Shown here: piece after piece, positions 1 to 64,000 of the stretch
Numbering within the stretch: position 1 is the first letter of the stretch
How the letters are laid out: each line of letters begins with the position of its first letter
DNA from: Aequorivita capsosiphonis DSM 23843
GTDB taxonomy: Bacteria; Bacteroidota; Bacteroidia; Flavobacteriales; Flavobacteriaceae
DNA length: 64,000 nt
Direction of reading: 5' to 3'
Assembly (NCBI RefSeq): GCF_000429125.1
Contig: NZ_AUBG01000002.1
Location: 310,001 to 374,000, forward strand
The notes under the pieces: generated by a model
Told to the model about the DNA's origin: nothing
Database searches by the model: none
Seen by the model: only the letters and a program-made list of their open reading frames with translations
Made by a program: the position numbers and the translations under genes

Positions 1-1
1 A

Positions 2-256
2 AACGAGTTTCTGAAAAACATAAGTTATAATTATTCTAGAAAAGAAAGTGAATTACAATATGTAAATGCTGAAAACTGGAAAGGTGCCAACGTTTACAAA
101 AGTATCGATGACCTTTTTGATTCTATAACGGAAGCCAATTCTATAAACAGTTTTTGGAAATGGTTTGCTATTTTTGCATTTGTGTTTTTAATATGCGAAA
201 TGCTTATTCTAAAATTTTTCAATAACGCTTCGGCGCCACTCAGCGACCAAAAATGA
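2..256 (+). CDS. C-terminal end of a membrane protein, probably BatA-like (partial)
   Basis: The reading frame is open from the window edge to a TGA at 254-256 and gives about 84 residues. A soluble stretch is followed by one strong hydrophobic segment (FWKWFAIFAFVFLICEMLIL) and a short tail ending SDQK. Large Bacteroidota proteins with a BatA/aerotolerance-type N-terminal domain end with such a segment and often sit just upstream of this dihydroorotase-like gene. That identification rests on context and the tail alone, because the diagnostic domains lie outside the window. The next gene starts 67 bases later on the same strand, so the two are probably co-transcribed. Confidence 0.6.
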   Translation, partial: NEFLKNISYNYSRKESELQYVNAENWKGANVYKSIDDLFDSITEANSINSFWKWFAIFAFVFLICEMLILKFFNNASAPLSDQK

Positions 257-323
257 ATGCGAAAATCCAAATGAACCTAAAATATTCGGTTACTGAGCGA
301 AACCGAAGTATGAACTTTAAAAT

Positions 324-1622
324 ATGAAAGTACTACTAAAATCTGCCACTATTGTTGATGCTACAAGCAGTCATCATTTAAAGAAGTGTGATATTTTGAT
401 TGAAAACGGAAAGATTTCAAAAATAGCATCAAAAATTCAACCGTCCGACCTGCCTACCGAATGGGCAGGAAAAGTAAAAGAGGTTTCGCTTGATAATCTG
501 CACGTTTCCCAAGGCTGGTTTGATAGCAGTGTATCTTTTGGAGAACCTGGATTTGAAGAGCGGGAAACGGTTGACAATGGTTTAAAAACTGCAGCTTTAA
601 GCGGATTCACGAGTGTTGCGGTAAACGCGAACAGTTTTCCAGTTACGGACAGCAAAGGTCACATAAAATTTTTAAAATCAAAAGCTGAAGGAAATGCGGT
701 AAACCTCTACCCTATTGGCGCTTTAACCGTGGGAAGCAAAGGAGTAGATCTAGCCGAATTATATGATATGCAGAATGAAGGAGCCGTTTCTTTTTACGAT
801 TATAAACAGCCGATCGCCAATCCGAATTTATTAAAAATAGCATTACAGTACACACAAAACTTTGATGGTCTAGTTCAGTCATTTCCATTTGAAAAATCGG
901 TGGCTAGAAATGGTGTGGTTAACGAAGAAGTAAACAGCACCCGGCTTGGTTTAAAAGGAATTCCTGCACTTTCCGAAGAACTTCAAATAATCCGAGATCT
1001 CTATATTCTGGAGTACACTGGTGGAAAACTTCATATTCCTACTATCTCCACAAAAAAATCTGTGGAATTGATCAAGGATGCCAAGAAAAAAGGCTTGCAC
1101 GTTACTTGCAGCGTTTCCATCTTTAATCTGGTTTTAACGGATTCCATTTTAGATGAGTTCGACACGAATTATAAATTGATGCCTCCGCTAAGAACCAAAG
1201 AGGACAACAAAGCTTTGCTAAAAGGACTAAAAGAAGGTGTTATCGACGGTGTTACCACGGACCACAACCCAATTGATATAGAGCATAAAAAAACAGAATT
1301 TGAGCAAGCACTTTTCGGAAGTATTGGTCTTGAAGCCTGTTTTGGAGCCTTAAATAATTTATTGGGCACTGAAGAATCTGTTAAGGCTCTTACTGGATTA
1401 AAAAATGTTTTTAAAATTCCTTCAGACCAGCCTGGCGGCCAGGCAGGAAAAATTGAGGAAGGCAATATAGCAGAATTTACACTTTTTAACCCTGATGGAA
1501 TCTCTAAATTTGCTGAGGATGATATTCTTTCCACCTCCAAAAACGCTGCATTACTAGGCATTAAGCTAAAAGGCAAAGTTTACGGAATATTTGCTAATAA
1601 CCAATTGATAACAAAAGAATAA
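324..1622 (+). CDS. Dihydroorotase-like amidohydrolase, probably non-catalytic
   Basis: This 432-residue protein has the length and layout of class I dihydroorotases of the amidohydrolase superfamily, which cyclise carbamoyl-aspartate in pyrimidine synthesis. The family segment D-x-H-x-H-x-R-E-P-G reads DSSVSFGEPG here (near residues 67-76), so both metal-binding histidines are serine. The later metal His region reads TCSVSIFNLVLTD and also lacks its His. The late catalytic Asp is kept in TTDHNPID. Known dihydroorotase-like paralogues without ligands act as non-catalytic partners or have unknown roles. I infer the same here, with a true PyrC elsewhere in the genome. The stop overlaps the next start by one base. 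Confidence 0.85.
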   Translation: MKVLLKSATIVDATSSHHLKKCDILIENGKISKIASKIQPSDLPTEWAGKVKEVSLDNLHVSQGWFDSSVSFGEPGFEERETVDNGLKTAALSGFTSVAVNANSFPVTDSKGHIKFLKSKAEGNAVNLYPIGALTVGSKGVDLAELYDMQNEGAVSFYDYKQPIANPNLLKIALQYTQNFDGLVQSFPFEKSVARNGVVNEEVNSTRLGLKGIPALSEELQIIRDLYILEYTGGKLHIPTISTKKSVELIKDAKKKGLHVTCSVSIFNLVLTDSILDEFDTNYKLMPPLRTKEDNKALLKGLKEGVIDGVTTDHNPIDIEHKKTEFEQALFGSIGLEACFGALNNLLGTEESVKALTGLKNVFKIPSDQPGGQAGKIEEGNIAEFTLFNPDGISKFAEDDILSTSKNAALLGIKLKGKVYGIFANNQLITKE

Positions 1623-1942
1623 TGAGTGCTTCTCCATTAGGAAAATCTACTGCTTTAATTGCTTATGCGCCTTTTGTAGGGTTTATAATTGCCTATTTTA
1701 TTAATACAGATGAAGACCATGCCTTTGCCACATGGCATATAAAAAATATGTTTGGACTTTTCTTGTTATTTATCATTTCACTCGTTATACAATCACAAAT
1801 TGATGTAACTGTTGGTGATGTTCTTTGGATGTTATGTTGCGTATTATGGTTGTATTCTTGGGCGATGGCTTTCTATAATCAGCGCAGAGGAATTCCTTTT
1901 CTAAGTGAAAAATTTCAGGAGTGGTTTAAGTTTCTAAGTTGA
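1622..1942 (+). CDS. Small DUF4870-like membrane protein
   Basis: A 106-residue protein with three hydrophobic segments: roughly residues 10-28 (ALIAYAPFVGFIIAYFI), 41-58 and 66-84. It ends with a conserved-looking tail, IPFLSEKFQEWFK. The ATG shares one base with the preceding stop, so translation is coupled to the dihydroorotase-like gene. The layout resembles small DUF4870/TMEM-type proteins, whose function is unknown. The next gene is a paralogue with an almost identical C-terminal motif (PFLGEQFQEWFKGI), which suggests tandem duplication. Confidence 0.75.
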   Translation: MSASPLGKSTALIAYAPFVGFIIAYFINTDEDHAFATWHIKNMFGLFLLFIISLVIQSQIDVTVGDVLWMLCCVLWLYSWAMAFYNQRRGIPFLSEKFQEWFKFLS

Positions 1943-1993
1943 AAAGTATTGGCTATCTTTAAATCTTAAACTTCTTACCTAAACAAAAAAAAT

Positions 1994-2317
1994 ATGGATA
2001 CAAATACTGATAATGGTAAAACAGTTGCCATCATTGCCTATATAACCTTGATTGGATGGATTATAGCTTTGGTGATGAACAACGGCAATAAAACCGCATT
2101 GGGCTCATTCCACGTTCGTCAAGCCTTAGGAATTATGTGCGTAGGTGTTGTTTTAGCAATAGTTTCAGGAGTTCTTGGGATTTGGATTCTTTCATCAATT
2201 ATACAACTGGCGTTATTAGTATTCTGGATTCTAGGGCTAGTAAGTGCGGTACAAGGTGAAATGAAACCTGTTCCTTTCTTGGGAGAGCAATTTCAAGAAT
2301 GGTTTAAGGGAATTTAA
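1994..2317 (+). CDS. Small DUF4870-like membrane protein (paralogue of the preceding gene)
   Basis: A 107-residue protein with hydrophobic segments near residues 11-28 and 44-78. It shares with its neighbour an N-terminal AxIAYxxxxGxIIA pattern and a C-terminal VPFLGEQFQEWFKGI tail. It begins 51 bases after that gene and ends just before a strong terminator, so it is probably the last gene of the operon. Function is unknown. The conserved aromatic tail may be a membrane-interface or partner-binding element (inference). Confidence 0.75.
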   Translation: MDTNTDNGKTVAIIAYITLIGWIIALVMNNGNKTALGSFHVRQALGIMCVGVVLAIVSGVLGIWILSSIIQLALLVFWILGLVSAVQGEMKPVPFLGEQFQEWFKGI

Positions 2318-2335
2318 TTTTATAAAAACTTTTAA

Positions 2336-2387
2336 CAAGACCTTTTATGCTGAAGTCACTTCAGTTTAAAAGGTCTTGATTATTTTT
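2336..2387 (+). terminator. Strong intrinsic terminator whose T-tract overlaps the next promoter
   Basis: CAAGACCTTTTA at 2336-2347 pairs perfectly with TAAAAGGTCTTG at 2367-2378. The inner arms CTGAAG and CTTCAG extend the stem. ATTATTTTT follows, and its last part is also the -7 box of the next gene. Confidence 0.85.
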
Positions 2388-2388
2388 G
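2381..2388 (+). promoter_or_regulatory. -7 promoter box of the esterase gene
   Basis: TATTTTTG matches the Bacteroidota -7 consensus TAnnTTTG. It ends six bases before the ATG at 2395, so transcription should start at or very near the start codon, giving a leaderless or near-leaderless message. Confidence 0.65.
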
Positions 2389-2394
2389 CAAACT

Positions 2395-3051
2395 ATGGAA
2401 AAACAAACTTTACTTTTAGAGCACAATTTTAGAGCAGCTAAAAATTCTTCTGAAAAACCACCGGTTATAATTATGCTCCACGGTTTTGGCAGCGATGAGA
2501 ATGACTTATTCTCCTTTGCCAGCGAATTGCCTGAAAAATATGCAATCGTATCCCTAAAAGCTCCAATCAAAATGCAACCATCCGGGAATGCTTGGTACAA
2601 TATCTACTTCGATGATTCCCAAGGAAAATTCAGCGATGATGAACAAGCAATTGCCTCGCGAGAGTTGGTTTCAAAATGTATAGATGAAGTTGTTGAAAAA
2701 TATAAGGTTAATGGCCAAGACGTTACTCTTTTAGGTTTCAGCCAAGGAACAATTTTAAGTTTCGCAGTTGCGTTAAGCTATCCTGAAAAAGTGAAGAATG
2801 TAATCGGTTTAAGTGGATATATAAACGAAGAAATTCTAAAAGCTGGTTATGAAAATAATGACTTTAATAAATTGAGTGTTTATACTTCACATGGAAGCGT
2901 AGATCAAGTAATCCCAGTGCAATGGGCCAGAAAAACGGAACCTTTCCTAAAGAAACTGAATATTGAATGTACCTATTCAGAGTTTCCGGTTGGTCACGGA
3001 GTTGCGCCTCAGAATTTTCACGAATTAAAGGAATGGCTCGGTGAAAAGTAG
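2395..3051 (+). CDS. Alpha/beta hydrolase of the phospholipase/carboxylesterase family
   Basis: A cytosolic 218-residue protein with the nucleophile elbow GFSQG (Ser near 116), an oxyanion-region HGFGSDEND near residue 29, a likely acid Asp in GSVDQVIP and the catalytic His in VGHGV. It matches the serine esterase family that includes small carboxylesterases and acyl-protein thioesterases. The substrate is unknown. I chose the ATG at 2395 rather than an in-frame TTG at 2386, which lies inside the -7 box. Its stop codon is part of a heptamer tandem repeat. A second, more distant GYSQG hydrolase lies at 43108-43749. Confidence 0.85.
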   Translation: MEKQTLLLEHNFRAAKNSSEKPPVIIMLHGFGSDENDLFSFASELPEKYAIVSLKAPIKMQPSGNAWYNIYFDDSQGKFSDDEQAIASRELVSKCIDEVVEKYKVNGQDVTLLGFSQGTILSFAVALSYPEKVKNVIGLSGYINEEILKAGYENNDFNKLSVYTSHGSVDQVIPVQWARKTEPFLKKLNIECTYSEFPVGHGVAPQNFHELKEWLGEK

Positions 3052-3076
3052 TCGGTAGTCGGTAGTCGGTAGTCGG
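3049..3076 (+). repeat. TAGTCGG heptamer, four perfect tandem copies
   Basis: TAGTCGG occurs at 3049, 3056, 3063 and 3070. The first copy contains the TAG stop of the upstream esterase gene. The same heptamer forms the 3' end of the glycosyltransferase gene near 12941 on the other strand. Confidence 0.95.
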
Positions 3077-3092
3077 AAAAATTAAAAAATTC

Positions 3093-3118
3093 AGCGTTTA
3101 AAGAAACCTTTAAACGCT
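3093..3118. terminator. Hairpin between convergent genes
   Basis: AGCGTTTAAAG (3093-3103) and CTTTAAACGCT (3108-3118) form a perfect 11-bp stem with a four-base loop between two convergent genes. There is no long T-run on either side, so termination strength is uncertain. Confidence 0.5.
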
Positions 3119-3173
3119 TACCGCTCTCCTAAACTTTTTAACTCCTAAACCCTAAACTCCTCAACTCTTCACC

Positions 3174-3668
3174 TCAATTCGGATATAGAAATGAAGCTAG
3201 CGTTTTCAATTTTAGTTCTTTATTTTCATCAAAGGAATATGCTATAATCATTTCACCCCAATATTTTCCATCGGTAAAATCAGCTTGGATCCATTTGTGG
3301 TTTAGGAATTTCAATTTGTTTATTTTCATATCCCCGTTCATTCCTTCAAAAGGTATCAATGAATTGTTTCCTTTTGTTAAATTGGAATCATAGATTTGAT
3401 CTGAAACCATTGCTTCAACCTCTGCAGCCTCATAACCCATCTTTTCCAAATAGGTCATGGCATTTTCATTTCCTTGTAATGTGAAGTAATTCAAATTCCT
3501 TATTTGATCTTGCAGTACTCCCAAAGAATCGGTTTCCTTTTGCAACTTCGCTTCTGTTCTTTCTATTTTGATTCCCTGTGCTTCAAAAATTTTCTTCTCA
3601 TTCATATATTGAAATATGATGAACAATACAGCAAAAATAAACAGGTACAAAAAAATCTTATTTCTCAT
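3174..3668 (-). CDS. Conserved hypothetical protein with N-terminal membrane anchor
   Basis: A 164-residue protein. Residues 4-20 form one hydrophobic helix (KIFLYLFIFAVLFIIF). A charged, coiled-coil-like stretch follows (about 25-58), then a soluble domain ending in a predicted beta-rich part (WIQADFTDGKYWGEMIIAYSF). I recognise no catalytic motif. It starts two bases after the stop of the PhnP-like hydrolase gene, so the two are almost certainly translated from one message. The function is unknown. The anchor topology suggests most of the protein is outside the cytoplasm (inference). Confidence 0.7.
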   Translation of the reverse strand: MRNKIFLYLFIFAVLFIIFQYMNEKKIFEAQGIKIERTEAKLQKETDSLGVLQDQIRNLNYFTLQGNENAMTYLEKMGYEAAEVEAMVSDQIYDSNLTKGNNSLIPFEGMNGDMKINKLKFLNHKWIQADFTDGKYWGEMIIAYSFDENKELKLKTLASFLYPN

Positions 3669-3670
3669 AA

Positions 3671-4447
3671 TTAAATTTCTATGGTAAGTGTATCAAAAGC
3701 CAAATGAACGTTCTTCGGAAGTTTTTTCTCTACGTCTGCGTGAAAGCCCATCATGTGACTAATATGTGTAAAATATGTTTTTTCCGGCTTCACCTTTTCA
3801 ACAAATTCAAGCGCTTCTGAAATATTAAAATGTGAGTAATGAGGCTCTTCCCTAAGGGCATTTACCACCAAGACTTTGGTTCCCTTTACTTTCTCCAATT
3901 CCGCGTCTGAAATAGTTTTAACATCTGTTAAATATGTGAAATCCCCTATGCGAAACCCCAAAACAGGAAGCGTGTTATGCATAGCTTCAATAGAAATAAC
4001 TTCTTTTCCACCTATTGTGAAAACCGTACTCTTGTCTATTTCAATAGTTTCAATATTTGGCGCTCCTGGATATTTATTTACCGTTGTAAAAATATAAGCA
4101 AAGCGTTCACGCAAATCATCAAAAACACGTTTATGGGCGTAAAAAGGCATAATCCCCTGTATAAAATTGAATGGGCGAATATCATCTAAGCCGGCAGTAT
4201 GATCACTATGCTCGTGCGTAAGCAAAATACCATCAACTCTTGAAACATTTTCACGCAACATTTGCTGTCTAAAATCTGGACCGCAATCTATTACATAATT
4301 AAAGTTATCCCAAGACAATAAAACCGATACCCTTAGGCGCTTATCCTTTGGGTCATTACTTTTACATACTGGGTGGTCGCTACCAATCACAGGTATTCCC
4401 TGCGAGGTTCCAGTACCGAGAAAGGTTACGGAAAATTTCGATTTCAT
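3671..4447 (-). CDS. PhnP-like metallo-beta-lactamase-fold hydrolase
   Basis: A 258-residue cytosolic protein that begins FSVTFLGTGTSQGIPVIG, typical of the PhnP branch. The metal site is intact: THEHSDH supplies His78, His80, Asp82 and His83, with further ligands in IDCGPDF, MHNTLP and HISHMMG. PhnP is a phosphodiesterase for cyclic ribosyl phosphates in phosphonate breakdown. No phosphonate genes are nearby, so the substrate here is open. It is the first gene of a two-gene operon with the downstream membrane-anchored protein. A TATTTTTG box on the minus strand (4544-4551) lies about 95 bases upstream. Confidence 0.85.
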   Translation of the reverse strand: MKSKFSVTFLGTGTSQGIPVIGSDHPVCKSNDPKDKRLRVSVLLSWDNFNYVIDCGPDFRQQMLRENVSRVDGILLTHEHSDHTAGLDDIRPFNFIQGIMPFYAHKRVFDDLRERFAYIFTTVNKYPGAPNIETIEIDKSTVFTIGGKEVISIEAMHNTLPVLGFRIGDFTYLTDVKTISDAELEKVKGTKVLVVNALREEPHYSHFNISEALEFVEKVKPEKTYFTHISHMMGFHADVEKKLPKNVHLAFDTLTIEI

Positions 4448-4543
4448 CCGTTTAAATTAGTTGTTTTTTAGAGGGCAGACCCCGTGCGTTTTTTTGAAAT
4501 TCTGATGGGGCTTTTATAATAAAGCTTGTATATTTCATCTTGG

Positions 4544-4592
4544 CAAAAATACTGGTATTTTTTTTGTTTACCTATTGTATTTGCTACCTTTG
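4544..4592. promoter_or_regulatory. Divergent promoter pair
   Basis: On the minus strand TATTTTTG (4551-4544) faces the PhnP-like gene. On the plus strand TACCTTTG (4585-4592) follows TTG at 4564-4566 with an 18-base spacer and faces the 4617 gene. Both -7 boxes match TAnnTTTG. Confidence 0.6.
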
Positions 4593-4616
4593 TTAACAAG
4601 AAAATAGAACGTTACC

Positions 4617-6071
4617 ATGCCGGAAACCATATTGGGAGACAAGGAGTTTGAGAATATTCCCTCCATAAAAAGTAAGGCTTTAAGAATAAACCTTAACGAA
4701 AATATTTACGGCACCTTCGCAGAGATTGGAGCTGGACAAGAAACAGTTCGTAACTTTTTTAGAGCTGGTGGGGCTTCTGGTACCGTGGCCAAAACAATGT
4801 CAGCTTACGACAAGGATTTTAGCGACGCTATTTACGGAGTTGAGGAAGACGGTAGGTATGTTACTGAATCTAGATTACAGACTATGTTATCCCACGAATT
4901 TGCTTTAATTGAAGAGCGAATAAATCGTGATAAACACCCCAATAGACTTTTCTTTTCCTTTGCTAATACCGTAGCTACAATTGATTTTGCAAAACAATAC
5001 AAAGGACATGGCTGGGTTGGTATTCGGTATCAGATTGACCCGAATGAACCTTACAACGAAATAACACTTCACATTCGCTTCCACGAAAATGATGCACAAC
5101 TACAGCAAATCACCTTAGGAAATTTGGGAGTAAACCTTATTTATGGTGCATATTATAAATATGACGAACCCAATAAACTCCTTCGTTATCTTTATGATCA
5201 TATTGATAAAGATAAAATTGAAATAGACACCATAAACTTTAGCGGCCCGCGCTTTAATGAGGTAGATAATAGACTGATGAGTCTTCAGCTTATAAAAAAT
5301 GGAATGACCGAAGCGGTAATGTTCGATCCGGACGGCCATAACGTATTGCCAGCTAAAATTCTATATAAGAAAAATATATTAGCGCTTCGGGGTAGTTTTA
5401 GACCTGTAACCAAGGTTAATATAGATATGTTTGAGCGTTCCTACGAAATGTTCTTAAATGAAAACAGGGTAGAAAAAAGCAGGACGAAAGTTATCTTCGA
5501 AATTACACTTTCGAACTTACGTGCAGAAGGTGAAATTGATGAGGAAGATTTTATGGATCGCGCAAGACTACTGTGTTCTTTAGGTCATACCGTAATGATT
5601 TCAAATTTTCAGGAATATTATAAGTTGGTAGAATATTTTTCCCGCTACACCAAAATGCGTATGGGTCTTGCCATGGGCGTAAATAACTTAATAGATATTT
5701 TTGATGAAAAGTATTATCGCCATTTGAGCGGTGGTATATTGGAAGCTTTCGGAAAACTTTTCTTTAAGGATTTGAAAGTCTATTTATATCCAATGAAAGA
5801 TCCGGAAACCGGAGAATTCATCACTAGTGAAAATCTAAAAGTTCATCCACGAATGAAAGAATTGTACAAGTTCTTTAAGTACAATGGAAAAGTAGTGGAT
5901 ATCACAGATTATAAACCTGAGAATATGGACATTTTTTCACGTGAAATTCTAACTAAAATTGAAAAATGTGAAGATGGCTGGGAGGAATTGCTGCCACCCG
6001 GTATTTCGGAAATAATAAAGGATAAGCAGCTTTTCAATTACAAAGCTGTATCACCACCAATCAAGGACTAG
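4617..6071 (+). CDS. Large conserved protein of unknown function
   Basis: A 484-residue soluble protein with no signal peptide or membrane segment. It is well conserved in style: NIYGTFAEIGAGQETVRNFF near the start, FRAGGASGTVAKTMSAYD, and late PRMKELYKFFKYNGKVVDI. Homologues in Bacteroidota and some other phyla are sometimes labelled nicotinate-nucleotide adenylyltransferase or TonB-dependent receptor, but I see neither an HxGH adenylyltransferase motif nor a beta-barrel signature. I therefore leave the function open. It has its own promoter, with the start 24 bases after the -7 box. Its TAG stop overlaps the convergent peroxiredoxin stop by four bases. Confidence 0.75.
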   Translation: MPETILGDKEFENIPSIKSKALRINLNENIYGTFAEIGAGQETVRNFFRAGGASGTVAKTMSAYDKDFSDAIYGVEEDGRYVTESRLQTMLSHEFALIEERINRDKHPNRLFFSFANTVATIDFAKQYKGHGWVGIRYQIDPNEPYNEITLHIRFHENDAQLQQITLGNLGVNLIYGAYYKYDEPNKLLRYLYDHIDKDKIEIDTINFSGPRFNEVDNRLMSLQLIKNGMTEAVMFDPDGHNVLPAKILYKKNILALRGSFRPVTKVNIDMFERSYEMFLNENRVEKSRTKVIFEITLSNLRAEGEIDEEDFMDRARLLCSLGHTVMISNFQEYYKLVEYFSRYTKMRMGLAMGVNNLIDIFDEKYYRHLSGGILEAFGKLFFKDLKVYLYPMKDPETGEFITSENLKVHPRMKELYKFFKYNGKVVDITDYKPENMDIFSREILTKIEKCEDGWEELLPPGISEIIKDKQLFNYKAVSPPIKD

Positions 6072-6520
6072 TCAAGTATTTGCGCAGCGTGATCTTTCGT
6101 TTTCACCTTATCAATTACGCGATCTATTATTCCTTTTTCGTTTATTACGAAGGTTTTTCGATGAATTCCATCAAACGTTCTTCCCATAAACTTTTTTGGA
6201 CCCCAAACACCAAAAGCGTTGAGCACTTCTTTATCCTCATCTGCCAATAAAGGGAATGGGAGCTTATATTTTTCTTTAAAGTTCAACTGTCGTTTTTCAC
6301 TATCAGCGCTTACACCTAAAAGTTCGTAACCCTGATCTTGAAGTTCTTGGTAGTTGTCGCGCAAATTACAAACTTCAGCTGTACATCCTGGAGTACTGGC
6401 TTTGGGATAGAAAAACACAACCCATTTTTTTCCTTTGTAGTCATCAGAAGATATGGTATTACCATTTTGATCGTTTACTTTAAAATTTGGAGCTTTATCC
6501 CCAACCTGTAATGTATTCAT
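6068..6520 (-). CDS. bcp: Thiol peroxidase of the BCP/PrxQ peroxiredoxin family
   Basis: A 150-residue cytosolic protein that reduces hydroperoxides using thioredoxin. The active site PKASTPGCTAEVCNLRD has the peroxidatic Cys46 and a resolving Cys51 five residues later, as in atypical two-Cys BCP enzymes. The length is normal. I chose the ATG at 6520. An upstream in-frame extension to 6562 would run into the start of the divergent endonuclease gene and its promoter. It is divergent from nth, so the pair links peroxide defence and oxidative base repair by position. Confidence 0.9.
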   Translation of the reverse strand: MNTLQVGDKAPNFKVNDQNGNTISSDDYKGKKWVVFFYPKASTPGCTAEVCNLRDNYQELQDQGYELLGVSADSEKRQLNFKEKYKLPFPLLADEDKEVLNAFGVWGPKKFMGRTFDGIHRKTFVINEKGIIDRVIDKVKTKDHAAQILD

Positions 6521-6526
6521 ATTGTC

Positions 6527-6534
6527 TATTTTTG
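6527..6534 (+). promoter_or_regulatory. -7 promoter box of nth
   Basis: TATTTTTG matches TAnnTTTG and lies 16 bases before the nth ATG at 6551. It also lies in the upstream region of bcp. Confidence 0.6.
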
Positions 6535-6550
6535 TATAAAAGTACTTAAA

Positions 6551-7210
6551 ATGACCAAACAAGAAAAGGTTGACTTCGTTATTGAAACGTTAAACCGCAT
6601 CTATCCTCAGATCCCTATCCCGTTAGACCATAAAGATCCATATACTTTATTGATTGCCGTATTGCTTTCAGCCCAGAGTACCGACGTTCGGGTAAACAAA
6701 ATAACCCCGCTTCTTTTTGAAATAGCCGATAATCCGTATGACATGGTGAAGTTGACGGTAGAGGAAATACGGGAAATTATAAAACCTGTTGGACTATCGC
6801 CTATGAAAGCTAAAGGAATCCATGGACTTTCAAAAATGATGATTGAAAAATACAACGGACAAGTTCCTGCAAATTATGAAGCTTTAGAATCATTTCCGGC
6901 AGTTGGGCATAAAACCGCAAGTGTCGTGATGAGTCAGGCTTTTAATGTTCCTGCTTTTCCTGTGGATACACATATTCATAGATTAATGTATCGTTGGGGA
7001 TTTACAAATGGTAAAAATGTGGTCCAGACCGAAAAAGATGCAAAAAGACTGTTTCCAATAGATTTATGGAACACGCTTCACTTGCAGATCATTTGGTACG
7101 GAAGACAATATTCTCCCGCTAGAGGCTGGAATTTAGAGAAAGATATAATTACGAAAACAATTGGTAGAAAAACGGTGATTAATGATTATTTGAAGAAAAA
7201 AAGGAGATGA
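6551..7210 (+). CDS. nth: Endonuclease III-like DNA glycosylase lacking the iron-sulfur cluster
   Basis: A 219-residue base-excision repair enzyme with a helix-hairpin-helix near residues 111-123 (LESFPAVGHKTA), catalytic Lys121 and catalytic Asp139 in FPVDTHIHRL. The family normally carries C-x6-C-x2-C-x5-C at its end to hold a [4Fe-4S] cluster. Here that region reads WYGRQYSPARGWNLEKDI, and the whole protein contains no cysteine. The catalytic residues are intact, so activity on oxidised pyrimidines and AP sites is expected. The cluster's structural role must be met another way. The start follows a TAnnTTTG box. Confidence 0.9.
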   Translation: MTKQEKVDFVIETLNRIYPQIPIPLDHKDPYTLLIAVLLSAQSTDVRVNKITPLLFEIADNPYDMVKLTVEEIREIIKPVGLSPMKAKGIHGLSKMMIEKYNGQVPANYEALESFPAVGHKTASVVMSQAFNVPAFPVDTHIHRLMYRWGFTNGKNVVQTEKDAKRLFPIDLWNTLHLQIIWYGRQYSPARGWNLEKDIITKTIGRKTVINDYLKKKRR

Positions 7211-7321
7211 GTCAATGCGCTTGCCCGCCGTAGGAGAGTTTAGGAGTTTAGGAAAAATAAATAGTTTTCAAATTATGATATCTCAACTCATCGACTTTTA
7301 AACTTCTCGACATTCTAAAAA

Positions 7322-7353
7322 AAAAACCCTGAAAAGCTAATTCCAGGGTTTTT
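7322..7353. terminator. Bidirectional terminator
   Basis: AAAAACCCTG (7322-7331) pairs with CAGGGTTTTT (7344-7353) over a 12-base loop, with A- and T-runs on the two sides. It serves nth on the plus strand and the small minus-strand gene. Confidence 0.8.
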
Positions 7354-7360
7354 CCAAAGT

Positions 7361-7513
7361 TTAGTTTAGAAGTGCTTCAAACTTCAATTTATTATAATCT
7401 ATAACACTTAAAGCCATCGAATAATCCAGAAGAAACTTTATAGTTTCTTCTTTTGGAACAAGTTTTTTATTCACGCCGTCCAAACGTGATGTTTCAGAGT
7501 AGAATTTTTGCAT
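7361..7513 (-). CDS. Small conserved-looking protein of 50 residues
   Basis: A 51-codon frame running from ATG at 7513 to TAA at 7361. It begins MQKFYSETSRLDGVNKKLVP and ends FEALLN, with a mixed, well-folded-looking composition (YSMALSVIDYNKLKF). It lies 59 bases downstream of the sigma factor gene on the same strand and just before a terminator. That placement supports expression, possibly from the sigma-factor transcript. I recall very similar 50-residue proteins in other Flavobacteriaceae but know no function. A 7-bp inverted repeat (GTTATTT/AAATAAC, 7534-7549) lies between the two genes. Confidence 0.6.
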   Translation of the reverse strand: MQKFYSETSRLDGVNKKLVPKEETIKFLLDYSMALSVIDYNKLKFEALLN

Positions 7514-7572
7514 AAACTTTAGTTATTTTGAGGGTTATTTCCAAATAACGTCGCAAAAATCATTTTATTGTA

Positions 7573-8157
7573 TCAATTGGTCAATATAATATTATGCTTG
7601 TCAATTACTTTTCGCAAATTAATAAGAGCATAACGCATTCGTCCTAAGGCGGTGTTGATACTAACTCCTGTTTGCTCACTTATTTCCTTAAAACTCATAT
7701 CTTTATACATACGCATCATCAGGACTTGCTTTTGGTCTTCGGGAAGTTCTTCAATCAGTCTTCGCACGTCATCTTCAACTTGACCTTTGATCATCTGCTT
7801 TTCCACGTTAGGAGAATTATCACTTAATACAGAAAAGATATTAAAGTCGCTATTATTCTCAAATTTAGGCATGCGATTGCTTTTTCTGAAATGGTCTATC
7901 ACCAGGTTATGGGCAATACGCATCACCCAGGGCAGAAACTTGCCTTCTTCGTTATAGGCACCTTTTTTCAAGGTTCTAATAACTTTAATAAAGGTATCCT
8001 GGAATATATCTTCAGCGATATCCCTGTTAAATACTTTTGAATAAATAAAACTGTAGATTCTTTGCTTGTGGCGAGTTATTAACTCGGAAAGTGCAGATTC
8101 ATTACCGTTCATATATGCGTTCACTAAAAACGCATCAGTGCTTTTACTTTGCTTCAT
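7573..8157 (-). CDS. ECF-type sigma-70 family RNA polymerase sigma factor
   Basis: A 194-residue protein with region 2 near residues 25-95 (DIFQDTFIKVIRTLKKG, then FLPWVMRIAHNLVIDHFRK) and region 4 near 135-185 (LPEDQKQVLMMRMYKDMSFKEISEQTGVSINTALGRMRYAL). It lacks regions 1 and 3, as ECF-group factors do. No anti-sigma gene follows. The downstream 50-residue protein has no membrane segment. It may belong to the general-purpose ECF-like factors common in Flavobacteriia rather than to a dedicated stress circuit (inference). Confidence 0.88.
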   Translation of the reverse strand: MKQSKSTDAFLVNAYMNGNESALSELITRHKQRIYSFIYSKVFNRDIAEDIFQDTFIKVIRTLKKGAYNEEGKFLPWVMRIAHNLVIDHFRKSNRMPKFENNSDFNIFSVLSDNSPNVEKQMIKGQVEDDVRRLIEELPEDQKQVLMMRMYKDMSFKEISEQTGVSINTALGRMRYALINLRKVIDKHNIILTN

Positions 8158-8376
8158 ATCAATACTTCTTTAATAAATAAACAACTATGATTTTGGTTGT
8201 TTGATTAAAAATGTTTATTTGTTAAAAGTAATGATCAGCTATAGGCAATATTTTTTTTATATGACGTTAAGAGCCGTAAATATAACAACAAAGAATTCAC
8301 AAATCCAAAAAAAAGGTTAAAACTTTCTATAAATAATAATATTAATCTCAAAAGTGCATTCGTGAAAACGATATAG

Positions 8377-8406
8377 TATCTTTGTAATCCCGATAGCTTT
8401 CGGGAT
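8377..8406 (+). promoter_or_regulatory. uvrA promoter and leader hairpin
   Basis: TATCTTTG at 8377-8384 matches TAnnTTTG. It is followed at once by ATCCCGA/TCGGGAT (8387-8406), a 7-bp hairpin inside the presumed 5' leader. A related ATCCCG...CGGGAT hairpin serves as a terminator at 20738. Confidence 0.55.
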
Positions 8407-8423
8407 AAAAAAGAGAAAATAAA

Positions 8424-11201
8424 TTGAATATAGATACCATAGATATTAAAAAGAACATCCTCATTCAGGGTGCAAAGCTTCATAATCTTAAAAATATTTC
8501 CGTAGCCATCCCTCGCAACAAATTAGTTGTAATTACGGGGCTTTCGGGCAGTGGAAAATCTAGTCTAGCTTTTGATACACTTTATGCAGAAGGCCAACGC
8601 CGCTATGTGGAAAGCCTTTCCAGCTATGCCAGACAGTTTTTAGGAAGGTTGGACAAACCAAAAGTAGATTCTATAAAAGGAATTTCCCCCGCGATTGCTA
8701 TTGAACAAAAAGTGAATTCCACCAATCCGCGATCTACCGTTGGAACTTCCACCGAGATTTATGATTACTTAAAACTTCTTTATACACGAATAGGGAAAAC
8801 AATTTCACCAATTTCTGGAAGGGAAGTCAAAAAAGACACCACAACAGATGTTATAAAATTTATTAAAAAATTTCCCGAAGGTGAAAAATTGCTCCTCCTC
8901 GCTCCTATTATCTTGGAAGAAGGGAGAAGTATGGAAAATAAAATTCAGGCTTTGGCACAACAAGGCTATTCCAGAATTAAAGCTAATGGCAAGGTTTTAC
9001 GGATTGATGAATTAGATGAAAAATCTTTTCCTAAGAAAATTGAGTTGGTTGTAGATCGAATCATCACCAAAGATGAAGAAGACTTTTATAACCGATTGGC
9101 CGATGCTGTGGAAATAGCATTCTTTGAAGGAAAAGGAGAATTATATATAGAAGAGCTTTCCTCATCAGAAATCACGGAATTCAACAACCGTTTTGAAGCA
9201 GATGGTATGACTTTTATGGAGTCTAACGTACATCTTTTTAGCTTTAATAATCCTTATGGCGCCTGCCCCGTGTGTGAAGGTTATGGCGATGTTATTGGTA
9301 TTGACGAAGATTTGGTAATTCCAAATACAGCACTTTCAGTATTTGAAAATGCAGTTTTTCCTTGGCGTGGGGAAAGTATGAGCTGGTATCGCGATCAATT
9401 AGTGAACAGCGCTTATAAATTCGACTTTCCAATCCATAAACCTTGGTTCGAACTCACCGATGCCCAAAAGCAATTGGTTTGGGAAGGGAACGAACATTTT
9501 GAAGGTCTCAATTCTTTCTTTTCATTTTTAGAGTCTAAAAGCTATAAAATCCAAAACCGAGTTATGCTCTCGCGTTATCGCGGAAAAACAAAATGTGCTA
9601 CTTGCAAAGGGAAACGACTTAGACCTGAAGCTGGATACGTTAAAATCAACGGTACGGCCATTCAGGAATTGGTTGAATTGCCGCTCGATAAGGCTGCAGC
9701 ATTCTTTAAAAATCTCGAACTTTCAGAATACGACACCAAGGTTGGGAAACGTTTATTACTTGAAATAAACAACCGATTAGGCTTTTTAAGAGATGTAGGT
9801 TTAGGTTATTTAACCCTAAACAGAAAATCGAATACACTTTCTGGCGGTGAATCACAGCGAATTAACCTAGCAACATCCTTGGGTAGTAGTCTCGTAGGCT
9901 CTATGTATATCTTGGATGAGCCGAGCATAGGACTTCATCCAAAAGACACCGAAAGACTTATTGTTGTTTTAAAAGCGCTTCGTGATTTAGGTAATACGGT
10001 TATTGTTGTAGAACACGACGAAGATATCATGAAAGCTGCTGACCAAATTATAGATATCGGCCCAGAAGCCGGAACCTTTGGTGGCGAAGTAGTTGCACAA
10101 GGTAATTTTGCAGCGATTTTAAAATCAGATTCGCTAACGGCAAAATACCTAAACGGAGAACTGGAAATTGAAGTGCCTAAAAAGCGCCGCACGTCAAAAA
10201 ACAAAGTTTCAATTACGGGTGCTCGGCAAAATAATCTTAAAAATATAGATGTCACCTTTCCACTGAATGTATTTACAGCGGTAACAGGAGTTTCTGGAAG
10301 TGGAAAAAGTACCTTGGTTAAAAAAATTCTATATCCTGCGCTACTTCGTCAAATTGGGGGTTATGGAGAGAAACCTGGTCAATTTTCAGAGATAACTGGA
10401 GATTTCAACACTATAAAGAGTCTTGAGTTTATTGACCAAAACCCTATTGGTCGCTCCAGCCGAAGTAATCCTGTAACCTATATTAAGGCTTACGATGATA
10501 TTCGGAATTTATACGCTTCGCAAAAACTATCAGAGATTCGAGGTTTTAAACCAAAACATTTTTCCTTTAACGTAGATGGCGGTCGTTGTGAAACCTGTAA
10601 AGGTGAAGGCGAAGTTACGGTAGAAATGCAATTTATGGCCGATGTGCATCTAATATGTGACACCTGTAATGGAAAACGCTTTAAGAAAGAAGTTTTGGAA
10701 GTAACATTTCAAAATAAAAACATAGACGACATTCTCACCATGACGGTTGATGATGCTGTGGCATTTTTTGGGGAACACAAGCAGGATAAGATCGCTGCAA
10801 AACTACAACCTCTCCAAGATGTTGGTTTGGGTTATGTACAGTTGGGTCAAAGCTCCTCTACTCTTTCGGGCGGGGAAGCGCAAAGAATTAAACTGGCTTC
10901 ATTTTTAGTAAAAGGTACTTCAAAAGAAAAAACGGTATTCATTTTTGATGAACCTACCACTGGATTACACTTCCACGATATTAAAAAACTGCTAGCTTCA
11001 TTTTACGCCTTATTGGATAGAGGCCATACGGTGATTGTAGTAGAACATAATTTAGATCTTATAAAATGTGCAGATTATATTATAGATCTTGGCCCCGAAG
11101 GTGGCGAATACGGAGGAAAAGTTATAGCTGAAGGAACTCCTGAGGAAGTCGCGAAAAGCAAAGAATCATTTACAGCTGGATATTTAAAAGAGAAACTTTA
11201 G
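8424..11201 (+). CDS. uvrA: Excinuclease ABC subunit A
   Basis: A 925-residue damage-recognition ATPase of nucleotide excision repair, with UvrB as partner. The first Walker A is GLSGSGKSS (39-47). Zinc modules are CPVCEGYG with CATCKGKR, then CETCKGEG with CDTCNGKR. The second Walker A is GVSGSGKST. Two ABC signatures are present ([10 protein letters not shown] and [12 protein letters not shown]), with Walker B segments [11 protein letters not shown] and [11 protein letters not shown]. The length is usual. No ATG is available at the expected N-terminus, so the start is a TTG at 8424. This keeps the family's [15 protein letters not shown] beginning. The gene is monocistronic with a strong terminator. 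Confidence 0.97.
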
Positions 11202-11214
11202 AAGAATTATTTTT

Positions 11215-11231
11215 TTGGCACACTAATTGAA
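11215..11231 (+). promoter_or_regulatory. Sigma-54-like -24/-12 site downstream of uvrA
   Basis: TTGGCACACTAATTGAA fits TTGGCAC-N5-TTGMW; sigma-54 prefers TTGCW in the last block, so one core base differs. It lies before the uvrA terminator. If active, it would make a short RNA of roughly 80 bases containing the TTGGTTGGTT motif and the hairpin. Confidence 0.3.
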
Positions 11232-11273
11232 ATCAAGAAATTAGACTTTTAGTTTTTTGGTTGGTTAGTTTTT

Positions 11274-11316
11274 AAAATCCGTTGCAAGTGGTAAAACACT
11301 GCAGCGGATTTTTTAT
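11274..11316 (+). terminator. uvrA terminator
   Basis: AAAATCCGTTGCAAGTG (11274-11290) pairs with CACTGCAGCGGATTTT (11297-11312) with small mismatches, followed by T-rich sequence. Twenty bases upstream sits AGTTTTTTGGTTGGTTAGTT (11251-11270). That motif recurs before the terminator at 12800. Confidence 0.8.
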
Positions 11317-11411
11317 TGGTGTTTTTCATTTTATCAAACTAATCAAACTTGAAATCTGGGTCTTAAATTTTGAATCTTGAATTTACTTCTGATAATCAGC
11401 ACTTTAAAATT

Positions 11412-11428
11412 TTGGCACGGCCTTTGAA
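11412..11428 (+). promoter_or_regulatory. Candidate sigma-54 promoter of the exported protein gene
   Basis: TTGGCACGGCCTTTGAA matches TTGGCACG-N4-TTGCW except for A in place of the C of the -12 block. It lies 68 bases before the ATG at 11496. No TAnnTTTG box is evident in between. Confidence 0.45.
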
Positions 11429-11495
11429 TGTTGTTAACCGTACTTAAGCTAACCAATGAATTTTAAGCAAGTACAAACCCTTTAAATCTCAAATT

Positions 11496-12776
11496 ATGAA
11501 AAACATAGCACTTATCTTCGGCATCCTTTTAATGGGGTTTTCTGCAAACGCAACTTCCCTTGAAAGTGTAAACAATTATAGAGGAAGTTATGATGGAAAC
11601 GCATACATTTTCGTGGAAGACGATGTAGAATTCTCTGTCTTCCCTGACGGACAATTCGACTTCGTATATATTGGATCTCGGAGAGGTTCACAAGTAACCA
11701 TAAGTTCGCGCAATGTTAACGTAAGTTACAATTCAGGTTATGATTATGATGCTTTCGTACAATATGACGACTATGGCGCTGTAATACAGGTGGAAAACGT
11801 ACCTATTTATTATGATGAATACGGGCGTATTGCACAAGCTGGCAATGTAGATATTCGTTATAATAACAGACGTATTGTAAGAGTTGGTGGTTTACACGTC
11901 TTTTATAACAATCGCGGTTATTTTTCACACGTAAATGGAGCGATAAATATTTACAATCCTTATTATGTATATCGTCCGTGGCACGTTTATTACGCCAGAC
12001 CCATATACAGCCATTGCATAGTTTATGATATGCCTTATAGAAGATACTACAACCCTGTGCGTTATAGCTATCACCAGCACGTAGTTTACTATAATAATAG
12101 AAGCAGTGTAGCCTATCACAATACCCGTAGAGATTTTTACCGACCAGGTACTCGTGTTTATGATAAAAGAGGTAGATCTTCCATAAACAAGAACTACGAT
12201 GCGAATAGAAGAAACACTATGATTGCCTCAAGCAATACCCGTTCCAATAATACGCGAACTAATAGCTCCGTAAGAAGCAATAGCACACGAAGCAATAATG
12301 TTATTGGTTCGAATACTGGAAATACAAGAAGCAATACAACAACTCGAAACAGCAGCACAAATAGTAAAGGAGCTGCAACAATAAACCGGAATTCCCGTAA
12401 TAGTGAAAATGCTGCCACTAGAAATACAGTAACAAGAGCGAGCAGCAACACTCCAGTAAAAAGCACAAACACTAGAAATAGTGTAGAGCGAAATAGCGCT
12501 CCAAAAACTGTGAAAAACACAAGGAAACAAAGCACGGTTCGTTCAAGTAATACTAGAGCTGTTTCTAATAAAAAAACAGTTCAAAAACAAACTCGAAACG
12601 TTTCTACAAGCAATAGAAGCAGTTCGGTTAAAAGAAGTAAAACTCAGGCTCCAAAGAGAGAAACCGCGAGCCGTAGTACTGTAAAAAGAACCAGCGCACC
12701 TTCGCGAAGCAGTTCACAAGAAAACACTTCAAGAGGTAGCTCTTCAAGAGGCACAAGTTCTAGAGGAAGAGGATAA
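11496..12776 (+). CDS. Exported protein with Tyr-rich domain and long basic Ser/Asn/Thr/Arg tail
   Basis: A 426-residue protein with a signal peptide (MKNIALIFGILLMGFSANA). Residues 20-150 form a beta-rich domain (EDDVEFSVFPDGQFDFVYIG). A Tyr/His/Arg-rich stretch follows at about 150-235 (YNPYYVYRPWHVYYARPIYS). From about 235 to the end there is a disordered tail of S, N, T, R and K with SNTRSN-type near-repeats and no acidic clusters, ending RGSSSRGTSSRGRG. The tail resembles nucleic-acid- or polysaccharide-binding disorder, but no function is established. The gene has a candidate sigma-54 promoter and a strong terminator. Confidence 0.75.
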   Translation: MKNIALIFGILLMGFSANATSLESVNNYRGSYDGNAYIFVEDDVEFSVFPDGQFDFVYIGSRRGSQVTISSRNVNVSYNSGYDYDAFVQYDDYGAVIQVENVPIYYDEYGRIAQAGNVDIRYNNRRIVRVGGLHVFYNNRGYFSHVNGAINIYNPYYVYRPWHVYYARPIYSHCIVYDMPYRRYYNPVRYSYHQHVVYYNNRSSVAYHNTRRDFYRPGTRVYDKRGRSSINKNYDANRRNTMIASSNTRSNNTRTNSSVRSNSTRSNNVIGSNTGNTRSNTTTRNSSTNSKGAATINRNSRNSENAATRNTVTRASSNTPVKSTNTRNSVERNSAPKTVKNTRKQSTVRSSNTRAVSNKKTVQKQTRNVSTSNRSSSVKRSKTQAPKRETASRSTVKRTSAPSRSSSQENTSRGSSSRGTSSRGRG

Positions 12777-12799
12777 AGATAGTTTTTTGGTTGGTTGGT

Positions 12800-12847
12800 T
12801 AAACCTCCGTGAATCACTTTGAGTGAGGATCGGAGGTTTACTTTTTT
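12800..12847 (+). terminator. Terminator after the exported low-complexity protein
   Basis: TAAACCTCCG (12800-12809) pairs perfectly with CGGAGGTTTA (12831-12840) and is followed by CTTTTTT. It is directly preceded by AGTTTTTTGGTTGGTTGGTT (12781-12800), nearly identical to the motif before the uvrA terminator. Confidence 0.85.
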
Positions 12848-12911
12848 GAGTTAAACTGAAAAGGGAACCAGTAAAAAGAAGCCTTAAACAAAACAACCGT
12901 ATTGGCTACAG

Positions 12912-12953
12912 ACTAAAGTCTACCAACTTCCAACTAAAGACTACCGACTAATA
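12912..12953 (+). repeat. Degenerate ACTNNNN heptads overlapping a stop codon
   Basis: Heptads in register read ACTAAAG, TCTACCA, ACTTCCA, ACTAAAG, ACTACCG and ACTAATA. The minus-strand gene's TAG stop (12943-12941) and its last codons fall inside the array, reading AGTCGGTAG on that strand. Confidence 0.7.
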
Positions 12954-14218
12954 AATGATGCCATCTGCCTAGTCAGTTCCCTCCTACTGAATTTCTCAAT
13001 TCCTTCTGAAGCGATATTTAAATTCCCAGTTGAGAATTGTTCGTATAACTTTAGGATTTCTACTTTGAGTGTCTTTTCATCCCGATAACTGAAAAACTTA
13101 CCCGCTTTAGTTTCATTTAGAATTCCTTCAATATCACTTCCTTTTGGCCCTAAAGCAATAATTGGACGTTTTGCAGCCAAGTACTCAAAAAGTTTCCCTG
13201 GAATAATGGCGCGGGTTTCCGAACTGTTGATCTCCACCAAAAGCAGAATTTGACTTTCAAGCTGGAGCATTAAAGCTTTGGAATGTGATACATAACCAAA
13301 AAATTTGCAGTTTTCACTTAGACCAAAATCATCAATACTTTTTTTAACCTCTTCACTTACTGCTCCAGCAAATTTCAGCCATAAATCATTTTTAAAAGAA
13401 GCGTTTTCCATGCTAATTTCAGAAAGAACCTTCCACAGCACTTTTGGATTTCGTTCGCTCAATAAAGATCCTATATGAGCAATTGAAAATTTGGTGTCTC
13501 TCTTAAAAGAAACCTCTTTTGAAACATCATAACCATTTGTAATTACTTCAATGGGTTTTTCGGTAATCGCTTCAAACTCTTTTTTAGTTCTTGGGCTGGT
13601 CACCGTAAGAGCATCCGCGGATTTCAAAACTTCAGCTTCCAAATCTTTATGCTTCCGTTCCGAAGTTTTATTTAAACGAAGTGATTTATGGTAATGGATT
13701 GTTGTCCACGGATCTCGGAAATCTGCAATCCACTTAACACCCGTTTTCTTTTGAAGTTGCAGGCCAATAAGATGAAGACTATGCGGCGGTCCGGTTGTAA
13801 CGATAACCTCCACAGGGTTCTCAGTAATATATTTTGAAAGAAATTTTACTGAAGGTTGTACCCAGCCCACTCGAGCGTCTGGAATAAAGAAATTACCCCG
13901 AACGTAGAGCATCAACTTCTCCATGGCAGAAACATCTTTTTTTGAAATAATCCCGCTACTAAACTGCTTGGTCTTCTTTTTAGAAAAAATATTTGCCAAG
14001 CGATAGGGCTCTTTAATTGGTTGCTTTATAATCTCAACATCTGAAGGGATTTCAGATATAAAATTATCATCAACCAAAGGATAATTTGGGTTTTCGGGAG
14101 CATAAACAATTGGCTCCACACCAAATTCCCTAAAATACTTTACAAACTTCAACCACCGTTGTACGCCTGGGCCGCCAGCTGGTGGCCAATAGTATGTGAT
14201 GATTAGAACGCGTTTCAT
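12941..14218 (-). CDS. Glycosyltransferase family 4-type protein
   Basis: A 425-residue GT-B fold glycosyltransferase. The N-terminal half starts VLIITYYWPPAGGPGVQRWLKF, the usual acceptor-domain opening of group 1/GT4 enzymes. The C-terminal donor domain includes IAHIGSLLSERNPKVL, FGYVSHSKALMLQL and IIPGKLFEYLAAKRPIIALGPKGSDIEGIL, with the sugar-nucleotide-binding E-x7-E region. The donor and acceptor are unknown. Its ATG shares one base with the stop of the YfhO-type gene upstream, so they form one operon, which suggests envelope glycan or lipid glycosylation. Confidence 0.85.
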   Translation of the reverse strand: MKRVLIITYYWPPAGGPGVQRWLKFVKYFREFGVEPIVYAPENPNYPLVDDNFISEIPSDVEIIKQPIKEPYRLANIFSKKKTKQFSSGIISKKDVSAMEKLMLYVRGNFFIPDARVGWVQPSVKFLSKYITENPVEVIVTTGPPHSLHLIGLQLQKKTGVKWIADFRDPWTTIHYHKSLRLNKTSERKHKDLEAEVLKSADALTVTSPRTKKEFEAITEKPIEVITNGYDVSKEVSFKRDTKFSIAHIGSLLSERNPKVLWKVLSEISMENASFKNDLWLKFAGAVSEEVKKSIDDFGLSENCKFFGYVSHSKALMLQLESQILLLVEINSSETRAIIPGKLFEYLAAKRPIIALGPKGSDIEGILNETKAGKFFSYRDEKTLKVEILKLYEQFSTGNLNIASEGIEKFSRRELTRQMASFISR

Positions 14219-16653
14219 TACTCGTTTACTTCTTTCTTCCGAAAAGCAAAATATAAACCACTCAAGAATATCAACAGAAATATAATACTGCTAACCAAAG
14301 AGATCGTGCTTCCCGTTTGGATTACTTTTGGCTCAAACTTAAATTCTATTTTATTGTTTCCTGGTGGAATTACCATTGCTCTCAAAACATAGTCCGCTCT
14401 AAAGTATTCTGCAGGTTTTCCGTTTACGTAAGCATTCCAACCTTTTGGATAATACACTTCAGAAAATAGCGCCAATTGCGGCGAATTCGTTGAAGCTTCA
14501 TATACCAAATGATTTGGCTGATAACTGAAAAGTTCAATTGTAGCGGTGCTATCCCTTTCAATCTTCTGATTCGGTATTTTTGAGAGAAAGTCCCTATTTA
14601 TAATTGCTGTTTTTTTGGTATCCAAACTATCGAGCAGTTGAATTTCCTCGTTTGCATTTTCAGCAGGAAGTACGTTTTCTACAAACCAAGCATCGCCATT
14701 CGCATACGGATTTCGCTGTGCTACGGGTCCACCCTGCTTATTCTGAGTGATGATATAACGAACATTCAACATATTTAAAATCCCGATGTTGCCTTGGCTG
14801 ATATAAAATTCAAACAAATCCTGCATTCTTCCAGGTTTCGCTGCGTGATAGCCACCCAATGCATTGTGATAATAACTTGCACGTGCACTGTTGAAAGCGT
14901 TTGTTGTAGCGTCATAAACACGATAATGACCTTCATCTTTCAAAATTTGAATATCTGCACCGTTTTTCTGAAAAGGTTGCTCTACCAGTTTTGCTTGCAC
15001 AAAATCGTCTTCATTTACATATCTTCTGTCAACACCAACCAAATCAACTAAAACCAATAACGAAAGTGCTGCAATGGCAAATCCTTTTTTGAGTTTTTCT
15101 TTTATAAAAAACCAGAGAACGGCAGCCGTTAAAATCACAAAAATCAAGGAACGAATTGCATCTGAGGTGAACAATGACATTCTATCTTCACGAATAGCTT
15201 CCAAAAACGGCAAGCCCATTTCATCCCTAAAATAGCTGTCATAAGGGCTGGCAAAATCGAAGAGTGATGATTTAAATAGAATAAATAGCAAGGTAAGCCC
15301 ACCTACAATTCCTGTGGAATAAAGAAGGGCTTTTTTTCGCTCATCTTCCCTTTCAAACTTATTGAAAAATTGATGAAGACCAACCACTGCAAGAATTGGA
15401 AGAATCAGTTCAATAATTACTTGAATGGAAGAAACGGCCCGAAACTTATTATACATTGGAACGTATTCTATAAAAAACTCAGTAAGACCACTGAAGTTCT
15501 TTCCCCATGATAAAAGTAAGGTTAATACAAATGCTGAAACCGCCCACCATTTCAATCTTCCCCTAACTAAAAACAAAGCCAAAACAGCAAGAAACATAAC
15601 AATAGCTCCAATATAAGCGGGTGCTCCAACGAAAGATTGGTCTCCCCAATACATCGGAATCTGACTTAATACTTGGTTGGCTTCTTGTGATGAAGCTCCC
15701 ATTCGTATTAAGCTTTCAAAGGTTTTTGAATCTTTTGGAAGCGCTTCGGAAGAACTTCCTCCCATAAAACGCGGAATAAAAAGATTAAAACTTTCAAGCT
15801 TTCCGTAGCTATACTCTGTGATATAATCGTAGTCGAGACCTGTATTATTATCTTTTGGAGTGCCATCGGCATTCACCGTTAATTCCGTTTTTCCGCGGGT
15901 AGAAGTGTCGGCATATTCTTTAGTTGCCAAAATATTTGTCGCGTTAAGGCCAACCGCAATTAAGACACCTAAAGCCATTATTCCAACAGCTTTAAAGTAA
16001 TGTGGCAAAATCTTCTTTTTGAAAGCATCAATTAGATAGACAATCCCGATTACTATAACCAAAAGCATTAAATAATAAGTCATTTGGAAGTGATTTGCCA
16101 CTAATTCCAATCCCATTGATACCGTAAGCAATAGAAACCCCCAGAGATATTTTCCACGAAAAGTGAGAAATATTCCACTTAAAACAAACGGCATATAAGC
16201 TATCGCATGTGCTTTGGAATTATGCCCTACGCCCAAAATAATTATTAAATAAGTAGAAAACCCGAACGCCAAAGCTCCGAGAAAAGCTAATCTATAATCC
16301 ACTTTCAACACCAAAAACAGAATATACATTCCTATAAAATAAAGGAAGAGATAATCGGCCGGACGTGGTAAAAACCGAATGGCGAGATCGAGTTGTTTTA
16401 TGTAGTTGTTAGGATATTTCGCTCCAAGTTGATAGGTAGGCATTCCGCCGAAAGCAGCATCAGTCCAATAGGTTTCTTCACCTGTTGTCTTCCTGAAATC
16501 GTTTTGCTGTTTTGCCATTCCAGTGTATTGAACAATATCACTTTGGAATATTTTTTTTCCCTGTAAAACAGGATTAAAATAGGCCAATGCAGCCACAATA
16601 AACAAAACAAAAACAACTAAATGGGGAAGGAATTTTTTATAGTGAAACGGCAT
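14218..16653 (-). CDS. YfhO-family polytopic membrane protein
   Basis: An 811-residue protein with about a dozen membrane helices, a first periplasmic part with TYWTDAAFGGMPTYQLGAKYP, and a C-terminal soluble domain (about 600-770: VYDATTNAFNSARASYYHNALGGYHAAKPGR; FSEVYYPKGWNAYVNGKPA) before a final helix. These are hallmarks of YfhO-type proteins, a GT-C-like group linked to glycosylation of envelope polymers. It is translationally coupled to the downstream GT4 glycosyltransferase. The substrate is unknown. The start follows an AT-rich region without a clear -7 box. Confidence 0.85.
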   Translation of the reverse strand: MPFHYKKFLPHLVVFVLFIVAALAYFNPVLQGKKIFQSDIVQYTGMAKQQNDFRKTTGEETYWTDAAFGGMPTYQLGAKYPNNYIKQLDLAIRFLPRPADYLFLYFIGMYILFLVLKVDYRLAFLGALAFGFSTYLIIILGVGHNSKAHAIAYMPFVLSGIFLTFRGKYLWGFLLLTVSMGLELVANHFQMTYYLMLLVIVIGIVYLIDAFKKKILPHYFKAVGIMALGVLIAVGLNATNILATKEYADTSTRGKTELTVNADGTPKDNNTGLDYDYITEYSYGKLESFNLFIPRFMGGSSSEALPKDSKTFESLIRMGASSQEANQVLSQIPMYWGDQSFVGAPAYIGAIVMFLAVLALFLVRGRLKWWAVSAFVLTLLLSWGKNFSGLTEFFIEYVPMYNKFRAVSSIQVIIELILPILAVVGLHQFFNKFEREDERKKALLYSTGIVGGLTLLFILFKSSLFDFASPYDSYFRDEMGLPFLEAIREDRMSLFTSDAIRSLIFVILTAAVLWFFIKEKLKKGFAIAALSLLVLVDLVGVDRRYVNEDDFVQAKLVEQPFQKNGADIQILKDEGHYRVYDATTNAFNSARASYYHNALGGYHAAKPGRMQDLFEFYISQGNIGILNMLNVRYIITQNKQGGPVAQRNPYANGDAWFVENVLPAENANEEIQLLDSLDTKKTAIINRDFLSKIPNQKIERDSTATIELFSYQPNHLVYEASTNSPQLALFSEVYYPKGWNAYVNGKPAEYFRADYVLRAMVIPPGNNKIEFKFEPKVIQTGSTISLVSSIIFLLIFLSGLYFAFRKKEVNE

Positions 16654-16746
16654 AATTTAGCGAATGGATTTGAATCGGGGAAATTAGCAAAAAAAAAATT
16701 AGAAATAGGACTGATGCTGGATGACAGCTGTAGTAGGACGAGAATT

Positions 16747-16767
16747 CATCGGTCATCGGTCATTCGG
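16747..16767 (+). repeat. CATCGGT heptamer repeats next to a stop codon
   Basis: CATCGGT, CATCGGT and CATTCGG are consecutive heptads that end two bases from the minus-strand stop of the DUF4834 gene. Confidence 0.75.
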
Positions 16768-16769
16768 CA

Positions 16770-17033
16770 TTACTCTACTTCCTCATATTCCACATACTCA
16801 CCAACTATTTTACTGGTTTTGGGTTTATGCGAAGGGTCTTTATCAATGCTTATACTTCCTTCCTTTTCACGTTGGGTACTAGCATTCGGATTATTCCCGA
16901 AGAATTGCTCAAATTGTTGCCCCGCTTTTTTCGAAATATAGCGCAGGATATAGGGTGTAGCAAGTTTAATTAAAAACTTAAGTCCGAAATATACCAGAAG
17001 AACGATCAATATCGTTTTTAGGAATGTCATCAT
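16770..17033 (-). CDS. DUF4834 family small membrane protein
   Basis: An 87-residue protein with one N-terminal membrane helix (FLKTILIVLLVYFGLKFLI). A basic segment follows (YILRYISKKAGQQFEQFFG), then an acidic hydrophilic tail ending VGEYVEYEEVE. This matches the DUF4834 pattern found throughout Bacteroidota; the function is unknown. Two ATGs are adjacent (17033 and 17030). A TATTTTTG box on the minus strand (17058-17051) lies about 17 bases upstream. Confidence 0.8.
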   Translation of the reverse strand: MMTFLKTILIVLLVYFGLKFLIKLATPYILRYISKKAGQQFEQFFGNNPNASTQREKEGSISIDKDPSHKPKTSKIVGEYVEYEEVE

Positions 17034-17111
17034 AATTGTGAAATTATTTTCAAAAATAAGTATTGACGCAGAAAAAGACGAATGTTCACTATTAAATTAT
17101 TGGTAAAATTA

Positions 17112-17119
17112 TATCTTTG
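17112..17119 (+). promoter_or_regulatory. -7 promoter box of the outer-membrane protein gene
   Basis: TATCTTTG matches TAnnTTTG and lies 18 bases before the ATG at 17138. It is divergent from the DUF4834 gene's box at 17051. Confidence 0.6.
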
Positions 17120-17137
17120 AACTAAACCCAACGAAGC

Positions 17138-18115
17138 ATGCACACTAAACTTCCCTTTCTATTTTTCCTTTGCTTTATTTCCTTCTCAAGTGTTTCAGCA
17201 CAATATACGGAAATGATTAACACCAATCGCCCCGGCGGATCACAAGGCGCATTTTCAGTGGGTACAAATGTACTTCAATTTGAATCTGGAGTTAGCTATG
17301 GAAAAGAGAAGCATGAACTTCTTAAAACCGAAACCAGTGGTCTTTCAATAGATTATGCCATTCGTTATGGGTTTTGGAAAGAGCGCTTGGAGGTTAGTGT
17401 GATGGGAGAATTTCAGTCAAACTCTGTTACGGACAACCGTTCTACGAATTCCTACGAATATAAAAGCACTAATTTTAAAAGCAATACAGTTGGAGCCAAA
17501 TATTTGGTTTACGATCCCTATAGAAAAAGAGATTTAAAAGGTCCCAATCTTTATAGTTGGAAAGCAAACAACTCTTTTCAGTGGGATGAACTCATCCCCG
17601 CTATCGCAATTTATGCTGGGGCAAATTTTGATTTTGCCGATAATCCATTTACGCCAGAAGCCGAAAGCAGCATCAGTCCTAAATTCGTTTTGTCCACCCA
17701 AAATAATTTCAATGGCGGATGGGTTTTTGTTACCAATATTATTGTAGATCGCGTAACCACGGACTTCCCAACTTATGGATATATCGTTACACTAACGCAC
17801 GCTACAAATAGATATTTCTCAATTTTTCTTGAAAACCAGGGACTTAAAAGCGATTTTTATTCAGATCAATTGTTACGAGGTGGCGTTGCCGCATTGGTTA
17901 GTGAAAATTTCCAAGTAGATCTTTCGCTTACATATAGTTTTAAGGATACCCCTTCAAAGTTATATGGACGTGTTGGGGTTGCCTACCGTATTGATAGACA
18001 CGATAAAGACGAATTTTTGGAAGATAAAGCCATTAGGGAGGAAAAGAAAAAAGAGAAAAAAGGTAAAAAACAAAAACGTCAGGATCAATTGGAGCCGGAT
18101 AATAACGGCAAATAA
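17138..18115 (+). CDS. Outer-membrane beta-barrel protein, transporter-like
   Basis: A 325-residue exported protein. The signal peptide ends SSVSAQ. The mature start TEMINTNRPGGSQGAFSVGTNVLQFESG is characteristic of the Phenol_MetA_deg/transporter-like outer-membrane family in Bacteroidota. Alternating beta-strands follow to residue 290, then a Lys/Glu tail (REEKKKEKKGKKQKRQDQ) that is presumably periplasmic. The substrate is unknown; the family name comes from distant relatives and does not show phenol metabolism here. The next gene begins 13 bases downstream, so they are probably co-transcribed. Confidence 0.75.
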   Translation: MHTKLPFLFFLCFISFSSVSAQYTEMINTNRPGGSQGAFSVGTNVLQFESGVSYGKEKHELLKTETSGLSIDYAIRYGFWKERLEVSVMGEFQSNSVTDNRSTNSYEYKSTNFKSNTVGAKYLVYDPYRKRDLKGPNLYSWKANNSFQWDELIPAIAIYAGANFDFADNPFTPEAESSISPKFVLSTQNNFNGGWVFVTNIIVDRVTTDFPTYGYIVTLTHATNRYFSIFLENQGLKSDFYSDQLLRGGVAALVSENFQVDLSLTYSFKDTPSKLYGRVGVAYRIDRHDKDEFLEDKAIREEKKKEKKGKKQKRQDQLEPDNNGK

Positions 18116-18128
18116 CAGCATTTTAAGT

Positions 18129-19247
18129 ATGATTAAAGTAGTAGAATTAACCTCAAAAAGGGATCTTAAAAAATTTGTCACTTTTCCTTTTAAACTTTAT
18201 AAAGACAGTAAATACTGGGTTCCATCCTTAACAAAGGACGAATTGGAAACTTTGGATACTGAAAAAAACCCTGTTTTTAAAAATGCCGATGCATGGTATT
18301 ATGCTGCCTATAAAAACGATGAAATGGTTGGGCGTATCGCCGTTATTATCAATCATTTAGAAGTGAAAGAACAAGGAAAGAAAAAAATTCGATTCGGTTG
18401 GCTAGATATGGTTGACGATATAGAAGTCACCAAGGCCTTACTTGAAAAATCCTACGAAAAAGGTCGCGAGCACAATCTAGAATATGCCGAAGGTCCTGTA
18501 GGATTCAGTAATATGGAAAAAGCTGGAATACTCACCATGGGATTTGAGAAAATGAATACCATGATTACCTGGTACAATTATCCGTATTATGCAGAACATT
18601 TAGAAAAATTGGGCTATGAAAAACAAGCCACTTGGGTTGAATACACCCTAAAGATTCCAGAAGAAATTTTTGGGAAAGTAGCTAAGTTTTCTAGGATTGT
18701 CCGGGAGCGTTATAAACTTTCCGTAATTCGTTTTAAAAATAAAAAAGAAATTCTTCCCTATGTGGACGATATGTTCGGGCTGCTAAATAAAACCTATGAC
18801 ACGCTTCAGACTTTTGTGCCAATTCAACAATACCAAATTGAATATTACAAAAAGAAGTATTTTGACTTTATACATCCAGATTATATCTGCTGCATAAAAG
18901 ATGAAACAGGAAAACTCATTGCATTTTCCATTGTTATGCCATCCTTTTCAAAAGCCTTAAAAAAAGCAAACGGTAAAATATTCCCTTTTGGTTGGAGACA
19001 TCTTTTAAAAGCGCAGAAAAAGAACGATACTGCGGCATTTTACTTAATAGGAATTGATCCTGAATATCAAGGAAAAGGCGTTACTGCTATTATTTTTGAA
19101 GAAATGCAGCATCTCTTCAATTCAAAAGGAATACACACTGTTGAAACCAATCCAGAACTAAAGGAAAATACAGCGGTACAATTGCTTTGGAAAGATTATA
19201 ATCCAGTACAACATAAGGAACGCAGTACTTTTAAAAAGGATATTTAG
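18129..19247 (+). CDS. GNAT-like acyltransferase family protein
   Basis: A 372-residue cytosolic protein that begins MIKVVELTSKRDLKKFVTFP. The C-terminal half has an acetyl-CoA-binding type segment, FYLIGIDPEYQGKGVTAIIFEEM, matching the GNAT motif A (Q/R-x-x-G-x-G/A). The N-terminal half (about 1-180) resembles conserved hypothetical proteins annotated as GNAT or GTP cyclohydrolase-like without evidence. The substrate is unknown. I rejected the 55-codon upstream extension, which overlaps the previous gene in another frame and is Lys-rich shadow sequence. Confidence 0.75.
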   Translation: MIKVVELTSKRDLKKFVTFPFKLYKDSKYWVPSLTKDELETLDTEKNPVFKNADAWYYAAYKNDEMVGRIAVIINHLEVKEQGKKKIRFGWLDMVDDIEVTKALLEKSYEKGREHNLEYAEGPVGFSNMEKAGILTMGFEKMNTMITWYNYPYYAEHLEKLGYEKQATWVEYTLKIPEEIFGKVAKFSRIVRERYKLSVIRFKNKKEILPYVDDMFGLLNKTYDTLQTFVPIQQYQIEYYKKKYFDFIHPDYICCIKDETGKLIAFSIVMPSFSKALKKANGKIFPFGWRHLLKAQKKNDTAAFYLIGIDPEYQGKGVTAIIFEEMQHLFNSKGIHTVETNPELKENTAVQLLWKDYNPVQHKERSTFKKDI

Positions 19248-19312
19248 AAGAAATCCAATCAACCTGAACGTATAGGAAAATGGCATCATCTCAAATTAAT
19301 TTATAAAAAAAA

Positions 19313-19337
19313 CCACCTAGAAAAGGTGGATTTTTTT
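19313..19337. terminator. Bidirectional terminator
   Basis: CCACCT (19313-19318) and AGGTGG (19324-19329) form the stem, with A-runs upstream and ATTTTTTT downstream, so it works for both converging genes. A second 8-bp hairpin, ATTCCTGT/ACAGGAAT (19347-19366), lies next to it. Confidence 0.8.
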
Positions 19338-19370
19338 AGTATTGAGATTCCTGTCTGTACAGGAATTTAA

Positions 19371-20636
19371 TTAAATTTTCTCGCCCATCGCCTCGGCAAC
19401 AGCTGCTGAAAGACGTTTGTAAGTTCCATTTTCCAAGCGTTCACGGATCGCTGAAAATGCAACTAGGGTTTCTTCAATATCTTCCATAGTATGGGAAGCT
19501 GTCGGGATCATTCGTAAGAGAATCAATCCTTTTGGGATTACTGGATAAACAACGATTGAACAGAAAATTCCGTGGTTTTCGCGTAGATCCTTTACAAGCG
19601 CCATGGCTTCTGGAATACTTCCTTTTAAATAAACTGGAGTTACGCAACTCTGGGTAGTTCCAAGATCAAATCCTCTTTTACGCAGTCCGCCTTGTAGTGC
19701 ATCTACGTTTTCCCATAGCTTTTCTTTTAGTTCAGGCATGGTGCGAATCATATCCAAACGTTTTAAGGCACCTTCTACCAACTGCATCTGCAATGATTTT
19801 GCAAACATTTGAGAGCGTAAGTTGTATTTTAAGTAATTCATTATTTCTTCGTCACCAGCAATAAAGGCTCCAGTACTGGCCAATGATTTTGCAAATGTCG
19901 CAAAATAAACATCTATTCCATCCTGTACACCTTGCTCCTCGCCTGCTCCAGCACCTGTTTTACCAAGTGTTCCAAAACCGTGGGCATCATCTACGAAAAA
20001 GCGGAAATTGTATTTTTTCTTAAGCGCAATAATTTCTCTTAATCTTCCCTGCTCTCCGCGCATTCCGAAGACTCCTTCTGAAATAAGTAGAATTCCTCCG
20101 CCAGTTTTCTCAGCAACTTTGGTAGCGCGCTGTAGGTTCTTTTCTATGCTTTCCATATCGTTGTGCTTATAGGTGAAGCGTTGCCCTAAATGAAGCCGAA
20201 CCCCATCAATAATACAAGCATGGGCATCAACGTCATAAACAATCACATCGTCTTTTGAAACAAGGGCATCGATGGTAGAAACCATTCCTTGGTAACCAAA
20301 GTTCAATAAGTAGGCAGCTTCTTTACTCACAAAAGCCGCAAGTTCGCGTTGCAATTGCTCGTGAAGCTCTGTATGTCCACTCATCATTCTTGCGCCCATA
20401 GGGTATGCAGAACCCCATTTTGCGCCTGCTTCAGCATCTACCTTACGTACTTCGGGATGGTTTGCAAGTCCCAAGTAGTCGTTAATGCTCCAGGTAACTA
20501 CACTTTTACCATTGAATAGCATTCTATTTGATATTGGACCTTCCAATTTTGGGAAGACAAAATAGCCTTCCGCTTGTTCCGCCCATTTTCCCAACGGGCC
20601 TTTATCTTTGTAGATTTTATCGAATAAATCTCTCAT
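19371..20636 (-). CDS. Alpha-oxoamine synthase (serine palmitoyltransferase or cysteate acyltransferase type)
   Basis: A 421-residue PLP enzyme of the family that includes serine palmitoyltransferase, KBL and BioF; it condenses an amino acid with an acyl-CoA and releases CO2. The PLP Lys is Lys250 in FATFAKSLASTG. VDDAHGFGTLG (215-225) carries the Asp and His that hold the ring. The substrate-loop region is MMSGHTELHEQLQ. The extended N-terminus (EGYFVFPKLEGPISNRMLFNGK) is of the SPT type rather than BioF or KBL. In gliding Flavobacteriia a homologue uses cysteate to start capnine sulfonolipids. The neighbouring fold-type II enzyme makes that attractive, but serine as substrate is equally open. 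A TAATTTTG box lies at 20668-20661. Confidence 0.8.
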   Translation of the reverse strand: MRDLFDKIYKDKGPLGKWAEQAEGYFVFPKLEGPISNRMLFNGKSVVTWSINDYLGLANHPEVRKVDAEAGAKWGSAYPMGARMMSGHTELHEQLQRELAAFVSKEAAYLLNFGYQGMVSTIDALVSKDDVIVYDVDAHACIIDGVRLHLGQRFTYKHNDMESIEKNLQRATKVAEKTGGGILLISEGVFGMRGEQGRLREIIALKKKYNFRFFVDDAHGFGTLGKTGAGAGEEQGVQDGIDVYFATFAKSLASTGAFIAGDEEIMNYLKYNLRSQMFAKSLQMQLVEGALKRLDMIRTMPELKEKLWENVDALQGGLRKRGFDLGTTQSCVTPVYLKGSIPEAMALVKDLRENHGIFCSIVVYPVIPKGLILLRMIPTASHTMEDIEETLVAFSAIRERLENGTYKRLSAAVAEAMGEKI

Positions 20637-20737
20637 TCAGTTTTTTGTTAAAATATGGGACAAAATTAATTAAATAATCATTAGATACTATAGTTTGAGC
20701 ATGAGATTTTAGCTTTTCATTCGTTTTTACAATAAAA

Positions 20738-20766
20738 AATCCCGAAAACAGATAGCTTTCGGGATT
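20738..20766 (-). terminator. Terminator of the cystathionine/cysteine-synthase-like gene
   Basis: AATCCCGAAA (20738-20747) pairs perfectly with TTTCGGGATT (20757-20766). On the minus strand it is followed by TTTTTTATTG. It separates transcription of the two PLP-enzyme genes. Confidence 0.8.
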
Positions 20767-20788
20767 TAGACATTTATTGCTCAAAATT

Positions 20789-21826
20789 TTATTTAATATA
20801 TTCTATTTTTTGAATTTCAGCGCTTTCAGAATCAAAGAAACCTTGTTGGCTCATCCAATCATCGTTGTAAATCTTACTCATATATCGTGAACCGTGATCA
20901 GGAAAAATAACTACAATATTACTGCTTTCATCAAATTCTCCTTCTTCTTCAAGTTGTTTTAAACCTTGCATTGCTGCGCCACTGGTATAACCAACAAAAA
21001 GTCCTTCCGTTTTAGCAAGTTCACGAGCTGTATGCGCGCTACTTTCATCTGTAACTTTTTCGAATTTGTCTATGATATTAAAATCGGTAGCAGTGGGTAT
21101 CAAGTTTTTTCCAAGACCCTCAATCCTGTATGGATAAATTTCATTGGAATCAAATTCCTTGGTTTGGTGGTATTTCTGAAGAACTGATCCGTATGCATCA
21201 ATACCTATTATTTTAATATTTGGATTTTGCTCTTTTAAGTAACGCGCGGTTCCAGAAATAGTTCCTCCGGTTCCACTACAAGCTACTAAATGAGTGATTT
21301 TCCCAGCAGTTTGTTCCCAAATTTCTGGGCCTGTGGAGTGATAATGCGCATCTACATTCAGATCGTTGAAATACTGATTGATATAAACCGACCCTTTGAC
21401 CTCGCTGTGAAGTCTTTTTGCAACTTCATAATACGAACGTGGATCATCAGCACTTACGTGAGCAGGACACACATAAACCTTAGCGCCCATTGTTTTCAGC
21501 ATATCAATTTTATCTGCCGAAGACTTTGAGCTAACTGCCAGAATACATTCATAACCTTTAATAATGCTCACCATTGCAAGGCTGAAACCCGTGTTTCCAC
21601 TAGTGGTTTCAATAATGGTATCGCCAGGCTTTAGAATTCCTTTTCTCTCGGCTTCTTCAATAATATATAATGCAATTCGATCTTTGGTAGAGTGCCCTGG
21701 GTTGAAGGCTTCAACTTTTGCGAAATAATTACCCTTCATATATTGGGTAATCTTGTTAAGCTTTATCAATGGTGTGTTGCCTATTAGTTCCAACACATTA
21801 TCGTGGGCTTTTATTTCATCTTTCAT
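20789..21826 (-). CDS. PLP-dependent cysteine/cystathionine beta-synthase family enzyme
   Basis: A 345-residue fold-type II PLP enzyme. The PLP Lys is Lys48 in [12 protein letters not shown]; the usual motif is NPGGSVKDR, so G-to-H and V-to-T differ. [11 protein letters not shown] binds the substrate and [11 protein letters not shown] the cofactor phosphate. The core up to [10 protein letters not shown] resembles the catalytic part of cystathionine beta-synthase without its regulatory domains. It could make cystathionine, cysteine or, given the adjacent alpha-oxoamine synthase, cysteate; sequence alone does not decide. I chose the ATG at 21826 because the longer frame to 21877 would start at the promoter. 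Confidence 0.85.
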
Positions 21827-21882
21827 AAAAAGGGAGTTCGTTATTAAAATATTCAGTTTTAAACCTGAATTTTCCAACCGGA

Positions 21883-21890
21883 CAAAGATA
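21883..21890 (-). promoter_or_regulatory. -7 promoter box of the cysteine/cystathionine-synthase-like gene
   Basis: On the minus strand 21890-21883 reads TATCTTTG, matching TAnnTTTG. It leaves a leader of about 50 bases that contains the hairpin ATTCAG/CTGAAT. Confidence 0.6.
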
Positions 21891-21904
21891 CGGAAATATT
21901 TTTA

Positions 21905-24040
21905 CTACTCTTTAATTCCTTCCAAATCCAATAGAAATGCGTAATCCATAGCCACTTCTTTCAAAGCTTCAAACCGACCTGAAGCCCCGCCATGACCAGC
22001 ATCCATATTAGTTTGCATTAAAAGGATATTTGAATCGGTTTTTAATTCTCTAAGCTTCGCAACCCATTTTGCCGGTTCCCAATATTGCACCTGACTGTCG
22101 TGCAAGCCAGTGGTAACAAGCATATTTGGATATTTTTTAGCTTCTACATTATCATACGGTGAATAACTTTTTATATAATTGTAATATTCCAAGTCATTTG
22201 GATTTCCCCATTCGTCATATTCTCCAGTTGTTAACGGGATGGAATCGTCTAACATGGTAGTTAAAACATCCACAAAAGGAACCGATGCAAGCACTCCGTT
22301 GTAAATTTCAGGAGCTAAATTGATTATTGCGCCCATCAAGAGTCCGCCAGCGGAACCACCAGAAGCGTAAAGATGTTCTTTGGAAGTGTAGCCTTCAGCA
22401 ATTAAATATTTGGAAGCATCAATAAAGTCTGTAAATGTATTTTTCTTCTGTAATAACTTACCGTTCTCATACCATTGTCTTCCCATATATTCTCCCCCCC
22501 GAACGTGCGCTATCACAAAGATAAATCCACGATCTAAAAGGCTCAATCGCACTGTGGAAAAATAAGGATCTATCGTAGCTCCATAAGAACCGTAACCATA
22601 AATAAGCAATGGATTTGTCCCGTCTTTCTTAATTCCCTTTCTATAAATAACCGACATAGGGATTTTTGTTCCATCTTCAGCCGTAGCCCATAGCCGTTCG
22701 GTTTCATAATTGTCTTTGTCAAACTTACCACCTAAAACCTCAGTTTGTTTTAGCAAAGTTTTCTCCTTGGTTTCCATATTAAAATAAAGAAGCGACGCCG
22801 GAGTATTCAATGAATTATACCCATATCGAAGAATTTTAGTATCGAATTCCGGGTTTTGCGTAGTGAAAGCGGTATAGGTTTCATTATCAAAAGGAAGGTA
22901 ATAATCTTCGCTTCCCTCCCACTTTTTGATTCGAAGTTTTGTAAGTCCATTATTACGCTCACTCACTACCAGATAATCCTTAAAGATATCGATGTCTTCC
23001 AGTAAAACATCACTTCTATGCGGAATCATATCTACCCAATTTTCTTTGGAAGTTTTGTCTTCCGAAGTTTTCATCAATTTAAAATTGAGTGCTTTATCTT
23101 TATTAGTCAACACGTACCAATTGTTGCCATAATGCGAAATGCTGTATTCCAAACCTCTTTCCCGAGGCTGAAAAACTTTAAATTCGCCTGTTGGATTGTT
23201 TGCATCCAAAACACGATATTCGGAAGTAAGCGTGCTGTATGAACCGATTACTATATATTTTTTAGACTTCGTTTTGTAAACATAGGTTCCGAAAGTGTCG
23301 TCTTCTTCAGTATAAATAAGTTCATCTGTTGTTGGATCTGTGCCCAAAGTATGACGGTAGATTCTATCTGCACGAAGGGTTTTTTCATCTTTTCTGGTGT
23401 AGAAAAGTGTTTTATTATCACTGCCCCAAGTTGCACTTCCTGTGGTGTTTGGGATCTTTTCTGAATAGATTTCACCTGTTTCAAGGTTCTTTATAAAGAT
23501 GTCATATTTTCTTCGGCTCAAGGTATCAACACCGAAGGAAATTAATTTATTGTTCTCGGTAACACTTAAGCCTGAAAGATTATAAAAAGAATATCCCTTT
23601 GCCATTTCATTCACATCAAAAAGTATTTCTTCTTTGGAATCAAGGGAAGCCTTTTTTCTGGTATAAATTGGGTAATCCTTTCCGGTTTCATAGCGGGTTA
23701 TGTAGAAATAGCCGTTCAACTTATATGGAACAGATTCGTCATCTTCCTTAATACGCGCTTTCATTTCCTCAAAAAGATCCTCCTTAAACTTTTTGGTATG
23801 CGAGGTCATTGCCTCGTAATATTCGTTTTCTTCTTTTAAGTAATCAATTACTTTTTCATCTTCGGGATTGTTAAGCCAGTAATAATCGTCTATTCGAACG
23901 TCATGGTGTGCTTTTAATTCCTTTGCTATTTTGGTAGCTTTTGGTGGCGTTTTCGTCATATTCTTTTTTGAAATTTCCTGCGCATTTATTGAAGCGGCAA
24001 AAATAAGACAAGCAATTGAAAGGAAAGACAATATTTTCAT
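21905..24040 (-). CDS. Prolyl oligopeptidase family (S9) serine peptidase, oligopeptidase B-like
   Basis: A 711-residue protein with a signal peptide (MKILSFLSIACLIFAASINAQ), so it is probably periplasmic. The N-terminal propeller runs from about residue 20 to 440. The catalytic domain has the nucleophile in YASGGSAGGLLMG, the oxyanion region YGYGSYGATIDPYFS, an Asp in TGLHDSQVQYWEP and the His in MDAGHGGASGR. These match oligopeptidase B, which cleaves short peptides after basic residues. I chose the ATG at 24040 because it starts a clean signal peptide; the upstream TTG extension adds hydrophobic sequence that reaches into the ybaB promoter. Confidence 0.9.
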   Translation of the reverse strand: MKILSFLSIACLIFAASINAQEISKKNMTKTPPKATKIAKELKAHHDVRIDDYYWLNNPEDEKVIDYLKEENEYYEAMTSHTKKFKEDLFEEMKARIKEDDESVPYKLNGYFYITRYETGKDYPIYTRKKASLDSKEEILFDVNEMAKGYSFYNLSGLSVTENNKLISFGVDTLSRRKYDIFIKNLETGEIYSEKIPNTTGSATWGSDNKTLFYTRKDEKTLRADRIYRHTLGTDPTTDELIYTEEDDTFGTYVYKTKSKKYIVIGSYSTLTSEYRVLDANNPTGEFKVFQPRERGLEYSISHYGNNWYVLTNKDKALNFKLMKTSEDKTSKENWVDMIPHRSDVLLEDIDIFKDYLVVSERNNGLTKLRIKKWEGSEDYYLPFDNETYTAFTTQNPEFDTKILRYGYNSLNTPASLLYFNMETKEKTLLKQTEVLGGKFDKDNYETERLWATAEDGTKIPMSVIYRKGIKKDGTNPLLIYGYGSYGATIDPYFSTVRLSLLDRGFIFVIAHVRGGEYMGRQWYENGKLLQKKNTFTDFIDASKYLIAEGYTSKEHLYASGGSAGGLLMGAIINLAPEIYNGVLASVPFVDVLTTMLDDSIPLTTGEYDEWGNPNDLEYYNYIKSYSPYDNVEAKKYPNMLVTTGLHDSQVQYWEPAKWVAKLRELKTDSNILLMQTNMDAGHGGASGRFEALKEVAMDYAFLLDLEGIKE

Positions 24041-24071
24041 AAAGAAGGTTTTAAATAGTAGTACAAAGTAG

Positions 24072-24079
24072 TAAATTTG
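24072..24079 (+). promoter_or_regulatory. -7 promoter box of ybaB
   Basis: TAAATTTG matches TAnnTTTG, 24 bases before the ATG at 24104, in the divergent region with the S9 peptidase gene. Confidence 0.6.
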
Positions 24080-24103
24080 CTTCAAACTAAAATTGAAATA
24101 ATT

Positions 24104-24421
24104 ATGGATTTAATGGGAATGATGGGCAAACTGAAAGACACCCAAGATAAAGTGGAAGCCACAAAGAAACGAATGGATACGGTCCTTATTGACGAAGCGA
24201 GCAGTGACGGACTATTAAAAATTAGCCTCACGGCTAACCGAGTACTAAAAACGATCGATATTGACGATAGTTTGCTTGAAGATAAAGAGCAACTGGAAGA
24301 TTATTTAATTCTCACATTAAACAAAGCCATAGAGAAAGCGACTAACATCCACGAAACGGAGGTTGCCGCTGTTGCTAAAGAAGGAATGCCGAACATTCCT
24401 GGAATGGATATGTTCAAATAA
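24104..24421 (+). CDS. YbaB/EbfC family nucleoid-associated protein
   Basis: A 105-residue protein with an N-terminal helix ([25 protein letters not shown]), a central beta sheet ([19 protein letters not shown]) and a C-terminal helix ([21 protein letters not shown]). This is the YbaB/EbfC layout. Family members bind DNA as dimers and influence nucleoid structure and gene expression. Unlike in many Proteobacteria, no dnaX or recR is adjacent here. The chosen ATG follows the -7 box; an upstream TTG extension would lie inside the promoter. Confidence 0.85.
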
Positions 24422-24499
24422 TCGACCCTAAAGGTTTTATGAAATAATATTTTTTTGCGATATTGCAAAGTTCATAGTATTAACTCAAAACACCTTAAT

Positions 24500-24820
24500 A
24501 TGTTTGAACTAAAAAAAAGCGGTGATAAATTTCACTTTGTACTAAAAGCAAGTAACGGACAAGTAATTCTTTCTAGCCAAATGTATGCTTCCAAAGCATC
24601 AGCAATGAATGGGATTGAGTCTATTCAGAAAAACTGCGAAAGAGAAGAAAGTTTTGAAATGAAAACTGCTAAAAATGGTAAAATTCATTTTAACGTTAAA
24701 TCTACAAATGGGCAAATTATTGGTAGTAGCCAAATGTATGCTGCAGAAAGCGGCGCTAAAAACGGAATTGAATCAGTTCGAAAAAACGCACCAGGAGCAA
24801 CCGTAAAAGAAGTAGAATAG
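24500..24820 (+). CDS. DUF1508 (YegP-type) tandem-repeat protein
   Basis: A 106-residue protein made of two copies of the DUF1508 unit, each with the core SNGQVILSSQMYASKASAMNGIESIQKN or its near copy (TNGQIIGSSQMYAAESGAKNGIESVRKN). Such small proteins are widespread and often stress-responsive; their biochemical role is unknown. I chose the ATG at 24500, at the first DUF1508 residue. An upstream extension to 24455 (MRYCKVHSIN) looks non-coding. A strong terminator follows. Confidence 0.85.
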   Translation: MFELKKSGDKFHFVLKASNGQVILSSQMYASKASAMNGIESIQKNCEREESFEMKTAKNGKIHFNVKSTNGQIIGSSQMYAAESGAKNGIESVRKNAPGATVKEVE

Positions 24821-24834
24821 TATAACCTCCTTCG

Positions 24835-24865
24835 AAAAAATCCTCGGACTTCCGAGGATTTTTTT
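24835..24865 (+). terminator. Terminator after the DUF1508 gene
   Basis: AAAATCCTCGG pairs perfectly with CCGAGGATTTT over a four-base loop (24837-24862), followed by more T residues. Confidence 0.9.
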
Positions 24866-24911
24866 GTTTAATATATAGACTTCAGAATTAAAAAATACCT
24901 AATCTACAAAT

Positions 24912-25136
24912 ATGGAATTTCTAAACAATTGGCGAATCATTATTCTGCTCTGCCTTACCTTAGGTCTGGCTCCTTTCTTTCCAGAGCCACATATTTGGGG
25001 AAAACTGAAATGGATTGCCGGCGGTGCTGAGGGAATGCAAATGGAAGATTGGTTTGATGTTTTACTCCATGGCTTTCCTTTCCTATTATTACTTAGACTC
25101 CTGATTGTTAATGTTATTGGTCTAAAAAAGAAATAA
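24912..25136 (+). CDS. Small membrane protein, 74 residues
   Basis: Two hydrophobic segments are visible (RIIILLCLTLGLAPFF at about 8-23 and FDVLLHGFPFLLLLRLLIVNVIGL at about 48-71), joined by a polar loop with HIWGKLKWIAGG. It lies between a terminator and the promoter of the E1 gene, so it is probably monocistronic. Similar short proteins occur in Flavobacteriaceae, sometimes labelled RND transporter, but it is far too short for that. Function is unknown. Confidence 0.65.
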   Translation: MEFLNNWRIIILLCLTLGLAPFFPEPHIWGKLKWIAGGAEGMQMEDWFDVLLHGFPFLLLLRLLIVNVIGLKKK

Positions 25137-25184
25137 TTCTTTTAAAACCGAAGCTTTTTCAACCCTCCATCTTGTAACTTCACG

Positions 25185-25215
25185 TTGCAAAACACAGTCA
25201 TTTTCGCTACTTTTG
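25185..25215 (+). promoter_or_regulatory. Promoter of the fused E1 gene
   Basis: TTG at 25185-25187 and TACTTTTG at 25208-25215, separated by 20 bases, fit the -33/-7 pattern. The ATG at 25236 lies 20 bases downstream. Confidence 0.65.
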
Positions 25216-25235
25216 CAAATATAAAAAATAATGAG

Positions 25236-27647
25236 ATGCAGACAGATCCAAAGACTAACAGCGATATATCCTTTGAAGATTTCAAAGACACAGTTTTAAA
25301 CGATTATAAAATTGCGGTAACCAGTCGTGAATGTAGTTTATTGGGCCGTCGTGAAGTTCTTACCGGAAAAGCAAAATTTGGAATTTTTGGCGATGGAAAA
25401 GAAGTGCCACAATTAGCCTGGGCAAAAGCCTTTAAAAACGGCGATTGGCGTAGTGGATATTACCGCGACCAGACTTTTATGATGGCTATTGGAAAATTGA
25501 CTATTCAACAGTTTTTCGCAGGTCTTTATGGACATACCGATATTAACGCGGATCCAATGAGCGCCGGGAGACAGATGGGTGGCCACTTTGCTACTCACAG
25601 TCTAAATGAAGATGGCAGTTGGAAAAATCTTACCGAGCAGAAAAACAGTAGTCCAGATATTTCACCAACAGCTGGACAGATGCCAAGACTTTTAGGCTTG
25701 GCGCAAGCATCAAAAATATTTAAAAACGTAAAAGGAATTGAAGACAAAAACTTCTCCGTAAAAGGGAATGAGGTTGCTTGGGGAACTATAGGAAATGCCA
25801 GTACTAGTGAAGGTCTTTTTTGGGAAACCATAAACGCCGCTGGTGTTTTGCAAGTTCCCATGGTGATGAGCGTTTGGGATGATGAATACGGAATTTCCGT
25901 TCACGCAAAATATCAAACCACAAAAGAAAATATTTCTGAAGTTTTGAAAGGCTTTCAACGCAATGAAGACGAAAACGGCTATGAAATTATTCGTGTAAAA
26001 GGTTGGGATTACCCAGAGCTTATTGATGTTTACAACCGTGCTTCAAAAATTGCACGCGAAGAACACGTTCCAGTTCTTATACACGTACAGGAATTAACAC
26101 AACCTCAAGGTCACAGTACTAGTGGTTCGCACGAACGTTACAAAAGCAAAGACCGTCTTGGTTGGGAAAGAGAAAATGACTGTAATGTAAAAATGCGTGA
26201 GTGGATCATTGCAAGCGATATTGCTTCGGATGAAACACTGATAGAAATAGAGAAAGAAATAAAAAAACAAGTTCGTGACGGCAAGAAAGCGGCTTGGGAA
26301 GCATTCGTTTCACCTCAGAAAAGCGAACAGGAAGAAGCTGTTCTATTACTTGGAAATCTAGCCGAAAGCAGTTCGAACAAAAATTTCATTGAAAAAATAA
26401 AAGAGGAACTTGCCGCAGATAAAGAACCTTTGCGAAGAGACATTATTGCAGCTTCAAGAAAAGCCTTACGATATGTTACGGGTGAAGATTCTTCTGAAAA
26501 GAAACAACTTCAGGACTGGATCGCTAATTATTTCGAATTAATCCAACCAAAATTTAGTGCGCATCTTTATTCCGAAGCAATAGAGAATGCTAAAACCGTT
26601 GAAGAAGTACTTCCAACTTACGCTGACGATGCCGAAGATGTGGATGGCCGTGTAGTGATAAGAGACAACTTTGATAGTCTTTTTGAAAAACACCCAGAAG
26701 TTTTGATTTTTGGAGAAGACAGTGGCGAAATTGGCGATGTAAACCAAGGCTTGGAAGGAATGCAGGAAAAATACGGTAAACTAAGAGTTGCTGATGCTGG
26801 AATTCGCGAAGCTACCATTATGGGGCAAGGAATCGGGATGGCGATGCGTGGCTTGCGTCCCATTGCTGAAATTCAATATTTAGATTATATACTGTACGCG
26901 CTTCAAATAATGAGTGATGATTTAGTGACGGTTCGTTACAGAACTAACGGCACTCAAAAAGCACCATTGATCGTGCGAACGCGTGGCCACAGACTTGAAG
27001 GTATATGGCATAGTGGCTCACAAATGGGCGGTTTGATTCACTTGTTGCGCGGAATGTATGTTCTAGTACCAAGAAATATGACCAAAGCCGCAGGTTTTTA
27101 TAATACTTTACTAGAAACTGACGAACCTGCTTTAGTGATTGAATGTTTAAACGGCTATCGTTTAAAGGAAAAAATGCCAAATAATCTCGGTGAATTTAAA
27201 ACTCCAATTGGAGTTGTAGAAACAATAAAAGAAGGAACAGATATTACTTTGGTATCCTACGGAAGCACTTTGAGAATTGTTGAAGAAGCTGCAAAAGAAT
27301 TACAACAAGCAGGTATTGATGCTGAAGTAATTGACGTGCAAAGTCTCCTTCCTTTAGATATTAATCACGATATGGTAAAGAGTGTTGCTAAAACCAACAG
27401 ACTTCTCGTTATAGACGAAGATGTTCCCGGTGGAGCTTCTGCCTATATCTTAAACCATATTGTAGAAGAACAGGGAGGTTACAAATATATGGACAGCAAA
27501 CCGCAGACACTTTCAGCTAAAGAGCACCGTCCGTCTTATGGTACCGATGGAGATTATTTTAGCAAGCCTTCATCAGAAGATATCTATGAAAAGGTATATG
27601 AAATTATGCACGAAGCAAATCCTTCGAAATTTCCTAAGTTAAGATAA
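25236..27647 (+). CDS. Fused alpha/beta 2-oxoacid dehydrogenase E1 component
   Basis: An 803-residue thiamin-diphosphate enzyme with the E1-alpha part first (about 1-370) and the E1-beta part second (about 470-800). The alpha part has GYYRDQTFMMAIG, RQMGGHFATHS and a ThDP-region TIGNASTSEGLFWETINAAGVLQVPMVMSVWDDEYGIS. The beta part has IFGEDSGEIGDVNQG, the Glu-containing RVADAGIREATIMGQGIGMAMRGLRPIAEIQY and a C-terminal transketolase domain. Heterotetrameric E1 genes are normally separate, but Bacteroidota commonly fuse them. The substrate is probably a branched-chain 2-oxoacid or pyruvate. No E2 or E3 gene is adjacent. I chose the ATG at 25236 because the longer frame begins inside the promoter. 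Confidence 0.9.
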   Translation: MQTDPKTNSDISFEDFKDTVLNDYKIAVTSRECSLLGRREVLTGKAKFGIFGDGKEVPQLAWAKAFKNGDWRSGYYRDQTFMMAIGKLTIQQFFAGLYGHTDINADPMSAGRQMGGHFATHSLNEDGSWKNLTEQKNSSPDISPTAGQMPRLLGLAQASKIFKNVKGIEDKNFSVKGNEVAWGTIGNASTSEGLFWETINAAGVLQVPMVMSVWDDEYGISVHAKYQTTKENISEVLKGFQRNEDENGYEIIRVKGWDYPELIDVYNRASKIAREEHVPVLIHVQELTQPQGHSTSGSHERYKSKDRLGWERENDCNVKMREWIIASDIASDETLIEIEKEIKKQVRDGKKAAWEAFVSPQKSEQEEAVLLLGNLAESSSNKNFIEKIKEELAADKEPLRRDIIAASRKALRYVTGEDSSEKKQLQDWIANYFELIQPKFSAHLYSEAIENAKTVEEVLPTYADDAEDVDGRVVIRDNFDSLFEKHPEVLIFGEDSGEIGDVNQGLEGMQEKYGKLRVADAGIREATIMGQGIGMAMRGLRPIAEIQYLDYILYALQIMSDDLVTVRYRTNGTQKAPLIVRTRGHRLEGIWHSGSQMGGLIHLLRGMYVLVPRNMTKAAGFYNTLLETDEPALVIECLNGYRLKEKMPNNLGEFKTPIGVVETIKEGTDITLVSYGSTLRIVEEAAKELQQAGIDAEVIDVQSLLPLDINHDMVKSVAKTNRLLVIDEDVPGGASAYILNHIVEEQGGYKYMDSKPQTLSAKEHRPSYGTDGDYFSKPSSEDIYEKVYEIMHEANPSKFPKLR

Positions 27648-27712
27648 AGCTAAAGTTCTGCGAACATAGTCTAGGTTGCGTAAATTATAGAAGAATTTAA
27701 AAACCATCTGCT

Positions 27713-28234
27713 ATGAAATACATTACTTCGTTCGTTTTATCTATTTTTCTAATTTCAATAAGCCACTCACAGGTCATAACAGATAATGTTCGTGATGTTT
27801 CTGAAAGAGAAGTGCCCAGGGCTGTTAAGGAAAATCAAAAGTCATTTTTTCCTTTAAAATTTAATACGAATTGGCAGGCTATATCTATAAGTGAAGTTAT
27901 TGATCCTAAAAGTTTGAGATATGTTGCAAAATTTGAAGATGGTGATAGATCAGGGTTTACAGCCTCATACCTTCCAAGTGGACTATTGATTTTCAATTCA
28001 GAATTCATGCCCGCTAAAATAATTCCGTTAGATATTCGACTTGATATAGCCAAAGAATTTGAAAAATTTTCAATTGAATCTGCAGTTTTTATAACTTTTT
28101 ACAAGCCCAATAGAAAAATTTATATGGTGAAATTACTTCGAGATACCGGATTTTTCTATGTTTATTATAATGCTGACGGTATAAAACTACCCGAAACTAC
28201 CATTTCACCAGAATTAGTGGTGTTGAAGAAATAG
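27713..28234 (+). CDS. Exported hypothetical protein
   Basis: A 173-residue protein with a signal peptide (MKYITSFVLSIFLISISHS, cleavage before QV). The mature part has the rhythm of PepSY-like domains: a helix containing VPRAVKENQKSFFP, then strands such as RYVAKFEDGDRSGFTASYLPSGLLIF, repeated in weaker form near the end. This is pattern recognition only. It starts 66 bases after the E1 gene on the same strand. GGGG/CCCC (28314-28330) forms a small hairpin downstream. Confidence 0.6.
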   Translation: MKYITSFVLSIFLISISHSQVITDNVRDVSEREVPRAVKENQKSFFPLKFNTNWQAISISEVIDPKSLRYVAKFEDGDRSGFTASYLPSGLLIFNSEFMPAKIIPLDIRLDIAKEFEKFSIESAVFITFYKPNRKIYMVKLLRDTGFFYVYYNADGIKLPETTISPELVVLKK

Positions 28235-28416
28235 GGGCCGCAGTTAATTCTTTAATTTCAATCGAATTGATTAACATTCATTTTAAATTTTTTTTTATTT
28301 TAAAATGAAAATTATTAGGGGTATTCCCCCAAATTTCAATTTAATTCAATAAATATTTGGATTTTAAATTAATTTTATTCTATATTAGCCATCTAATTAA
28401 GAAAAGAAACAAGTTT

Positions 28417-28461
28417 ATGTCATTCATCAGTTTAAATAATAATAATAACGAGCTGCCGTAA
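28417..28461 (+). CDS. Asparagine-rich leader peptide of asnB
   Basis: A 14-codon frame encodes MSFISLNNNNNELP, with five consecutive Asn codons (AAT x4, AAC; 28435-28449) and a TAA at 28459-28461. It lies 22 bases upstream of a perfect terminator and 215 bases upstream of asparagine synthetase. Leader peptides rich in the end-product amino acid define ribosome-mediated attenuators such as trp and his. I therefore read this as an Asn sensor. ACAAGTTT (28409-28416), just before the ATG, is complementary to AAACTTGT (28465-28472), just after the stop. Confidence 0.8.
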   Translation: MSFISLNNNNNELP

Positions 28462-28482
28462 CACAAACTTGTCGCGATATAC

Positions 28483-28518
28483 AGCCCGTCAGGTTTATTC
28501 CTGACGGGCTTTTTTTTT
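28483..28518 (+). terminator. asnB attenuator terminator
   Basis: AGCCCGTCAGG (28483-28493) and CCTGACGGGCT (28500-28510) form a perfect 11-bp stem with a six-base loop, followed by eight T residues. CGAGCTG (28449-28455), at the end of the leader frame, can pair with CAGCCCG (28482-28488) with one mismatch and would block the terminator. A ribosome stalled on the Asn codons leaves it free; one at the stop codon covers it. Confidence 0.85.
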
Positions 28519-28675
28519 GGCTTCGATTCATCCCGTTGAAAAAACGGGATTACTCAGCCACCTTAAATTTTCAAGTTTCATTCAAACTCTAGAATTAATC
28601 ATTTAGTAGAACTCAATATAAAATAATAATTATAGAAGTTTCGAATTAACGAATTAACCAAATAAAAATAATATT

Positions 28676-30364
28676 ATGTGTGGAATTGTATGTGCATTCG
28701 ATCTAAAAAGGCCCTCGGAAGAGCTACGGCCTCAATTATTAACTATGGCAAAACGTCTGAGACATCGTGGTCCTGACTGGAGCGGAGTTTTTAGCAATAA
28801 GAATGCTATTATGGCTCACGAACGTTTGGCCATTGTAGACCCTACTTCGGGGAAACAACCGTTGTTTTCTGAAGATAAAAAGCTAGTTTTAGCTGCCAAT
28901 GGCGAAATTTACAATCATTTGGAACTTCGTAAACAATTTGAAGGTAAATACAACTTTCAAACAAAAAGCGATTGTGAAGTAATCTTGGCACTTTTCAAAG
29001 AAAAAGGCCCTTCCTTTTTGGATGAGCTTAACGGAATCTTCGGCTTCGCTTTATATGATGTTGATACAAATGAATATCTAATTGCACGCGATCATATGGG
29101 GATCATCCCTCTTTATATGGGTTGGGATAAAGATGGTACTTTTTATGTCGCGAGTGAGCTAAAAGCTTTGGAAGGTTTCTGTACTAAAATTGAACTCTTC
29201 CCTCCTGGTCATTATTTGCACAGCAGCAACGGTCAACTAACGCGATGGTGGACCCGTGATTGGATGGAATTCAATACGGTAAAAGAAAATGAAACGAGCA
29301 TTGAAGATCTGCGTGATGCCTTAGATGCAGCCGTAAAAAGACAACTGATGAGCGATGTACCTTATGGTGTTTTACTTTCGGGAGGATTAGATTCTTCTAT
29401 TACCTCTGCCCTAGCCAAAAAATACGCTGATAAACGTGTGGAATCAGGTGACACCGAAGGAGCCTGGTACCCAAGACTGCATTCCTTTGCCGTTGGTTTA
29501 GATGGATCGCCAGACTTAGCGGCAGCTAAAATAGTTGCAGACCACCTCGACACTGTACATCACGAAATAAATTTCACCATTCAGGAAGGTTTAGATGCCA
29601 TTCAAGATGTTATTTATCACGTAGAAACTTATGATATTACAACCATCCGCGCTTCTACCCCGATGTTCTTATTGGCACGCGCCATTAAGGCAATGGGTAT
29701 AAAAATGGTGCTTTCAGGCGAAGGCGCCGACGAGATTTTTGGAGGATATCTATATTTCCACAAAGCGCCTTCAGCAAAAGATTTTCACGAAGAAAACGTA
29801 CGAAAATTAGATAAACTACATATGTACGATTGCCTTCGTGCCAATAAATCCTTGGCTTCTTGGGGTATTGAAGGCCGAGTTCCTTTCCTCGACAAAGAAT
29901 TTATGGATGTTGCCATGCGCCTCAACCCAAAGGACAAAATGATAATTGCCGGAAAAAAAGGATCAAAAGACAAACAAGCCATGGAAAAATGGGTGCTTCG
30001 CGAAGCCTTTGGAGATATGCTGCCACCAGAAGTAGCGTGGCGACAAAAAGAGCAATTTAGCGACGGCGTAGGTTATAGCTGGATTGACTCCTTAAAAGAA
30101 ATGGTAAACGAAAAAGTAACGGACGATCAAATAGCCAATGCCCATTACCGCTTCCCAATTCAGACTCCCACCAGTAAAGAAGAGTTCTACTACAGAACCA
30201 TTTTTGAAGACCACTTCCCTAGTGATGCAGCGGCCTTAACAGTGCCAAGCGTGCCAAGTGTGGCCTGCAGCAGCCAAGTTGCATTGGATTGGGATGAGAG
30301 TTTTAAGAATATGAACGACCCTAGCGGACGGGCTGTTGCCAGTGTACACGATGACGCTTACTAG
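28676..30364 (+). CDS. asnB: Asparagine synthetase B, glutamine-hydrolysing
   Basis: A 562-residue enzyme that converts aspartate, glutamine and ATP to asparagine. The N-terminal class II amidotransferase begins MCGIVCAFD with nucleophile Cys2 after Met removal, and has RHRGPDWSG and NGEIYNH. The synthetase domain has the PP-loop SGGLDSS near residue 235 and SGEGADEIFGGY. The length is that of AsnB. It is preceded by an Asn-codon leader peptide and terminator and followed by a terminator, so it is a monocistronic, probably attenuated unit. Confidence 0.97.
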   Translation: MCGIVCAFDLKRPSEELRPQLLTMAKRLRHRGPDWSGVFSNKNAIMAHERLAIVDPTSGKQPLFSEDKKLVLAANGEIYNHLELRKQFEGKYNFQTKSDCEVILALFKEKGPSFLDELNGIFGFALYDVDTNEYLIARDHMGIIPLYMGWDKDGTFYVASELKALEGFCTKIELFPPGHYLHSSNGQLTRWWTRDWMEFNTVKENETSIEDLRDALDAAVKRQLMSDVPYGVLLSGGLDSSITSALAKKYADKRVESGDTEGAWYPRLHSFAVGLDGSPDLAAAKIVADHLDTVHHEINFTIQEGLDAIQDVIYHVETYDITTIRASTPMFLLARAIKAMGIKMVLSGEGADEIFGGYLYFHKAPSAKDFHEENVRKLDKLHMYDCLRANKSLASWGIEGRVPFLDKEFMDVAMRLNPKDKMIIAGKKGSKDKQAMEKWVLREAFGDMLPPEVAWRQKEQFSDGVGYSWIDSLKEMVNEKVTDDQIANAHYRFPIQTPTSKEEFYYRTIFEDHFPSDAAALTVPSVPSVACSSQVALDWDESFKNMNDPSGRAVASVHDDAY

Positions 30365-30431
30365 AATGGATAATGTTTAATGAATAATTACTAATCAAAA
30401 TTATACATTAAACATTGGTCATTATACAATC

Positions 30432-30468
30432 AAAAGTACCTTGGATTTTATCTGGGGTGCTTTTTTTT
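30432..30468 (+). terminator. asnB terminator
   Basis: AAAAGTACC (30432-30440) pairs with GGTGCTTTT (30456 onward) with one G-T pair, followed by eight T residues. Confidence 0.75.
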
Positions 30469-30628
30469 ATGTGAGTGTGAATAAGGATTTAACAACTTCT
30501 AAATTAAAACTGTTAAAGGATTCATATTTAGGCTATATTTGAGTGTTAACCGGGAAAATTTACGGTATAAAGCATATAAATATAACTTTATAACGAGTTG
30601 TACTGCATTTAAGAAAAACCGTTATTTA

Positions 30629-31495
30629 ATGAACAAACTTCTGTTTTTAATAATATTTATTTCTTCATTGATATCGTGTCAAGAGAAAAAATCTGATTTT
30701 AAAATAACTCAATTCGAAGGAACAGAAAAAAACGGTCAAATTTCTAAAGAAGTTAAATACAATGATAACGGACAAATAAAGTTTGCAAAGCTGACAGGAT
30801 TTAAAACAACGAAATACATTAGTTCTGCTGACTTCGAAGAAACTTATTTTTATAAAGATACTCTTCTGATTAAAACTCTTATATATTACCCCAATTCAAT
30901 TGATGCTGACAGCGCAAGAACCGAATATCGATATAATAATAAAAATCAATTGATTGAGCGAGCACAATATGACTACAAAAAAAGATTGAAAAAAACTCTT
31001 GAATTTGGAGATTGTCTAATTGATTCGACCGATTATGAACCACAAGCGACGTGGAAATTAGAGTCAAGAATTGAATACAAATATGATGATGCGGGCAGAA
31101 AAATCGAATATTACGCACCAGAAACTCATTGGGATAGTCAAAACCATTATTATTACGAATATAACAGTCAAGACTGTTTGATAAAAGAAACGTCATTGAA
31201 CGATAACAAGTTAATTTGGGAAAAACACTTTGACTATTTAGAAAATGGTTACGACTATTTTTACAACCGATTACCAATTACAAAAATTGAGAATAAATCG
31301 GATTGGCCATACTTTTATAAAGTTAGATATGTAAAAGATAATAAGGGAAACATTTTGGAAGAAAGTGAAAAAGGAAAAGATGGGACTTTAAACTATCGAA
31401 TTATAAGAGAATTTAAAAATAATAGGATAATTAATGAAAAAAGATATAACCGAAATAACGATTTGGAATTAACCTATATTTACGATTACGAGTAG
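30629..31495 (+). CDS. Lipoprotein with YD-like repeats, in a cassette-like setting
   Basis: A 288-residue lipoprotein. MNKLLFLIIFISSLISC gives a lipobox with Cys17. The rest contains loose repeats of the form EYRYNNKNQLIERAQYDYKKR, EYKYDDAGRKIEYY and YEYNSQDCLIKETSL, typical of RHS/YD-type beta strands and of toothed immunity-like or antigen-like proteins. It is more AT-rich than its neighbours. I chose the ATG at 30629, where the lipoprotein signal begins. The gene is bracketed by the inverted sequence GTTGTACTGC (30597-30606) and GCAGTACAAC (31503-31512), which suggests it was inserted as a unit. Function is unknown. Confidence 0.65.
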   Translation: MNKLLFLIIFISSLISCQEKKSDFKITQFEGTEKNGQISKEVKYNDNGQIKFAKLTGFKTTKYISSADFEETYFYKDTLLIKTLIYYPNSIDADSARTEYRYNNKNQLIERAQYDYKKRLKKTLEFGDCLIDSTDYEPQATWKLESRIEYKYDDAGRKIEYYAPETHWDSQNHYYYEYNSQDCLIKETSLNDNKLIWEKHFDYLENGYDYFYNRLPITKIENKSDWPYFYKVRYVKDNKGNILEESEKGKDGTLNYRIIREFKNNRIINEKRYNRNNDLELTYIYDYE

Positions 31496-31502
31496 GAAAA
31501 AC

Positions 31503-31702
31503 GCAGTACAACAACGTATATAAAACATAGTGCGAGCCGTTGCTAACACGAAGGTTCGGGCTTTTTTGCGAAGTCGCCAAATTTTTAAATTTGGCTAATC
31601 GGGAAAAGAAAGATAATTAGAAAAATTTAAAAATTCGGCTTGTGCTTAATCGAAAAGTAAACGCTTATTTTCTGCACTACGTTTCATATACAAGACCGTT
31701 AC
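31503..31702. repeat. Nested inverted-repeat element downstream of the lipoprotein gene
   Basis: Three symmetric pairs are visible. TATATAAAACATAGTGC (31517-31533) is complementary, 15 of 17, to 31674-31690. GCCAAATTTTTAAATTT (31576-31592) is complementary, 16 of 17, to 31623-31639. GCAGTACAAC at 31503 matches GTTGTACTGC upstream of the gene. The whole could fold as one long imperfect hairpin of about 190 bases, in the manner of large attC-like or MITE-like elements. I see no open reading frame inside it. Confidence 0.55.
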
Positions 31703-31730
31703 CAAATAGCTTAGAAATGGAGATAAAATA

Positions 31731-31766
31731 AAAAATCCGCAATCTTTTTATAGAAAGCGGATTTTT
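31731..31766. terminator. Bidirectional terminator
   Basis: AAAAATCCGC (31731-31740) pairs with GCGGATTTTT (31757-31766), with A- and T-runs outside. It ends the desaturase transcript on the minus strand. Confidence 0.8.
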
Positions 31767-31784
31767 AATGTATTTCAACAATTT

Positions 31785-32540
31785 TTAAACCTCTCTACGT
31801 ACCACCTGTGTGATAGGTTTAAGCTTTATAATTCTTAAAGCGTGCAGTACCTGCATAATTTTATAAGTTATATCCAACTCATGCCAGCGAACGCCGCCAA
31901 AGTTAGCTCGGCTCGCGTGCTTATGGTGATTGTTGTGATAGCCTTCGCCCATCATTAAAAAATCAAAAGGTAATAGATTTTTTGAAGTGTCTTTAGATTT
32001 AAAGTTAACGTATCCATAGATATGAGCGTACCAATTTATAATTACTCCGTGGATTGGCGCCATAAATAGTGCTACTGGAAAAATTAACCATTGCCACCAA
32101 GCAGTTGCAAAATAAAGAAAAAAAGCAAAATATAAAAGCCCCCAGCTAATCCTGGAGAAACTAGAACTGGCAAAACTATCAAAACGTTCCCATTGCGGAA
32201 CATTCTTGGTGAATTTTTCATCTACTTCAATACGCTTCTGGTTGATATCTGCATAAATGTTTTTGGTTCGCCACATCATTGAAAAAACACTAGCGTCATA
32301 TTTTGGGGAATGTGGATCGTCCTCTGTATCGGCAAAGGCATGGTGCATCCTGTGCATAACTCCGTAACCATAGGCACTTAAGTAGTTTGAACCTTGAAAA
32401 AACCACGTTAATACAAAGGTGATTTTTTCAGTTATTTTGGGCATTGTAAAGGATTGGTGCGCAGCATAACGGTGCAAAAAGAAAGTTTGAAAAAACAAAC
32501 CTCCATACCAAAGCACCACTATAAATATTAAAATTGTCAT
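31785..32540 (-). CDS. Acyl-CoA/fatty acid desaturase
   Basis: A 251-residue integral membrane di-iron desaturase with the three His boxes in order: HRYAAH (23-28), HRMHH (63-67) and HNNHH (about 203-207, in EGYHNNHHKHASR). Four hydrophobic segments surround them. Such enzymes place a double bond in acyl chains, often delta-9, and help membrane fluidity in the cold. At 251 residues it is somewhat short but complete in motifs. It lies 57 bases downstream of a Crp-like regulator gene on the same strand. Confidence 0.9.
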   Translation of the reverse strand: MTILIFIVVLWYGGLFFQTFFLHRYAAHQSFTMPKITEKITFVLTWFFQGSNYLSAYGYGVMHRMHHAFADTEDDPHSPKYDASVFSMMWRTKNIYADINQKRIEVDEKFTKNVPQWERFDSFASSSFSRISWGLLYFAFFLYFATAWWQWLIFPVALFMAPIHGVIINWYAHIYGYVNFKSKDTSKNLLPFDFLMMGEGYHNNHHKHASRANFGGVRWHELDITYKIMQVLHALRIIKLKPITQVVRREV

Positions 32541-32597
32541 TAGCTATTTTTTTTTACAAAGTTACTTGCAATAGCCAAGCCAAACAATGAACTTAGG

Positions 32598-33170
32598 TCA
32601 ACTAATACGTTTCCGAATTCGGCTTAAGGCTTGTGGAGTAACCCCGATATAGGAGCTTAGGTATTTAAGTGGAATATCATTTATAAAATCGCGACGATTC
32701 TTAAATAGTTTTAAATACCGCTCTTCAGCAGTTTCATTAAGAAGTGATTGTTCTCGTTTTGATTTTAGAAGAAAAAGACGTTCGGCAGTTAGTCTGCCTA
32801 TTAAGTTTCCAAATTGGGTGTTGGCATATACGTCCTGAAGATCTGTATAAGAAATGCTATACATATGCGTTTCAGATAATGCCTCCAACTCATATAATGA
32901 TGGCTTTCTGGTTAAAAATGAATCGTATGCACTTATAAATTGATTTTTAAAACTAAAACTAAATGTTACTTCCTTTTCCACAAATTCCTTCGGAAGATAA
33001 AACCGTACCACACCTTTTTTTATAAAGGAAATATAATTTTCTATTTCCCCCAATTTTAGAAAAACAGATTTCTTACTGAAATTTCTTTCTACCAGTCTAG
33101 AGGAAAAATATTGCCAATCGTCATCAGATATTTTTGATATGGCTTCGATATACTTTCGGATAAATTCCAT
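32598..33170 (-). CDS. Crp/Fnr family transcriptional regulator
   Basis: A 190-residue protein. The N-terminal cyclic-nucleotide-binding-type beta roll (about 20-115) has the pattern KSVFLKLGEIENYISFIKKGVVRFYLP. The C-terminal helix-turn-helix reads IPLKYLSSYIGVTPQALSRIRKRIS. The canonical cAMP-binding RS pair is absent, as is usual in this Bacteroidota group, so the ligand is unknown. It precedes the desaturase on the same strand and may control it (inference). Confidence 0.85.
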   Translation of the reverse strand: MEFIRKYIEAISKISDDDWQYFSSRLVERNFSKKSVFLKLGEIENYISFIKKGVVRFYLPKEFVEKEVTFSFSFKNQFISAYDSFLTRKPSLYELEALSETHMYSISYTDLQDVYANTQFGNLIGRLTAERLFLLKSKREQSLLNETAEERYLKLFKNRRDFINDIPLKYLSSYIGVTPQALSRIRKRIS

Positions 33171-33265
33171 TTATTCATTTAATTTTTTTGACACTCTTTA
33201 ATTACGGAAGAAATACAATTTATAAATTTTAAAAACCATAACATTCTGATTCTTCGCTTTTAGTT

Positions 33266-33526
33266 CTATTTTTTACTGCTAACTGGAACTGATACTAATT
33301 TACTGTAATTCAAGGCTCGCACGTGTTTAAGACTTATACTCACAAAGCTGCTCAAAATTATCATATTCTTTTCGCTGCGTCTAATGTTCAGGTCAGAAAT
33401 TAGTGCCAACAATAACACTTTTCGATAAATATTTGATAGATTAAATGTAAGATTAGTTCCATTATCACTAATATAAAAACAGGAGTTACCTAATAATCCG
33501 ACAGTTACCTTCCCGTCCGTTTTCAT
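33266..33526 (-). CDS. Doubtful small ORF in a 470-base gap
   Basis: An 86-codon frame (MKTDGKVTVGLLGNSCFYIS...VSSKK) lies in the otherwise featureless stretch 33171-33640 between the Crp-like gene and the sterol desaturase-type gene. It has no recognised domain, no clear -7 box and no terminator. It could be a gene remnant or chance. I see nothing else in this gap. Confidence 0.2.
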   Translation of the reverse strand: MKTDGKVTVGLLGNSCFYISDNGTNLTFNLSNIYRKVLLLALISDLNIRRSEKNMIILSSFVSISLKHVRALNYSKLVSVPVSSKK

Positions 33527-33640
33527 CAATAACCAATTAACGTTCAATATTATCCCATTTAAGCACCTATAAGATTTATAAAAATCATATATTGCGGAAA
33601 TTAGCTATCCACAACCTACACTTACTTAAAATTTTAATAA

Positions 33641-34570
33641 ATGGATTTCACAAACCCTCTCGTTTACGGGGTGCCTTGTTTTTTGGCCTTTATTGCCCTA
33701 GAGCTTACCTACAGCAAAACCCTAGATAACAAGCAACTTTACAAATGGAAAGATTTTTTTTCAAGTCTGTCACTTGGCGTTGGGTCTGCCATACTTGGAG
33801 CGCTCTTAAAAACGGTTTCGGTAATTCTGATTTTTAACTTTGCTTATGACCTCTTCAATCCTATGGTTAATGGAGTTCGCACGAATATCATGGGCTGGGA
33901 ATCTTTTGGATATGCTTGGTATATTTGGATAATCTGTATGCTTTTGGATGATTACACCTACTACTGGTTCCACCGTCAAAACCATATGGTCCGTTTTCTA
34001 TGGGCGGCGCATATTGTGCATCACTCTTCAGACAATTTTAATCTGGGTACCGCTGTCCGCAACGGTTGGTTTACAATTCTTTATAAACCATTCTTTTATG
34101 TTTGGATCGTTATTATAGGTTTCCCGCCAGAGATGCTTGTTGTTTGTTTGGGTATTGAAGCCTTATGGCAATTTCAGTTGCACACACAGTATGTCAAAAA
34201 ATTAGGCTTTTTTGAAAAGTTCCTTAATACGCATACGATGCATCAAGTTCATCACGCACAGAATATTGAGTATATGGATAAAAATCACGGAGGCTTTCTC
34301 AATATTTTCGACCGGATTTTTGGTACGTGGAAAGAATTGGACGATTCCATTGATATTTCATATGGGGTTTCCACACCTCCAAACTCATACAACCTCTATG
34401 TTATTTTAACCCACGAATACAAAAATATTTGGGAGGATATGAAAAAATCTAAAAACTGGGGTGACAAGTTTATGTATGCTTTTGCCGCTCCGGGCTGGAG
34501 CCACGACGGGAGTTCGCTAACCGTAAAGCAGATGCGAGCACAACTTAGAGAAGAAGAAATAACGGCTTAG
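33641..34570 (+). CDS. Sterol desaturase / fatty acid hydroxylase superfamily protein
   Basis: A 309-residue membrane protein with about four helices and the His-rich di-iron motifs of the superfamily: HRQNH near residue 112, HIVHHSSDNFN near 128, and HTMHQVHHAQN near 198-206. Members hydroxylate or desaturate lipids. It is divergent from the desaturase and Crp-like genes, so this region is rich in lipid modification enzymes. The substrate is unknown; bacterial members often act on fatty acids or carotenoids rather than sterols. Confidence 0.85.
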   Translation: MDFTNPLVYGVPCFLAFIALELTYSKTLDNKQLYKWKDFFSSLSLGVGSAILGALLKTVSVILIFNFAYDLFNPMVNGVRTNIMGWESFGYAWYIWIICMLLDDYTYYWFHRQNHMVRFLWAAHIVHHSSDNFNLGTAVRNGWFTILYKPFFYVWIVIIGFPPEMLVVCLGIEALWQFQLHTQYVKKLGFFEKFLNTHTMHQVHHAQNIEYMDKNHGGFLNIFDRIFGTWKELDDSIDISYGVSTPPNSYNLYVILTHEYKNIWEDMKKSKNWGDKFMYAFAAPGWSHDGSSLTVKQMRAQLREEEITA

Positions 34571-34761
34571 CGAAATCTAATGGCAAGTCAAGGTTTTAAG
34601 AATTCCAAAGATCAACAAAGCTCTTTGAAGGACAATAAATGAAGTTTTATTGCATTCCAGCAAACATTCTTCCAACTCATCCACATAAAACAACAAGTCA
34701 GAAAATAAAAACAAAATTTGTAGCTATATTATCCCACTTTTGAATCGTTAAACTCAAACGA

Positions 34762-35415
34762 ATGGAAAAAACGATACAAATTTTAATTTTTATTCACGCT
34801 ACATTTGGAGGAATCGCATTTATTGCAGGCTTTATCGCCATGGTCGCAAAAAAGGGATACAAGCTCCATAAAAAATCTGGACTTGTATTTTTCTATTCTA
34901 TGATGATATCAGGGCTAATTGCAATGCTAGTTGCTTTTATGCCCAATCACGAAAGTCCGTTCTTGTTTGCCGTTGGAATTTTTAGTTTATACTTTGTTTT
35001 GACCGGAAAACGAGCTTTAAATTTTAAAAATAAAATCCCTGATTTAAAAATTGACAAACTGATTTCAGTTAGTATGATTTTGTCAGGAGTTTTGATGATA
35101 CTCTTACCACTTTTCTTCACAAGAAGTATCAACATCATTTTAGTTGTCTTCGCTATTATCGGGATTGTATTCGCTTCAAGAGACTTATTATTATATAAAA
35201 ACCCGGAACGATTAAGAAAGTCGTGGTTAAAATTACATTTGGGTAAAATGTTAGGTGGATATATTTCAGCAACTACTGCATTTGTAGTTGTAAATCAATT
35301 TTTCCCAAGTATTTATGGCTGGTTTATTCCCGGGATTATCGGTGGGTTTTTTATTACGTATTGGATTCGGAAAATAAATAGACAGCCAAAATATGTTCAA
35401 AACTATAATGGCTAA
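34762..35415 (+). CDS. Polytopic membrane protein, DUF2306-like
   Basis: A 217-residue protein with six or seven membrane helices. The first reads ILIFIHATFGGIAFIAGFIAMV, and after a short basic loop (KKGYKLHKKSGLVFF) come further hydrophobic stretches. The pattern His in helix 1, then K-x-H-x-x-x-G, resembles DUF2306-type proteins of unknown function. Flanking intergenic DNA (34571-34761) holds nothing recognisable. Confidence 0.65.
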   Translation: MEKTIQILIFIHATFGGIAFIAGFIAMVAKKGYKLHKKSGLVFFYSMMISGLIAMLVAFMPNHESPFLFAVGIFSLYFVLTGKRALNFKNKIPDLKIDKLISVSMILSGVLMILLPLFFTRSINIILVVFAIIGIVFASRDLLLYKNPERLRKSWLKLHLGKMLGGYISATTAFVVVNQFFPSIYGWFIPGIIGGFFITYWIRKINRQPKYVQNYNG

Positions 35416-35538
35416 GTTGTAATAGTACTGTATTTTATTTCCTTGATTAATAATTCAAGAATTCAATGCCAGTGCTGGTCAGAGCTGGTTGAAATATAGG
35501 CCCCAGGTTCTTTTGAATGGTTTTCTAATCATTATCAA

Positions 35539-35997
35539 TTATACCTTAATAAGAATCACAAAAAAGAATATCGCGATACTGGCAAGAAAAGTGAAGGTGG
35601 TAATTATAATATACTTACGCTTGGTCGTTGTTGACCATTGTTCATAGCGAGTGAAATATTCTAAATATATTTTTTTTCGTGAGATGTAAAGATCAGTAAC
35701 AATCCAAGCTACTATAAATGATCCTATGAGTAAATAAACATTAAAATATATTGCTGGATTGAAGCATTTCCACACGAAAATAATGGGGTTATATATAAAC
35801 GAAGCAAGCATCATCATTACAATTCCGCCGGCGTCTAATATATTTAAGCCTCCATTTATATCTTTGAATAACTTGTTATCAAATTCCTCAGGAGTCGTTC
35901 CTTCTTTCTCCCATTTCCTTTTTACCGCGGGTATTTTATATAATAATCGCTGGATTGGAAAAACTTTATGAAATAAATCATGGCCTTTGTTGAACAT
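35539..35997 (-). CDS. Hypothetical membrane protein
   Basis: A 152-residue protein that begins MFNKGHDLFHKVFPIQRLLYK. Three hydrophobic segments lie in the second half (GGIVMMMLASFIYNPIIFVWKC, FNVYLLIGSFIVAWIVTDLYI, YIIITTFTFLASIAIFFFVILI). No domain is recognised. I chose the ATG at 35997. The longer frame begins with a TTG at 36039 that lies inside a TTTGC element likely to be promoter. Confidence 0.55.
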   Translation of the reverse strand: MFNKGHDLFHKVFPIQRLLYKIPAVKRKWEKEGTTPEEFDNKLFKDINGGLNILDAGGIVMMMLASFIYNPIIFVWKCFNPAIYFNVYLLIGSFIVAWIVTDLYISRKKIYLEYFTRYEQWSTTTKRKYIIITTFTFLASIAIFFFVILIKV

Positions 35998-36139
35998 TAT
36001 ATAAATGCAGTAATTCAGTATGTTTAGCGTATTTTGCAAATGTTAGATTATAACTGTTTTTAATAGCATCGTTCTGCCTGAGGAGTTAGCAGACAATTGC
36101 AAAGTATCATAACTTCTAATTAACAAGTCCGTTTTCTTT

Positions 36140-36188
36140 ACTGAACACTGAATACTGAACATTGATCACTGATCACTGATCACTAAAT
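36140..36188 (+). repeat. Seven ACTNNNN heptads abutting the menB stop
   Basis: Consecutive heptads are ACTGAAC, ACTGAAT, ACTGAAC, ATTGATC, ACTGATC, ACTGATC and ACTAAAT, ending at the base before the menB stop (36189-36191). ACTGAAC is the same unit, on the other strand and in other phase, as the CAGTGTT array at 53899. Confidence 0.9.
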
Positions 36189-37028
36189 TTAAGGCAACCA
36201 CTTCTTATCAAAATTCGGTTTGCGTTTTTCGAGGAAAGCGTCACGGCCTTCTTTCGCTTCTTCTGTCATATAAGCTAATCTGGTAGCTTCCCCAGCAAAT
36301 ACTTGTTGACCGACCATGCCATCATCGGTTAGGTTCATTGCAAATTTCAGCATTTTTATAGAAGTTGGGCTTTTTTCAAGAATTTCCTGTGCCCATTCAT
36401 AAGCAGTATTTTCCAATTCGGCGTGTGGAATTACGGCATTTACCATTCCCATTTCATAAGCTTCTTGCGCAGAATAGTTTCTTCCGAGGAAAAAGATTTC
36501 TCGAGCCCGCTTCTGCCCTACCATTTTGGCTAGATAGGCACTTCCGTAGCCACCGTCAAAACTGGTAACATCGGCATCGGTTTGTTTAAAGATTGCATGT
36601 TCTTTGCTTGCCAACGTAAGGTCGCAAACTACGTGTAAACTATGTCCGCCACCAACGGCCCAGCCCGGTACCACACAGATAACGGCTTTTGGCATAAAAC
36701 GAATCAATCGCTGTACATCAAGAATATTTAAGCGGTGATATCCATCTTCACCTACGTAACCTTGATGGCCACGTGCTTTTTGATCGCCACCACTACAAAA
36801 GCTATAAACACCATCTTTTGAAGAAGGTCCTTCCGCAGAAAGCAGCACAACGCCAATAGAAATGTCTTCTTGGGCATCGTGAAAAGCATCAAGCAATTCC
36901 GCAGTGGTTTTGGGGCGAAACGCATTTCGAATATCGGGCCTATTGAATGCGATACGAGCCACTCCATTCGATTTTTTATAGGTTATATCTGTATATTCTT
37001 TTGCTGTTTTCCAGTCGGGAGAATTCAT
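36189..37028 (-). CDS. menB: 1,4-dihydroxy-2-naphthoyl-CoA synthase
   Basis: A 279-residue crotonase-fold enzyme of menaquinone synthesis that cyclises succinylbenzoyl-CoA. Diagnostic segments are YSFCSGGDQKARGHQGYVGEDGYHRLNILDVQRLIR, VPGWAVGGGHSLHVVCDLTLAS (oxyanion hole), TDADVTSFDGGYGSAYLA and the C-terminal RKPNFDKKWLP. I chose the ATG at 37028, since a longer frame from 37049 would start within the -7 box. The other men genes in the window lie 3-6 kb away on the same strand, so menB is its own transcript. Confidence 0.95.
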   Translation of the reverse strand: MNSPDWKTAKEYTDITYKKSNGVARIAFNRPDIRNAFRPKTTAELLDAFHDAQEDISIGVVLLSAEGPSSKDGVYSFCSGGDQKARGHQGYVGEDGYHRLNILDVQRLIRFMPKAVICVVPGWAVGGGHSLHVVCDLTLASKEHAIFKQTDADVTSFDGGYGSAYLAKMVGQKRAREIFFLGRNYSAQEAYEMGMVNAVIPHAELENTAYEWAQEILEKSPTSIKMLKFAMNLTDDGMVGQQVFAGEATRLAYMTEEAKEGRDAFLEKRKPNFDKKWLP

Positions 37029-37046
37029 ATTTCTTATTTTTGTTTC

Positions 37047-37054
37047 CAAAGATA
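37047..37054 (-). promoter_or_regulatory. -7 promoter box of menB
   Basis: On the minus strand 37054-37047 reads TATCTTTG, 18 bases before the ATG at 37028. It rules out the longer menB start. Confidence 0.6.
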
Positions 37055-37106
37055 GAAGATATTGTTTAGTATCATTTTCTATTTTCTTTGAAATTCCATA
37101 TAAAAT

Positions 37107-37167
37107 CTCTGCGACCTCTGCGTCTCTGCGGTGTCAAATTTACCGCAAAGGCGCAAAGTTGGCAAAG
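37107..37167 (+). repeat. CTCTGCG / GCAAAG short repeats
   Basis: CTCTGCG occurs three times (37107, 37116, 37124), then GCAAAG three times (37145, 37153, 37162), between menB and the divergent peptidase gene. A related CTTTGCG-type element lies at 52563-52610. Confidence 0.75.
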
Positions 37168-37217
37168 AAAAAATGTCTTAAACTCTTCAAATAAATAATA
37201 ACAATAAAAAATAAACA

Positions 37218-38336
37218 ATGCGCAGCCTTCTTTTTTCCCTAGCAATCCTCTTCACCTTAAGCCTTTCGGCGCAAGAAACATATAAATTTACAACGATTAC
37301 GGATCTTGAAACCTCGCCTGTAATTAGCCAAGGAATTACGGGAACCTGTTGGAGTTTTAGTAGTATTTCATTTTTTGAAAGTGAAATTGTTCGGTTAACA
37401 GGAAAGCTGATCGATTTAAGTGAAATGTACCAAGTGAGAAACACATATCCCTTAAAAGCTGAAAACTATATTATGCGTCAAGGGAAAGCGCAGTTTGGCG
37501 AAGGTGGCTTGGCACACGATGTGATAAATTCTGCAGCTAACTTCGGATTAGTTCCTGAAGCAGCTTTTAGCGGGCTTTTTGCTGGAGAAACAAAGCATAA
37601 CCACGCCGAATTGGCCGCTGTTCTTGAAGCAATGCTGAATACTTACGTAGAAAATCCAGGGAGAAAACTCAGTAAAAAATGGCGTCAGGCTATTGACGGA
37701 GTTCTAGATGTTTATATCGGTAAGAACGTAGCTAATTTCACTTTCGAAGGAAAACAATACACACCGCAGACATTTATGGCGATGACAAAGATTAATCCTG
37801 AAGATTATAAAAGCATTACCTCCTTTACTCAGGCTCCGTTTTATTCGAAATTTATTCTGAACATTCCTGACAACTGGAGCAATGGCAGTTTTTATAATGT
37901 ACCCTTAGACGAAATGATGGCAACCATAGACCATGCATTGGAAAAAGGTTTTACGGTAGAACTGGATTGTGATGTTAGCGAACGGAGTTTTTCTTCCAAA
38001 GAAGGAATGGCAGTGATTCCAAAAAACCCTGAAAATAGTTTAAAAGCATTAAACCAAATCTATCCTGAAAAAGAAATTACACAGGAATACCGCCAAGACG
38101 AATTTGAAAATTATGAAACCACAGACGATCACTTAATGCATATTACTGGATTGCTTCACGATCAAAACGGCACAAAATATTACAAAGTTAAAAACAGCTG
38201 GGGAAGCGATGAATCGCGCGTGGCAAATGGAGGTTATGTATATTTTAGTGAGGCCTATATGCGTTTAAAAGCTATTAGTATTACGGTTCATAAAGATGCG
38301 CTTCCAAAAACTATCACTAAAAAATTAAACCTATAA
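37218..38336 (+). CDS. C1 family (bleomycin hydrolase-like) cysteine peptidase
   Basis: A 372-residue exported protease with a signal peptide MRSLLFSLAILFTLSLSAQ. The papain-like site is intact: Gln38 in ISQGITGTCWSFSS with nucleophile Cys44, the His in TTDDHLMHITGLLHD, and the Asn in YKVKNSWGS. The insertion pattern and YQVRNTYPLKAENYIMRQG are typical of the bleomycin hydrolase/PepC branch, here with a secretion signal. It probably degrades peptides in the periplasm. It is monocistronic and divergent from menB. Confidence 0.88.
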   Translation: MRSLLFSLAILFTLSLSAQETYKFTTITDLETSPVISQGITGTCWSFSSISFFESEIVRLTGKLIDLSEMYQVRNTYPLKAENYIMRQGKAQFGEGGLAHDVINSAANFGLVPEAAFSGLFAGETKHNHAELAAVLEAMLNTYVENPGRKLSKKWRQAIDGVLDVYIGKNVANFTFEGKQYTPQTFMAMTKINPEDYKSITSFTQAPFYSKFILNIPDNWSNGSFYNVPLDEMMATIDHALEKGFTVELDCDVSERSFSSKEGMAVIPKNPENSLKALNQIYPEKEITQEYRQDEFENYETTDDHLMHITGLLHDQNGTKYYKVKNSWGSDESRVANGGYVYFSEAYMRLKAISITVHKDALPKTITKKLNL

Positions 38337-38432
38337 TTTCAGACTTTCTAAAGTTTAAAATACCGGAAGCGCTCAGTTTCACATCTCAAGTCTAACATCT
38401 CAAAATCTATTTAAACTTGGCTTAACTTTTGT

Positions 38433-38440
38433 TATCTTTG
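38433..38440 (+). promoter_or_regulatory. -7 promoter box, five bases before a start codon
   Basis: TATCTTTG is followed by the ATG at 38446, so transcription should start at or next to the start codon. Confidence 0.6.
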
Positions 38441-38445
38441 TTGCG

Positions 38446-38925
38446 ATGAAAAAATTGCTGTTTCTTTTATTATTATTTCCTTTGATTGCTTCGGCACAGT
38501 TAGACTTTGAGACCAATAAATTTAAATTGGACTTTGTCAAGCTTCCCGAAATTGAAAGCTTGATGACAACTTCCTTGCCTTCAAATTCAGGTTTTTCTAA
38601 TAAATATTCCAAAAAGCTTCCTTCTTTTAAAATGAGCAAGGATAACTATCGCGAACCGGTGAGTATGTATGAAGCAATGGCTACCAGTGATAGCTATGTG
38701 AAATCTGACCTTAAAATTTCGTTGGATCCAAGAGAATATGGAATTTACGGCGGCAATAGCAGCTACAGTGCAGATGGCTCCACAAAGGTTAAAAACATTT
38801 CCTATAAAGAATCGCGAGGATATTTAAGACCGGAGCTTATGCCCTATTCTTACGGCTTTTACCAACGTCCTAGACGTAGCGGTTTCTATGTGGATTATGG
38901 AATGTATGGTACGCCATCACAATAA
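38446..38925 (+). CDS. Exported hypothetical protein
   Basis: A 159-residue protein with a signal peptide MKKLLFLLLLFPLIASAQ. The mature part is polar with repeated Ser/Tyr and a basic aromatic end (YSYGFYQRPRRSGFYVDYG). No domain is recognised. It has its own near-leaderless promoter. Its 3' end overlaps the convergent cvfB-like gene by nine bases. Confidence 0.65.
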   Translation: MKKLLFLLLLFPLIASAQLDFETNKFKLDFVKLPEIESLMTTSLPSNSGFSNKYSKKLPSFKMSKDNYREPVSMYEAMATSDSYVKSDLKISLDPREYGIYGGNSSYSADGSTKVKNISYKESRGYLRPELMPYSYGFYQRPRRSGFYVDYGMYGTPSQ

Positions 38926-39747
38926 TTCTATACCGTCTTCCTTGATTTTAATTTGCTTGTCTTTGTAAAGTGTTCCAATTGCTTTTTTAAAGCTTTTTTT
39001 ACTCATTCCCAATAGATTCTTTATTGAATCGGGATCAGATTTATCGTGAAGCGGTAAAAACCCTCCAGCTGCCTCCAACTCTTCGCGAATAAATGTAGCA
39101 TTAGGCTCGATACTTTTGTAGCCCACCTTTTGCAAAACTAAATCGATTTTATTATCGGGACGAATGTTTTTGACGAAGGCTTTCATTCTATCGCCAGTAC
39201 GGATATCTTCAAAAATATCCTCAATGTAAATAAGACCTTTATGAACTCCGTTAACTATAACGTTTGCACCTTTTTCAGTTAAATGCGTCACTAAAATATC
39301 AACTTCTTCGTATGGCTCAACCGTTAAAGTATCGTTTTGAAGAAAATGATTTGTTTTACTGGAACCTACAAGACGAGTTGTTTTTTCATCAATATATAGG
39401 TACACAATATACCAATTCCCCGTTTTCATCGGGCGCGCCTGTTCCTTGAAGGGTACAAAAAGTTGTTTTTCCAAACCCCAATCCATAAATGCTCCGTATT
39501 CAGTAACATCGCTGCAATGCAGATAACCAAAAGTGTTTAGCTTTAGAAAAGGTTCCAAGGTTGTAGCAATGGGTCTTTCCTCATTATCAAGGTAAATAAA
39601 AACTGAAATCTCATCGCCTATTTCATATTCCTCAGGCTTATATCTATGTGGCAAAAGCACCACATTTTCATCTTCATCACCCAAATATAGACCCGGTTCA
39701 GTTTCCCGAAGAATCTCTAAAGTATTGTATTCGCCCAATTTTATCAT
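38917..39747 (-). CDS. CvfB-type S1-like RNA-binding protein
   Basis: A 276-residue cytosolic protein with three S1/OB-like domains and a C-terminal winged helix: GEYNTLEILRETEPGLYLGDED, TFGYLHCSDVTEYGAFMDWGLEKQLFVPFKEQ, VDILVTHLTEKGANVIVNGVHKGLIYIEDI and LPLHDKSDPDSIKNLLGMSKKSFKKAIGTLYKDKQI. This is the CvfB/YitL layout, a regulator acting through RNA in Firmicutes. A TACCTTTG box on the minus strand (39760-39753) lies only five bases before the ATG, so the message is near leaderless. Confidence 0.88.
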   Translation of the reverse strand: MIKLGEYNTLEILRETEPGLYLGDEDENVVLLPHRYKPEEYEIGDEISVFIYLDNEERPIATTLEPFLKLNTFGYLHCSDVTEYGAFMDWGLEKQLFVPFKEQARPMKTGNWYIVYLYIDEKTTRLVGSSKTNHFLQNDTLTVEPYEEVDILVTHLTEKGANVIVNGVHKGLIYIEDIFEDIRTGDRMKAFVKNIRPDNKIDLVLQKVGYKSIEPNATFIREELEAAGGFLPLHDKSDPDSIKNLLGMSKKSFKKAIGTLYKDKQIKIKEDGIELL

Positions 39748-39876
39748 AAATGCAAAGGTACTGTTTTAAAGTAAAAATAAATGTGAAATAAACTACGGAT
39801 AATTATTCCTCAGCGTTCCCATAAAGGTTCACAGAGATACGTATAATAAATAATCGATTCTTATGAAATATATTTT

Positions 39877-41541
39877 TTATGAAATAAACTTAAAATAGTC
39901 CAACAAGACTTTATCATTAACGTTTGACGGCGTAAAAATTTCCAATAATGAAGGACCTTCATTTTGGTTGAAGAAATCTTTTAATTTCGTTGTTAAGTCT
40001 TCCTTTTTATCAATAGCTTCATAATTGAAACCATACATTTCTGAAAGATATTTCGCAGTCAGATTATGTTTTGTCTCAAAAAAAGTGTCATAAACATCGG
40101 AATCTTTTTCCCCGGGAAGTATTCTGAAAATACCTCCGCCACCATTATTGACAACAATTATTTTAAAATTCTTAGGAATATAATTGTTCCAAAGGGCGTT
40201 GCTGTCATAAAAAAAGCTGACATCTCCAGTTATAAATACGGTAGGTGATTTTGAAGCGTAAGCCGCACCAATAGCAGTGCTCGTGCTGCCATCAATCCCA
40301 CTTGTTCCTCGATTACAGAATACTTCGGTGGAAGCATCAACATTAAATAATTGCGCATAGCGAATAGTGGCACTGTTGCTTAATTGCAGTTGCACGTTCT
40401 TTGGAAGTTCGTGGAACACTTCACAAAAAATCATAAAATCTGAATAAGGAAGATTTTCTTCAAAAGTTTTCTGGCGGAGCAATCGGTGTTGTTTAATTGC
40501 TAACCAATGCTTTTGATAATCGCTATTCAATTCTATAGTCTTCGGAAGAAATTTAGATAAAAAATAATTGATATTCGTTTTAAAATGATGTTTCAATGCG
40601 AAAAATGTATCGTAGGCTTTTTTAGTATCCACATGCGAATGTTCTTTTGGCGGGTAACTTCGCAAAAAAGCCTTTATCCTTTTTGAAACGACCATTCCGC
40701 CGAAGCTTAATAAAATATCAGGTTGCAGCTCCTTAAAACCTTCATCATCCAATGGACTAATCAGGACGTCTATAGCCGAAATAAATTTTTCATTGTAAAG
40801 ATTCGAAGTGGTTTCGGTCAATACCAAAACACTTTCATCTTTTGCCAATTGTTCAACAAAGCGTTGTTCTATGCTGTTTGGATCCAGGACGCCAACCAAA
40901 ATTATTTTCTTTTTACTCTTGTTCCAAGTGTCTATAAAAGGAGTTAATTCTTCTTCAAAAGTTACAATCGCCTCACGAGATGGAACGTTTTGCGGCCAAA
41001 CCAATTGGTGTTCGGTGGTTTGATACAAGGGCTCCGAAAACGGAATATTAATATGAACAGGTCCGCTCAATTCTATAGCACTATTTAGCGCAGTATTTAT
41101 TTCAGTCTCATTTTTTATTTGAAAATCTTCCCCCTCAATGCAATTGGCACTGTAAAGAATATGGTTTGCAAAAACATTTTCTTGACGGATGGTCTGTCCA
41201 TCGCCTATGTCAATTCTATCGGCAGGTCTGTCTGCAGAAATAACCACTAAGGGAATATCGCTATAAAACGCTTCGGCAACAGCGGGATAATAGTTGAGCA
41301 ACGCCGAACCAGAAGTACAAAGAACGGCTACAGGTTTCTTCAGTTGTTGTGCCATCCCGAGTGCAAAAAACGCAGCAGAGCGCTCATCAACAACACTAAA
41401 ACACTCCATATCTGGATGCTCACCAAAACCAATAGTTAGTGGCGCATTTCGAGATCCTGGAGAAATTACTATATGATTAATCCCTTTTTCTAAACATAAT
41501 TGAATAAGGGTTTGTGCGAGGATTTTATTTGAGAATTTCAT
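39877..41541 (-). CDS. menD: SEPHCHC synthase (menaquinone pathway)
   Basis: A 554-residue thiamin-diphosphate enzyme that joins isochorismate and 2-oxoglutarate. N-terminal ISPGSRNAPLTIGF with ThDP Glu in VVDERSAAFFALGMAQ, then VLCTSGSALLNYYPAVAEA, and the late FITGDVSFFYDSNALWN with NNGGGGIFRIL, give the MenD signature. The length is usual. A TACCTTTG box on the minus strand (41555-41548) lies six bases before the ATG, so menD has its own near-leaderless promoter although menF ends 31 bases upstream. Confidence 0.95.
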   Translation of the reverse strand: MKFSNKILAQTLIQLCLEKGINHIVISPGSRNAPLTIGFGEHPDMECFSVVDERSAAFFALGMAQQLKKPVAVLCTSGSALLNYYPAVAEAFYSDIPLVVISADRPADRIDIGDGQTIRQENVFANHILYSANCIEGEDFQIKNETEINTALNSAIELSGPVHINIPFSEPLYQTTEHQLVWPQNVPSREAIVTFEEELTPFIDTWNKSKKKIILVGVLDPNSIEQRFVEQLAKDESVLVLTETTSNLYNEKFISAIDVLISPLDDEGFKELQPDILLSFGGMVVSKRIKAFLRSYPPKEHSHVDTKKAYDTFFALKHHFKTNINYFLSKFLPKTIELNSDYQKHWLAIKQHRLLRQKTFEENLPYSDFMIFCEVFHELPKNVQLQLSNSATIRYAQLFNVDASTEVFCNRGTSGIDGSTSTAIGAAYASKSPTVFITGDVSFFYDSNALWNNYIPKNFKIIVVNNGGGGIFRILPGEKDSDVYDTFFETKHNLTAKYLSEMYGFNYEAIDKKEDLTTKLKDFFNQNEGPSLLEIFTPSNVNDKVLLDYFKFIS

Positions 41542-41572
41542 ACCCTACAAAGGTACGAAGTAAACGAAAATA

Positions 41573-42637
41573 TTATAGCATTGGCTGCAATACTTGTAGC
41601 ATGGTTTGCATTTTATTTTGGGTTTCTTGCCACTCTTCTTTTGGGTTTGAATCGCTGGTTATCCCACCACCTACATAAATACGAGCGGTGTTGTCTTTAA
41701 TTTTCATACAACGAAGGTTAACCATTAGGGAAGCAGAGGAACCATTGTTAAGAATTGGACCTACAAAACCTGTATAAAACTCGCGGGAATAGTCTTCATT
41801 TTTAATTATAAATTCTTGCGAAAACTTTTTAGGATTACCACCTACCGCGGGTGTTGGATGAAGTGCTTCGGCTATTGCCGTTAACGTTGTCCCATTGTTC
41901 AGTTTCCCTATTATGTCAGTTCGAAGATGTAATAAAGATCCAGCCCGATGGGTATAAGTATCTGAAACCTCCAGAGATGATGTAGCCAGTTTCAGTTTAT
42001 TCACTATCATATCTGTAACCTGTTGTTGCTCGTTCTGTTCTTTCGCGCGCCAAATAACGGGTTCATTATTTATGTATGGCTGCGTACCAGCTAATGCCAT
42101 GGTTTTAAATAAATTATTTTCCATTTCAACCAAAATTTCCGGAGTAGCGCCACACCATAATCCAGTTTCAGGGTGGTACCAGATATATCGAAAAGCCGTG
42201 GGATAAGCTGAAAACAATCTTTTAATCAATTTTTCAATTGAAAAACCTTTAAGTTCAAAGGCTTTTGGGCGTGCAATTACTATTTTACTTGCTTCTCCCC
42301 TCTTTATAGTATCAATTGTTTTCTGTAACAATTTGATATAAATATTCTCTTCGTCTTCGTTGCTCGGTATAGCAACGGGAATGGTCTCAAAAATATCTTT
42401 TTCAAATTCCGTTTGAAATGCTTCTGATTCTTTTTCAGAAATAAAAAAAGAAGATTCTTTATAATCAAATGGAGCGAGAACGAAACCACTTTCGTTTAAC
42501 TCTTTTATGGCATGCAACCTGTCATCCTTTTGAAATAAGGCCTGCAGCCTATCTTTTTCGGGTAAAGAATAAATTACAAACGGCAAGTTTTTGTTATACT
42601 GTTCTGCAACTTTTTTAGATAATAAATTAAAGTCCAT
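41573..42637 (-). CDS. menF: Isochorismate synthase
   Basis: A 354-residue chorismate-utilising enzyme giving isochorismate, the branch point to menaquinone. Signatures: GEASKIVIARPKAFELKG, FRYIWYHPETGLWCGATPEILVEM, ALAGTQPY and the C-terminal VGGGITSDSNPKEEWQETQNKMQTML. The N-terminus is short compared with MenF/EntC of enterics but typical for Bacteroidota. The ATG shares one base with the stop of the thioesterase gene, so the two are translationally coupled and continue into menD. Confidence 0.92.
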   Translation of the reverse strand: MDFNLLSKKVAEQYNKNLPFVIYSLPEKDRLQALFQKDDRLHAIKELNESGFVLAPFDYKESSFFISEKESEAFQTEFEKDIFETIPVAIPSNEDEENIYIKLLQKTIDTIKRGEASKIVIARPKAFELKGFSIEKLIKRLFSAYPTAFRYIWYHPETGLWCGATPEILVEMENNLFKTMALAGTQPYINNEPVIWRAKEQNEQQQVTDMIVNKLKLATSSLEVSDTYTHRAGSLLHLRTDIIGKLNNGTTLTAIAEALHPTPAVGGNPKKFSQEFIIKNEDYSREFYTGFVGPILNNGSSASLMVNLRCMKIKDNTARIYVGGGITSDSNPKEEWQETQNKMQTMLQVLQPML

Positions 42638-43062
42638 TAGTTGGGTTTCGGTAAGCTAAGTGTTGTGAGTTTTACGAGAGAGACAAGTTCGCCGTCTTCG
42701 TTCGTTATTTTTATCTGCCAGAGTTGGGTGGTTCTTCCTTTATGGATGATGCTTGCGTGCGCATATACATAGCCGTCTCGCACACTTTTTACGTGATTGG
42801 CAGCAATTTCAATTCCTCTAATAATAAATTTATCTGAATCCAGAAAAAAGTAAGCGCCTGCACTACCAACGCTTTCAGCCAAAGCCACAGATGCACCGCC
42901 GTGTAAAACGCCGTCCGGCTGATGTACTCGCGGGGTCACCGGCATTCTGGCTATCAAATAATCCTCGCCAACTTCTGTAAATTCTATTTCTAAGGTTTCC
43001 ATTAATGTGTTTTTACACATTTTTTTGGAAATAGCTAATATTTCATCTTTAGTATACTTCAT
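42637..43062 (-). CDS. Hotdog-fold thioesterase, probably DHNA-CoA thioesterase
   Basis: A 141-residue hotdog-fold protein of the PaaI/YbgC-like group. The motif HQPDGVLHGGASVALAESVGSAGAYFFL carries the catalytic acidic residue (Glu in LAES). Its position directly upstream of menF and menD suggests it releases 1,4-dihydroxy-2-naphthoate from its CoA ester (MenI role); that is inference from context. The start MKYTKDEIL is used; an upstream ATG at 43071 (MNR) adds three residues and cannot be excluded. Confidence 0.8.
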   Translation of the reverse strand: MKYTKDEILAISKKMCKNTLMETLEIEFTEVGEDYLIARMPVTPRVHQPDGVLHGGASVALAESVGSAGAYFFLDSDKFIIRGIEIAANHVKSVRDGYVYAHASIIHKGRTTQLWQIKITNEDGELVSLVKLTTLSLPKPN

Positions 43063-43072
43063 TCTATTCATT

Positions 43073-43080
43073 TACTTTTG
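43073..43080 (+). promoter_or_regulatory. -7 promoter box of the 43108 hydrolase
   Basis: TACTTTTG matches TAnnTTTG, 27 bases before the ATG at 43108. It lies between divergent genes. Confidence 0.55.
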
Positions 43081-43107
43081 TAAAAATACAAAATTGAAAC
43101 TTACAAA

Positions 43108-43749
43108 ATGAGTATCCAGAAAGAAGCATCATACAACACTACAAACACTTATTCAACATTAAACACCTTTTCAGAAAACACCAAAAATGTTTGGCTTGTT
43201 TTTCACGGATTGGGCTATTTGAGTAAATATTTTATCGACTATTTTTCAGAATTGAATAGAGATGAAAACTATATTATCGCGCCACAGGCTCCTTCAAAAT
43301 ATTATCAAGATAAAAAATTTAAACATGTGGGTGCTTCTTGGTTAACTCGTGAAAACACAATAGCAGAAACCGAGAATATTTTAAATTACGTAGATGCGGT
43401 TTTTGAAAAAGAACTTCCAGAAACCATTCCCAACCTCATTGTTCTGGGTTATTCACAAGGAGTTTCCATTGCAGCAAGATGGGTAGCGAGCCGCAAGATT
43501 CAGTGTGATAAGTTGATTATGCACTCTGGCGCAGTTCCAAAAGAACTACAACCTAAAGATTTTGAATTTCTAAAAGCTTCAACTGAAGTGATTTATCTTT
43601 ACGGAAATAAAGATCAATACATTACAGAAGCTCGAAAAACCGAAGAAGAATTAAAAGGAAGCAACCTCTTTCAAAACCGTTTGAAGATCGAAGTTTTTGA
43701 TGGCATTCACGAAGTAAACCGTGAATTCCTTTTAAAGATTTCACAATAA
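43108..43749 (+). CDS. Alpha/beta hydrolase (esterase)
   Basis: A 213-residue protein with VWLVFHGLGYLSKYF as the oxyanion region, IVLGYSQGVSIAARW as nucleophile elbow and FDGIHEVNREFL at the end with the catalytic His. It belongs to the same broad serine esterase group as the 2395 protein but is diverged. It lies divergent from the menaquinone operon. The substrate is unknown. Some men clusters carry an alpha/beta hydrolase (MenH), but the MenH signature is not seen here. Confidence 0.75.
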   Translation: MSIQKEASYNTTNTYSTLNTFSENTKNVWLVFHGLGYLSKYFIDYFSELNRDENYIIAPQAPSKYYQDKKFKHVGASWLTRENTIAETENILNYVDAVFEKELPETIPNLIVLGYSQGVSIAARWVASRKIQCDKLIMHSGAVPKELQPKDFEFLKASTEVIYLYGNKDQYITEARKTEEELKGSNLFQNRLKIEVFDGIHEVNREFLLKISQ

Positions 43750-43906
43750 TTTTCACCTAAAAAGATCGAAATTACTCTGATTTTAGATTGATATTTATAA
43801 AAACACCCGAAATAGATCAGCTAAATATCGATTTAAAACACGATTAAAGTCATATTTAATGGTTAAAATACATTGCAGTTTAAAAAACTTTTATTAGATT
43901 GCCTGC

Positions 43907-44018
43907 GGACCTTTGATTCAAGTGGCCTCACCCACTTCAAAGTCCTTAAAGCTTAATATTTGGTTAGAAAATAGCTTTTAAATTGGAGCGGCCTTTTATA
44001 GGTCGCTCTTTTTTTTGC
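43907..44018 (+). ncRNA. Candidate small RNA
   Basis: The gap 43750-44099 holds no gene. GGACCTTTGATTCAAGTGG (43907-43925) and CCACTTCAAAGTCC (43932-43945) form a strong hairpin. About 40 bases later GAGCGGCC (43986-43993) and GGTCGCTC (44001-44008) form a terminator hairpin followed by eight T residues. No ORF ends there that needs a terminator; the esterase stop is 240 bases upstream. The start of the transcript is not defined; TACATTGC near 43869 is a weak -7 candidate. No known RNA family is claimed. Confidence 0.4.
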
Positions 44019-44061
44019 ATACGAGATGTTTTATTTTTTTAAACTTCGATTTAAATTTTAC

Positions 44062-44069
44062 TATTTTTG
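44062..44069 (+). promoter_or_regulatory. -7 promoter box of the SRPBCC gene
   Basis: TATTTTTG matches TAnnTTTG, 30 bases before the ATG at 44100. It shows that an upstream in-frame TTG at 44067 is not the start. Confidence 0.6.
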
Positions 44070-44099
44070 AATAAGAACCCTATTCTTAAAAATAAAACA

Positions 44100-44516
44100 A
44101 TGAATACGGCCAAAATCACTGTTGAAAACCCAATAAACGTAGAGACCAATAAGGTTTGGGATTATTATAATCAACCCGAACACATTGTTAATTGGAACTT
44201 TGCAAATGCCGATTGGTACTGCCCAAAAGCCACGAATGATTTCCGTGTGGGCGGAAAGCTAGCTACACGAATGGAAGCCAAGGATGGCAGTTTCGGATTT
44301 GATTTTGAAGGTGTTTATGATGAAATAATCCGGCAAAAGAAAATCAGTTATATCTTGGAAGATGGCAGAAAGGTCTCTATCACTTTTGAGGATCTTGGTG
44401 ACAAAACCAAAATTTCCATAAGCTTTGATACCGATTCAGAAAATTCTGTAGAAATGCAGCGCGCTGGTTGGCAGGCTATTTTATACAATTTTAAAAAATA
44501 CTCGGAAGGCAATTAA
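44100..44516 (+). CDS. SRPBCC/AHSA1 domain protein
   Basis: A 138-residue single-domain START-like protein. The AHSA1 pattern is clear: ITVENPINVETNKVWDYYNQPEHIVNWNFANADWYCP, FRVGGKLATRMEAKDG, FEGVYDEIIRQKKISYILEDGRKVSITFED, and the terminal WQAILYNFKKY. Such proteins bind hydrophobic ligands or Hsp90 partners; no partner is present. A terminator region precedes it and it appears monocistronic. Confidence 0.88.
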   Translation: MNTAKITVENPINVETNKVWDYYNQPEHIVNWNFANADWYCPKATNDFRVGGKLATRMEAKDGSFGFDFEGVYDEIIRQKKISYILEDGRKVSITFEDLGDKTKISISFDTDSENSVEMQRAGWQAILYNFKKYSEGN

Positions 44517-44704
44517 ATAGCTTTTCTACTTCTGCCGCGTGTTTAGGTTTACCACCGTAAAATTTAGTCTCAACTGCGCTCGACTGAAGATTGTAATCTG
44601 CGATTAAGCAAGTATACAGTGAGTAATAGCGGAAAATTATTACCCAAGGCAGATCAGTGAAAAATTTGTGAAAAGCTTTTAATTGAAGTTAGATTTATAA
44701 AATA

Positions 44705-44736
44705 AAAAACCGCAACCCTTTCAGGTTACGGTTTTT
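44705..44736. terminator. Bidirectional terminator after dnaK
   Basis: AAAACCGCAACC and GGTTACGGTTTT pair with one mismatch across a six-base loop (44706-44735), with A and T runs outside. It lies downstream of dnaK on the minus strand. Confidence 0.8.
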
Positions 44737-44788
44737 ACATTATAAATCTCGGTGTCCCAAGTTCTCCGCCGCGGCGGATTAGGGGGTT

Positions 44789-46702
44789 TTATTTCACTTC
44801 TTCAAAATCTACATCCTCAACATCGCTGTTTTCTTCTCCATTAGAAGAAGCATTCTCAGCATCTGGTGAAGCATCACCGGTTGGGGCACCTTGGCCATCG
44901 GCTTGGGCTTTGTACATTTCTTCAGAAGCTACTTTCCAAGCTTCGTTTATTTTATCTAAAGCTGGTTGAATGGTTTCAACTTCTTTAGTTTCGTAAGCTT
45001 TTTTCAGTTCTTCCAAAGCATCTTCAACTGGTTTCTTTTTATCATCAGATAATTTATCGCCAAATTCTTTAAGTTGCTTTTCTGTCTGGAAGATCATTCC
45101 ATCAGCTTCGTTCAATTTATCTACTTTTTCTTTCGCACTTTTATCACTTTCAGCGTTTGCTTCTGCATCTGCTTTCATCTTTTTGATTTCATCTTCAGTC
45201 AATCCAGAAGAAGCTTCAATACGAATATCTTGTGATTTATTGGTAGCCTTATCAGTAGCACTTACTTTAATGATACCGTTGGCATCAATATCAAAGGTTA
45301 CTTCAATTTGTGGCGTACCGCGCTGTGCTGGTGGAATACCGTCTAAGTGAAAACGACCAATTGTTTTGTTATCGGTTGCCATTGGACGCTCTCCTTGCAA
45401 TACGTGGATTTCAACACTTGGTTGATTATCTGCTGCAGTAGAGAATACCTGACTTTTCTTAGTAGGAATAGTCGTGTTGGCCTCAATTAATTTGGTCATT
45501 ACACTTCCCATAGTTTCAATACCTAGAGAAAGTGGCGTTACATCTAAAAGAAGTACGTCTTTTACATCTCCAGTTAATACCCCACCCTGAATAGCGGCAC
45601 CTACGGCAACTACTTCATCTGGGTTTACACCTTTGTGTGGTTTTTTTCCGAAGAATTTCTCAACAGCTTCCTGAACTGCAGGAATACGTGTAGAACCACC
45701 TACAAGAATTACTTCATCGATATCACTCTTGCTCAATCCAGCAGCTTTCATTGCAGTTTCGCAAGGCTTCATTGTTCTTTTTACCAAATCATCGATCAAC
45801 TGCTCAAACTTAGCACGAGATAAAGGTTTTACCAAGTGTTTTGGTCCACTTGCAGTAGCAGTGATATATGGCAAGTTGATTTCAGTTTGTGCTGCAGAAG
45901 AAAGCTCAATTTTCGCTTTTTCGGCTGCTTCTTTCAAACGTTGCAATGCCATAGGGTCTTTACGAAGATCGAAATCTTCTTCAGCCTTAAACTCGTCTGC
46001 CAACCAGTTGATTATCTTTTGGTCAACATCATCCCCACCTAAGTGCGTATCACCATCTGTTGCAAGTACTTCAAAAACTCCATCACCTAATTCAAGGATA
46101 CTAACATCGTGCGTACCACCACCAAAGTCAAATACTACAACTTTTTGGTCGGTACCTTTTTTGTCAAGACCGTAAGCAAGTGCTGCCGCTGTTGGTTCAT
46201 TAATGATTCGCTCTACTTTAAGACCAGCAATCTCACCCGCTTCTTTAGTTGCGTGACGCTGACTGTCGTTAAAGTATGCAGGAACTGTAATTACCGCACG
46301 GGTAACATCTTGCCCTAAATAGTCTTCAGCTGTTTTCTTCATTTTCTGAAGAATCATCGCGCTCAATTCTTGTGGCGTGTACATACGGCCGTCAATATCT
46401 ACACGAGCCGTGTCGTTATCACCTTTTACCACTTTGTACGCTGCATGTTCCGCTTCATTTTTAGACTCGGAATATTTGTTCCCCATAAATCTCTTGATAG
46501 AGCTAATGGTTTTAGTAGGGTTGGTAACAGCCTGACGCTTTGCAGGATCACCTACTTTAATTTCGCCACCTTCCACAAATGCGATTACGGATGGAGTTGT
46601 TCTTTTTCCTTCGGCATTAGGAATAACCGTTGGCTCGCTACCTTCCATTACAGCAACGCAGGAGTTGGTTGTACCTAAGTCGATTCCAATTATTTTACTC
46701 AT
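44789..46702 (-). CDS. dnaK: Molecular chaperone DnaK (Hsp70)
   Basis: A 637-residue Hsp70 with the ATPase domain first ([18 protein letters not shown] at 4-21; [35 protein letters not shown]) and the substrate-binding and lid domains after about residue 390. It ends with the acidic EEVK-type tail ([11 protein letters not shown]). The [10 protein letters not shown] segment has His where many DnaKs have Phe/Tyr. No grpE or dnaJ lies next to it; in this family those are encoded elsewhere. A sigma-54-like site lies 61 bases upstream of the start. Confidence 0.98.
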
Positions 46703-46762
46703 AATAGTATTGTTTGTTGTTTATAGTTTATTGTTGTGTATTCTTATTTTCAAGTTGTATAA

Positions 46763-46779
46763 GTCAATGATTGTGCCAG
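46763..46779 (-). promoter_or_regulatory. Sigma-54-like site upstream of dnaK
   Basis: On the minus strand 46779-46763 reads CTGGCACAATCATTGAC, fitting YTGGCACR-N4-TTG followed by A instead of C. The -12 part lies 61 bases before the dnaK ATG. A TAnnTTTG box is not obvious in this leader. Confidence 0.35.
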
Positions 46780-46974
46780 CCAAAAGATTATGACATCATG
46801 GCAGAAATAAGTTTGTAGTGGTCAGTAACAGTGAGCAGATTGCTTTTAACAATTAAGACATACTTTAACTCCGTACAGGTTTCTTTATGTAATTTATAGA
46901 GAGAAAAAATGAAATAACATCTCTTTTTTAAAATCATTACTTTTACCAGACGCATAATTCCAAAAAACGCTTCA

Positions 46975-48246
46975 TTGAATATTAAAGAAGTTTCGCGACA
47001 ACACATATTATATATTGTTCTGCTCATTCTTGCTGGGGAAGCTGTTTTCATTTTACCTTTTGTTCTCGCTCGGGTTTTTCGCGCCACTGTACTGGAAGTT
47101 TTTCAGATTAATAATACTGAACTAGGTCTGTGCTTTTCGGTTTATGGAGTCGTAGCACTTTTCTCATATTTATTCGGTGGTCCCTTGGCAGACCGATTTC
47201 CTCCCCGCAAATTAATGGGAACAGCTTTGATACTTACAGCATTGGGCGGATTGGTCTATGCGAGCTCCCCTAGCCTTCAAACATTAACTATTCTCTATGG
47301 TTTCTGGGGGTTTACAACTATTTTTCTTTTTTGGTCAGCCATGATAAAAGCTACTCGTGTTTGGGGCGGCACGGAAAACCAGGGAAAGGCATTCGGGTTT
47401 TTAGACGGCGGTCGCGGATTGGTAGGAGCGCTTTTTGGATTGCTGGGAGTAGTAGTATTTTCATTGTTCGTTTCAGATTCTCACATAACATTGAATGAGC
47501 AAGTAGAAGCATTTCACTACGTTATATATGTTTCCTCAGCTCTCGTCGCTTTAATAGGAGTTATTGTATTCTTTTTTCTAAAAATTGATAATGAAGCCGA
47601 AGTTACCACTCTCGATAAAATTACTCTTAAAAATATAAAAACAGTTTTAAAACTCCCTGCAATTTGGTTGATGATGATTATTATAATATGTGCGTATGTT
47701 GGTTATAAAATAACCGATATATTTTCACTTTATGCCAATAACGTTATGGGTTACAATGAAGTGGATGCCGCCAAGACCGGAACTTTTTTATTGTTTATTC
47801 GTCCTGTTGTTGGGGTTATTATTGGAGTTCTTGCAGATCGTTCCCGCGCTTCCATTTATCTGTGTCTGGGGTTTCTGCTCTCTATTTTTGGAGCAATGCT
47901 CTTTGCTTCTGGAATTGTGGATGAAGGGACCAATATCTTGTTTTTCCTTTCAATAATCATCGTTGCTGTTGGAGTTTATGCCGCGCGTGTTCTTTATTTT
48001 GCGGTTATGGAAGAAGGTAATATTCCATTGGTATTGACAGGAACAGCAGTTGGTATTATATCTTTTATCGGCTACACACCAGAGGTTTTTGCAGGTCCAG
48101 CCATTGGATATTTTTTAGATGCTGCGCCCGGAAAAGAAGGACATCAGGCAGTATTTTGGATGTTAGCTATTTTTTCAGTTATAGGGTTTCTAGCTTCGTT
48201 TATTTTTTATCGAATCTCTAAAAAAAGTGGCAGTAGGCAAAATTAA
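46975..48246 (+). CDS. Major facilitator superfamily transporter
   Basis: A 423-residue protein with twelve hydrophobic segments. The MFS loop 2-3 motif is GGPLADRFPPRKLMG, its second copy being GVLADRSRASIYL in the C-terminal half. It resembles nitrate/nitrite- or sugar-type MFS proteins but the substrate cannot be told. There is no ATG at a suitable place; the start is taken as TTG at 46975 (MNIKEVSRQ). A TACTTTTA near-match to a -7 box lies at 46938-46945. Confidence 0.85.
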   Translation: MNIKEVSRQHILYIVLLILAGEAVFILPFVLARVFRATVLEVFQINNTELGLCFSVYGVVALFSYLFGGPLADRFPPRKLMGTALILTALGGLVYASSPSLQTLTILYGFWGFTTIFLFWSAMIKATRVWGGTENQGKAFGFLDGGRGLVGALFGLLGVVVFSLFVSDSHITLNEQVEAFHYVIYVSSALVALIGVIVFFFLKIDNEAEVTTLDKITLKNIKTVLKLPAIWLMMIIIICAYVGYKITDIFSLYANNVMGYNEVDAAKTGTFLLFIRPVVGVIIGVLADRSRASIYLCLGFLLSIFGAMLFASGIVDEGTNILFFLSIIIVAVGVYAARVLYFAVMEEGNIPLVLTGTAVGIISFIGYTPEVFAGPAIGYFLDAAPGKEGHQAVFWMLAIFSVIGFLASFIFYRISKKSGSRQN

Positions 48247-48435
48247 AATTCCAAATTACAAGCTCCAAAACCCATATCAAATAGACATAGGAACGCTTCA
48301 TAGATCCTAAGACTTAAGATTTTATTGTGAATGATTAACTAGATTGATTTTTTATCGGTTTTAGAAAAGCGGTTTCCTTTTAACTTTCTTTTCAATTCTA
48401 ACTAAATTACAATCACTACTTTTAAAATTCTCTAA

Positions 48436-48480
48436 AATAAGCTCATCTGACGAACATCTAGACTACAAGCTTATTTTTTT
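48436..48480 (+). terminator. Probable terminator between MFS and SDR genes
   Basis: AATAAGC (48436-48442) and GCTTATT (48469-48475) pair, with a following T-run to 48480. It is 190 bases after the MFS stop; the intervening sequence shows no other feature. Confidence 0.5.
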
Positions 48481-48516
48481 GGAATTTGGATTTTTTTAAT
48501 TTGGAATTTAAAAAGT

Positions 48517-49275
48517 ATGTGGAATTTAAAAAATAAAAAAGCCGTCATAACTGGTGGCACCAAAGGAATAGGAAAAGCAACGGTATTGGAGTTTCTCTCC
48601 CTTGGCGCCGAAGTTATTTTTACTTCTCGAAGCAAAGAAGATGTAAATGCTTTTGAAAAACAACTTCAAAATGATGGGCATAAAACCTTTGGAATTGTAA
48701 GCGATGTTTCAGAAAAAGAAGGCATTGAAGCTATTTTTTCCGAAGTAAAAAAACGTTGGGATACTCTCGACATTTTGGTAAATAATGCAGGTATCAACAT
48801 CCGGAAAGCGGCCGTAGATTATACCGAAGATGAGTACCAAAAAATAATTGGAATCAACCTTACGGCTCCTTTTCTTTTAAGCCGAAAACTATATCCATTT
48901 CTAAAAAAATCTGGGAATGCCGCTATTGTAAACGTCGCTTCTGTTTCGGCGGTTGTGGATACAAAAACCGGTTCTCCATACGGAATGTCCAAAGCCGGAT
49001 TGGTGATGCAGACCAAAAATTTGGCTACGGAATGGGCGGAAGACGGGATTCGTGTAAATGCAATGTCGCCGTGGTTTACTGAAACTCCCCTAACCCACGA
49101 TCTTTTAAAACTTAAAGAACGTATTGATCCGGTTTTAAAACATACCCCTCTTGCCCGCGTTGCCCAAGCGGAGGAAATGGCTAATATAATTGCCTTTCTC
49201 GCAATGGATAAATCCTCTTATATAACCGGACAAAATCTGGTTGTGGATGGCGGAATAACCATTACAGCCATTTAA
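48517..49275 (+). CDS. Short-chain dehydrogenase/reductase
   Basis: A 252-residue classical SDR. The NAD(P)-binding TGGTKGIGKA (12-21) is followed by LVNNAGINIRKA, the Ser in NVASVSAVVDTKTGSPYGMSKAG with Tyr-x-x-x-Lys, and FLAMDKSSYITGQNLVVDGG at the end. It belongs to the tropinone reductase-like/3-oxoacyl-type cluster. Its oxidised substrate is unknown. Confidence 0.92.
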   Translation: MWNLKNKKAVITGGTKGIGKATVLEFLSLGAEVIFTSRSKEDVNAFEKQLQNDGHKTFGIVSDVSEKEGIEAIFSEVKKRWDTLDILVNNAGINIRKAAVDYTEDEYQKIIGINLTAPFLLSRKLYPFLKKSGNAAIVNVASVSAVVDTKTGSPYGMSKAGLVMQTKNLATEWAEDGIRVNAMSPWFTETPLTHDLLKLKERIDPVLKHTPLARVAQAEEMANIIAFLAMDKSSYITGQNLVVDGGITITAI

Positions 49276-49360
49276 AGCAAAAACAACGAACAAAATTCTA
49301 AATCCCATCCCAATAATTATCGGAACGGGATTTATTTTTGTGGAAATTTGTTTTCTTATT

Positions 49361-49393
49361 TGGAAATATTCCATAATTTTGGAATAAATCCAA
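49361..49393 (+). promoter_or_regulatory. Promoter and candidate operator of the dnaE-like/dinB cassette
   Basis: TAATTTTG (49374-49381) is the -7 box. It is flanked by TGGAAATATTCCA (49361-49373, near-palindrome) and TTGGAATAAATCCAA (49379-49393, TTGGA-N5-TCCAA). A third TGGAAATTTG is at 49341. Two inverted sites around a promoter suit a repressor of a mutagenesis cassette. Confidence 0.5.
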
Positions 49394-49398
49394 AGTAG

Positions 49399-52300
49399 AT
49401 GTTTTTGAATAGCCACAGTTATTACAGCCTTCGTTATGGAACCCTGAAAATCAGCGATCTGCTGGGTTTAGGGCAGCAAAACGGAGCGACTTCTATGGCG
49501 CTTACTGACATCAATTCTACCTCTGCTTGTTTGGAATTTGTCAGAATTGCATCTGATTTCAATGTAAAACCTATTTTAGGTGTCGATTTTAGAAATAGCG
49601 CAAAGCAGCAGTTTATAATGTTGGCAGAAAACAATAAAGGTTTTCAGAATATAAATGAATATTTATCCGAATTCCTTCATCAACGTGAAAGTTCTAAAAA
49701 TGCTGAAATTCCTTCGAAAGCAAAACAGATTCCAAATACATTCGTGATTTATCCATTTGCTTCTTTTAAAGATGAAGCGCTTTTAGAAAATGAATTTCTT
49801 GGCGTAAAAATCGAAGATATCAATCGTTTTAAATTTTCGTCGTGGAAAAAAAGACAGGAGAAATTGGTCATTTTGCAAACGGTAACTTTTCAGAATAAAA
49901 AAGGTTTTAACACACACCGATTACTTCGTGCCATTGCCAATAATACATTGTTGAGCAAATTGCCAACTTCAGAACAGAGCAGTGAAAATGATGTCTTTGT
50001 TTCCGAAGAGAAACTTAGAACAGCTTTTGAGGAATTTCCGCAAATAGTTAAAAATACTGAAACACTTTTAGACCGCTGCAGCATTTCTTTCGACTTTTCA
50101 AAAGAAACCACTTGCAACCAAAAATCATATACCGCCAATGAAGATCTGGATTTTCGTCTACTGAAAAAGTTGGCATACGCGGGAATCAATTACCGTTATA
50201 AACGTCCGGGTGAACGCGTGATGCTACGGATGGAAAAAGAATTGGGAATTATAAAGGAAAAGGGCTTCGTTTCCTATTTCCTCATCAATTGGAAAATCCT
50301 GAAATACGCCCGTAGCAAAGGTTATTTCTATGTGGGTCGTGGAAGCGGCGCCAATAGCATCATTGCTTATTTACTTCGAATTACAGATGTTGATCCCGTG
50401 GAACTCGACCTATATTTTGAACGTTTTATAAATCTATATCGAAAAAATCCGCCTGATTTCGACATTGATTTTTCTTGGCAGGATCGTGACGATATTACTG
50501 ACTTTATTTTTAAAACATTTAAAAATACGGCACTTATAGCCGTTTACAATACTTTTAAATTCAAAGCCTCTGTGCGAGAATTGGGAAAGGTTTTTGGATT
50601 GCCAAAGGAAGAAATCGACAGACTTTCTAAGCAAAATTATAATTTTGAAACCTTAGACAAAATGTCCCAATTGGTAATCGTTTACAGCCAATACATTCAA
50701 GGTTTTCCAAATTACTTGGGTATTCACGCTGGTGGAATTTTGATTTCGGAAAAACCGATCCATCATTATATCGCCACTTTTATGCCTCCGAAAGGCTATG
50801 CCACCACACAGTTTGATATGGTAATTGCTGAAGATATTGGACTTTATAAATTCGATATTTTAAGTCAGCGTGGATTGGGAAAAATAAAGGATGCCGTAGA
50901 AATCGTGAAATACAACCACCCTGAAATTCCATCTTTTGACATTCACGATATCAAGCGCTTTAAAAAAGACGAAAAAATAAAAACACTATTGCGGAATGCA
51001 CAGGCAATCGGCTGTTTTTACGTGGAGTCGCCCGCTATGCGAATGTTGCTTCGAAAATTACAGGTAGATGATTATTTGGGTTTGGTAGCTGCCAGTTCCG
51101 TAATCCGACCAGGAGTTGCTAAAAGCGGGATGATGCGCGAGTATATTTTGCGGTATCGCTATCCCGAAAAACGAAAAGAAGCGCACCCTGTTTTGTTGGA
51201 TATTATGCCAGAAACCTACGGTGTGATGGTTTATCAAGAAGACGTTATAAAAGTAGCGCACCATTTTGGCGGACTCAACCTGAGCGAAGCAGATATGTTA
51301 CGAAGAGGAATGAGCGGTAAATTTCGTTCGCGGGAAGAGTTTCAAAAAGTGAAGGATCAGTTTTTTGAAAACTGCAACAACTCTGGAAAAAATGAAGTAT
51401 TAACAGCTGATGTTTGGCGGCAGATTGAAAGCTTTGCTGGCTATGCCTTTGCGAAGGGACATTCCGCTTCTTATGCTGTGGAAAGTTATCAAAGTCTTTT
51501 TCTGAAAGCTTATTTTCCGTTGGAATATATGGTAGCCACGTTAAACAACGGCGGTGGTTTTTACAGCGTAGAACTTTATGTACACGAAGCACGAATGCAC
51601 GGTGGAAATATTCTGCAACCTTGTATTAATCGTAGTTATAACAAAACTATTATTCAAGGAAAGGATATTTACATCGGTTTCGGGTTTTTACAATCTTTGG
51701 AATCAAAACTTGCTGAGAGAGTAATTGTCGAACGCGACAAAAACGGCTTCTTTGAAAGCTTAGACGATTTCTTGGATCGCGTTTCCATTGGGATGGAACA
51801 AATGACGATTCTTATAAAAATAAATGCTTTCCGCTTCACAAGAAGAAACAAGCGGGAACTGCTGTGGGAAGCCTATATGAAAATAAATAAAGTGAGTTTT
51901 GAAGAGAATGTTTACACACTTTTTAAACCTAAGAATATTGATTACAAAACCCCTTCCCTACCGCACACTGTGCTGGAAGATGCTTTTGATGAAATGGAAC
52001 TTTTGGGTTTTCCATTGTGCAGTCCTTTTGATTTACTGACAGTTCCCTCAGAAAATAAATTGCGGGCAATACATCTTCCGCAACTTATAGGAAAAATAAT
52101 CACTATTGAGGCCTATTTGATAACAACCAAAAGAACGCGCACCTCGAAAGGTGATTATATGTATTTCGGAAACTTTCTGGATCGTAATGGTGACTTTATA
52201 GACACGGTACATTTTCCGCCAGTTGCAAACAAATATAGTTTCCGCGGAAAAGGAGTTTACAGTATTACCGGAAAAGTAATTGAAGAATTTGATTGTATAA

Positions 52301-52449
52301 ACATTGAAGTTACAAAAATGGAGCGATTGGCAATTATTCAGGATCCGAGATATAGCCCCCTAACCCCTTCCTCGGCAGGCAAGCCCGAAGGGGGAACTGT
52401 TACGGACAATAGACGCAAAACAATAAGACCTAAGACAGCTGCGCTATAG
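49399..52449 (+). CDS. DnaE-like DNA polymerase III alpha subunit, error-prone type
   Basis: A 1016-residue C-family polymerase. An N-terminal PHP domain begins LNSHSYYSLRYG, with the first metal His of the usual HxH replaced by Asn. Polymerase motifs are VGRGSGANSIIAYLLRITDVDP, PPDFDIDFSWQDRDD (two catalytic Asp) and LYKFDILSQRGLGKIKDA (third Asp). Later come HhH and OB-fold regions. It is shorter than replicative DnaE (about 1160) and sits directly before dinB, so it fits the DnaE2/ImuC role in damage-induced translesion synthesis. The last about 30 residues (after IIQDPRYSPL) are encoded by an intergenic repeat. Confidence 0.88.
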   Translation: MFLNSHSYYSLRYGTLKISDLLGLGQQNGATSMALTDINSTSACLEFVRIASDFNVKPILGVDFRNSAKQQFIMLAENNKGFQNINEYLSEFLHQRESSKNAEIPSKAKQIPNTFVIYPFASFKDEALLENEFLGVKIEDINRFKFSSWKKRQEKLVILQTVTFQNKKGFNTHRLLRAIANNTLLSKLPTSEQSSENDVFVSEEKLRTAFEEFPQIVKNTETLLDRCSISFDFSKETTCNQKSYTANEDLDFRLLKKLAYAGINYRYKRPGERVMLRMEKELGIIKEKGFVSYFLINWKILKYARSKGYFYVGRGSGANSIIAYLLRITDVDPVELDLYFERFINLYRKNPPDFDIDFSWQDRDDITDFIFKTFKNTALIAVYNTFKFKASVRELGKVFGLPKEEIDRLSKQNYNFETLDKMSQLVIVYSQYIQGFPNYLGIHAGGILISEKPIHHYIATFMPPKGYATTQFDMVIAEDIGLYKFDILSQRGLGKIKDAVEIVKYNHPEIPSFDIHDIKRFKKDEKIKTLLRNAQAIGCFYVESPAMRMLLRKLQVDDYLGLVAASSVIRPGVAKSGMMREYILRYRYPEKRKEAHPVLLDIMPETYGVMVYQEDVIKVAHHFGGLNLSEADMLRRGMSGKFRSREEFQKVKDQFFENCNNSGKNEVLTADVWRQIESFAGYAFAKGHSASYAVESYQSLFLKAYFPLEYMVATLNNGGGFYSVELYVHEARMHGGNILQPCINRSYNKTIIQGKDIYIGFGFLQSLESKLAERVIVERDKNGFFESLDDFLDRVSIGMEQMTILIKINAFRFTRRNKRELLWEAYMKINKVSFEENVYTLFKPKNIDYKTPSLPHTVLEDAFDEMELLGFPLCSPFDLLTVPSENKLRAIHLPQLIGKIITIEAYLITTKRTRTSKGDYMYFGNFLDRNGDFIDTVHFPPVANKYSFRGKGVYSITGKVIEEFDCINIEVTKMERLAIIQDPRYSPLTPSSAGKPEGGTVTDNRRKTIRPKTAAL
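52354..52397 (+). repeat. AGCCCCCTAACCCC-type repeat read through as the polymerase C-terminus
   Basis: AGCCCCCTAACCCCTTC begins at 52354; CCCCTTC and GAAGGGG form the arms of a hairpin (to 52394). The same AGCCCCC(C)TAACCCCC element is at 56800-56823, where CCCCC/GGGGG pair after panB. The polymerase frame runs through it, giving the tail SPLTPSSAGKPEGGTV. Confidence 0.75.
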
Positions 52450-52562
52450 GACGTAAGACGTAGAACCAAACCTGTAAGGTAACCACCGAAGGCCTCCTTA
52501 TAGGTTTCAATGAGAAGAAAGGAGAGTAGGACTTAAGATATATTAACGATAGAGAAACTTGG

Positions 52563-52610
52563 CGTCTTTGCGACTTTGCGAGAAAAATTGCATGCGAAGT
52601 CGCAAAGACG
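52563..52610. repeat. CTTTGCG-type inverted repeat
   Basis: CGTCTTTGCGACTT (52563-52576) is a perfect inverted copy of AAGTCGCAAAGACG (52597-52610) with a 20-base loop. It lies between the polymerase gene and dinB and could fold in RNA or DNA. Confidence 0.8.
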
Positions 52611-52677
52611 CAAAGAAGCCTCAATTAAAAAACAGTCTTATATTCTACGTCATTTAGTCTTCAGTCTCAAATCGATT

Positions 52678-53895
52678 ATGAACGACAAAAGAAACATAGT
52701 ACACATGGATTTGGACACATTTTTTGTGTCCTGCGAACGCTTGTTAGATAGCAGGTTAATTGGAAAACCTGTGCTAATTGGTGGCACAAGCGACCGAGGC
52801 GTGGTGGCTTCCTGCAGTTATGAGGCAAGAACTTTTGGAATCCACTCTGCTATGCCAATGAAATTGGCCAGACAGTTATGTCCCGAAGCAATTGTAGTTC
52901 GCGGCGATGCTGGCACCTACAGCAAATTTTCAGAAAACGTTACCGATGTCATAAAAGAAAGTGTCCCGCTTTACGAAAAAGCTTCCGTAGATGAATTTTA
53001 TATCGATTTAACAGGAATGGACAAGTTTTTTGGTTGCGAGAAATTAGCTTCGGAATTACGACAACGGATTATAAAAGAAACCGGATTGCCCATTTCCTTT
53101 GGGCTTTCTGTAAATAAAACGGTTTCAAAAATAGCAACTGGCGAAGCGAAGCCAAACAATCAAATTTATATTTTAAAAGGAACCGAAAAACCTTTTCTTT
53201 CACCTTTATCAGTTAATAAAATACCAATGGTAGGGGAAGTCACTTATCGTGCTTTTTGCGATTTGGGCATAAAACAGATAAAAAACGTACAGGAAATGCC
53301 CGTGGAAATGATGGCAAAGGTTTTTGGAAAAAACGGACGGACCATTTGGCAGAAAGCGAACGGAATTGATAATACGCCGGTACAGCAATATACCGAACGC
53401 AAATCCATTTCCACCGAGCGCAGTTTTGACCGTGATACCACCGACGTAAAAAAGTTGGAGGGCATTATCATTGCGATGGCAGAAAATTTGATTTTTCAAC
53501 TTCGTCGTGGTAACAAACTTACTGCCTGTGTAACGTTCAAAATTCGCTATTCAGATTTTCAAACTTATACTATGCAACAAAAAATACCTTACAGTTCAGC
53601 AGATCATAAAATTATTCCAATAGTTATGGAGCTTTTTAAGAAATTGTATCAACGCCGGCTTTTAGTGCGGATGGTTGGCGTTCGGTTTAGCCATTTGGTA
53701 GAAGGAGGTTTTCAAATAGACTTATTTGACGATAACGAAAAGATAATCAATCTCTATCAGGCTATGGACAAGATGCGGGACCGTTACGGCGATCGTGTTG
53801 TGATGCGAGCCGCGGGGATGGAAGCCAAGAGCATTGGGCGTTGGAATCCATTTACGGGAGCTCCGCCGCCGTTGTTGCCTAATAGAAGGAGATGA
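52678..53895 (+). CDS. dinB: DNA polymerase IV (Y-family)
   Basis: A 405-residue translesion polymerase. The first metal-binding motif is VHMDLDTFFVSCE; the palm has ASVDEFYIDLTGM with the catalytic Asp-Glu pair; SYEARTFGIHSAMPM is the fingers region; a little-finger domain follows. The N-terminus MNDKRNIVHMDLD is used because the longer frame (from 52576) passes through the intergenic repeat. It is 228 bases after the DnaE-like gene on the same strand, and the two probably act together under DNA damage. Confidence 0.93.
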   Translation: MNDKRNIVHMDLDTFFVSCERLLDSRLIGKPVLIGGTSDRGVVASCSYEARTFGIHSAMPMKLARQLCPEAIVVRGDAGTYSKFSENVTDVIKESVPLYEKASVDEFYIDLTGMDKFFGCEKLASELRQRIIKETGLPISFGLSVNKTVSKIATGEAKPNNQIYILKGTEKPFLSPLSVNKIPMVGEVTYRAFCDLGIKQIKNVQEMPVEMMAKVFGKNGRTIWQKANGIDNTPVQQYTERKSISTERSFDRDTTDVKKLEGIIIAMAENLIFQLRRGNKLTACVTFKIRYSDFQTYTMQQKIPYSSADHKIIPIVMELFKKLYQRRLLVRMVGVRFSHLVEGGFQIDLFDDNEKIINLYQAMDKMRDRYGDRVVMRAAGMEAKSIGRWNPFTGAPPPLLPNRRR

Positions 53896-53898
53896 ATT

Positions 53899-53940
53899 CA
53901 GTGTTCAGTGTTCAGTGTTCAGTGTTCAGTGTTCAGTGTT
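53899..53940 (+). repeat. CAGTGTT heptamer, six perfect tandem copies
   Basis: Six exact copies lie at 53899-53940, starting four bases after the dinB TGA. On the minus strand the unit is AACACTG, a cyclic permutation of the ACTGAAC unit next to menB. Confidence 0.97.
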
Positions 53941-53992
53941 CAAAAATAAAATTCATAATTCTGAATTCTTCATTCAGAATTAAATAAGATGC

Positions 53993-54000
53993 TATCTTTG
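53993..54000 (+). promoter_or_regulatory. -7 promoter box of sdaA
   Basis: TATCTTTG lies 19 bases before the ATG at 54019. It follows a hairpin AATTCTGAAT/ATTCAGAATT (53958-53982). Confidence 0.6.
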
Positions 54001-54018
54001 TTTTCAAAAGAAATATTT

Positions 54019-55443
54019 ATGGAAAGCATCAGTGTTTTTGACATGTTATCAATTGGCGTTGGGCCATCGAGTTCACACACATTAGGACCATGGCGCGCAG
54101 CCTTGCGATGGATTGACGAGTTGAAAGAGAAAAAACAATTTAATGAAGTAGTGGGAATTACAATAGATCTCTATGGCTCACTGTCACTTACAGGTAAAGG
54201 CCACGCTACTGACTTAGCAGTAATGTTAGGTCTTTTGGGCTATGATCCTGTGACGTTTCCTATAGAAAACATTGAAAAAGAAATTGATATTATCACTTCG
54301 GAAAATAAATTAAAACTTAACGGAGAACGTGATGTCGCCTTTGTTCCTAAAGAAAACATCATCTTCAACAAAAAATTCCTCGAGTTTCATCCCAATGGAA
54401 TGACTTTTACAGCAACTTTAAAAGACGGTTCTAAAAAATCTTCATCATTTTATTCTATAGGTGGCGGATTTACCATAAAAAAAGAGCGTAAAAGCAAAAA
54501 GATTAAGCTTGAAAAATTTTCGAAATTTCCATTTCCAATCCAAAAAGGAGCGGAACTAGCAGCATATTGTAAAGCCGAGAATAAAAGTATTTCAGAAATA
54601 GTGCTTGAAAATGAAAAATCATTGCGAAGTGAAACTGAAATAACCGACGGTTTGAAAAAAATATGGGAGGTAATGCTCGACTCTATGTATGTGGGATCGC
54701 ATACTGAAGGTATTCTGCCAGGAGGACTTAACGTTACCCGAAGAGCTTTTGAGATGAACAAAAATCTTATTGGTGATTCAACCTACAATAATGCAGAAGA
54801 ATGGATAGGCGCCATTAGAAATACGGAAGTAAAATTCCGTCAAATCCTAAAATGGGTTTCGTGCTTTGCCTTATCAGTAAACGAAGTGAATGCTTCATTG
54901 GGAAGAGTTGTCACGGCTCCAACTAATGGAAGTGCTGGTGTAATTCCTGCGGTTATGATGTATTATATGGTTATAGAAAACCACGATGCAAACTTTGACG
55001 ACGTTCAAAGATATTTGCTAACAGCTGGAGAAATAGGAAGCCTTTTCAAAAAAGGTGCAACCATTTCAGCAGCTTTGGGAGGTTGCCAAGCCGAGATTGG
55101 AGTTTCCTCTTCCATGGCCGCTGGTGCGCTATGTGAATTGATGGGCGGAACGCCAGATCAATGCTTAATGGCTAGTGAAATTGCGATGGAACATCACCTA
55201 GGGCTTACTTGCGATCCAATAGCAGGACTAGTACAGATTCCGTGTATTGAACGAAACGCGATGGGAGCTATAAAAGCTATTAACGCTTGCGAAATGGCGC
55301 TTAACAGTGATCCTGCAAAAGCGAAAGTACCTTTGGATAAAGTAATAGCAACAATGTGGGAAACCGCTAAAGATATGACCTCGAAGTATAAAGAAACGAG
55401 TGAAGGAGGTCTTGCCGTGCAGGTAAATGTGAGTGATTGCTAA
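54019..55443 (+). CDS. sdaA: L-serine ammonia-lyase (single-chain, iron-sulfur)
   Basis: A 474-residue enzyme converting serine to pyruvate and ammonia. The beta domain starts SVFDMLSIGVGPSSSHTLGPWRAA. The alpha domain has GGCQAEIGVSSSMAAGALCELMGG and LTCDPIAGLVQIPCIERN, supplying the Cys ligands of the [4Fe-4S] cluster. It is a fused single-chain form of normal length. I chose the ATG at 54019 because an upstream ATG at 53989 precedes the promoter. It ends one base before the convergent gene. Confidence 0.95.
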   Translation: MESISVFDMLSIGVGPSSSHTLGPWRAALRWIDELKEKKQFNEVVGITIDLYGSLSLTGKGHATDLAVMLGLLGYDPVTFPIENIEKEIDIITSENKLKLNGERDVAFVPKENIIFNKKFLEFHPNGMTFTATLKDGSKKSSSFYSIGGGFTIKKERKSKKIKLEKFSKFPFPIQKGAELAAYCKAENKSISEIVLENEKSLRSETEITDGLKKIWEVMLDSMYVGSHTEGILPGGLNVTRRAFEMNKNLIGDSTYNNAEEWIGAIRNTEVKFRQILKWVSCFALSVNEVNASLGRVVTAPTNGSAGVIPAVMMYYMVIENHDANFDDVQRYLLTAGEIGSLFKKGATISAALGGCQAEIGVSSSMAAGALCELMGGTPDQCLMASEIAMEHHLGLTCDPIAGLVQIPCIERNAMGAIKAINACEMALNSDPAKAKVPLDKVIATMWETAKDMTSKYKETSEGGLAVQVNVSDC

Positions 55444-55444
55444 G

Positions 55445-55909
55445 TTATTCGGGATTACAACTTCCTATACGACGTGAATCAATTATGTTTAAAATTTTCC
55501 AACTTTCGTCGGTGTAAACCAAAGTGAAAGAAATGGCTCCACAATGGCTAAATTTATCATTCGCATAAAAGTCATAAGGAGCCCAAACATGGGCTATATT
55601 GCCATCACTGTTAACAATATAGTCTTTAATCTTTTCACTCCACTTTTGCTCTTTAGCCGATGCAGCAGTGTATTTCAATAAATCAGAAGGACTTAAGTAA
55701 AGTACTAAATTCTTCTGATCTTTACTCAGGTAAGCAGTCTGTATCGAAATATCAGGATGCATAACTGATTTCATTTTTAAGGTATCGCCAGATTGATACC
55801 CATCGACATAAATATCAATAATTATTTTCCCGTTTTCTTTAGAAAGTGGATCTTGTGCAAAACAAGTATAACAACAGAGGATTGAAAAAATGAGTAATAT
55901 GGATTTCAT
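55445..55909 (-). CDS. Exported NTF2-like (lumazine-binding-type) protein
   Basis: A 154-residue protein with a signal peptide MKSILLIFSILCCYTCFAQ. The mature part (IDIYVDGYQSGDTLKMKSVMHPDISIQTAYL ... ISFTLVYTDESWKILNIIDSRR) follows the putative lumazine-binding NTF2-like fold used by many small secreted Bacteroidota proteins. Function is unknown. A TATTTTTG box lies on the minus strand at 55943-55936. Confidence 0.75.
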   Translation of the reverse strand: MKSILLIFSILCCYTCFAQDPLSKENGKIIIDIYVDGYQSGDTLKMKSVMHPDISIQTAYLSKDQKNLVLYLSPSDLLKYTAASAKEQKWSEKIKDYIVNSDGNIAHVWAPYDFYANDKFSHCGAISFTLVYTDESWKILNIIDSRRIGSCNPE

Positions 55910-55980
55910 ATTGAAAAATTTAATTGATTCCTATTCAAAAATAGTATTTTTACACCTTAAAGCATTTATTTTTTAGAAAT

Positions 55981-56799
55981 ATGTCAACAGCAAAGAAAGA
56001 TTATAAACGTATCACTACCAAAACATTGGTAGATATGAAGAAGAAAGGTGAGAAGATTTCCATGCTTACTGCCTATGATTATACCATGGCGAAAATTGTG
56101 GACAGTGCCGGGATAGATGTAATATTGGTGGGTGATTCTGCTTCAAATGTTATGGCAGGCCACGAAACAACCCTTCCCATAACCTTGGATCAAATGATTT
56201 ATCACGCGGCCTCTGTTGTTCGTGCTATAGAAAGAAGTTTGGTTGTTGTAGATTTACCCTTCGGAAGCTATCAAAGTGATCCTAAAGAAGCGCTGCGATC
56301 TGCCATTCGCATTATGAAAGAAAGTGGTGGACATGCGGTAAAACTTGAAGGAGGAAGAGAGATAAAGGAATCAGTAAAACGAATTCTAAACGCAGGTATT
56401 CCGGTAATGGGCCATTTAGGTTTGACGCCGCAATCTATTTATAAATTTGGCACCTACACGGTACGTGCAAAAGAAGAAGAAGAGGCTGAAAAATTAATTG
56501 ATGATGCAATGTTGCTTGAGAAAGTTGGTTGTTTCGCAATTGTGTTGGAAAAAGTTCCTGCTAAATTGGCAAAAGAAGTAGCTGACAGAGTAAGTATTCC
56601 TGTGATTGGTATTGGGGCTGGAAACGGTGTTGACGGGCAAGTTTTAGTCGTTCATGATATGATTGGGATGACACACGAGTTTAATCCGCGTTTTTTGCGC
56701 AGATATCTCGATCTATATACAGAAATGAAAAATGCATTTAGCCAATACAGCGTCGATGTAAAAAGTGGTGATTTCCCGAATGATAGTGAACAGTACTAA
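55981..56799 (+). CDS. panB: 3-methyl-2-oxobutanoate hydroxymethyltransferase
   Basis: A 272-residue enzyme that makes ketopantoate for pantothenate and CoA. Signatures: [84 protein letters not shown] and [19 protein letters not shown]. The Asp-Ser metal site and the catalytic Glu in [10 protein letters not shown] are present. It is divergent from the NTF2-like gene, and no panC or panD is adjacent. Confidence 0.97.
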
Positions 56800-56968
56800 A
56801 GCCCCCCTAACCCCCAATGGGGGAATTTACGGATGTTAAATACATCACTAAACACTTATCAAAATCATCTATAGTTACCAACTCTTAAACATCTAAACTC
56901 ATCAACTCATAAACTTCCCTCCTATTTCAACTTCCAAATTCCATAGTACCAAGGACAATCTTCAGGTT

Positions 56969-57625
56969 TTGTTTGAAGACAATCATATAATTGTTGTCAA
57001 CAAACGTCCTGGCGATCTAGTTCAAGGTGACAAAACGGGCGATGCTCCACTTTCAGAAGTGGTAAAGGAATATATTGCCGAAAAATACAATAAGCCGGGA
57101 GCGGTTTTTCTTGGCGTTGTGCATCGTTTGGATCGTCCCACGAGTGGAATAGTTGTTTTTGCAAGAACCTCGAAGGCTTTGGCACGCTTAAATAAAATGT
57201 TTGCCGAGCGAGAAACTGAAAAGATATATTGGGCCATTGTGAAAAACACGCCACCAAAACTAGAAGACACGCTTGTTCATTTTTTAAAACGAAATCCAAA
57301 GCAAAACAAATCTTACGCCCACATAAAAGAAGTGCCAGAAAGTAAACGCGCAGTCCTTCATTATAGGGTGCTAAAGAATCTTGAAAATTATTTTTTACTG
57401 GAAATTGTACTGGAAACTGGAAGGCATCATCAAATCCGCTCGCAACTTTCAACTATTGGCTGTTCAATCAAAGGAGATTTAAAATACGGTTCAGACAGGA
57501 GTAATAAAGACGGTAGCATTCATCTTCACGCACAAAAATTGACGTTCATTCATCCAGTTCAGAAAGAAGAAATAATAATTATTGCACCAGCTCCAGACGA
57601 TTCACTTTGGAATGCGTGTTCTTAG
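56969..57625 (+). CDS. RluA-family pseudouridine synthase
   Basis: A 218-residue enzyme with the catalytic motif VVHRLDRPTSGIVVFARTSKA (Asp in HRLDR). FEDNHIIVVNKRPGDLVQGDKTGD precedes it and GRHHQIRSQLSTIGCSIKGDLKYG follows. It modifies uridines in rRNA or tRNA; the site is unknown. No ATG is available: the frame is open upstream to 56897, and family-like sequence (STKDNLQVLFEDN) begins about eight codons before the TTG at 56969. The true start is therefore uncertain, TTG or a rarer codon. Its stop overlaps the response-regulator stop. Confidence 0.88.
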   Translation: MFEDNHIIVVNKRPGDLVQGDKTGDAPLSEVVKEYIAEKYNKPGAVFLGVVHRLDRPTSGIVVFARTSKALARLNKMFAERETEKIYWAIVKNTPPKLEDTLVHFLKRNPKQNKSYAHIKEVPESKRAVLHYRVLKNLENYFLLEIVLETGRHHQIRSQLSTIGCSIKGDLKYGSDRSNKDGSIHLHAQKLTFIHPVQKEEIIIIAPAPDDSLWNACS

Positions 57626-58275
57626 ATTTTTGTCAAATTATTTTTTAGGGCAAACATCACGAGTCCTACTCTATTCTTAATGTTTAGACGTTTAAAAAGA
57701 TCTTGTCTATATCCATCGATAGTTTTCGGACTCAAATTCATTATAACCGCTATTTCTTTATAAGTCATTTCTGAACAAGCCAATTGAATAAATGTAAGTT
57801 CATTCTCTCTAAAATCGAGGTTCTTTTGATGATTATTTGGGTTTAATGAATTTAATAAGGTTTCTGATACTTTTTCGGAATGATAGTATCCTCTTTCCAT
57901 AAGCTCATTAAGTGCTTGGTTCAAAATCTCTGGATGAATATCTTTAAGCAAATAACCTTTTACTCCCTTTCTTAGCATTTGCAAGATGGTTTGTTCATCA
58001 TCTTCCATGGAGAGTGCCAAGGTTTTTATTTGTGCATGGTTTTGAGAAAGCCATTCCGCAGTTTCAAAACCATCCATGACTGGCATATTGATATCTAATA
58101 AAATAATATCAGGCATTTTATTTTCTTTCGAAATCTTTTGCTGAAGATCTTGACCATTTTTGGCATTATAAAGAACTCTGAAATTAGAAAAAGTATTGAT
58201 TAACTTCTCTAGCGAACTTGCAAAGAGTGAATGATCATCAACTATTACAACGGTATAATTTTCTTTCTGGCTCAT
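57622..58275 (-). CDS. NarL/LuxR-type response regulator
   Basis: A 217-residue regulator. The receiver domain has acidic Asp13/Asp14 (VVIVDDHS), phospho-acceptor Asp61 in ILLDINMPVMDG and a Lys in KGYLLKD. The C-terminal LuxR helix-turn-helix reads LTFIQLACSEMTYKEIAVIMNLSPKTIDGYRQDLFKRLNIKNR. Its ATG shares one base with the stop of the histidine kinase gene, so the two are a two-component pair. Confidence 0.95.
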   Translation of the reverse strand: MSQKENYTVVIVDDHSLFASSLEKLINTFSNFRVLYNAKNGQDLQQKISKENKMPDIILLDINMPVMDGFETAEWLSQNHAQIKTLALSMEDDEQTILQMLRKGVKGYLLKDIHPEILNQALNELMERGYYHSEKVSETLLNSLNPNNHQKNLDFRENELTFIQLACSEMTYKEIAVIMNLSPKTIDGYRQDLFKRLNIKNRVGLVMFALKNNLTKI

Positions 58276-59072
58276 TATAAACTTCTATAGGGGTATTTGA
58301 GAAATAACTGGGTGCCTTTACCTATTTCTGAAATTATCGAATATTCAGCATTCAAAATCCTAGCTCTACCTCGCATAGTTTCCATTCCAGAGCTATCGGT
58401 TTTTTGTGAAGTATTAAAACCAATACCATCATCTGTTACCGATATATCCAGCGTTTTTTCATTATAATCTAAATATACGCATAAATTTGACGCTCGTGCG
58501 TGTTTAATTACGTTTGAAAGAAATTCCTGAAGAATACGGAAGATAATTATTTCACTTGCACTTTTTATAGGCACAGGATCTCCTAGCACCTGTAAAGAAA
58601 CATTTAGATAACCAAGACGTTTAAACCTATCTAATTCAACGTGTAATGATTCTAAAAGTCCATTTTTAAGAACCACATCATTGTTAAGCACTTTAGAAAG
58701 TGAACGAATTTCTTGAACGCTTTCCTGAACTACACCTTTTGTCTCCTTTAATTGGCCAAGTATAGATTCTGGCGCAGCATTCATTAATATGTTTAACTGT
58801 ATATTCGCTACAGAAAGCAATTGTCCTACGTTGTCGTGAAGTTCCCAGGCAATATTTTTAAGTGTTTGTTCCTGTATTTCTATTTGTGAGTTGGCTAATT
58901 CTCGATGGTATCGCTGCTCGGCGTCATAGCGTTCCTTTAAGAATTTATTTTTTCTACGTTGAAATGCGATTACAAAAATGATGGAGAATATGGCAAAGAA
59001 TAACAATACTGCTATAAAATAAACTATTAAAAGTTTTTCTTGATTGAGTAAGGGTTCTTTGTCTGAGAGCAT
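58275..59072 (-). CDS. Sensor histidine kinase (HisKA_3 type)
   Basis: A 265-residue kinase with one N-terminal membrane helix (about 14-37), then a coiled linker. The dimerisation/phosphorylation motif is IAWELHDNVGQLLS with phospho-acceptor His79, and the HATPase domain contains QEFLSNVIKHARA and DDGIGFN. There is no separate sensor domain outside, so sensing must come through the membrane or through partner proteins. The start overlaps the preceding membrane-protein gene by 46 bases. Confidence 0.92.
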   Translation of the reverse strand: MLSDKEPLLNQEKLLIVYFIAVLLFFAIFSIIFVIAFQRRKNKFLKERYDAEQRYHRELANSQIEIQEQTLKNIAWELHDNVGQLLSVANIQLNILMNAAPESILGQLKETKGVVQESVQEIRSLSKVLNNDVVLKNGLLESLHVELDRFKRLGYLNVSLQVLGDPVPIKSASEIIIFRILQEFLSNVIKHARASNLCVYLDYNEKTLDISVTDDGIGFNTSQKTDSSGMETMRGRARILNAEYSIISEIGKGTQLFLKYPYRSL

Positions 59073-59731
59073 ATTAAAAATCCAGCGATGTAGATGGAAT
59101 ACAACAAAATGTTGATACCAAAGATAATATGTCTATATAAATTAACAAAGCTGGGATCAATTGAATTGCTATAATATACACTATAAATAAATATGGGCGT
59201 GGTACATAGGTGGAAAAGTAATGCTCCTACGGAAACATAGAAAGGCAAACTATACTGTATCATGAGAATTTGATCACTTTTAAGTAACTCCAAATAGTAA
59301 AAAGCAATGCTTATTACAACAAGCAATGTTCCCACTACATTTGAAATTGGCATAATTCTCTCATAAAATCCACCTATGAAAAGAATCTCAATAATACTAA
59401 CTATCAAAAATAGACCTAAGAATAAATTAAGAATGTTTATTGACTTTTTTTTTATTAGATACCATTTAAAATAACTGATATAAAACAAATAACTAATTAT
59501 TCCATAAGAATTTGACAACCAATAATTTTTTTGAAATACGGTACCTTTTAAAAAACTTAAAAAATCAGCGTTGATAAAATACGCATACCAACTTATAAGT
59601 TCAGAATAAAGGGTAATTCCTAAAAATAAAACGAAATAAAAGGTTTGTTTCGATTTATTTTTCAAATAGTAAACTACACCAAAGACAAATGCCAAAAATT
59701 CAAAAAGATTTATTATAAGTCCTAGTGTCAC
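59027..59731 (-). CDS. Membrane protein with about seven helices, possible sensor partner
   Basis: A 234-residue protein with about seven hydrophobic segments and few charged residues (LIINLFEFLAFVFGVVYYL, FYFVLFLGITLYSELISWYAYFI, ILNLFLGLFLIVSIIEILFI, VVISIAFYYLELL, and others). No family is recognised with confidence. It is the second gene of a four-gene operon ending in a histidine kinase and response regulator; its 3' end overlaps the kinase start by 46 bases. I infer that it supplies the signal to the kinase, which lacks its own sensor domain. Confidence 0.65.
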   Translation of the reverse strand: MTLGLIINLFEFLAFVFGVVYYLKNKSKQTFYFVLFLGITLYSELISWYAYFINADFLSFLKGTVFQKNYWLSNSYGIISYLFYISYFKWYLIKKKSINILNLFLGLFLIVSIIEILFIGGFYERIMPISNVVGTLLVVISIAFYYLELLKSDQILMIQYSLPFYVSVGALLFHLCTTPIFIYSVYYSNSIDPSFVNLYRHIIFGINILLYSIYIAGFLICSQTKNPYSIKKNF

Positions 59732-59736
59732 CCTGA

Positions 59737-60087
59737 TTAGTAGTTATTAGGTGGAAATCCGCTTATCCCACGATTCAAAGGTTTCAAATTGTAATTATTG
59801 GCTGCCCCGGCAGATGTTCCAATGGTAGGAGCTAAGAAAACAGTTGCTTTATCAGAATTTTCATTATCGTAGGCTCCAAAATAGATGCGGATCCCAGATT
59901 GGGTTGTTCCCACACTTTCCTTTTTTATATAATCTAGAAATTCTTGGAGTTCAGCAACACTGAATAGAAATTCACGAGAATCTACAGAACCTTGAGATTG
60001 TTCAATATCCAGAGCGCGACTGGCTACCCAATTATCCTGTAATTGCCTCGCCTCTTCGACGGTAATGCAATTTTTTAGTTTTGACAT
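59737..60087 (-). CDS. Small conserved soluble protein at the head of the signalling operon
   Basis: A 116-residue cytosolic protein (no signal peptide) with SKLKNCITVEEARQLQDNWVASRALDIEQSQG, then SREFLFSVAELQEFLDYIKKES, GIRIYFGAYDNENSDKATVFLAPT and NYNLKPLNRGISGFPP. Similar proteins, often in several copies, are common in Flavobacteriaceae genomes; function is unknown. It is followed after five bases by the membrane protein gene, so it is the first gene of the four-gene signalling operon. Confidence 0.7.
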   Translation of the reverse strand: MSKLKNCITVEEARQLQDNWVASRALDIEQSQGSVDSREFLFSVAELQEFLDYIKKESVGTTQSGIRIYFGAYDNENSDKATVFLAPTIGTSAGAANNYNLKPLNRGISGFPPNNY

Positions 60088-60241
60088 AATTAAATTACTT
60101 AATTGATTAGTTAAGAACGAATGTAGTCAAAACAATCAAATTAGTTTTTCTTTCATTAAATAAACAGGGAAAATCCCTTTGCCCCAAGGTTTTACCCCTT
60201 ATAAAATCGTAGGATTTATCCGACTTTAAATAAAAAGAAAA

Positions 60242-61375
60242 TTATTTGTTATGCAATACGTTCAACGTATAAATGGCAAAGCTTCCCAACCAGTGGCCGC
60301 CTTCATAACTATCTCCCACAAGGTTTGGATAGGAATATATTACATGCTCGTTTGCCAAGTTTTGGAGATGTTTGTATTTTGGAAATTGGTTCGATAATCC
60401 ATAAAAAACCCATGCACGACTAAAGTTCAAACCATCAAGATGCACCAATTTGCCATCAGTTCTGTCGCTTACTTCTCCTACTTTAAGATGATAATTTTCA
60501 TCGGCAAGCTGGGGTAAAAAACCATCCATCCACCCAATAAACTCTTCCGAAGTAAGTACCCGGCGCATTATATCTACTTCCTCTAAACATGGCGATAGAA
60601 AATCGTTACCACTAGGCTCCCAAGTTATAGGACAATTTTGGTCATTGAAATAAAAAGCTTTCGCTCGTTTATTTATTAATTGTTCCAATTCTTTATCTCC
60701 CGTGGCTTTTGCGTAATCGTAAGCAAAAGTTAATGCAAAGGCAGTATTAGCGTGTTCTCCCACGCGAATTGGATAATTTAGTTTGGGAAGAAATTCCTTA
60801 AATCGAAGTACTATTATATTCGTCAGTGGCTTTAAGTTCTCTTCCAATTCCCTTGCCAACGGATCGTCCCAACTGTGGAGTTCTTCCGAAAGTTTTAACA
60901 ACCAAGCCCAGCCATAGGTTCTTTCGAAGGTTTTATTGATAGGCCTTTTAAAGTATTCCGCTTCTGTGGCAACATTTTCAGAAGTGATTTTTTCTTTAAG
61001 CATATTTCGCACTTCATCGGCTTTGTCCATTTCGGGAAATTGTATTAGAAGCGTAACCATAGACCAATATCCATGAACGGCACTATGCCAATCAAAGCAG
61101 CCATAAAATATAGGATGTACTGAGATTGGTGCCACCAAATCCGCATTACTTTCTAATGTTTCTCCAGGTTTATAAGGATATTCAGTACCTACGCAGTGTA
61201 AAGGCAATTCGATAAGCTTATTTGCTTCAGCCAAAGTAAAGCTTGGAGCTTCAAATTTTTTTATTTGTGTTTCTTCTGTTTTAGAAGTTTCTGAAGTTTT
61301 TAGATTTTCCTCTGGATCGCTTTTACAACTAAAGAGTAGGCTTAGTGGCAATAGAAAAAGTAAGATTTTATTCAT
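60242..61375 (-). CDS. DUF2891 family lipoprotein
   Basis: A 377-residue protein. MNKILLFLLPLSLLFSC is a lipoprotein signal with lipobox Cys17, followed by an acidic linker. The DUF2891 core follows (PLHCVGTEYPYKPGETL, HPIFYGCFDWHSAVHGYWSM, TFERTYGWAWLLKLSEELHSWDDPLA, EPSGNDFLSPCLEEVDIMRRVL, HLDGLNFSRAWVFYGL). The core resembles alpha/alpha-barrel glycosidase-type proteins, but its enzymatic role is unproven. I chose the ATG at 61375 because the lipoprotein signal starts there; a longer frame to 61429 adds a second hydrophobic stretch. Confidence 0.85.
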   Translation of the reverse strand: MNKILLFLLPLSLLFSCKSDPEENLKTSETSKTEETQIKKFEAPSFTLAEANKLIELPLHCVGTEYPYKPGETLESNADLVAPISVHPIFYGCFDWHSAVHGYWSMVTLLIQFPEMDKADEVRNMLKEKITSENVATEAEYFKRPINKTFERTYGWAWLLKLSEELHSWDDPLARELEENLKPLTNIIVLRFKEFLPKLNYPIRVGEHANTAFALTFAYDYAKATGDKELEQLINKRAKAFYFNDQNCPITWEPSGNDFLSPCLEEVDIMRRVLTSEEFIGWMDGFLPQLADENYHLKVGEVSDRTDGKLVHLDGLNFSRAWVFYGLSNQFPKYKHLQNLANEHVIYSYPNLVGDSYEGGHWLGSFAIYTLNVLHNK

Positions 61376-61518
61376 AGACTGGTTATTTGAAATAATGATA
61401 AAAAATAAAACCACGAATAAACGAATCATTTAAAATCTACAAGGAGAGTGTCTGGTGGCTCGCAATGACACCTTGCAGGATATTCGTGTATTCGTGGTCA
61501 AATTATGCTCAATTGGTT

Positions 61519-64000
61519 TTATAACTTTACATCCTCAAGCTTCACTTCCTCGCCATTTTTATCGAGAAGTTTCACTTCGTCAAAACCCATTTTTTTGAAT
61601 TGCTCATATTGTGTTGCAGCATCCCCCACAACTACGTACGCCATTTTGGAAGCATCCAGATATTTACTGGCAAGTGCTTGATGCTCTTCCAAAGTCATAT
61701 TTCTTACCACGTTTTCTTCATCTTCAATATAATTGGCTGGAAGATTATAGAGGTTCATTTCCTGTAACATTCCTAATAAAGCACGTTGCGTTTCAAAACG
61801 GAGCGCGTTCGATTTTATAAGTGCATTTTTTGTAAACGCTAGATCTTCAGCCGAAATGCCTTCTTTATATTTTGAAATCTCATCTCGAAAAATTTGAACG
61901 GATTCTCCAGTAGTATTTGTCCGCACACTTGAAGAAGCCGTGAAAGTTCCAGGAATTTTACTTCCGCTAAAATAGGTACGCGCGCCATACGTATAACCTT
62001 TTTCCTCCCGAAGGATCAAGTTTACATTTCCGGAGAAAGAACCGCCTAATTTATAATTCATTACTTCCGCTGGATAAAAATCGGTATCCGTTCTTGGCAT
62101 AGAAATATAACCCACGTTGATAACGGATTGCTTCGCATTTGGCATATCTACAAAGTACAAGGAAGCCATATCACGCGTATTAGTTGCAGGGAATTTAGGA
62201 ATCGAAACCTCCTTGGCAGCCCATCGCTCTTCAAGACCATTCAGGTCTTTTAAAACAGCCGCTTTGTCAATTTTTCCAACTACTTGAAATGTACTCACAG
62301 AAGGTGAAAAATTCTTGTTGTAATACGCTTTCAAATCATTTATGGTAATCGCTTTTACAGATTCTACTGTACCTTCCGTTGGATAACTAAAAATATGATC
62401 TTCGCCATAAAGGATTTTTTTATAAACACGATTTGCGACGGCATTTGGATTAGCGCCTGAGCGTTCAATTTCATTGATTGTTTTGGTCTTTATACGTGCC
62501 AATTCATCCTCGTCCCACCGTGGTTCAAGAAGAATTTCAGTAACCAAATCCATTGTTTTATCGAAATTTCGAGTCAAGGTGTTTCCACGAATTACTATTG
62601 ATTCCGTAGCAGTATACATATTTATGCTCGCTCCCAAAAGATCAATGGCCTCTTCTAATTCTTCCGGAGTTTTGTTGGCGGTGCCTTCCATTAAAATAGA
62701 GCTCACTAAATTGGCTACACCATTCTTTTTCATATCATCAAGCAAATGGCCTCCTTCAATAACCAAACTGAAGTTTACGGTTGGAATCTCATTTTGCTCA
62801 ATTCCTGAAACTTTTATACCGTTTTCCAAATTAGCAGTCCACATTTCGGGAATACTTAATTCTGGTGAAGCTCCTTGAACAGGTGGTGTTGAGCGATCAA
62901 AGTTGGAAGGTGTTTTAACAATTTCCGTGGTTGCTTCCTCTACTTCTTTAGTGATGTTCTCCTTAATTTCTTCTTCAACAACATTTGCTTTTTCTGAATT
63001 TTCTGCTATCAATTCCACTTGTCCTTTAGGAACAAAGCTTGTCATAACATAAGGTTTATCTTTAATATATTTATTGTAGACACGCACAACATCTTCCTTG
63101 GTTACCTTCTTTATGTTTTCGATATCTTGTGTTATAAAGCTAGGATCACCAGTAAATACGTTATAACTGGCCAGCTGAAATGATTTCCCTAAAACACTGC
63201 TAATTCCATTATAAAATTGGGTTTCTAAACCTGCTCTAATTCTTTCAATATCACGATCGGTAACACCATTTTTTTCAAATAGTGCAAATGCCTCATAAAT
63301 TCCACTTTCAATAGAATCTAGGTCAACGCCATTGTTGGCGGTAATTGTAATTTGAAAATCACCCGCTAATTCATTTGAGTTGTTATAAGCCGTTGTTCTA
63401 GAAGTTAAATCCTTTTCTTTAACCAATATTTTATAAAGCGGTGCTTTCTTTCCTTCAGAAAGAATTTCACCTAGAAAGTCTAGGGCATAAGCATCATCCG
63501 TATATTGTTCCAAGGTTGGCCATACCATATTGAGTTGTGGTGCGGTGGCAAAATTATCTTCGTGATATAGTCGTTTGGTTTTAGCAAGGGTTACAGGCAG
63601 CGGCTTTAACGGTTCTACTTCTTGACGGCGTTTAATTTCGCCAAAGTATTTTTCAATCATCTTTTTGGCTTCGGTAGTATCAAAATCCCCAGCCAATACT
63701 AAAGTCGCATTATTTGGACCATAAAAGCGGTCGTAAAATTCCTTTACATCTTCTACAGTGGCATTTTGAAGATCTTCCAGTTCGCCAATTACTTGCCAAT
63801 TGTACGGGTGTCCTTCTGGATATAAATTTTTGTCAATCACCCAGCTTGTGTGTCCGTAGGGATTGTTGTCCACACGTTGGCGCTTCTCATTTTGAACCAC
63901 TTCTTGTTGGTTTTCAAAAGCAGTTTCAGTTACAGTATTAATTAAATAGCCCATTCGGTCGCTTTCTAACCACATTACCGTTTCCATGGCGTTTTTTGGT
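61519..64000 (-). CDS. M16 family zinc peptidase (partial, N-terminus beyond the window)
   Basis: The visible 826 or so residues lack the N-terminus, which carries the HxxEH zinc site of the first domain. The frame is open to the window end (…PKNAMETVMWLESDRMGY). Visible parts: end of the first active domain (NNPYGHTSWVIDKNLYPEGHPY; the family Arg/Tyr region PGTFTASSSVRTN in the second half), then a linker, then the second M16 domain (GGHLLDDMKKNGVANLVSSILMEGTANKTPEELEEAIDLLG). It resembles large Bacteroidota insulinase-like peptidases, normally exported and about 900-950 residues. Substrate unknown. Confidence 0.88.
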   Translation of the reverse strand, partial: PKNAMETVMWLESDRMGYLINTVTETAFENQQEVVQNEKRQRVDNNPYGHTSWVIDKNLYPEGHPYNWQVIGELEDLQNATVEDVKEFYDRFYGPNNATLVLAGDFDTTEAKKMIEKYFGEIKRRQEVEPLKPLPVTLAKTKRLYHEDNFATAPQLNMVWPTLEQYTDDAYALDFLGEILSEGKKAPLYKILVKEKDLTSRTTAYNNSNELAGDFQITITANNGVDLDSIESGIYEAFALFEKNGVTDRDIERIRAGLETQFYNGISSVLGKSFQLASYNVFTGDPSFITQDIENIKKVTKEDVVRVYNKYIKDKPYVMTSFVPKGQVELIAENSEKANVVEEEIKENITKEVEEATTEIVKTPSNFDRSTPPVQGASPELSIPEMWTANLENGIKVSGIEQNEIPTVNFSLVIEGGHLLDDMKKNGVANLVSSILMEGTANKTPEELEEAIDLLGASINMYTATESIVIRGNTLTRNFDKTMDLVTEILLEPRWDEDELARIKTKTINEIERSGANPNAVANRVYKKILYGEDHIFSYPTEGTVESVKAITINDLKAYYNKNFSPSVSTFQVVGKIDKAAVLKDLNGLEERWAAKEVSIPKFPATNTRDMASLYFVDMPNAKQSVINVGYISMPRTDTDFYPAEVMNYKLGGSFSGNVNLILREEKGYTYGARTYFSGSKIPGTFTASSSVRTNTTGESVQIFRDEISKYKEGISAEDLAFTKNALIKSNALRFETQRALLGMLQEMNLYNLPANYIEDEENVVRNMTLEEHQALASKYLDASKMAYVVVGDAATQYEQFKKMGFDEVKLLDKNGEEVKLEDVKL

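Follow-up and report, generated by a model that had tools for sequence, protein, structure and literature searches.

A short asparagine-rich reading frame followed by an intrinsic terminator lies upstream of asnB in Aequorivita capsosiphonis DSM 23843, an arrangement that we read, with a probability of roughly 90%, as a ribosome-mediated transcription attenuator sensing charged tRNA-Asn. Coordinates refer to the window, the whole 64,000-nucleotide stretch of contig NZ_AUBG01000002.1 (positions 310,001 to 374,000 of the forward strand) that was analyzed. The 14-codon frame (28417-28461, plus strand) encodes MSFISLNNNNNELP; it opens with an ATG at 28417-28419, carries five consecutive Asn codons (four AAT and one AAC) at 28435-28449 and closes with a TAA at 28459-28461. 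Between these clustered Asn codons and the structural gene stands the terminator (28483-28518, plus strand), an 11-bp stem whose arms, AGCCCGTCAGG (28483-28493) and CCTGACGGGCT (28500-28510), enclose a TTTATT loop and lead into a T run (28510-28518). The downstream gene makes the amino acid that would be sensed: the 562-aa product of asnB (28676-30364, plus strand, ATG at 28676) matched the family of the glutamine-hydrolysing asparagine synthase B (NF006949) with 901.8 bits against a cut-off of 499. Frame, terminator and gene had all been placed here by the original prediction, and the sequence confirmed each of them. Its proposal of leader attenuation by charged tRNA-Asn was also supported, as the logic fits the 51 leaders modelled and the terminator arms covary.

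A search of the organism's own genome returned AsnB as the sole match at E ≤ 0.001 and no match to AsnA (PF03590); AsnB is the sole asparagine synthetase found in this genome. The gene for the asparagine-tRNA ligase (asnS) is present as well, and a scan of the stretch about its start found no short frame rich in Asn. Counting both strands, the window has three short ATG frames of 8-25 aa that contain a homopolymer run of at least four residues, and the asnB leader is the only one of the three followed by a terminator scoring at least 22. In 20 first-order Markov copies of the window, amounting to 2.56 Mb of strand, a single frame with an Asn run arose, and no such frame had a terminator behind it.

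The same module recurs among relatives. We inspected the best 80 AsnB loci among the matches listed, nearly all of them titled Flavobacteriaceae or its genera and many from metagenome assemblies, and found an Asn-rich leader plus terminator upstream of asnB at 25, besides the window. These leaders are Asn-rich ATG frames of 12-17 codons (19 in L024) situated shortly 5' of asnB, and a strong terminator follows every one of them. Six loci with other Asn-containing frames (L025, L045, L053, L059, L062 and L080), behind which neither a terminator nor the conserved stretch that we call segment 2 follows, were scored as leaderless; two more (L040 and L070), with fewer than 100 bases upstream of asnB, are counted among the 80 but were not judgeable. 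Terminator-like hairpins of different sequence occur 150-353 bases before asnB in four of the 55 other loci (L032, L053, L054 and L068). A covariance model built from 26 sequences was then run over 397 genomes of the family. Its best 50 matches comprised 40 Asn leaders, one per genome and all of them before asnB, and 10 ordinary terminators before other genes, which were rejected as leaders; the total of 164 genomes with a match overstates the real leaders, inspection having covered the best 50. The Asn-rich leader occupies the same place in 51 distinct ATG-start sequences extracted by script, the window's included, and in three leaders read by eye and left out of the 51-leader counts (L099, with a GTG start, L108 and L111). 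Conservation of the Asn codons in relatives, a test set in advance, was thus found in the carriers of the module, which itself was confined to one branch among the loci seen.

The leader frames bear the marks of coding constraint. Across the 51 leaders there are 244 AAT and 98 AAC codons, Asn accounts for 47% of the residues after the first, and the longest run ranges from 1 to 10. AAT and AAC interchange within the frame, a synonymous change which suggests that the leader is translated, and some leaders (MFTNNLNTNYKP, MFLININSNNYQT) have Asn outside the runs as well. Downstream of the frame comes the nearly invariant segment 2, AAACTTG(T)CG (28465-28474, plus strand), which lies 3 nt beyond the stop codon in the window, as in 47 of the 51 leaders altogether; in 42, 15 nt separate segment 2 from the last Asn of the longest run. 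The residue before the stop (28456-28461 with the stop codon in the window) is Pro in 38 leaders, Thr in 12 and Arg in one. Proline before a stop codon may slow ribosome release. A small hairpin around segment 2 was also considered as the reason for the Pro/Thr codon and was rejected, giving no signal over shuffles.

Segment 2 is predicted to pair with segment 3, CG(T)CAGGTTT (28487-28496, plus strand), which reaches from the terminator 5' arm into the loop. In the window the core of this antiterminator joins AAACUUG (28465-28471) to CAGGUUU (28490-28496), and its conserved form joins AAACUUG(U)CG to CG(U)CARGUUU. The alignment of the terminator has 99.2% of its cells paired and five of 10 pairs changed on both sides, no measure being matched in more than 4 of 500 shuffles. 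For the 2:3 helix, 95.1% of the cells are paired (11 of 500 shuffles) and the covariation score was reached by 5 of 500, with one pair only changed on both sides (345 of 500). The weak covariation of this helix is explained by segment 2, which hardly varies, and it is conservation and folding that argue for the pairing. The CG extension is missing in five of 25 distinct rows, and segment 2 reads CUUGUA instead of CUUGUC in 14 of the 51 leaders.

To describe the folding, we took the RNA downstream of the ribosome at the stage when arm 4 is still unmade and calculated its best fold, whatever the pairing, with the ribosome edge set at an assumed 11 nt past the A site. A ribosome on the first Asn codon gave a mean energy of -10.12 kcal/mol; on the last Asn codon the mean was -8.94 kcal/mol (-3 or lower in all 51 leaders), and at the stop codon it was -1.23 kcal/mol (-3 or lower in three of 51). 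When the post-stop spacer was shuffled, the mean was -3.55 kcal/mol against the real -8.94, with 47 of the 51 leaders at p ≤ 0.05; in one leader (L124) the best fold for a ribosome at the last Asn codon is a different one from 2:3. Judged by sequence and energy, the antiterminator and the terminator exclude each other, and the former would be free during a stall at the Asn codons and masked once the ribosome is at the stop.

The original prediction had assigned the antiterminator to a different pairing, between CGAGCTG (28449-28455) and CAGCCCG. The two can indeed pair, and the lowest-energy fold of the window with a ribosome on the first Asn codon contains this helix (-9.2 kcal/mol). That it serves as the working switch in this species is nonetheless unlikely: the letters GAGCTG occur only in ELP-type leaders of Aequorivita-like loci and are absent from relatives with GGAACCCCG, GCAAAGACG or TATATGCCT, and CGAGCUG would be hidden by a ribosome standing at the last Asn codon. 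The conserved antiterminator is AAACUUG with CAGGUUU.

A further partner for segment 2 is predicted on the other side of the leader. Directly 5' of the leader ATG, ACAAGTTT (28409-28416, plus strand) can pair with AAACTTGT (28465-28472), both found where the original prediction had located them. ACAAGUUU 5' of the ATG is segment 1 and would compete for segment 2. The mean 1:2 pairing score over the 51 leaders was 13.98, compared with 8.93 for shuffled sequences and 7.63 for windows further upstream; taken singly, the pairing was significant at p ≤ 0.05 in 31 leaders and not significant in 20. Set against a segment 2 of another type, segment 1 scored 13.09 on average, the native combination being higher in 40 of 51. 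Changes that keep the pairing were seen in L085, L092, L119 and L124; in L087 and L114 segment 1 pairs no better with its own segment 2, and the helix is weak or missing in some leaders, such as L046. Given that segment 1 adjoins the start codon and has segment 2 as a possible partner, closure of the 1:2 helix might be the main switch, the signal being general translation speed or leader initiation instead of Asn-tRNA. We regard this as very unlikely, because such a signal leaves the 47% of Asn residues and the link to asnB unexplained.

The probable promoter of the leader (28356-28388, plus strand) consists of TTTG at 28356-28359 and TATATTAG at 28381-28388, 21 nt apart, and would place the start of transcription near 28394, about 23 nt 5' of the leader ATG. 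TAnnTTTG is the flavobacterial -7 box (PMC9723704). A motif search, run with no shuffle control, found a TAnnTTTG-like motif 28-44 nt upstream of the ATG in 39 of the 51 leaders, and in the window itself picked the box further upstream. Between the end of the terminator stem and asnB lie 25-165 nt, with a median of 65 and a value of 165 in the window. Gaps as short as 25 nt leave little space for a second promoter before asnB in several relatives, and the long gap of the window could hold one. C-rich and G-rich stretches lie between terminator and asnB at four Aequorivita loci (L001, L002, L009 and L024), lengthening the gap beyond that of most relatives. In the two leaderless loci placed within the branch of the leader carriers, L018 (Salinimicrobium) and L036 (Gillisia), where 330 bases upstream of asnB were viewed, the asnB match starts at a GTG and a promoter-like box of the TAnnTTTG type is visible by eye shortly 5' of the gene.

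The leader, its spacing, the alternative pairings and the link to asnB, as read from the DNA, suggest how the promoter may be used, how ribosomes may stall and how read-through may respond to asparagine. A ribosome translating the leader would trail RNA polymerase. With ample Asn-tRNA, it would get to the stop codon and hide segment 2 (AAACUUG), leaving segments 3 and 4 to build the terminator, and the transcript would end at about 28518. With scarce Asn-tRNA, the ribosome would pause at the Asn run with its front edge short of segment 2, which would be free to pair with segment 3 (CAGGUUU); because the 2:3 pairing would block terminator formation, asnB would be transcribed. Were no ribosome to stand between them, segment 1 could close on segment 2, and an untranslated leader would end in termination. 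More tentatively, and at somewhat less than even odds for the reading as a whole, the asnB leaders may constitute a class of attenuators that is specific for asparagine, belongs to one flavobacterial branch and has a layout of its own. With segment 1 lying before the ATG, a stalled ribosome would in this reading act as a wedge between segments 1 and 2, and the conserved Pro or Thr ahead of the stop would retain the ribosome on segment 2 once it has finished the leader, limiting leak.

The proposed attenuator resembles that of the Escherichia coli trp operon in its short leader, whose control codons specify the amino acid that the downstream genes produce, and in its competing helices 1:2, 2:3 and 3:4 (PMC1183508). 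Without leader translation the trp leader favors 1:2 and 3:4 (PMC1183508), as the untranslated asnB leader would in our scheme. The asnB leader differs in its use of asparagine instead of tryptophan and in the position of segment 1, which precedes the ATG so that the 1:2 helix would loop out the whole leader frame. Segment 1 of trp sits inside its leader frame. In Firmicutes, T-box riboswitches before asparagine genes sense tRNA-Asn charging and act on a terminator, and they bind the tRNA directly, with no leader peptide. The asnB leader is likewise proposed to sense tRNA-Asn charging at a terminator but, unlike T-boxes, by means of a leader peptide. At gathering score, Rfam had no family in the window, T-box included; loose E-values gave 16 weak matches between 28340 and 28700, none of them at gathering score and none a T-box.

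Clues for leader-peptide attenuation upstream of amino acid biosynthesis operons are on record for Flavobacterium psychrophilum, a member of the same bacterial family as A. capsosiphonis, in a study whose main text contains neither asnB nor asparagine (PMC9723704). The word asparagine is also absent from the main text of three other papers (PMC7366714, PMC2965389 and PMC4833913), the last of which cites a paper by Lopatovskaya and others on amino acid operon attenuation. A search of the open-access literature by title and the start of the abstract found no description of an Asn leader before asnB, and an earlier one may exist in print. The principle of attenuation is classical, and the asparagine specificity was not found described in the literature searched.

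Other candidate leader attenuators were identified in the same genome. A His-rich leader, MNKTVSHNHHIIFHAHAR, and a terminator lie upstream of hisG (L156:1195-1312), and a Phe-rich leader, MSTIFTFNNFWFFYFKDRTGIVI, and a terminator lie upstream of a prephenate dehydratase gene (L157:1341-1463), whose match is below the NCBIfam cut-off and above that of Pfam. Three successive Ile-rich leaders, each with its own terminator (L159:75-466), precede a pair of ilv genes (ilvE-like, 506-1393; ilvD, 1396-3069); the second and third of these units are near copies, and three attenuators in tandem are, to our knowledge, unusual. The same script found no leader-terminator unit around the homoserine dehydrogenase gene (L158). 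None of the His, Phe and Ile leaders has a strong segment before its ATG, the His leader having a weak 6-bp candidate.

The distribution of the asnB module was traced on a quick tree of the AsnB proteins from the window and 79 of the 80 loci (L070 was too short), a tree with a midpoint root only and with 29 of its 77 inner branches drawn open for low support. The 26 leader rows require two changes on it, whereas shuffled labels need 22.1 on average. With a root on the leaderless side, this would mean one gain and one loss, the latter in Salinimicrobium plus Gillisia; ancestral presence of the module followed by two losses may also account for the pattern. No Asn leader was seen in the main Flavobacterium branch loci of the 80-locus set, and the sole leader locus named Flavobacterium, L013 from a metagenome assembly, does not fall within that branch. 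Across 395 genomes of the class, which included at least 13 other family members, a search at E ≤ 1e-6, a threshold too strict for a leader of the weakness seen in genome G128, gave no match besides the organism's own genome. In a sample of 198 genomes of the phylum, 25 had an AsnB match at E ≤ 1e-150, the own genome included. The 24 others provided 20 readable upstream regions of 400 bases (16 from the same family and four from outside it), none with an Asn-run leader plus strong terminator; the other four were not anchored by the start pattern. Of the two nearest rows of this sample, L147 has an Asn-rich frame with no terminator after it, and L149 has a three-Asn frame and then weak AT-rich hairpins not seen in its congener L148.

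Least probable of all is a plain terminator of the upstream gene beside an AAT microsatellite that opened a short frame by chance, with no regulation: the AAT-rich run is of low complexity, the terminator would also end transcription from the gene at 27713-28234, and the module's position is by itself no sufficient link to asnB because the wider neighborhood is kept (the protein at 25185-27647 was matched upstream in 23 of the 25 leader loci), yet the mixed AAT and AAC codons, the Asn residues outside the runs, the 15-nt spacing, the conserved segment 2 and the covarying stem all speak against it, as do the window's next upstream gene, matched in just 10 of the 25 leader loci, and the position of all 40 inspected leaders before asnB.

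If attenuation by charged tRNA-Asn is the correct reading, asparagine joins the amino acids sensed by leader-peptide attenuation. The leaders are a set of over 50 natural variants, from a phylum in which the mechanism was otherwise found resting on sequence clues, and their 15-nt spacing makes the relation between ribosome position and RNA pairing directly testable. The two changes on the AsnB tree further suggest that the switch, standing between promoter and gene, was acquired or lost as a whole.
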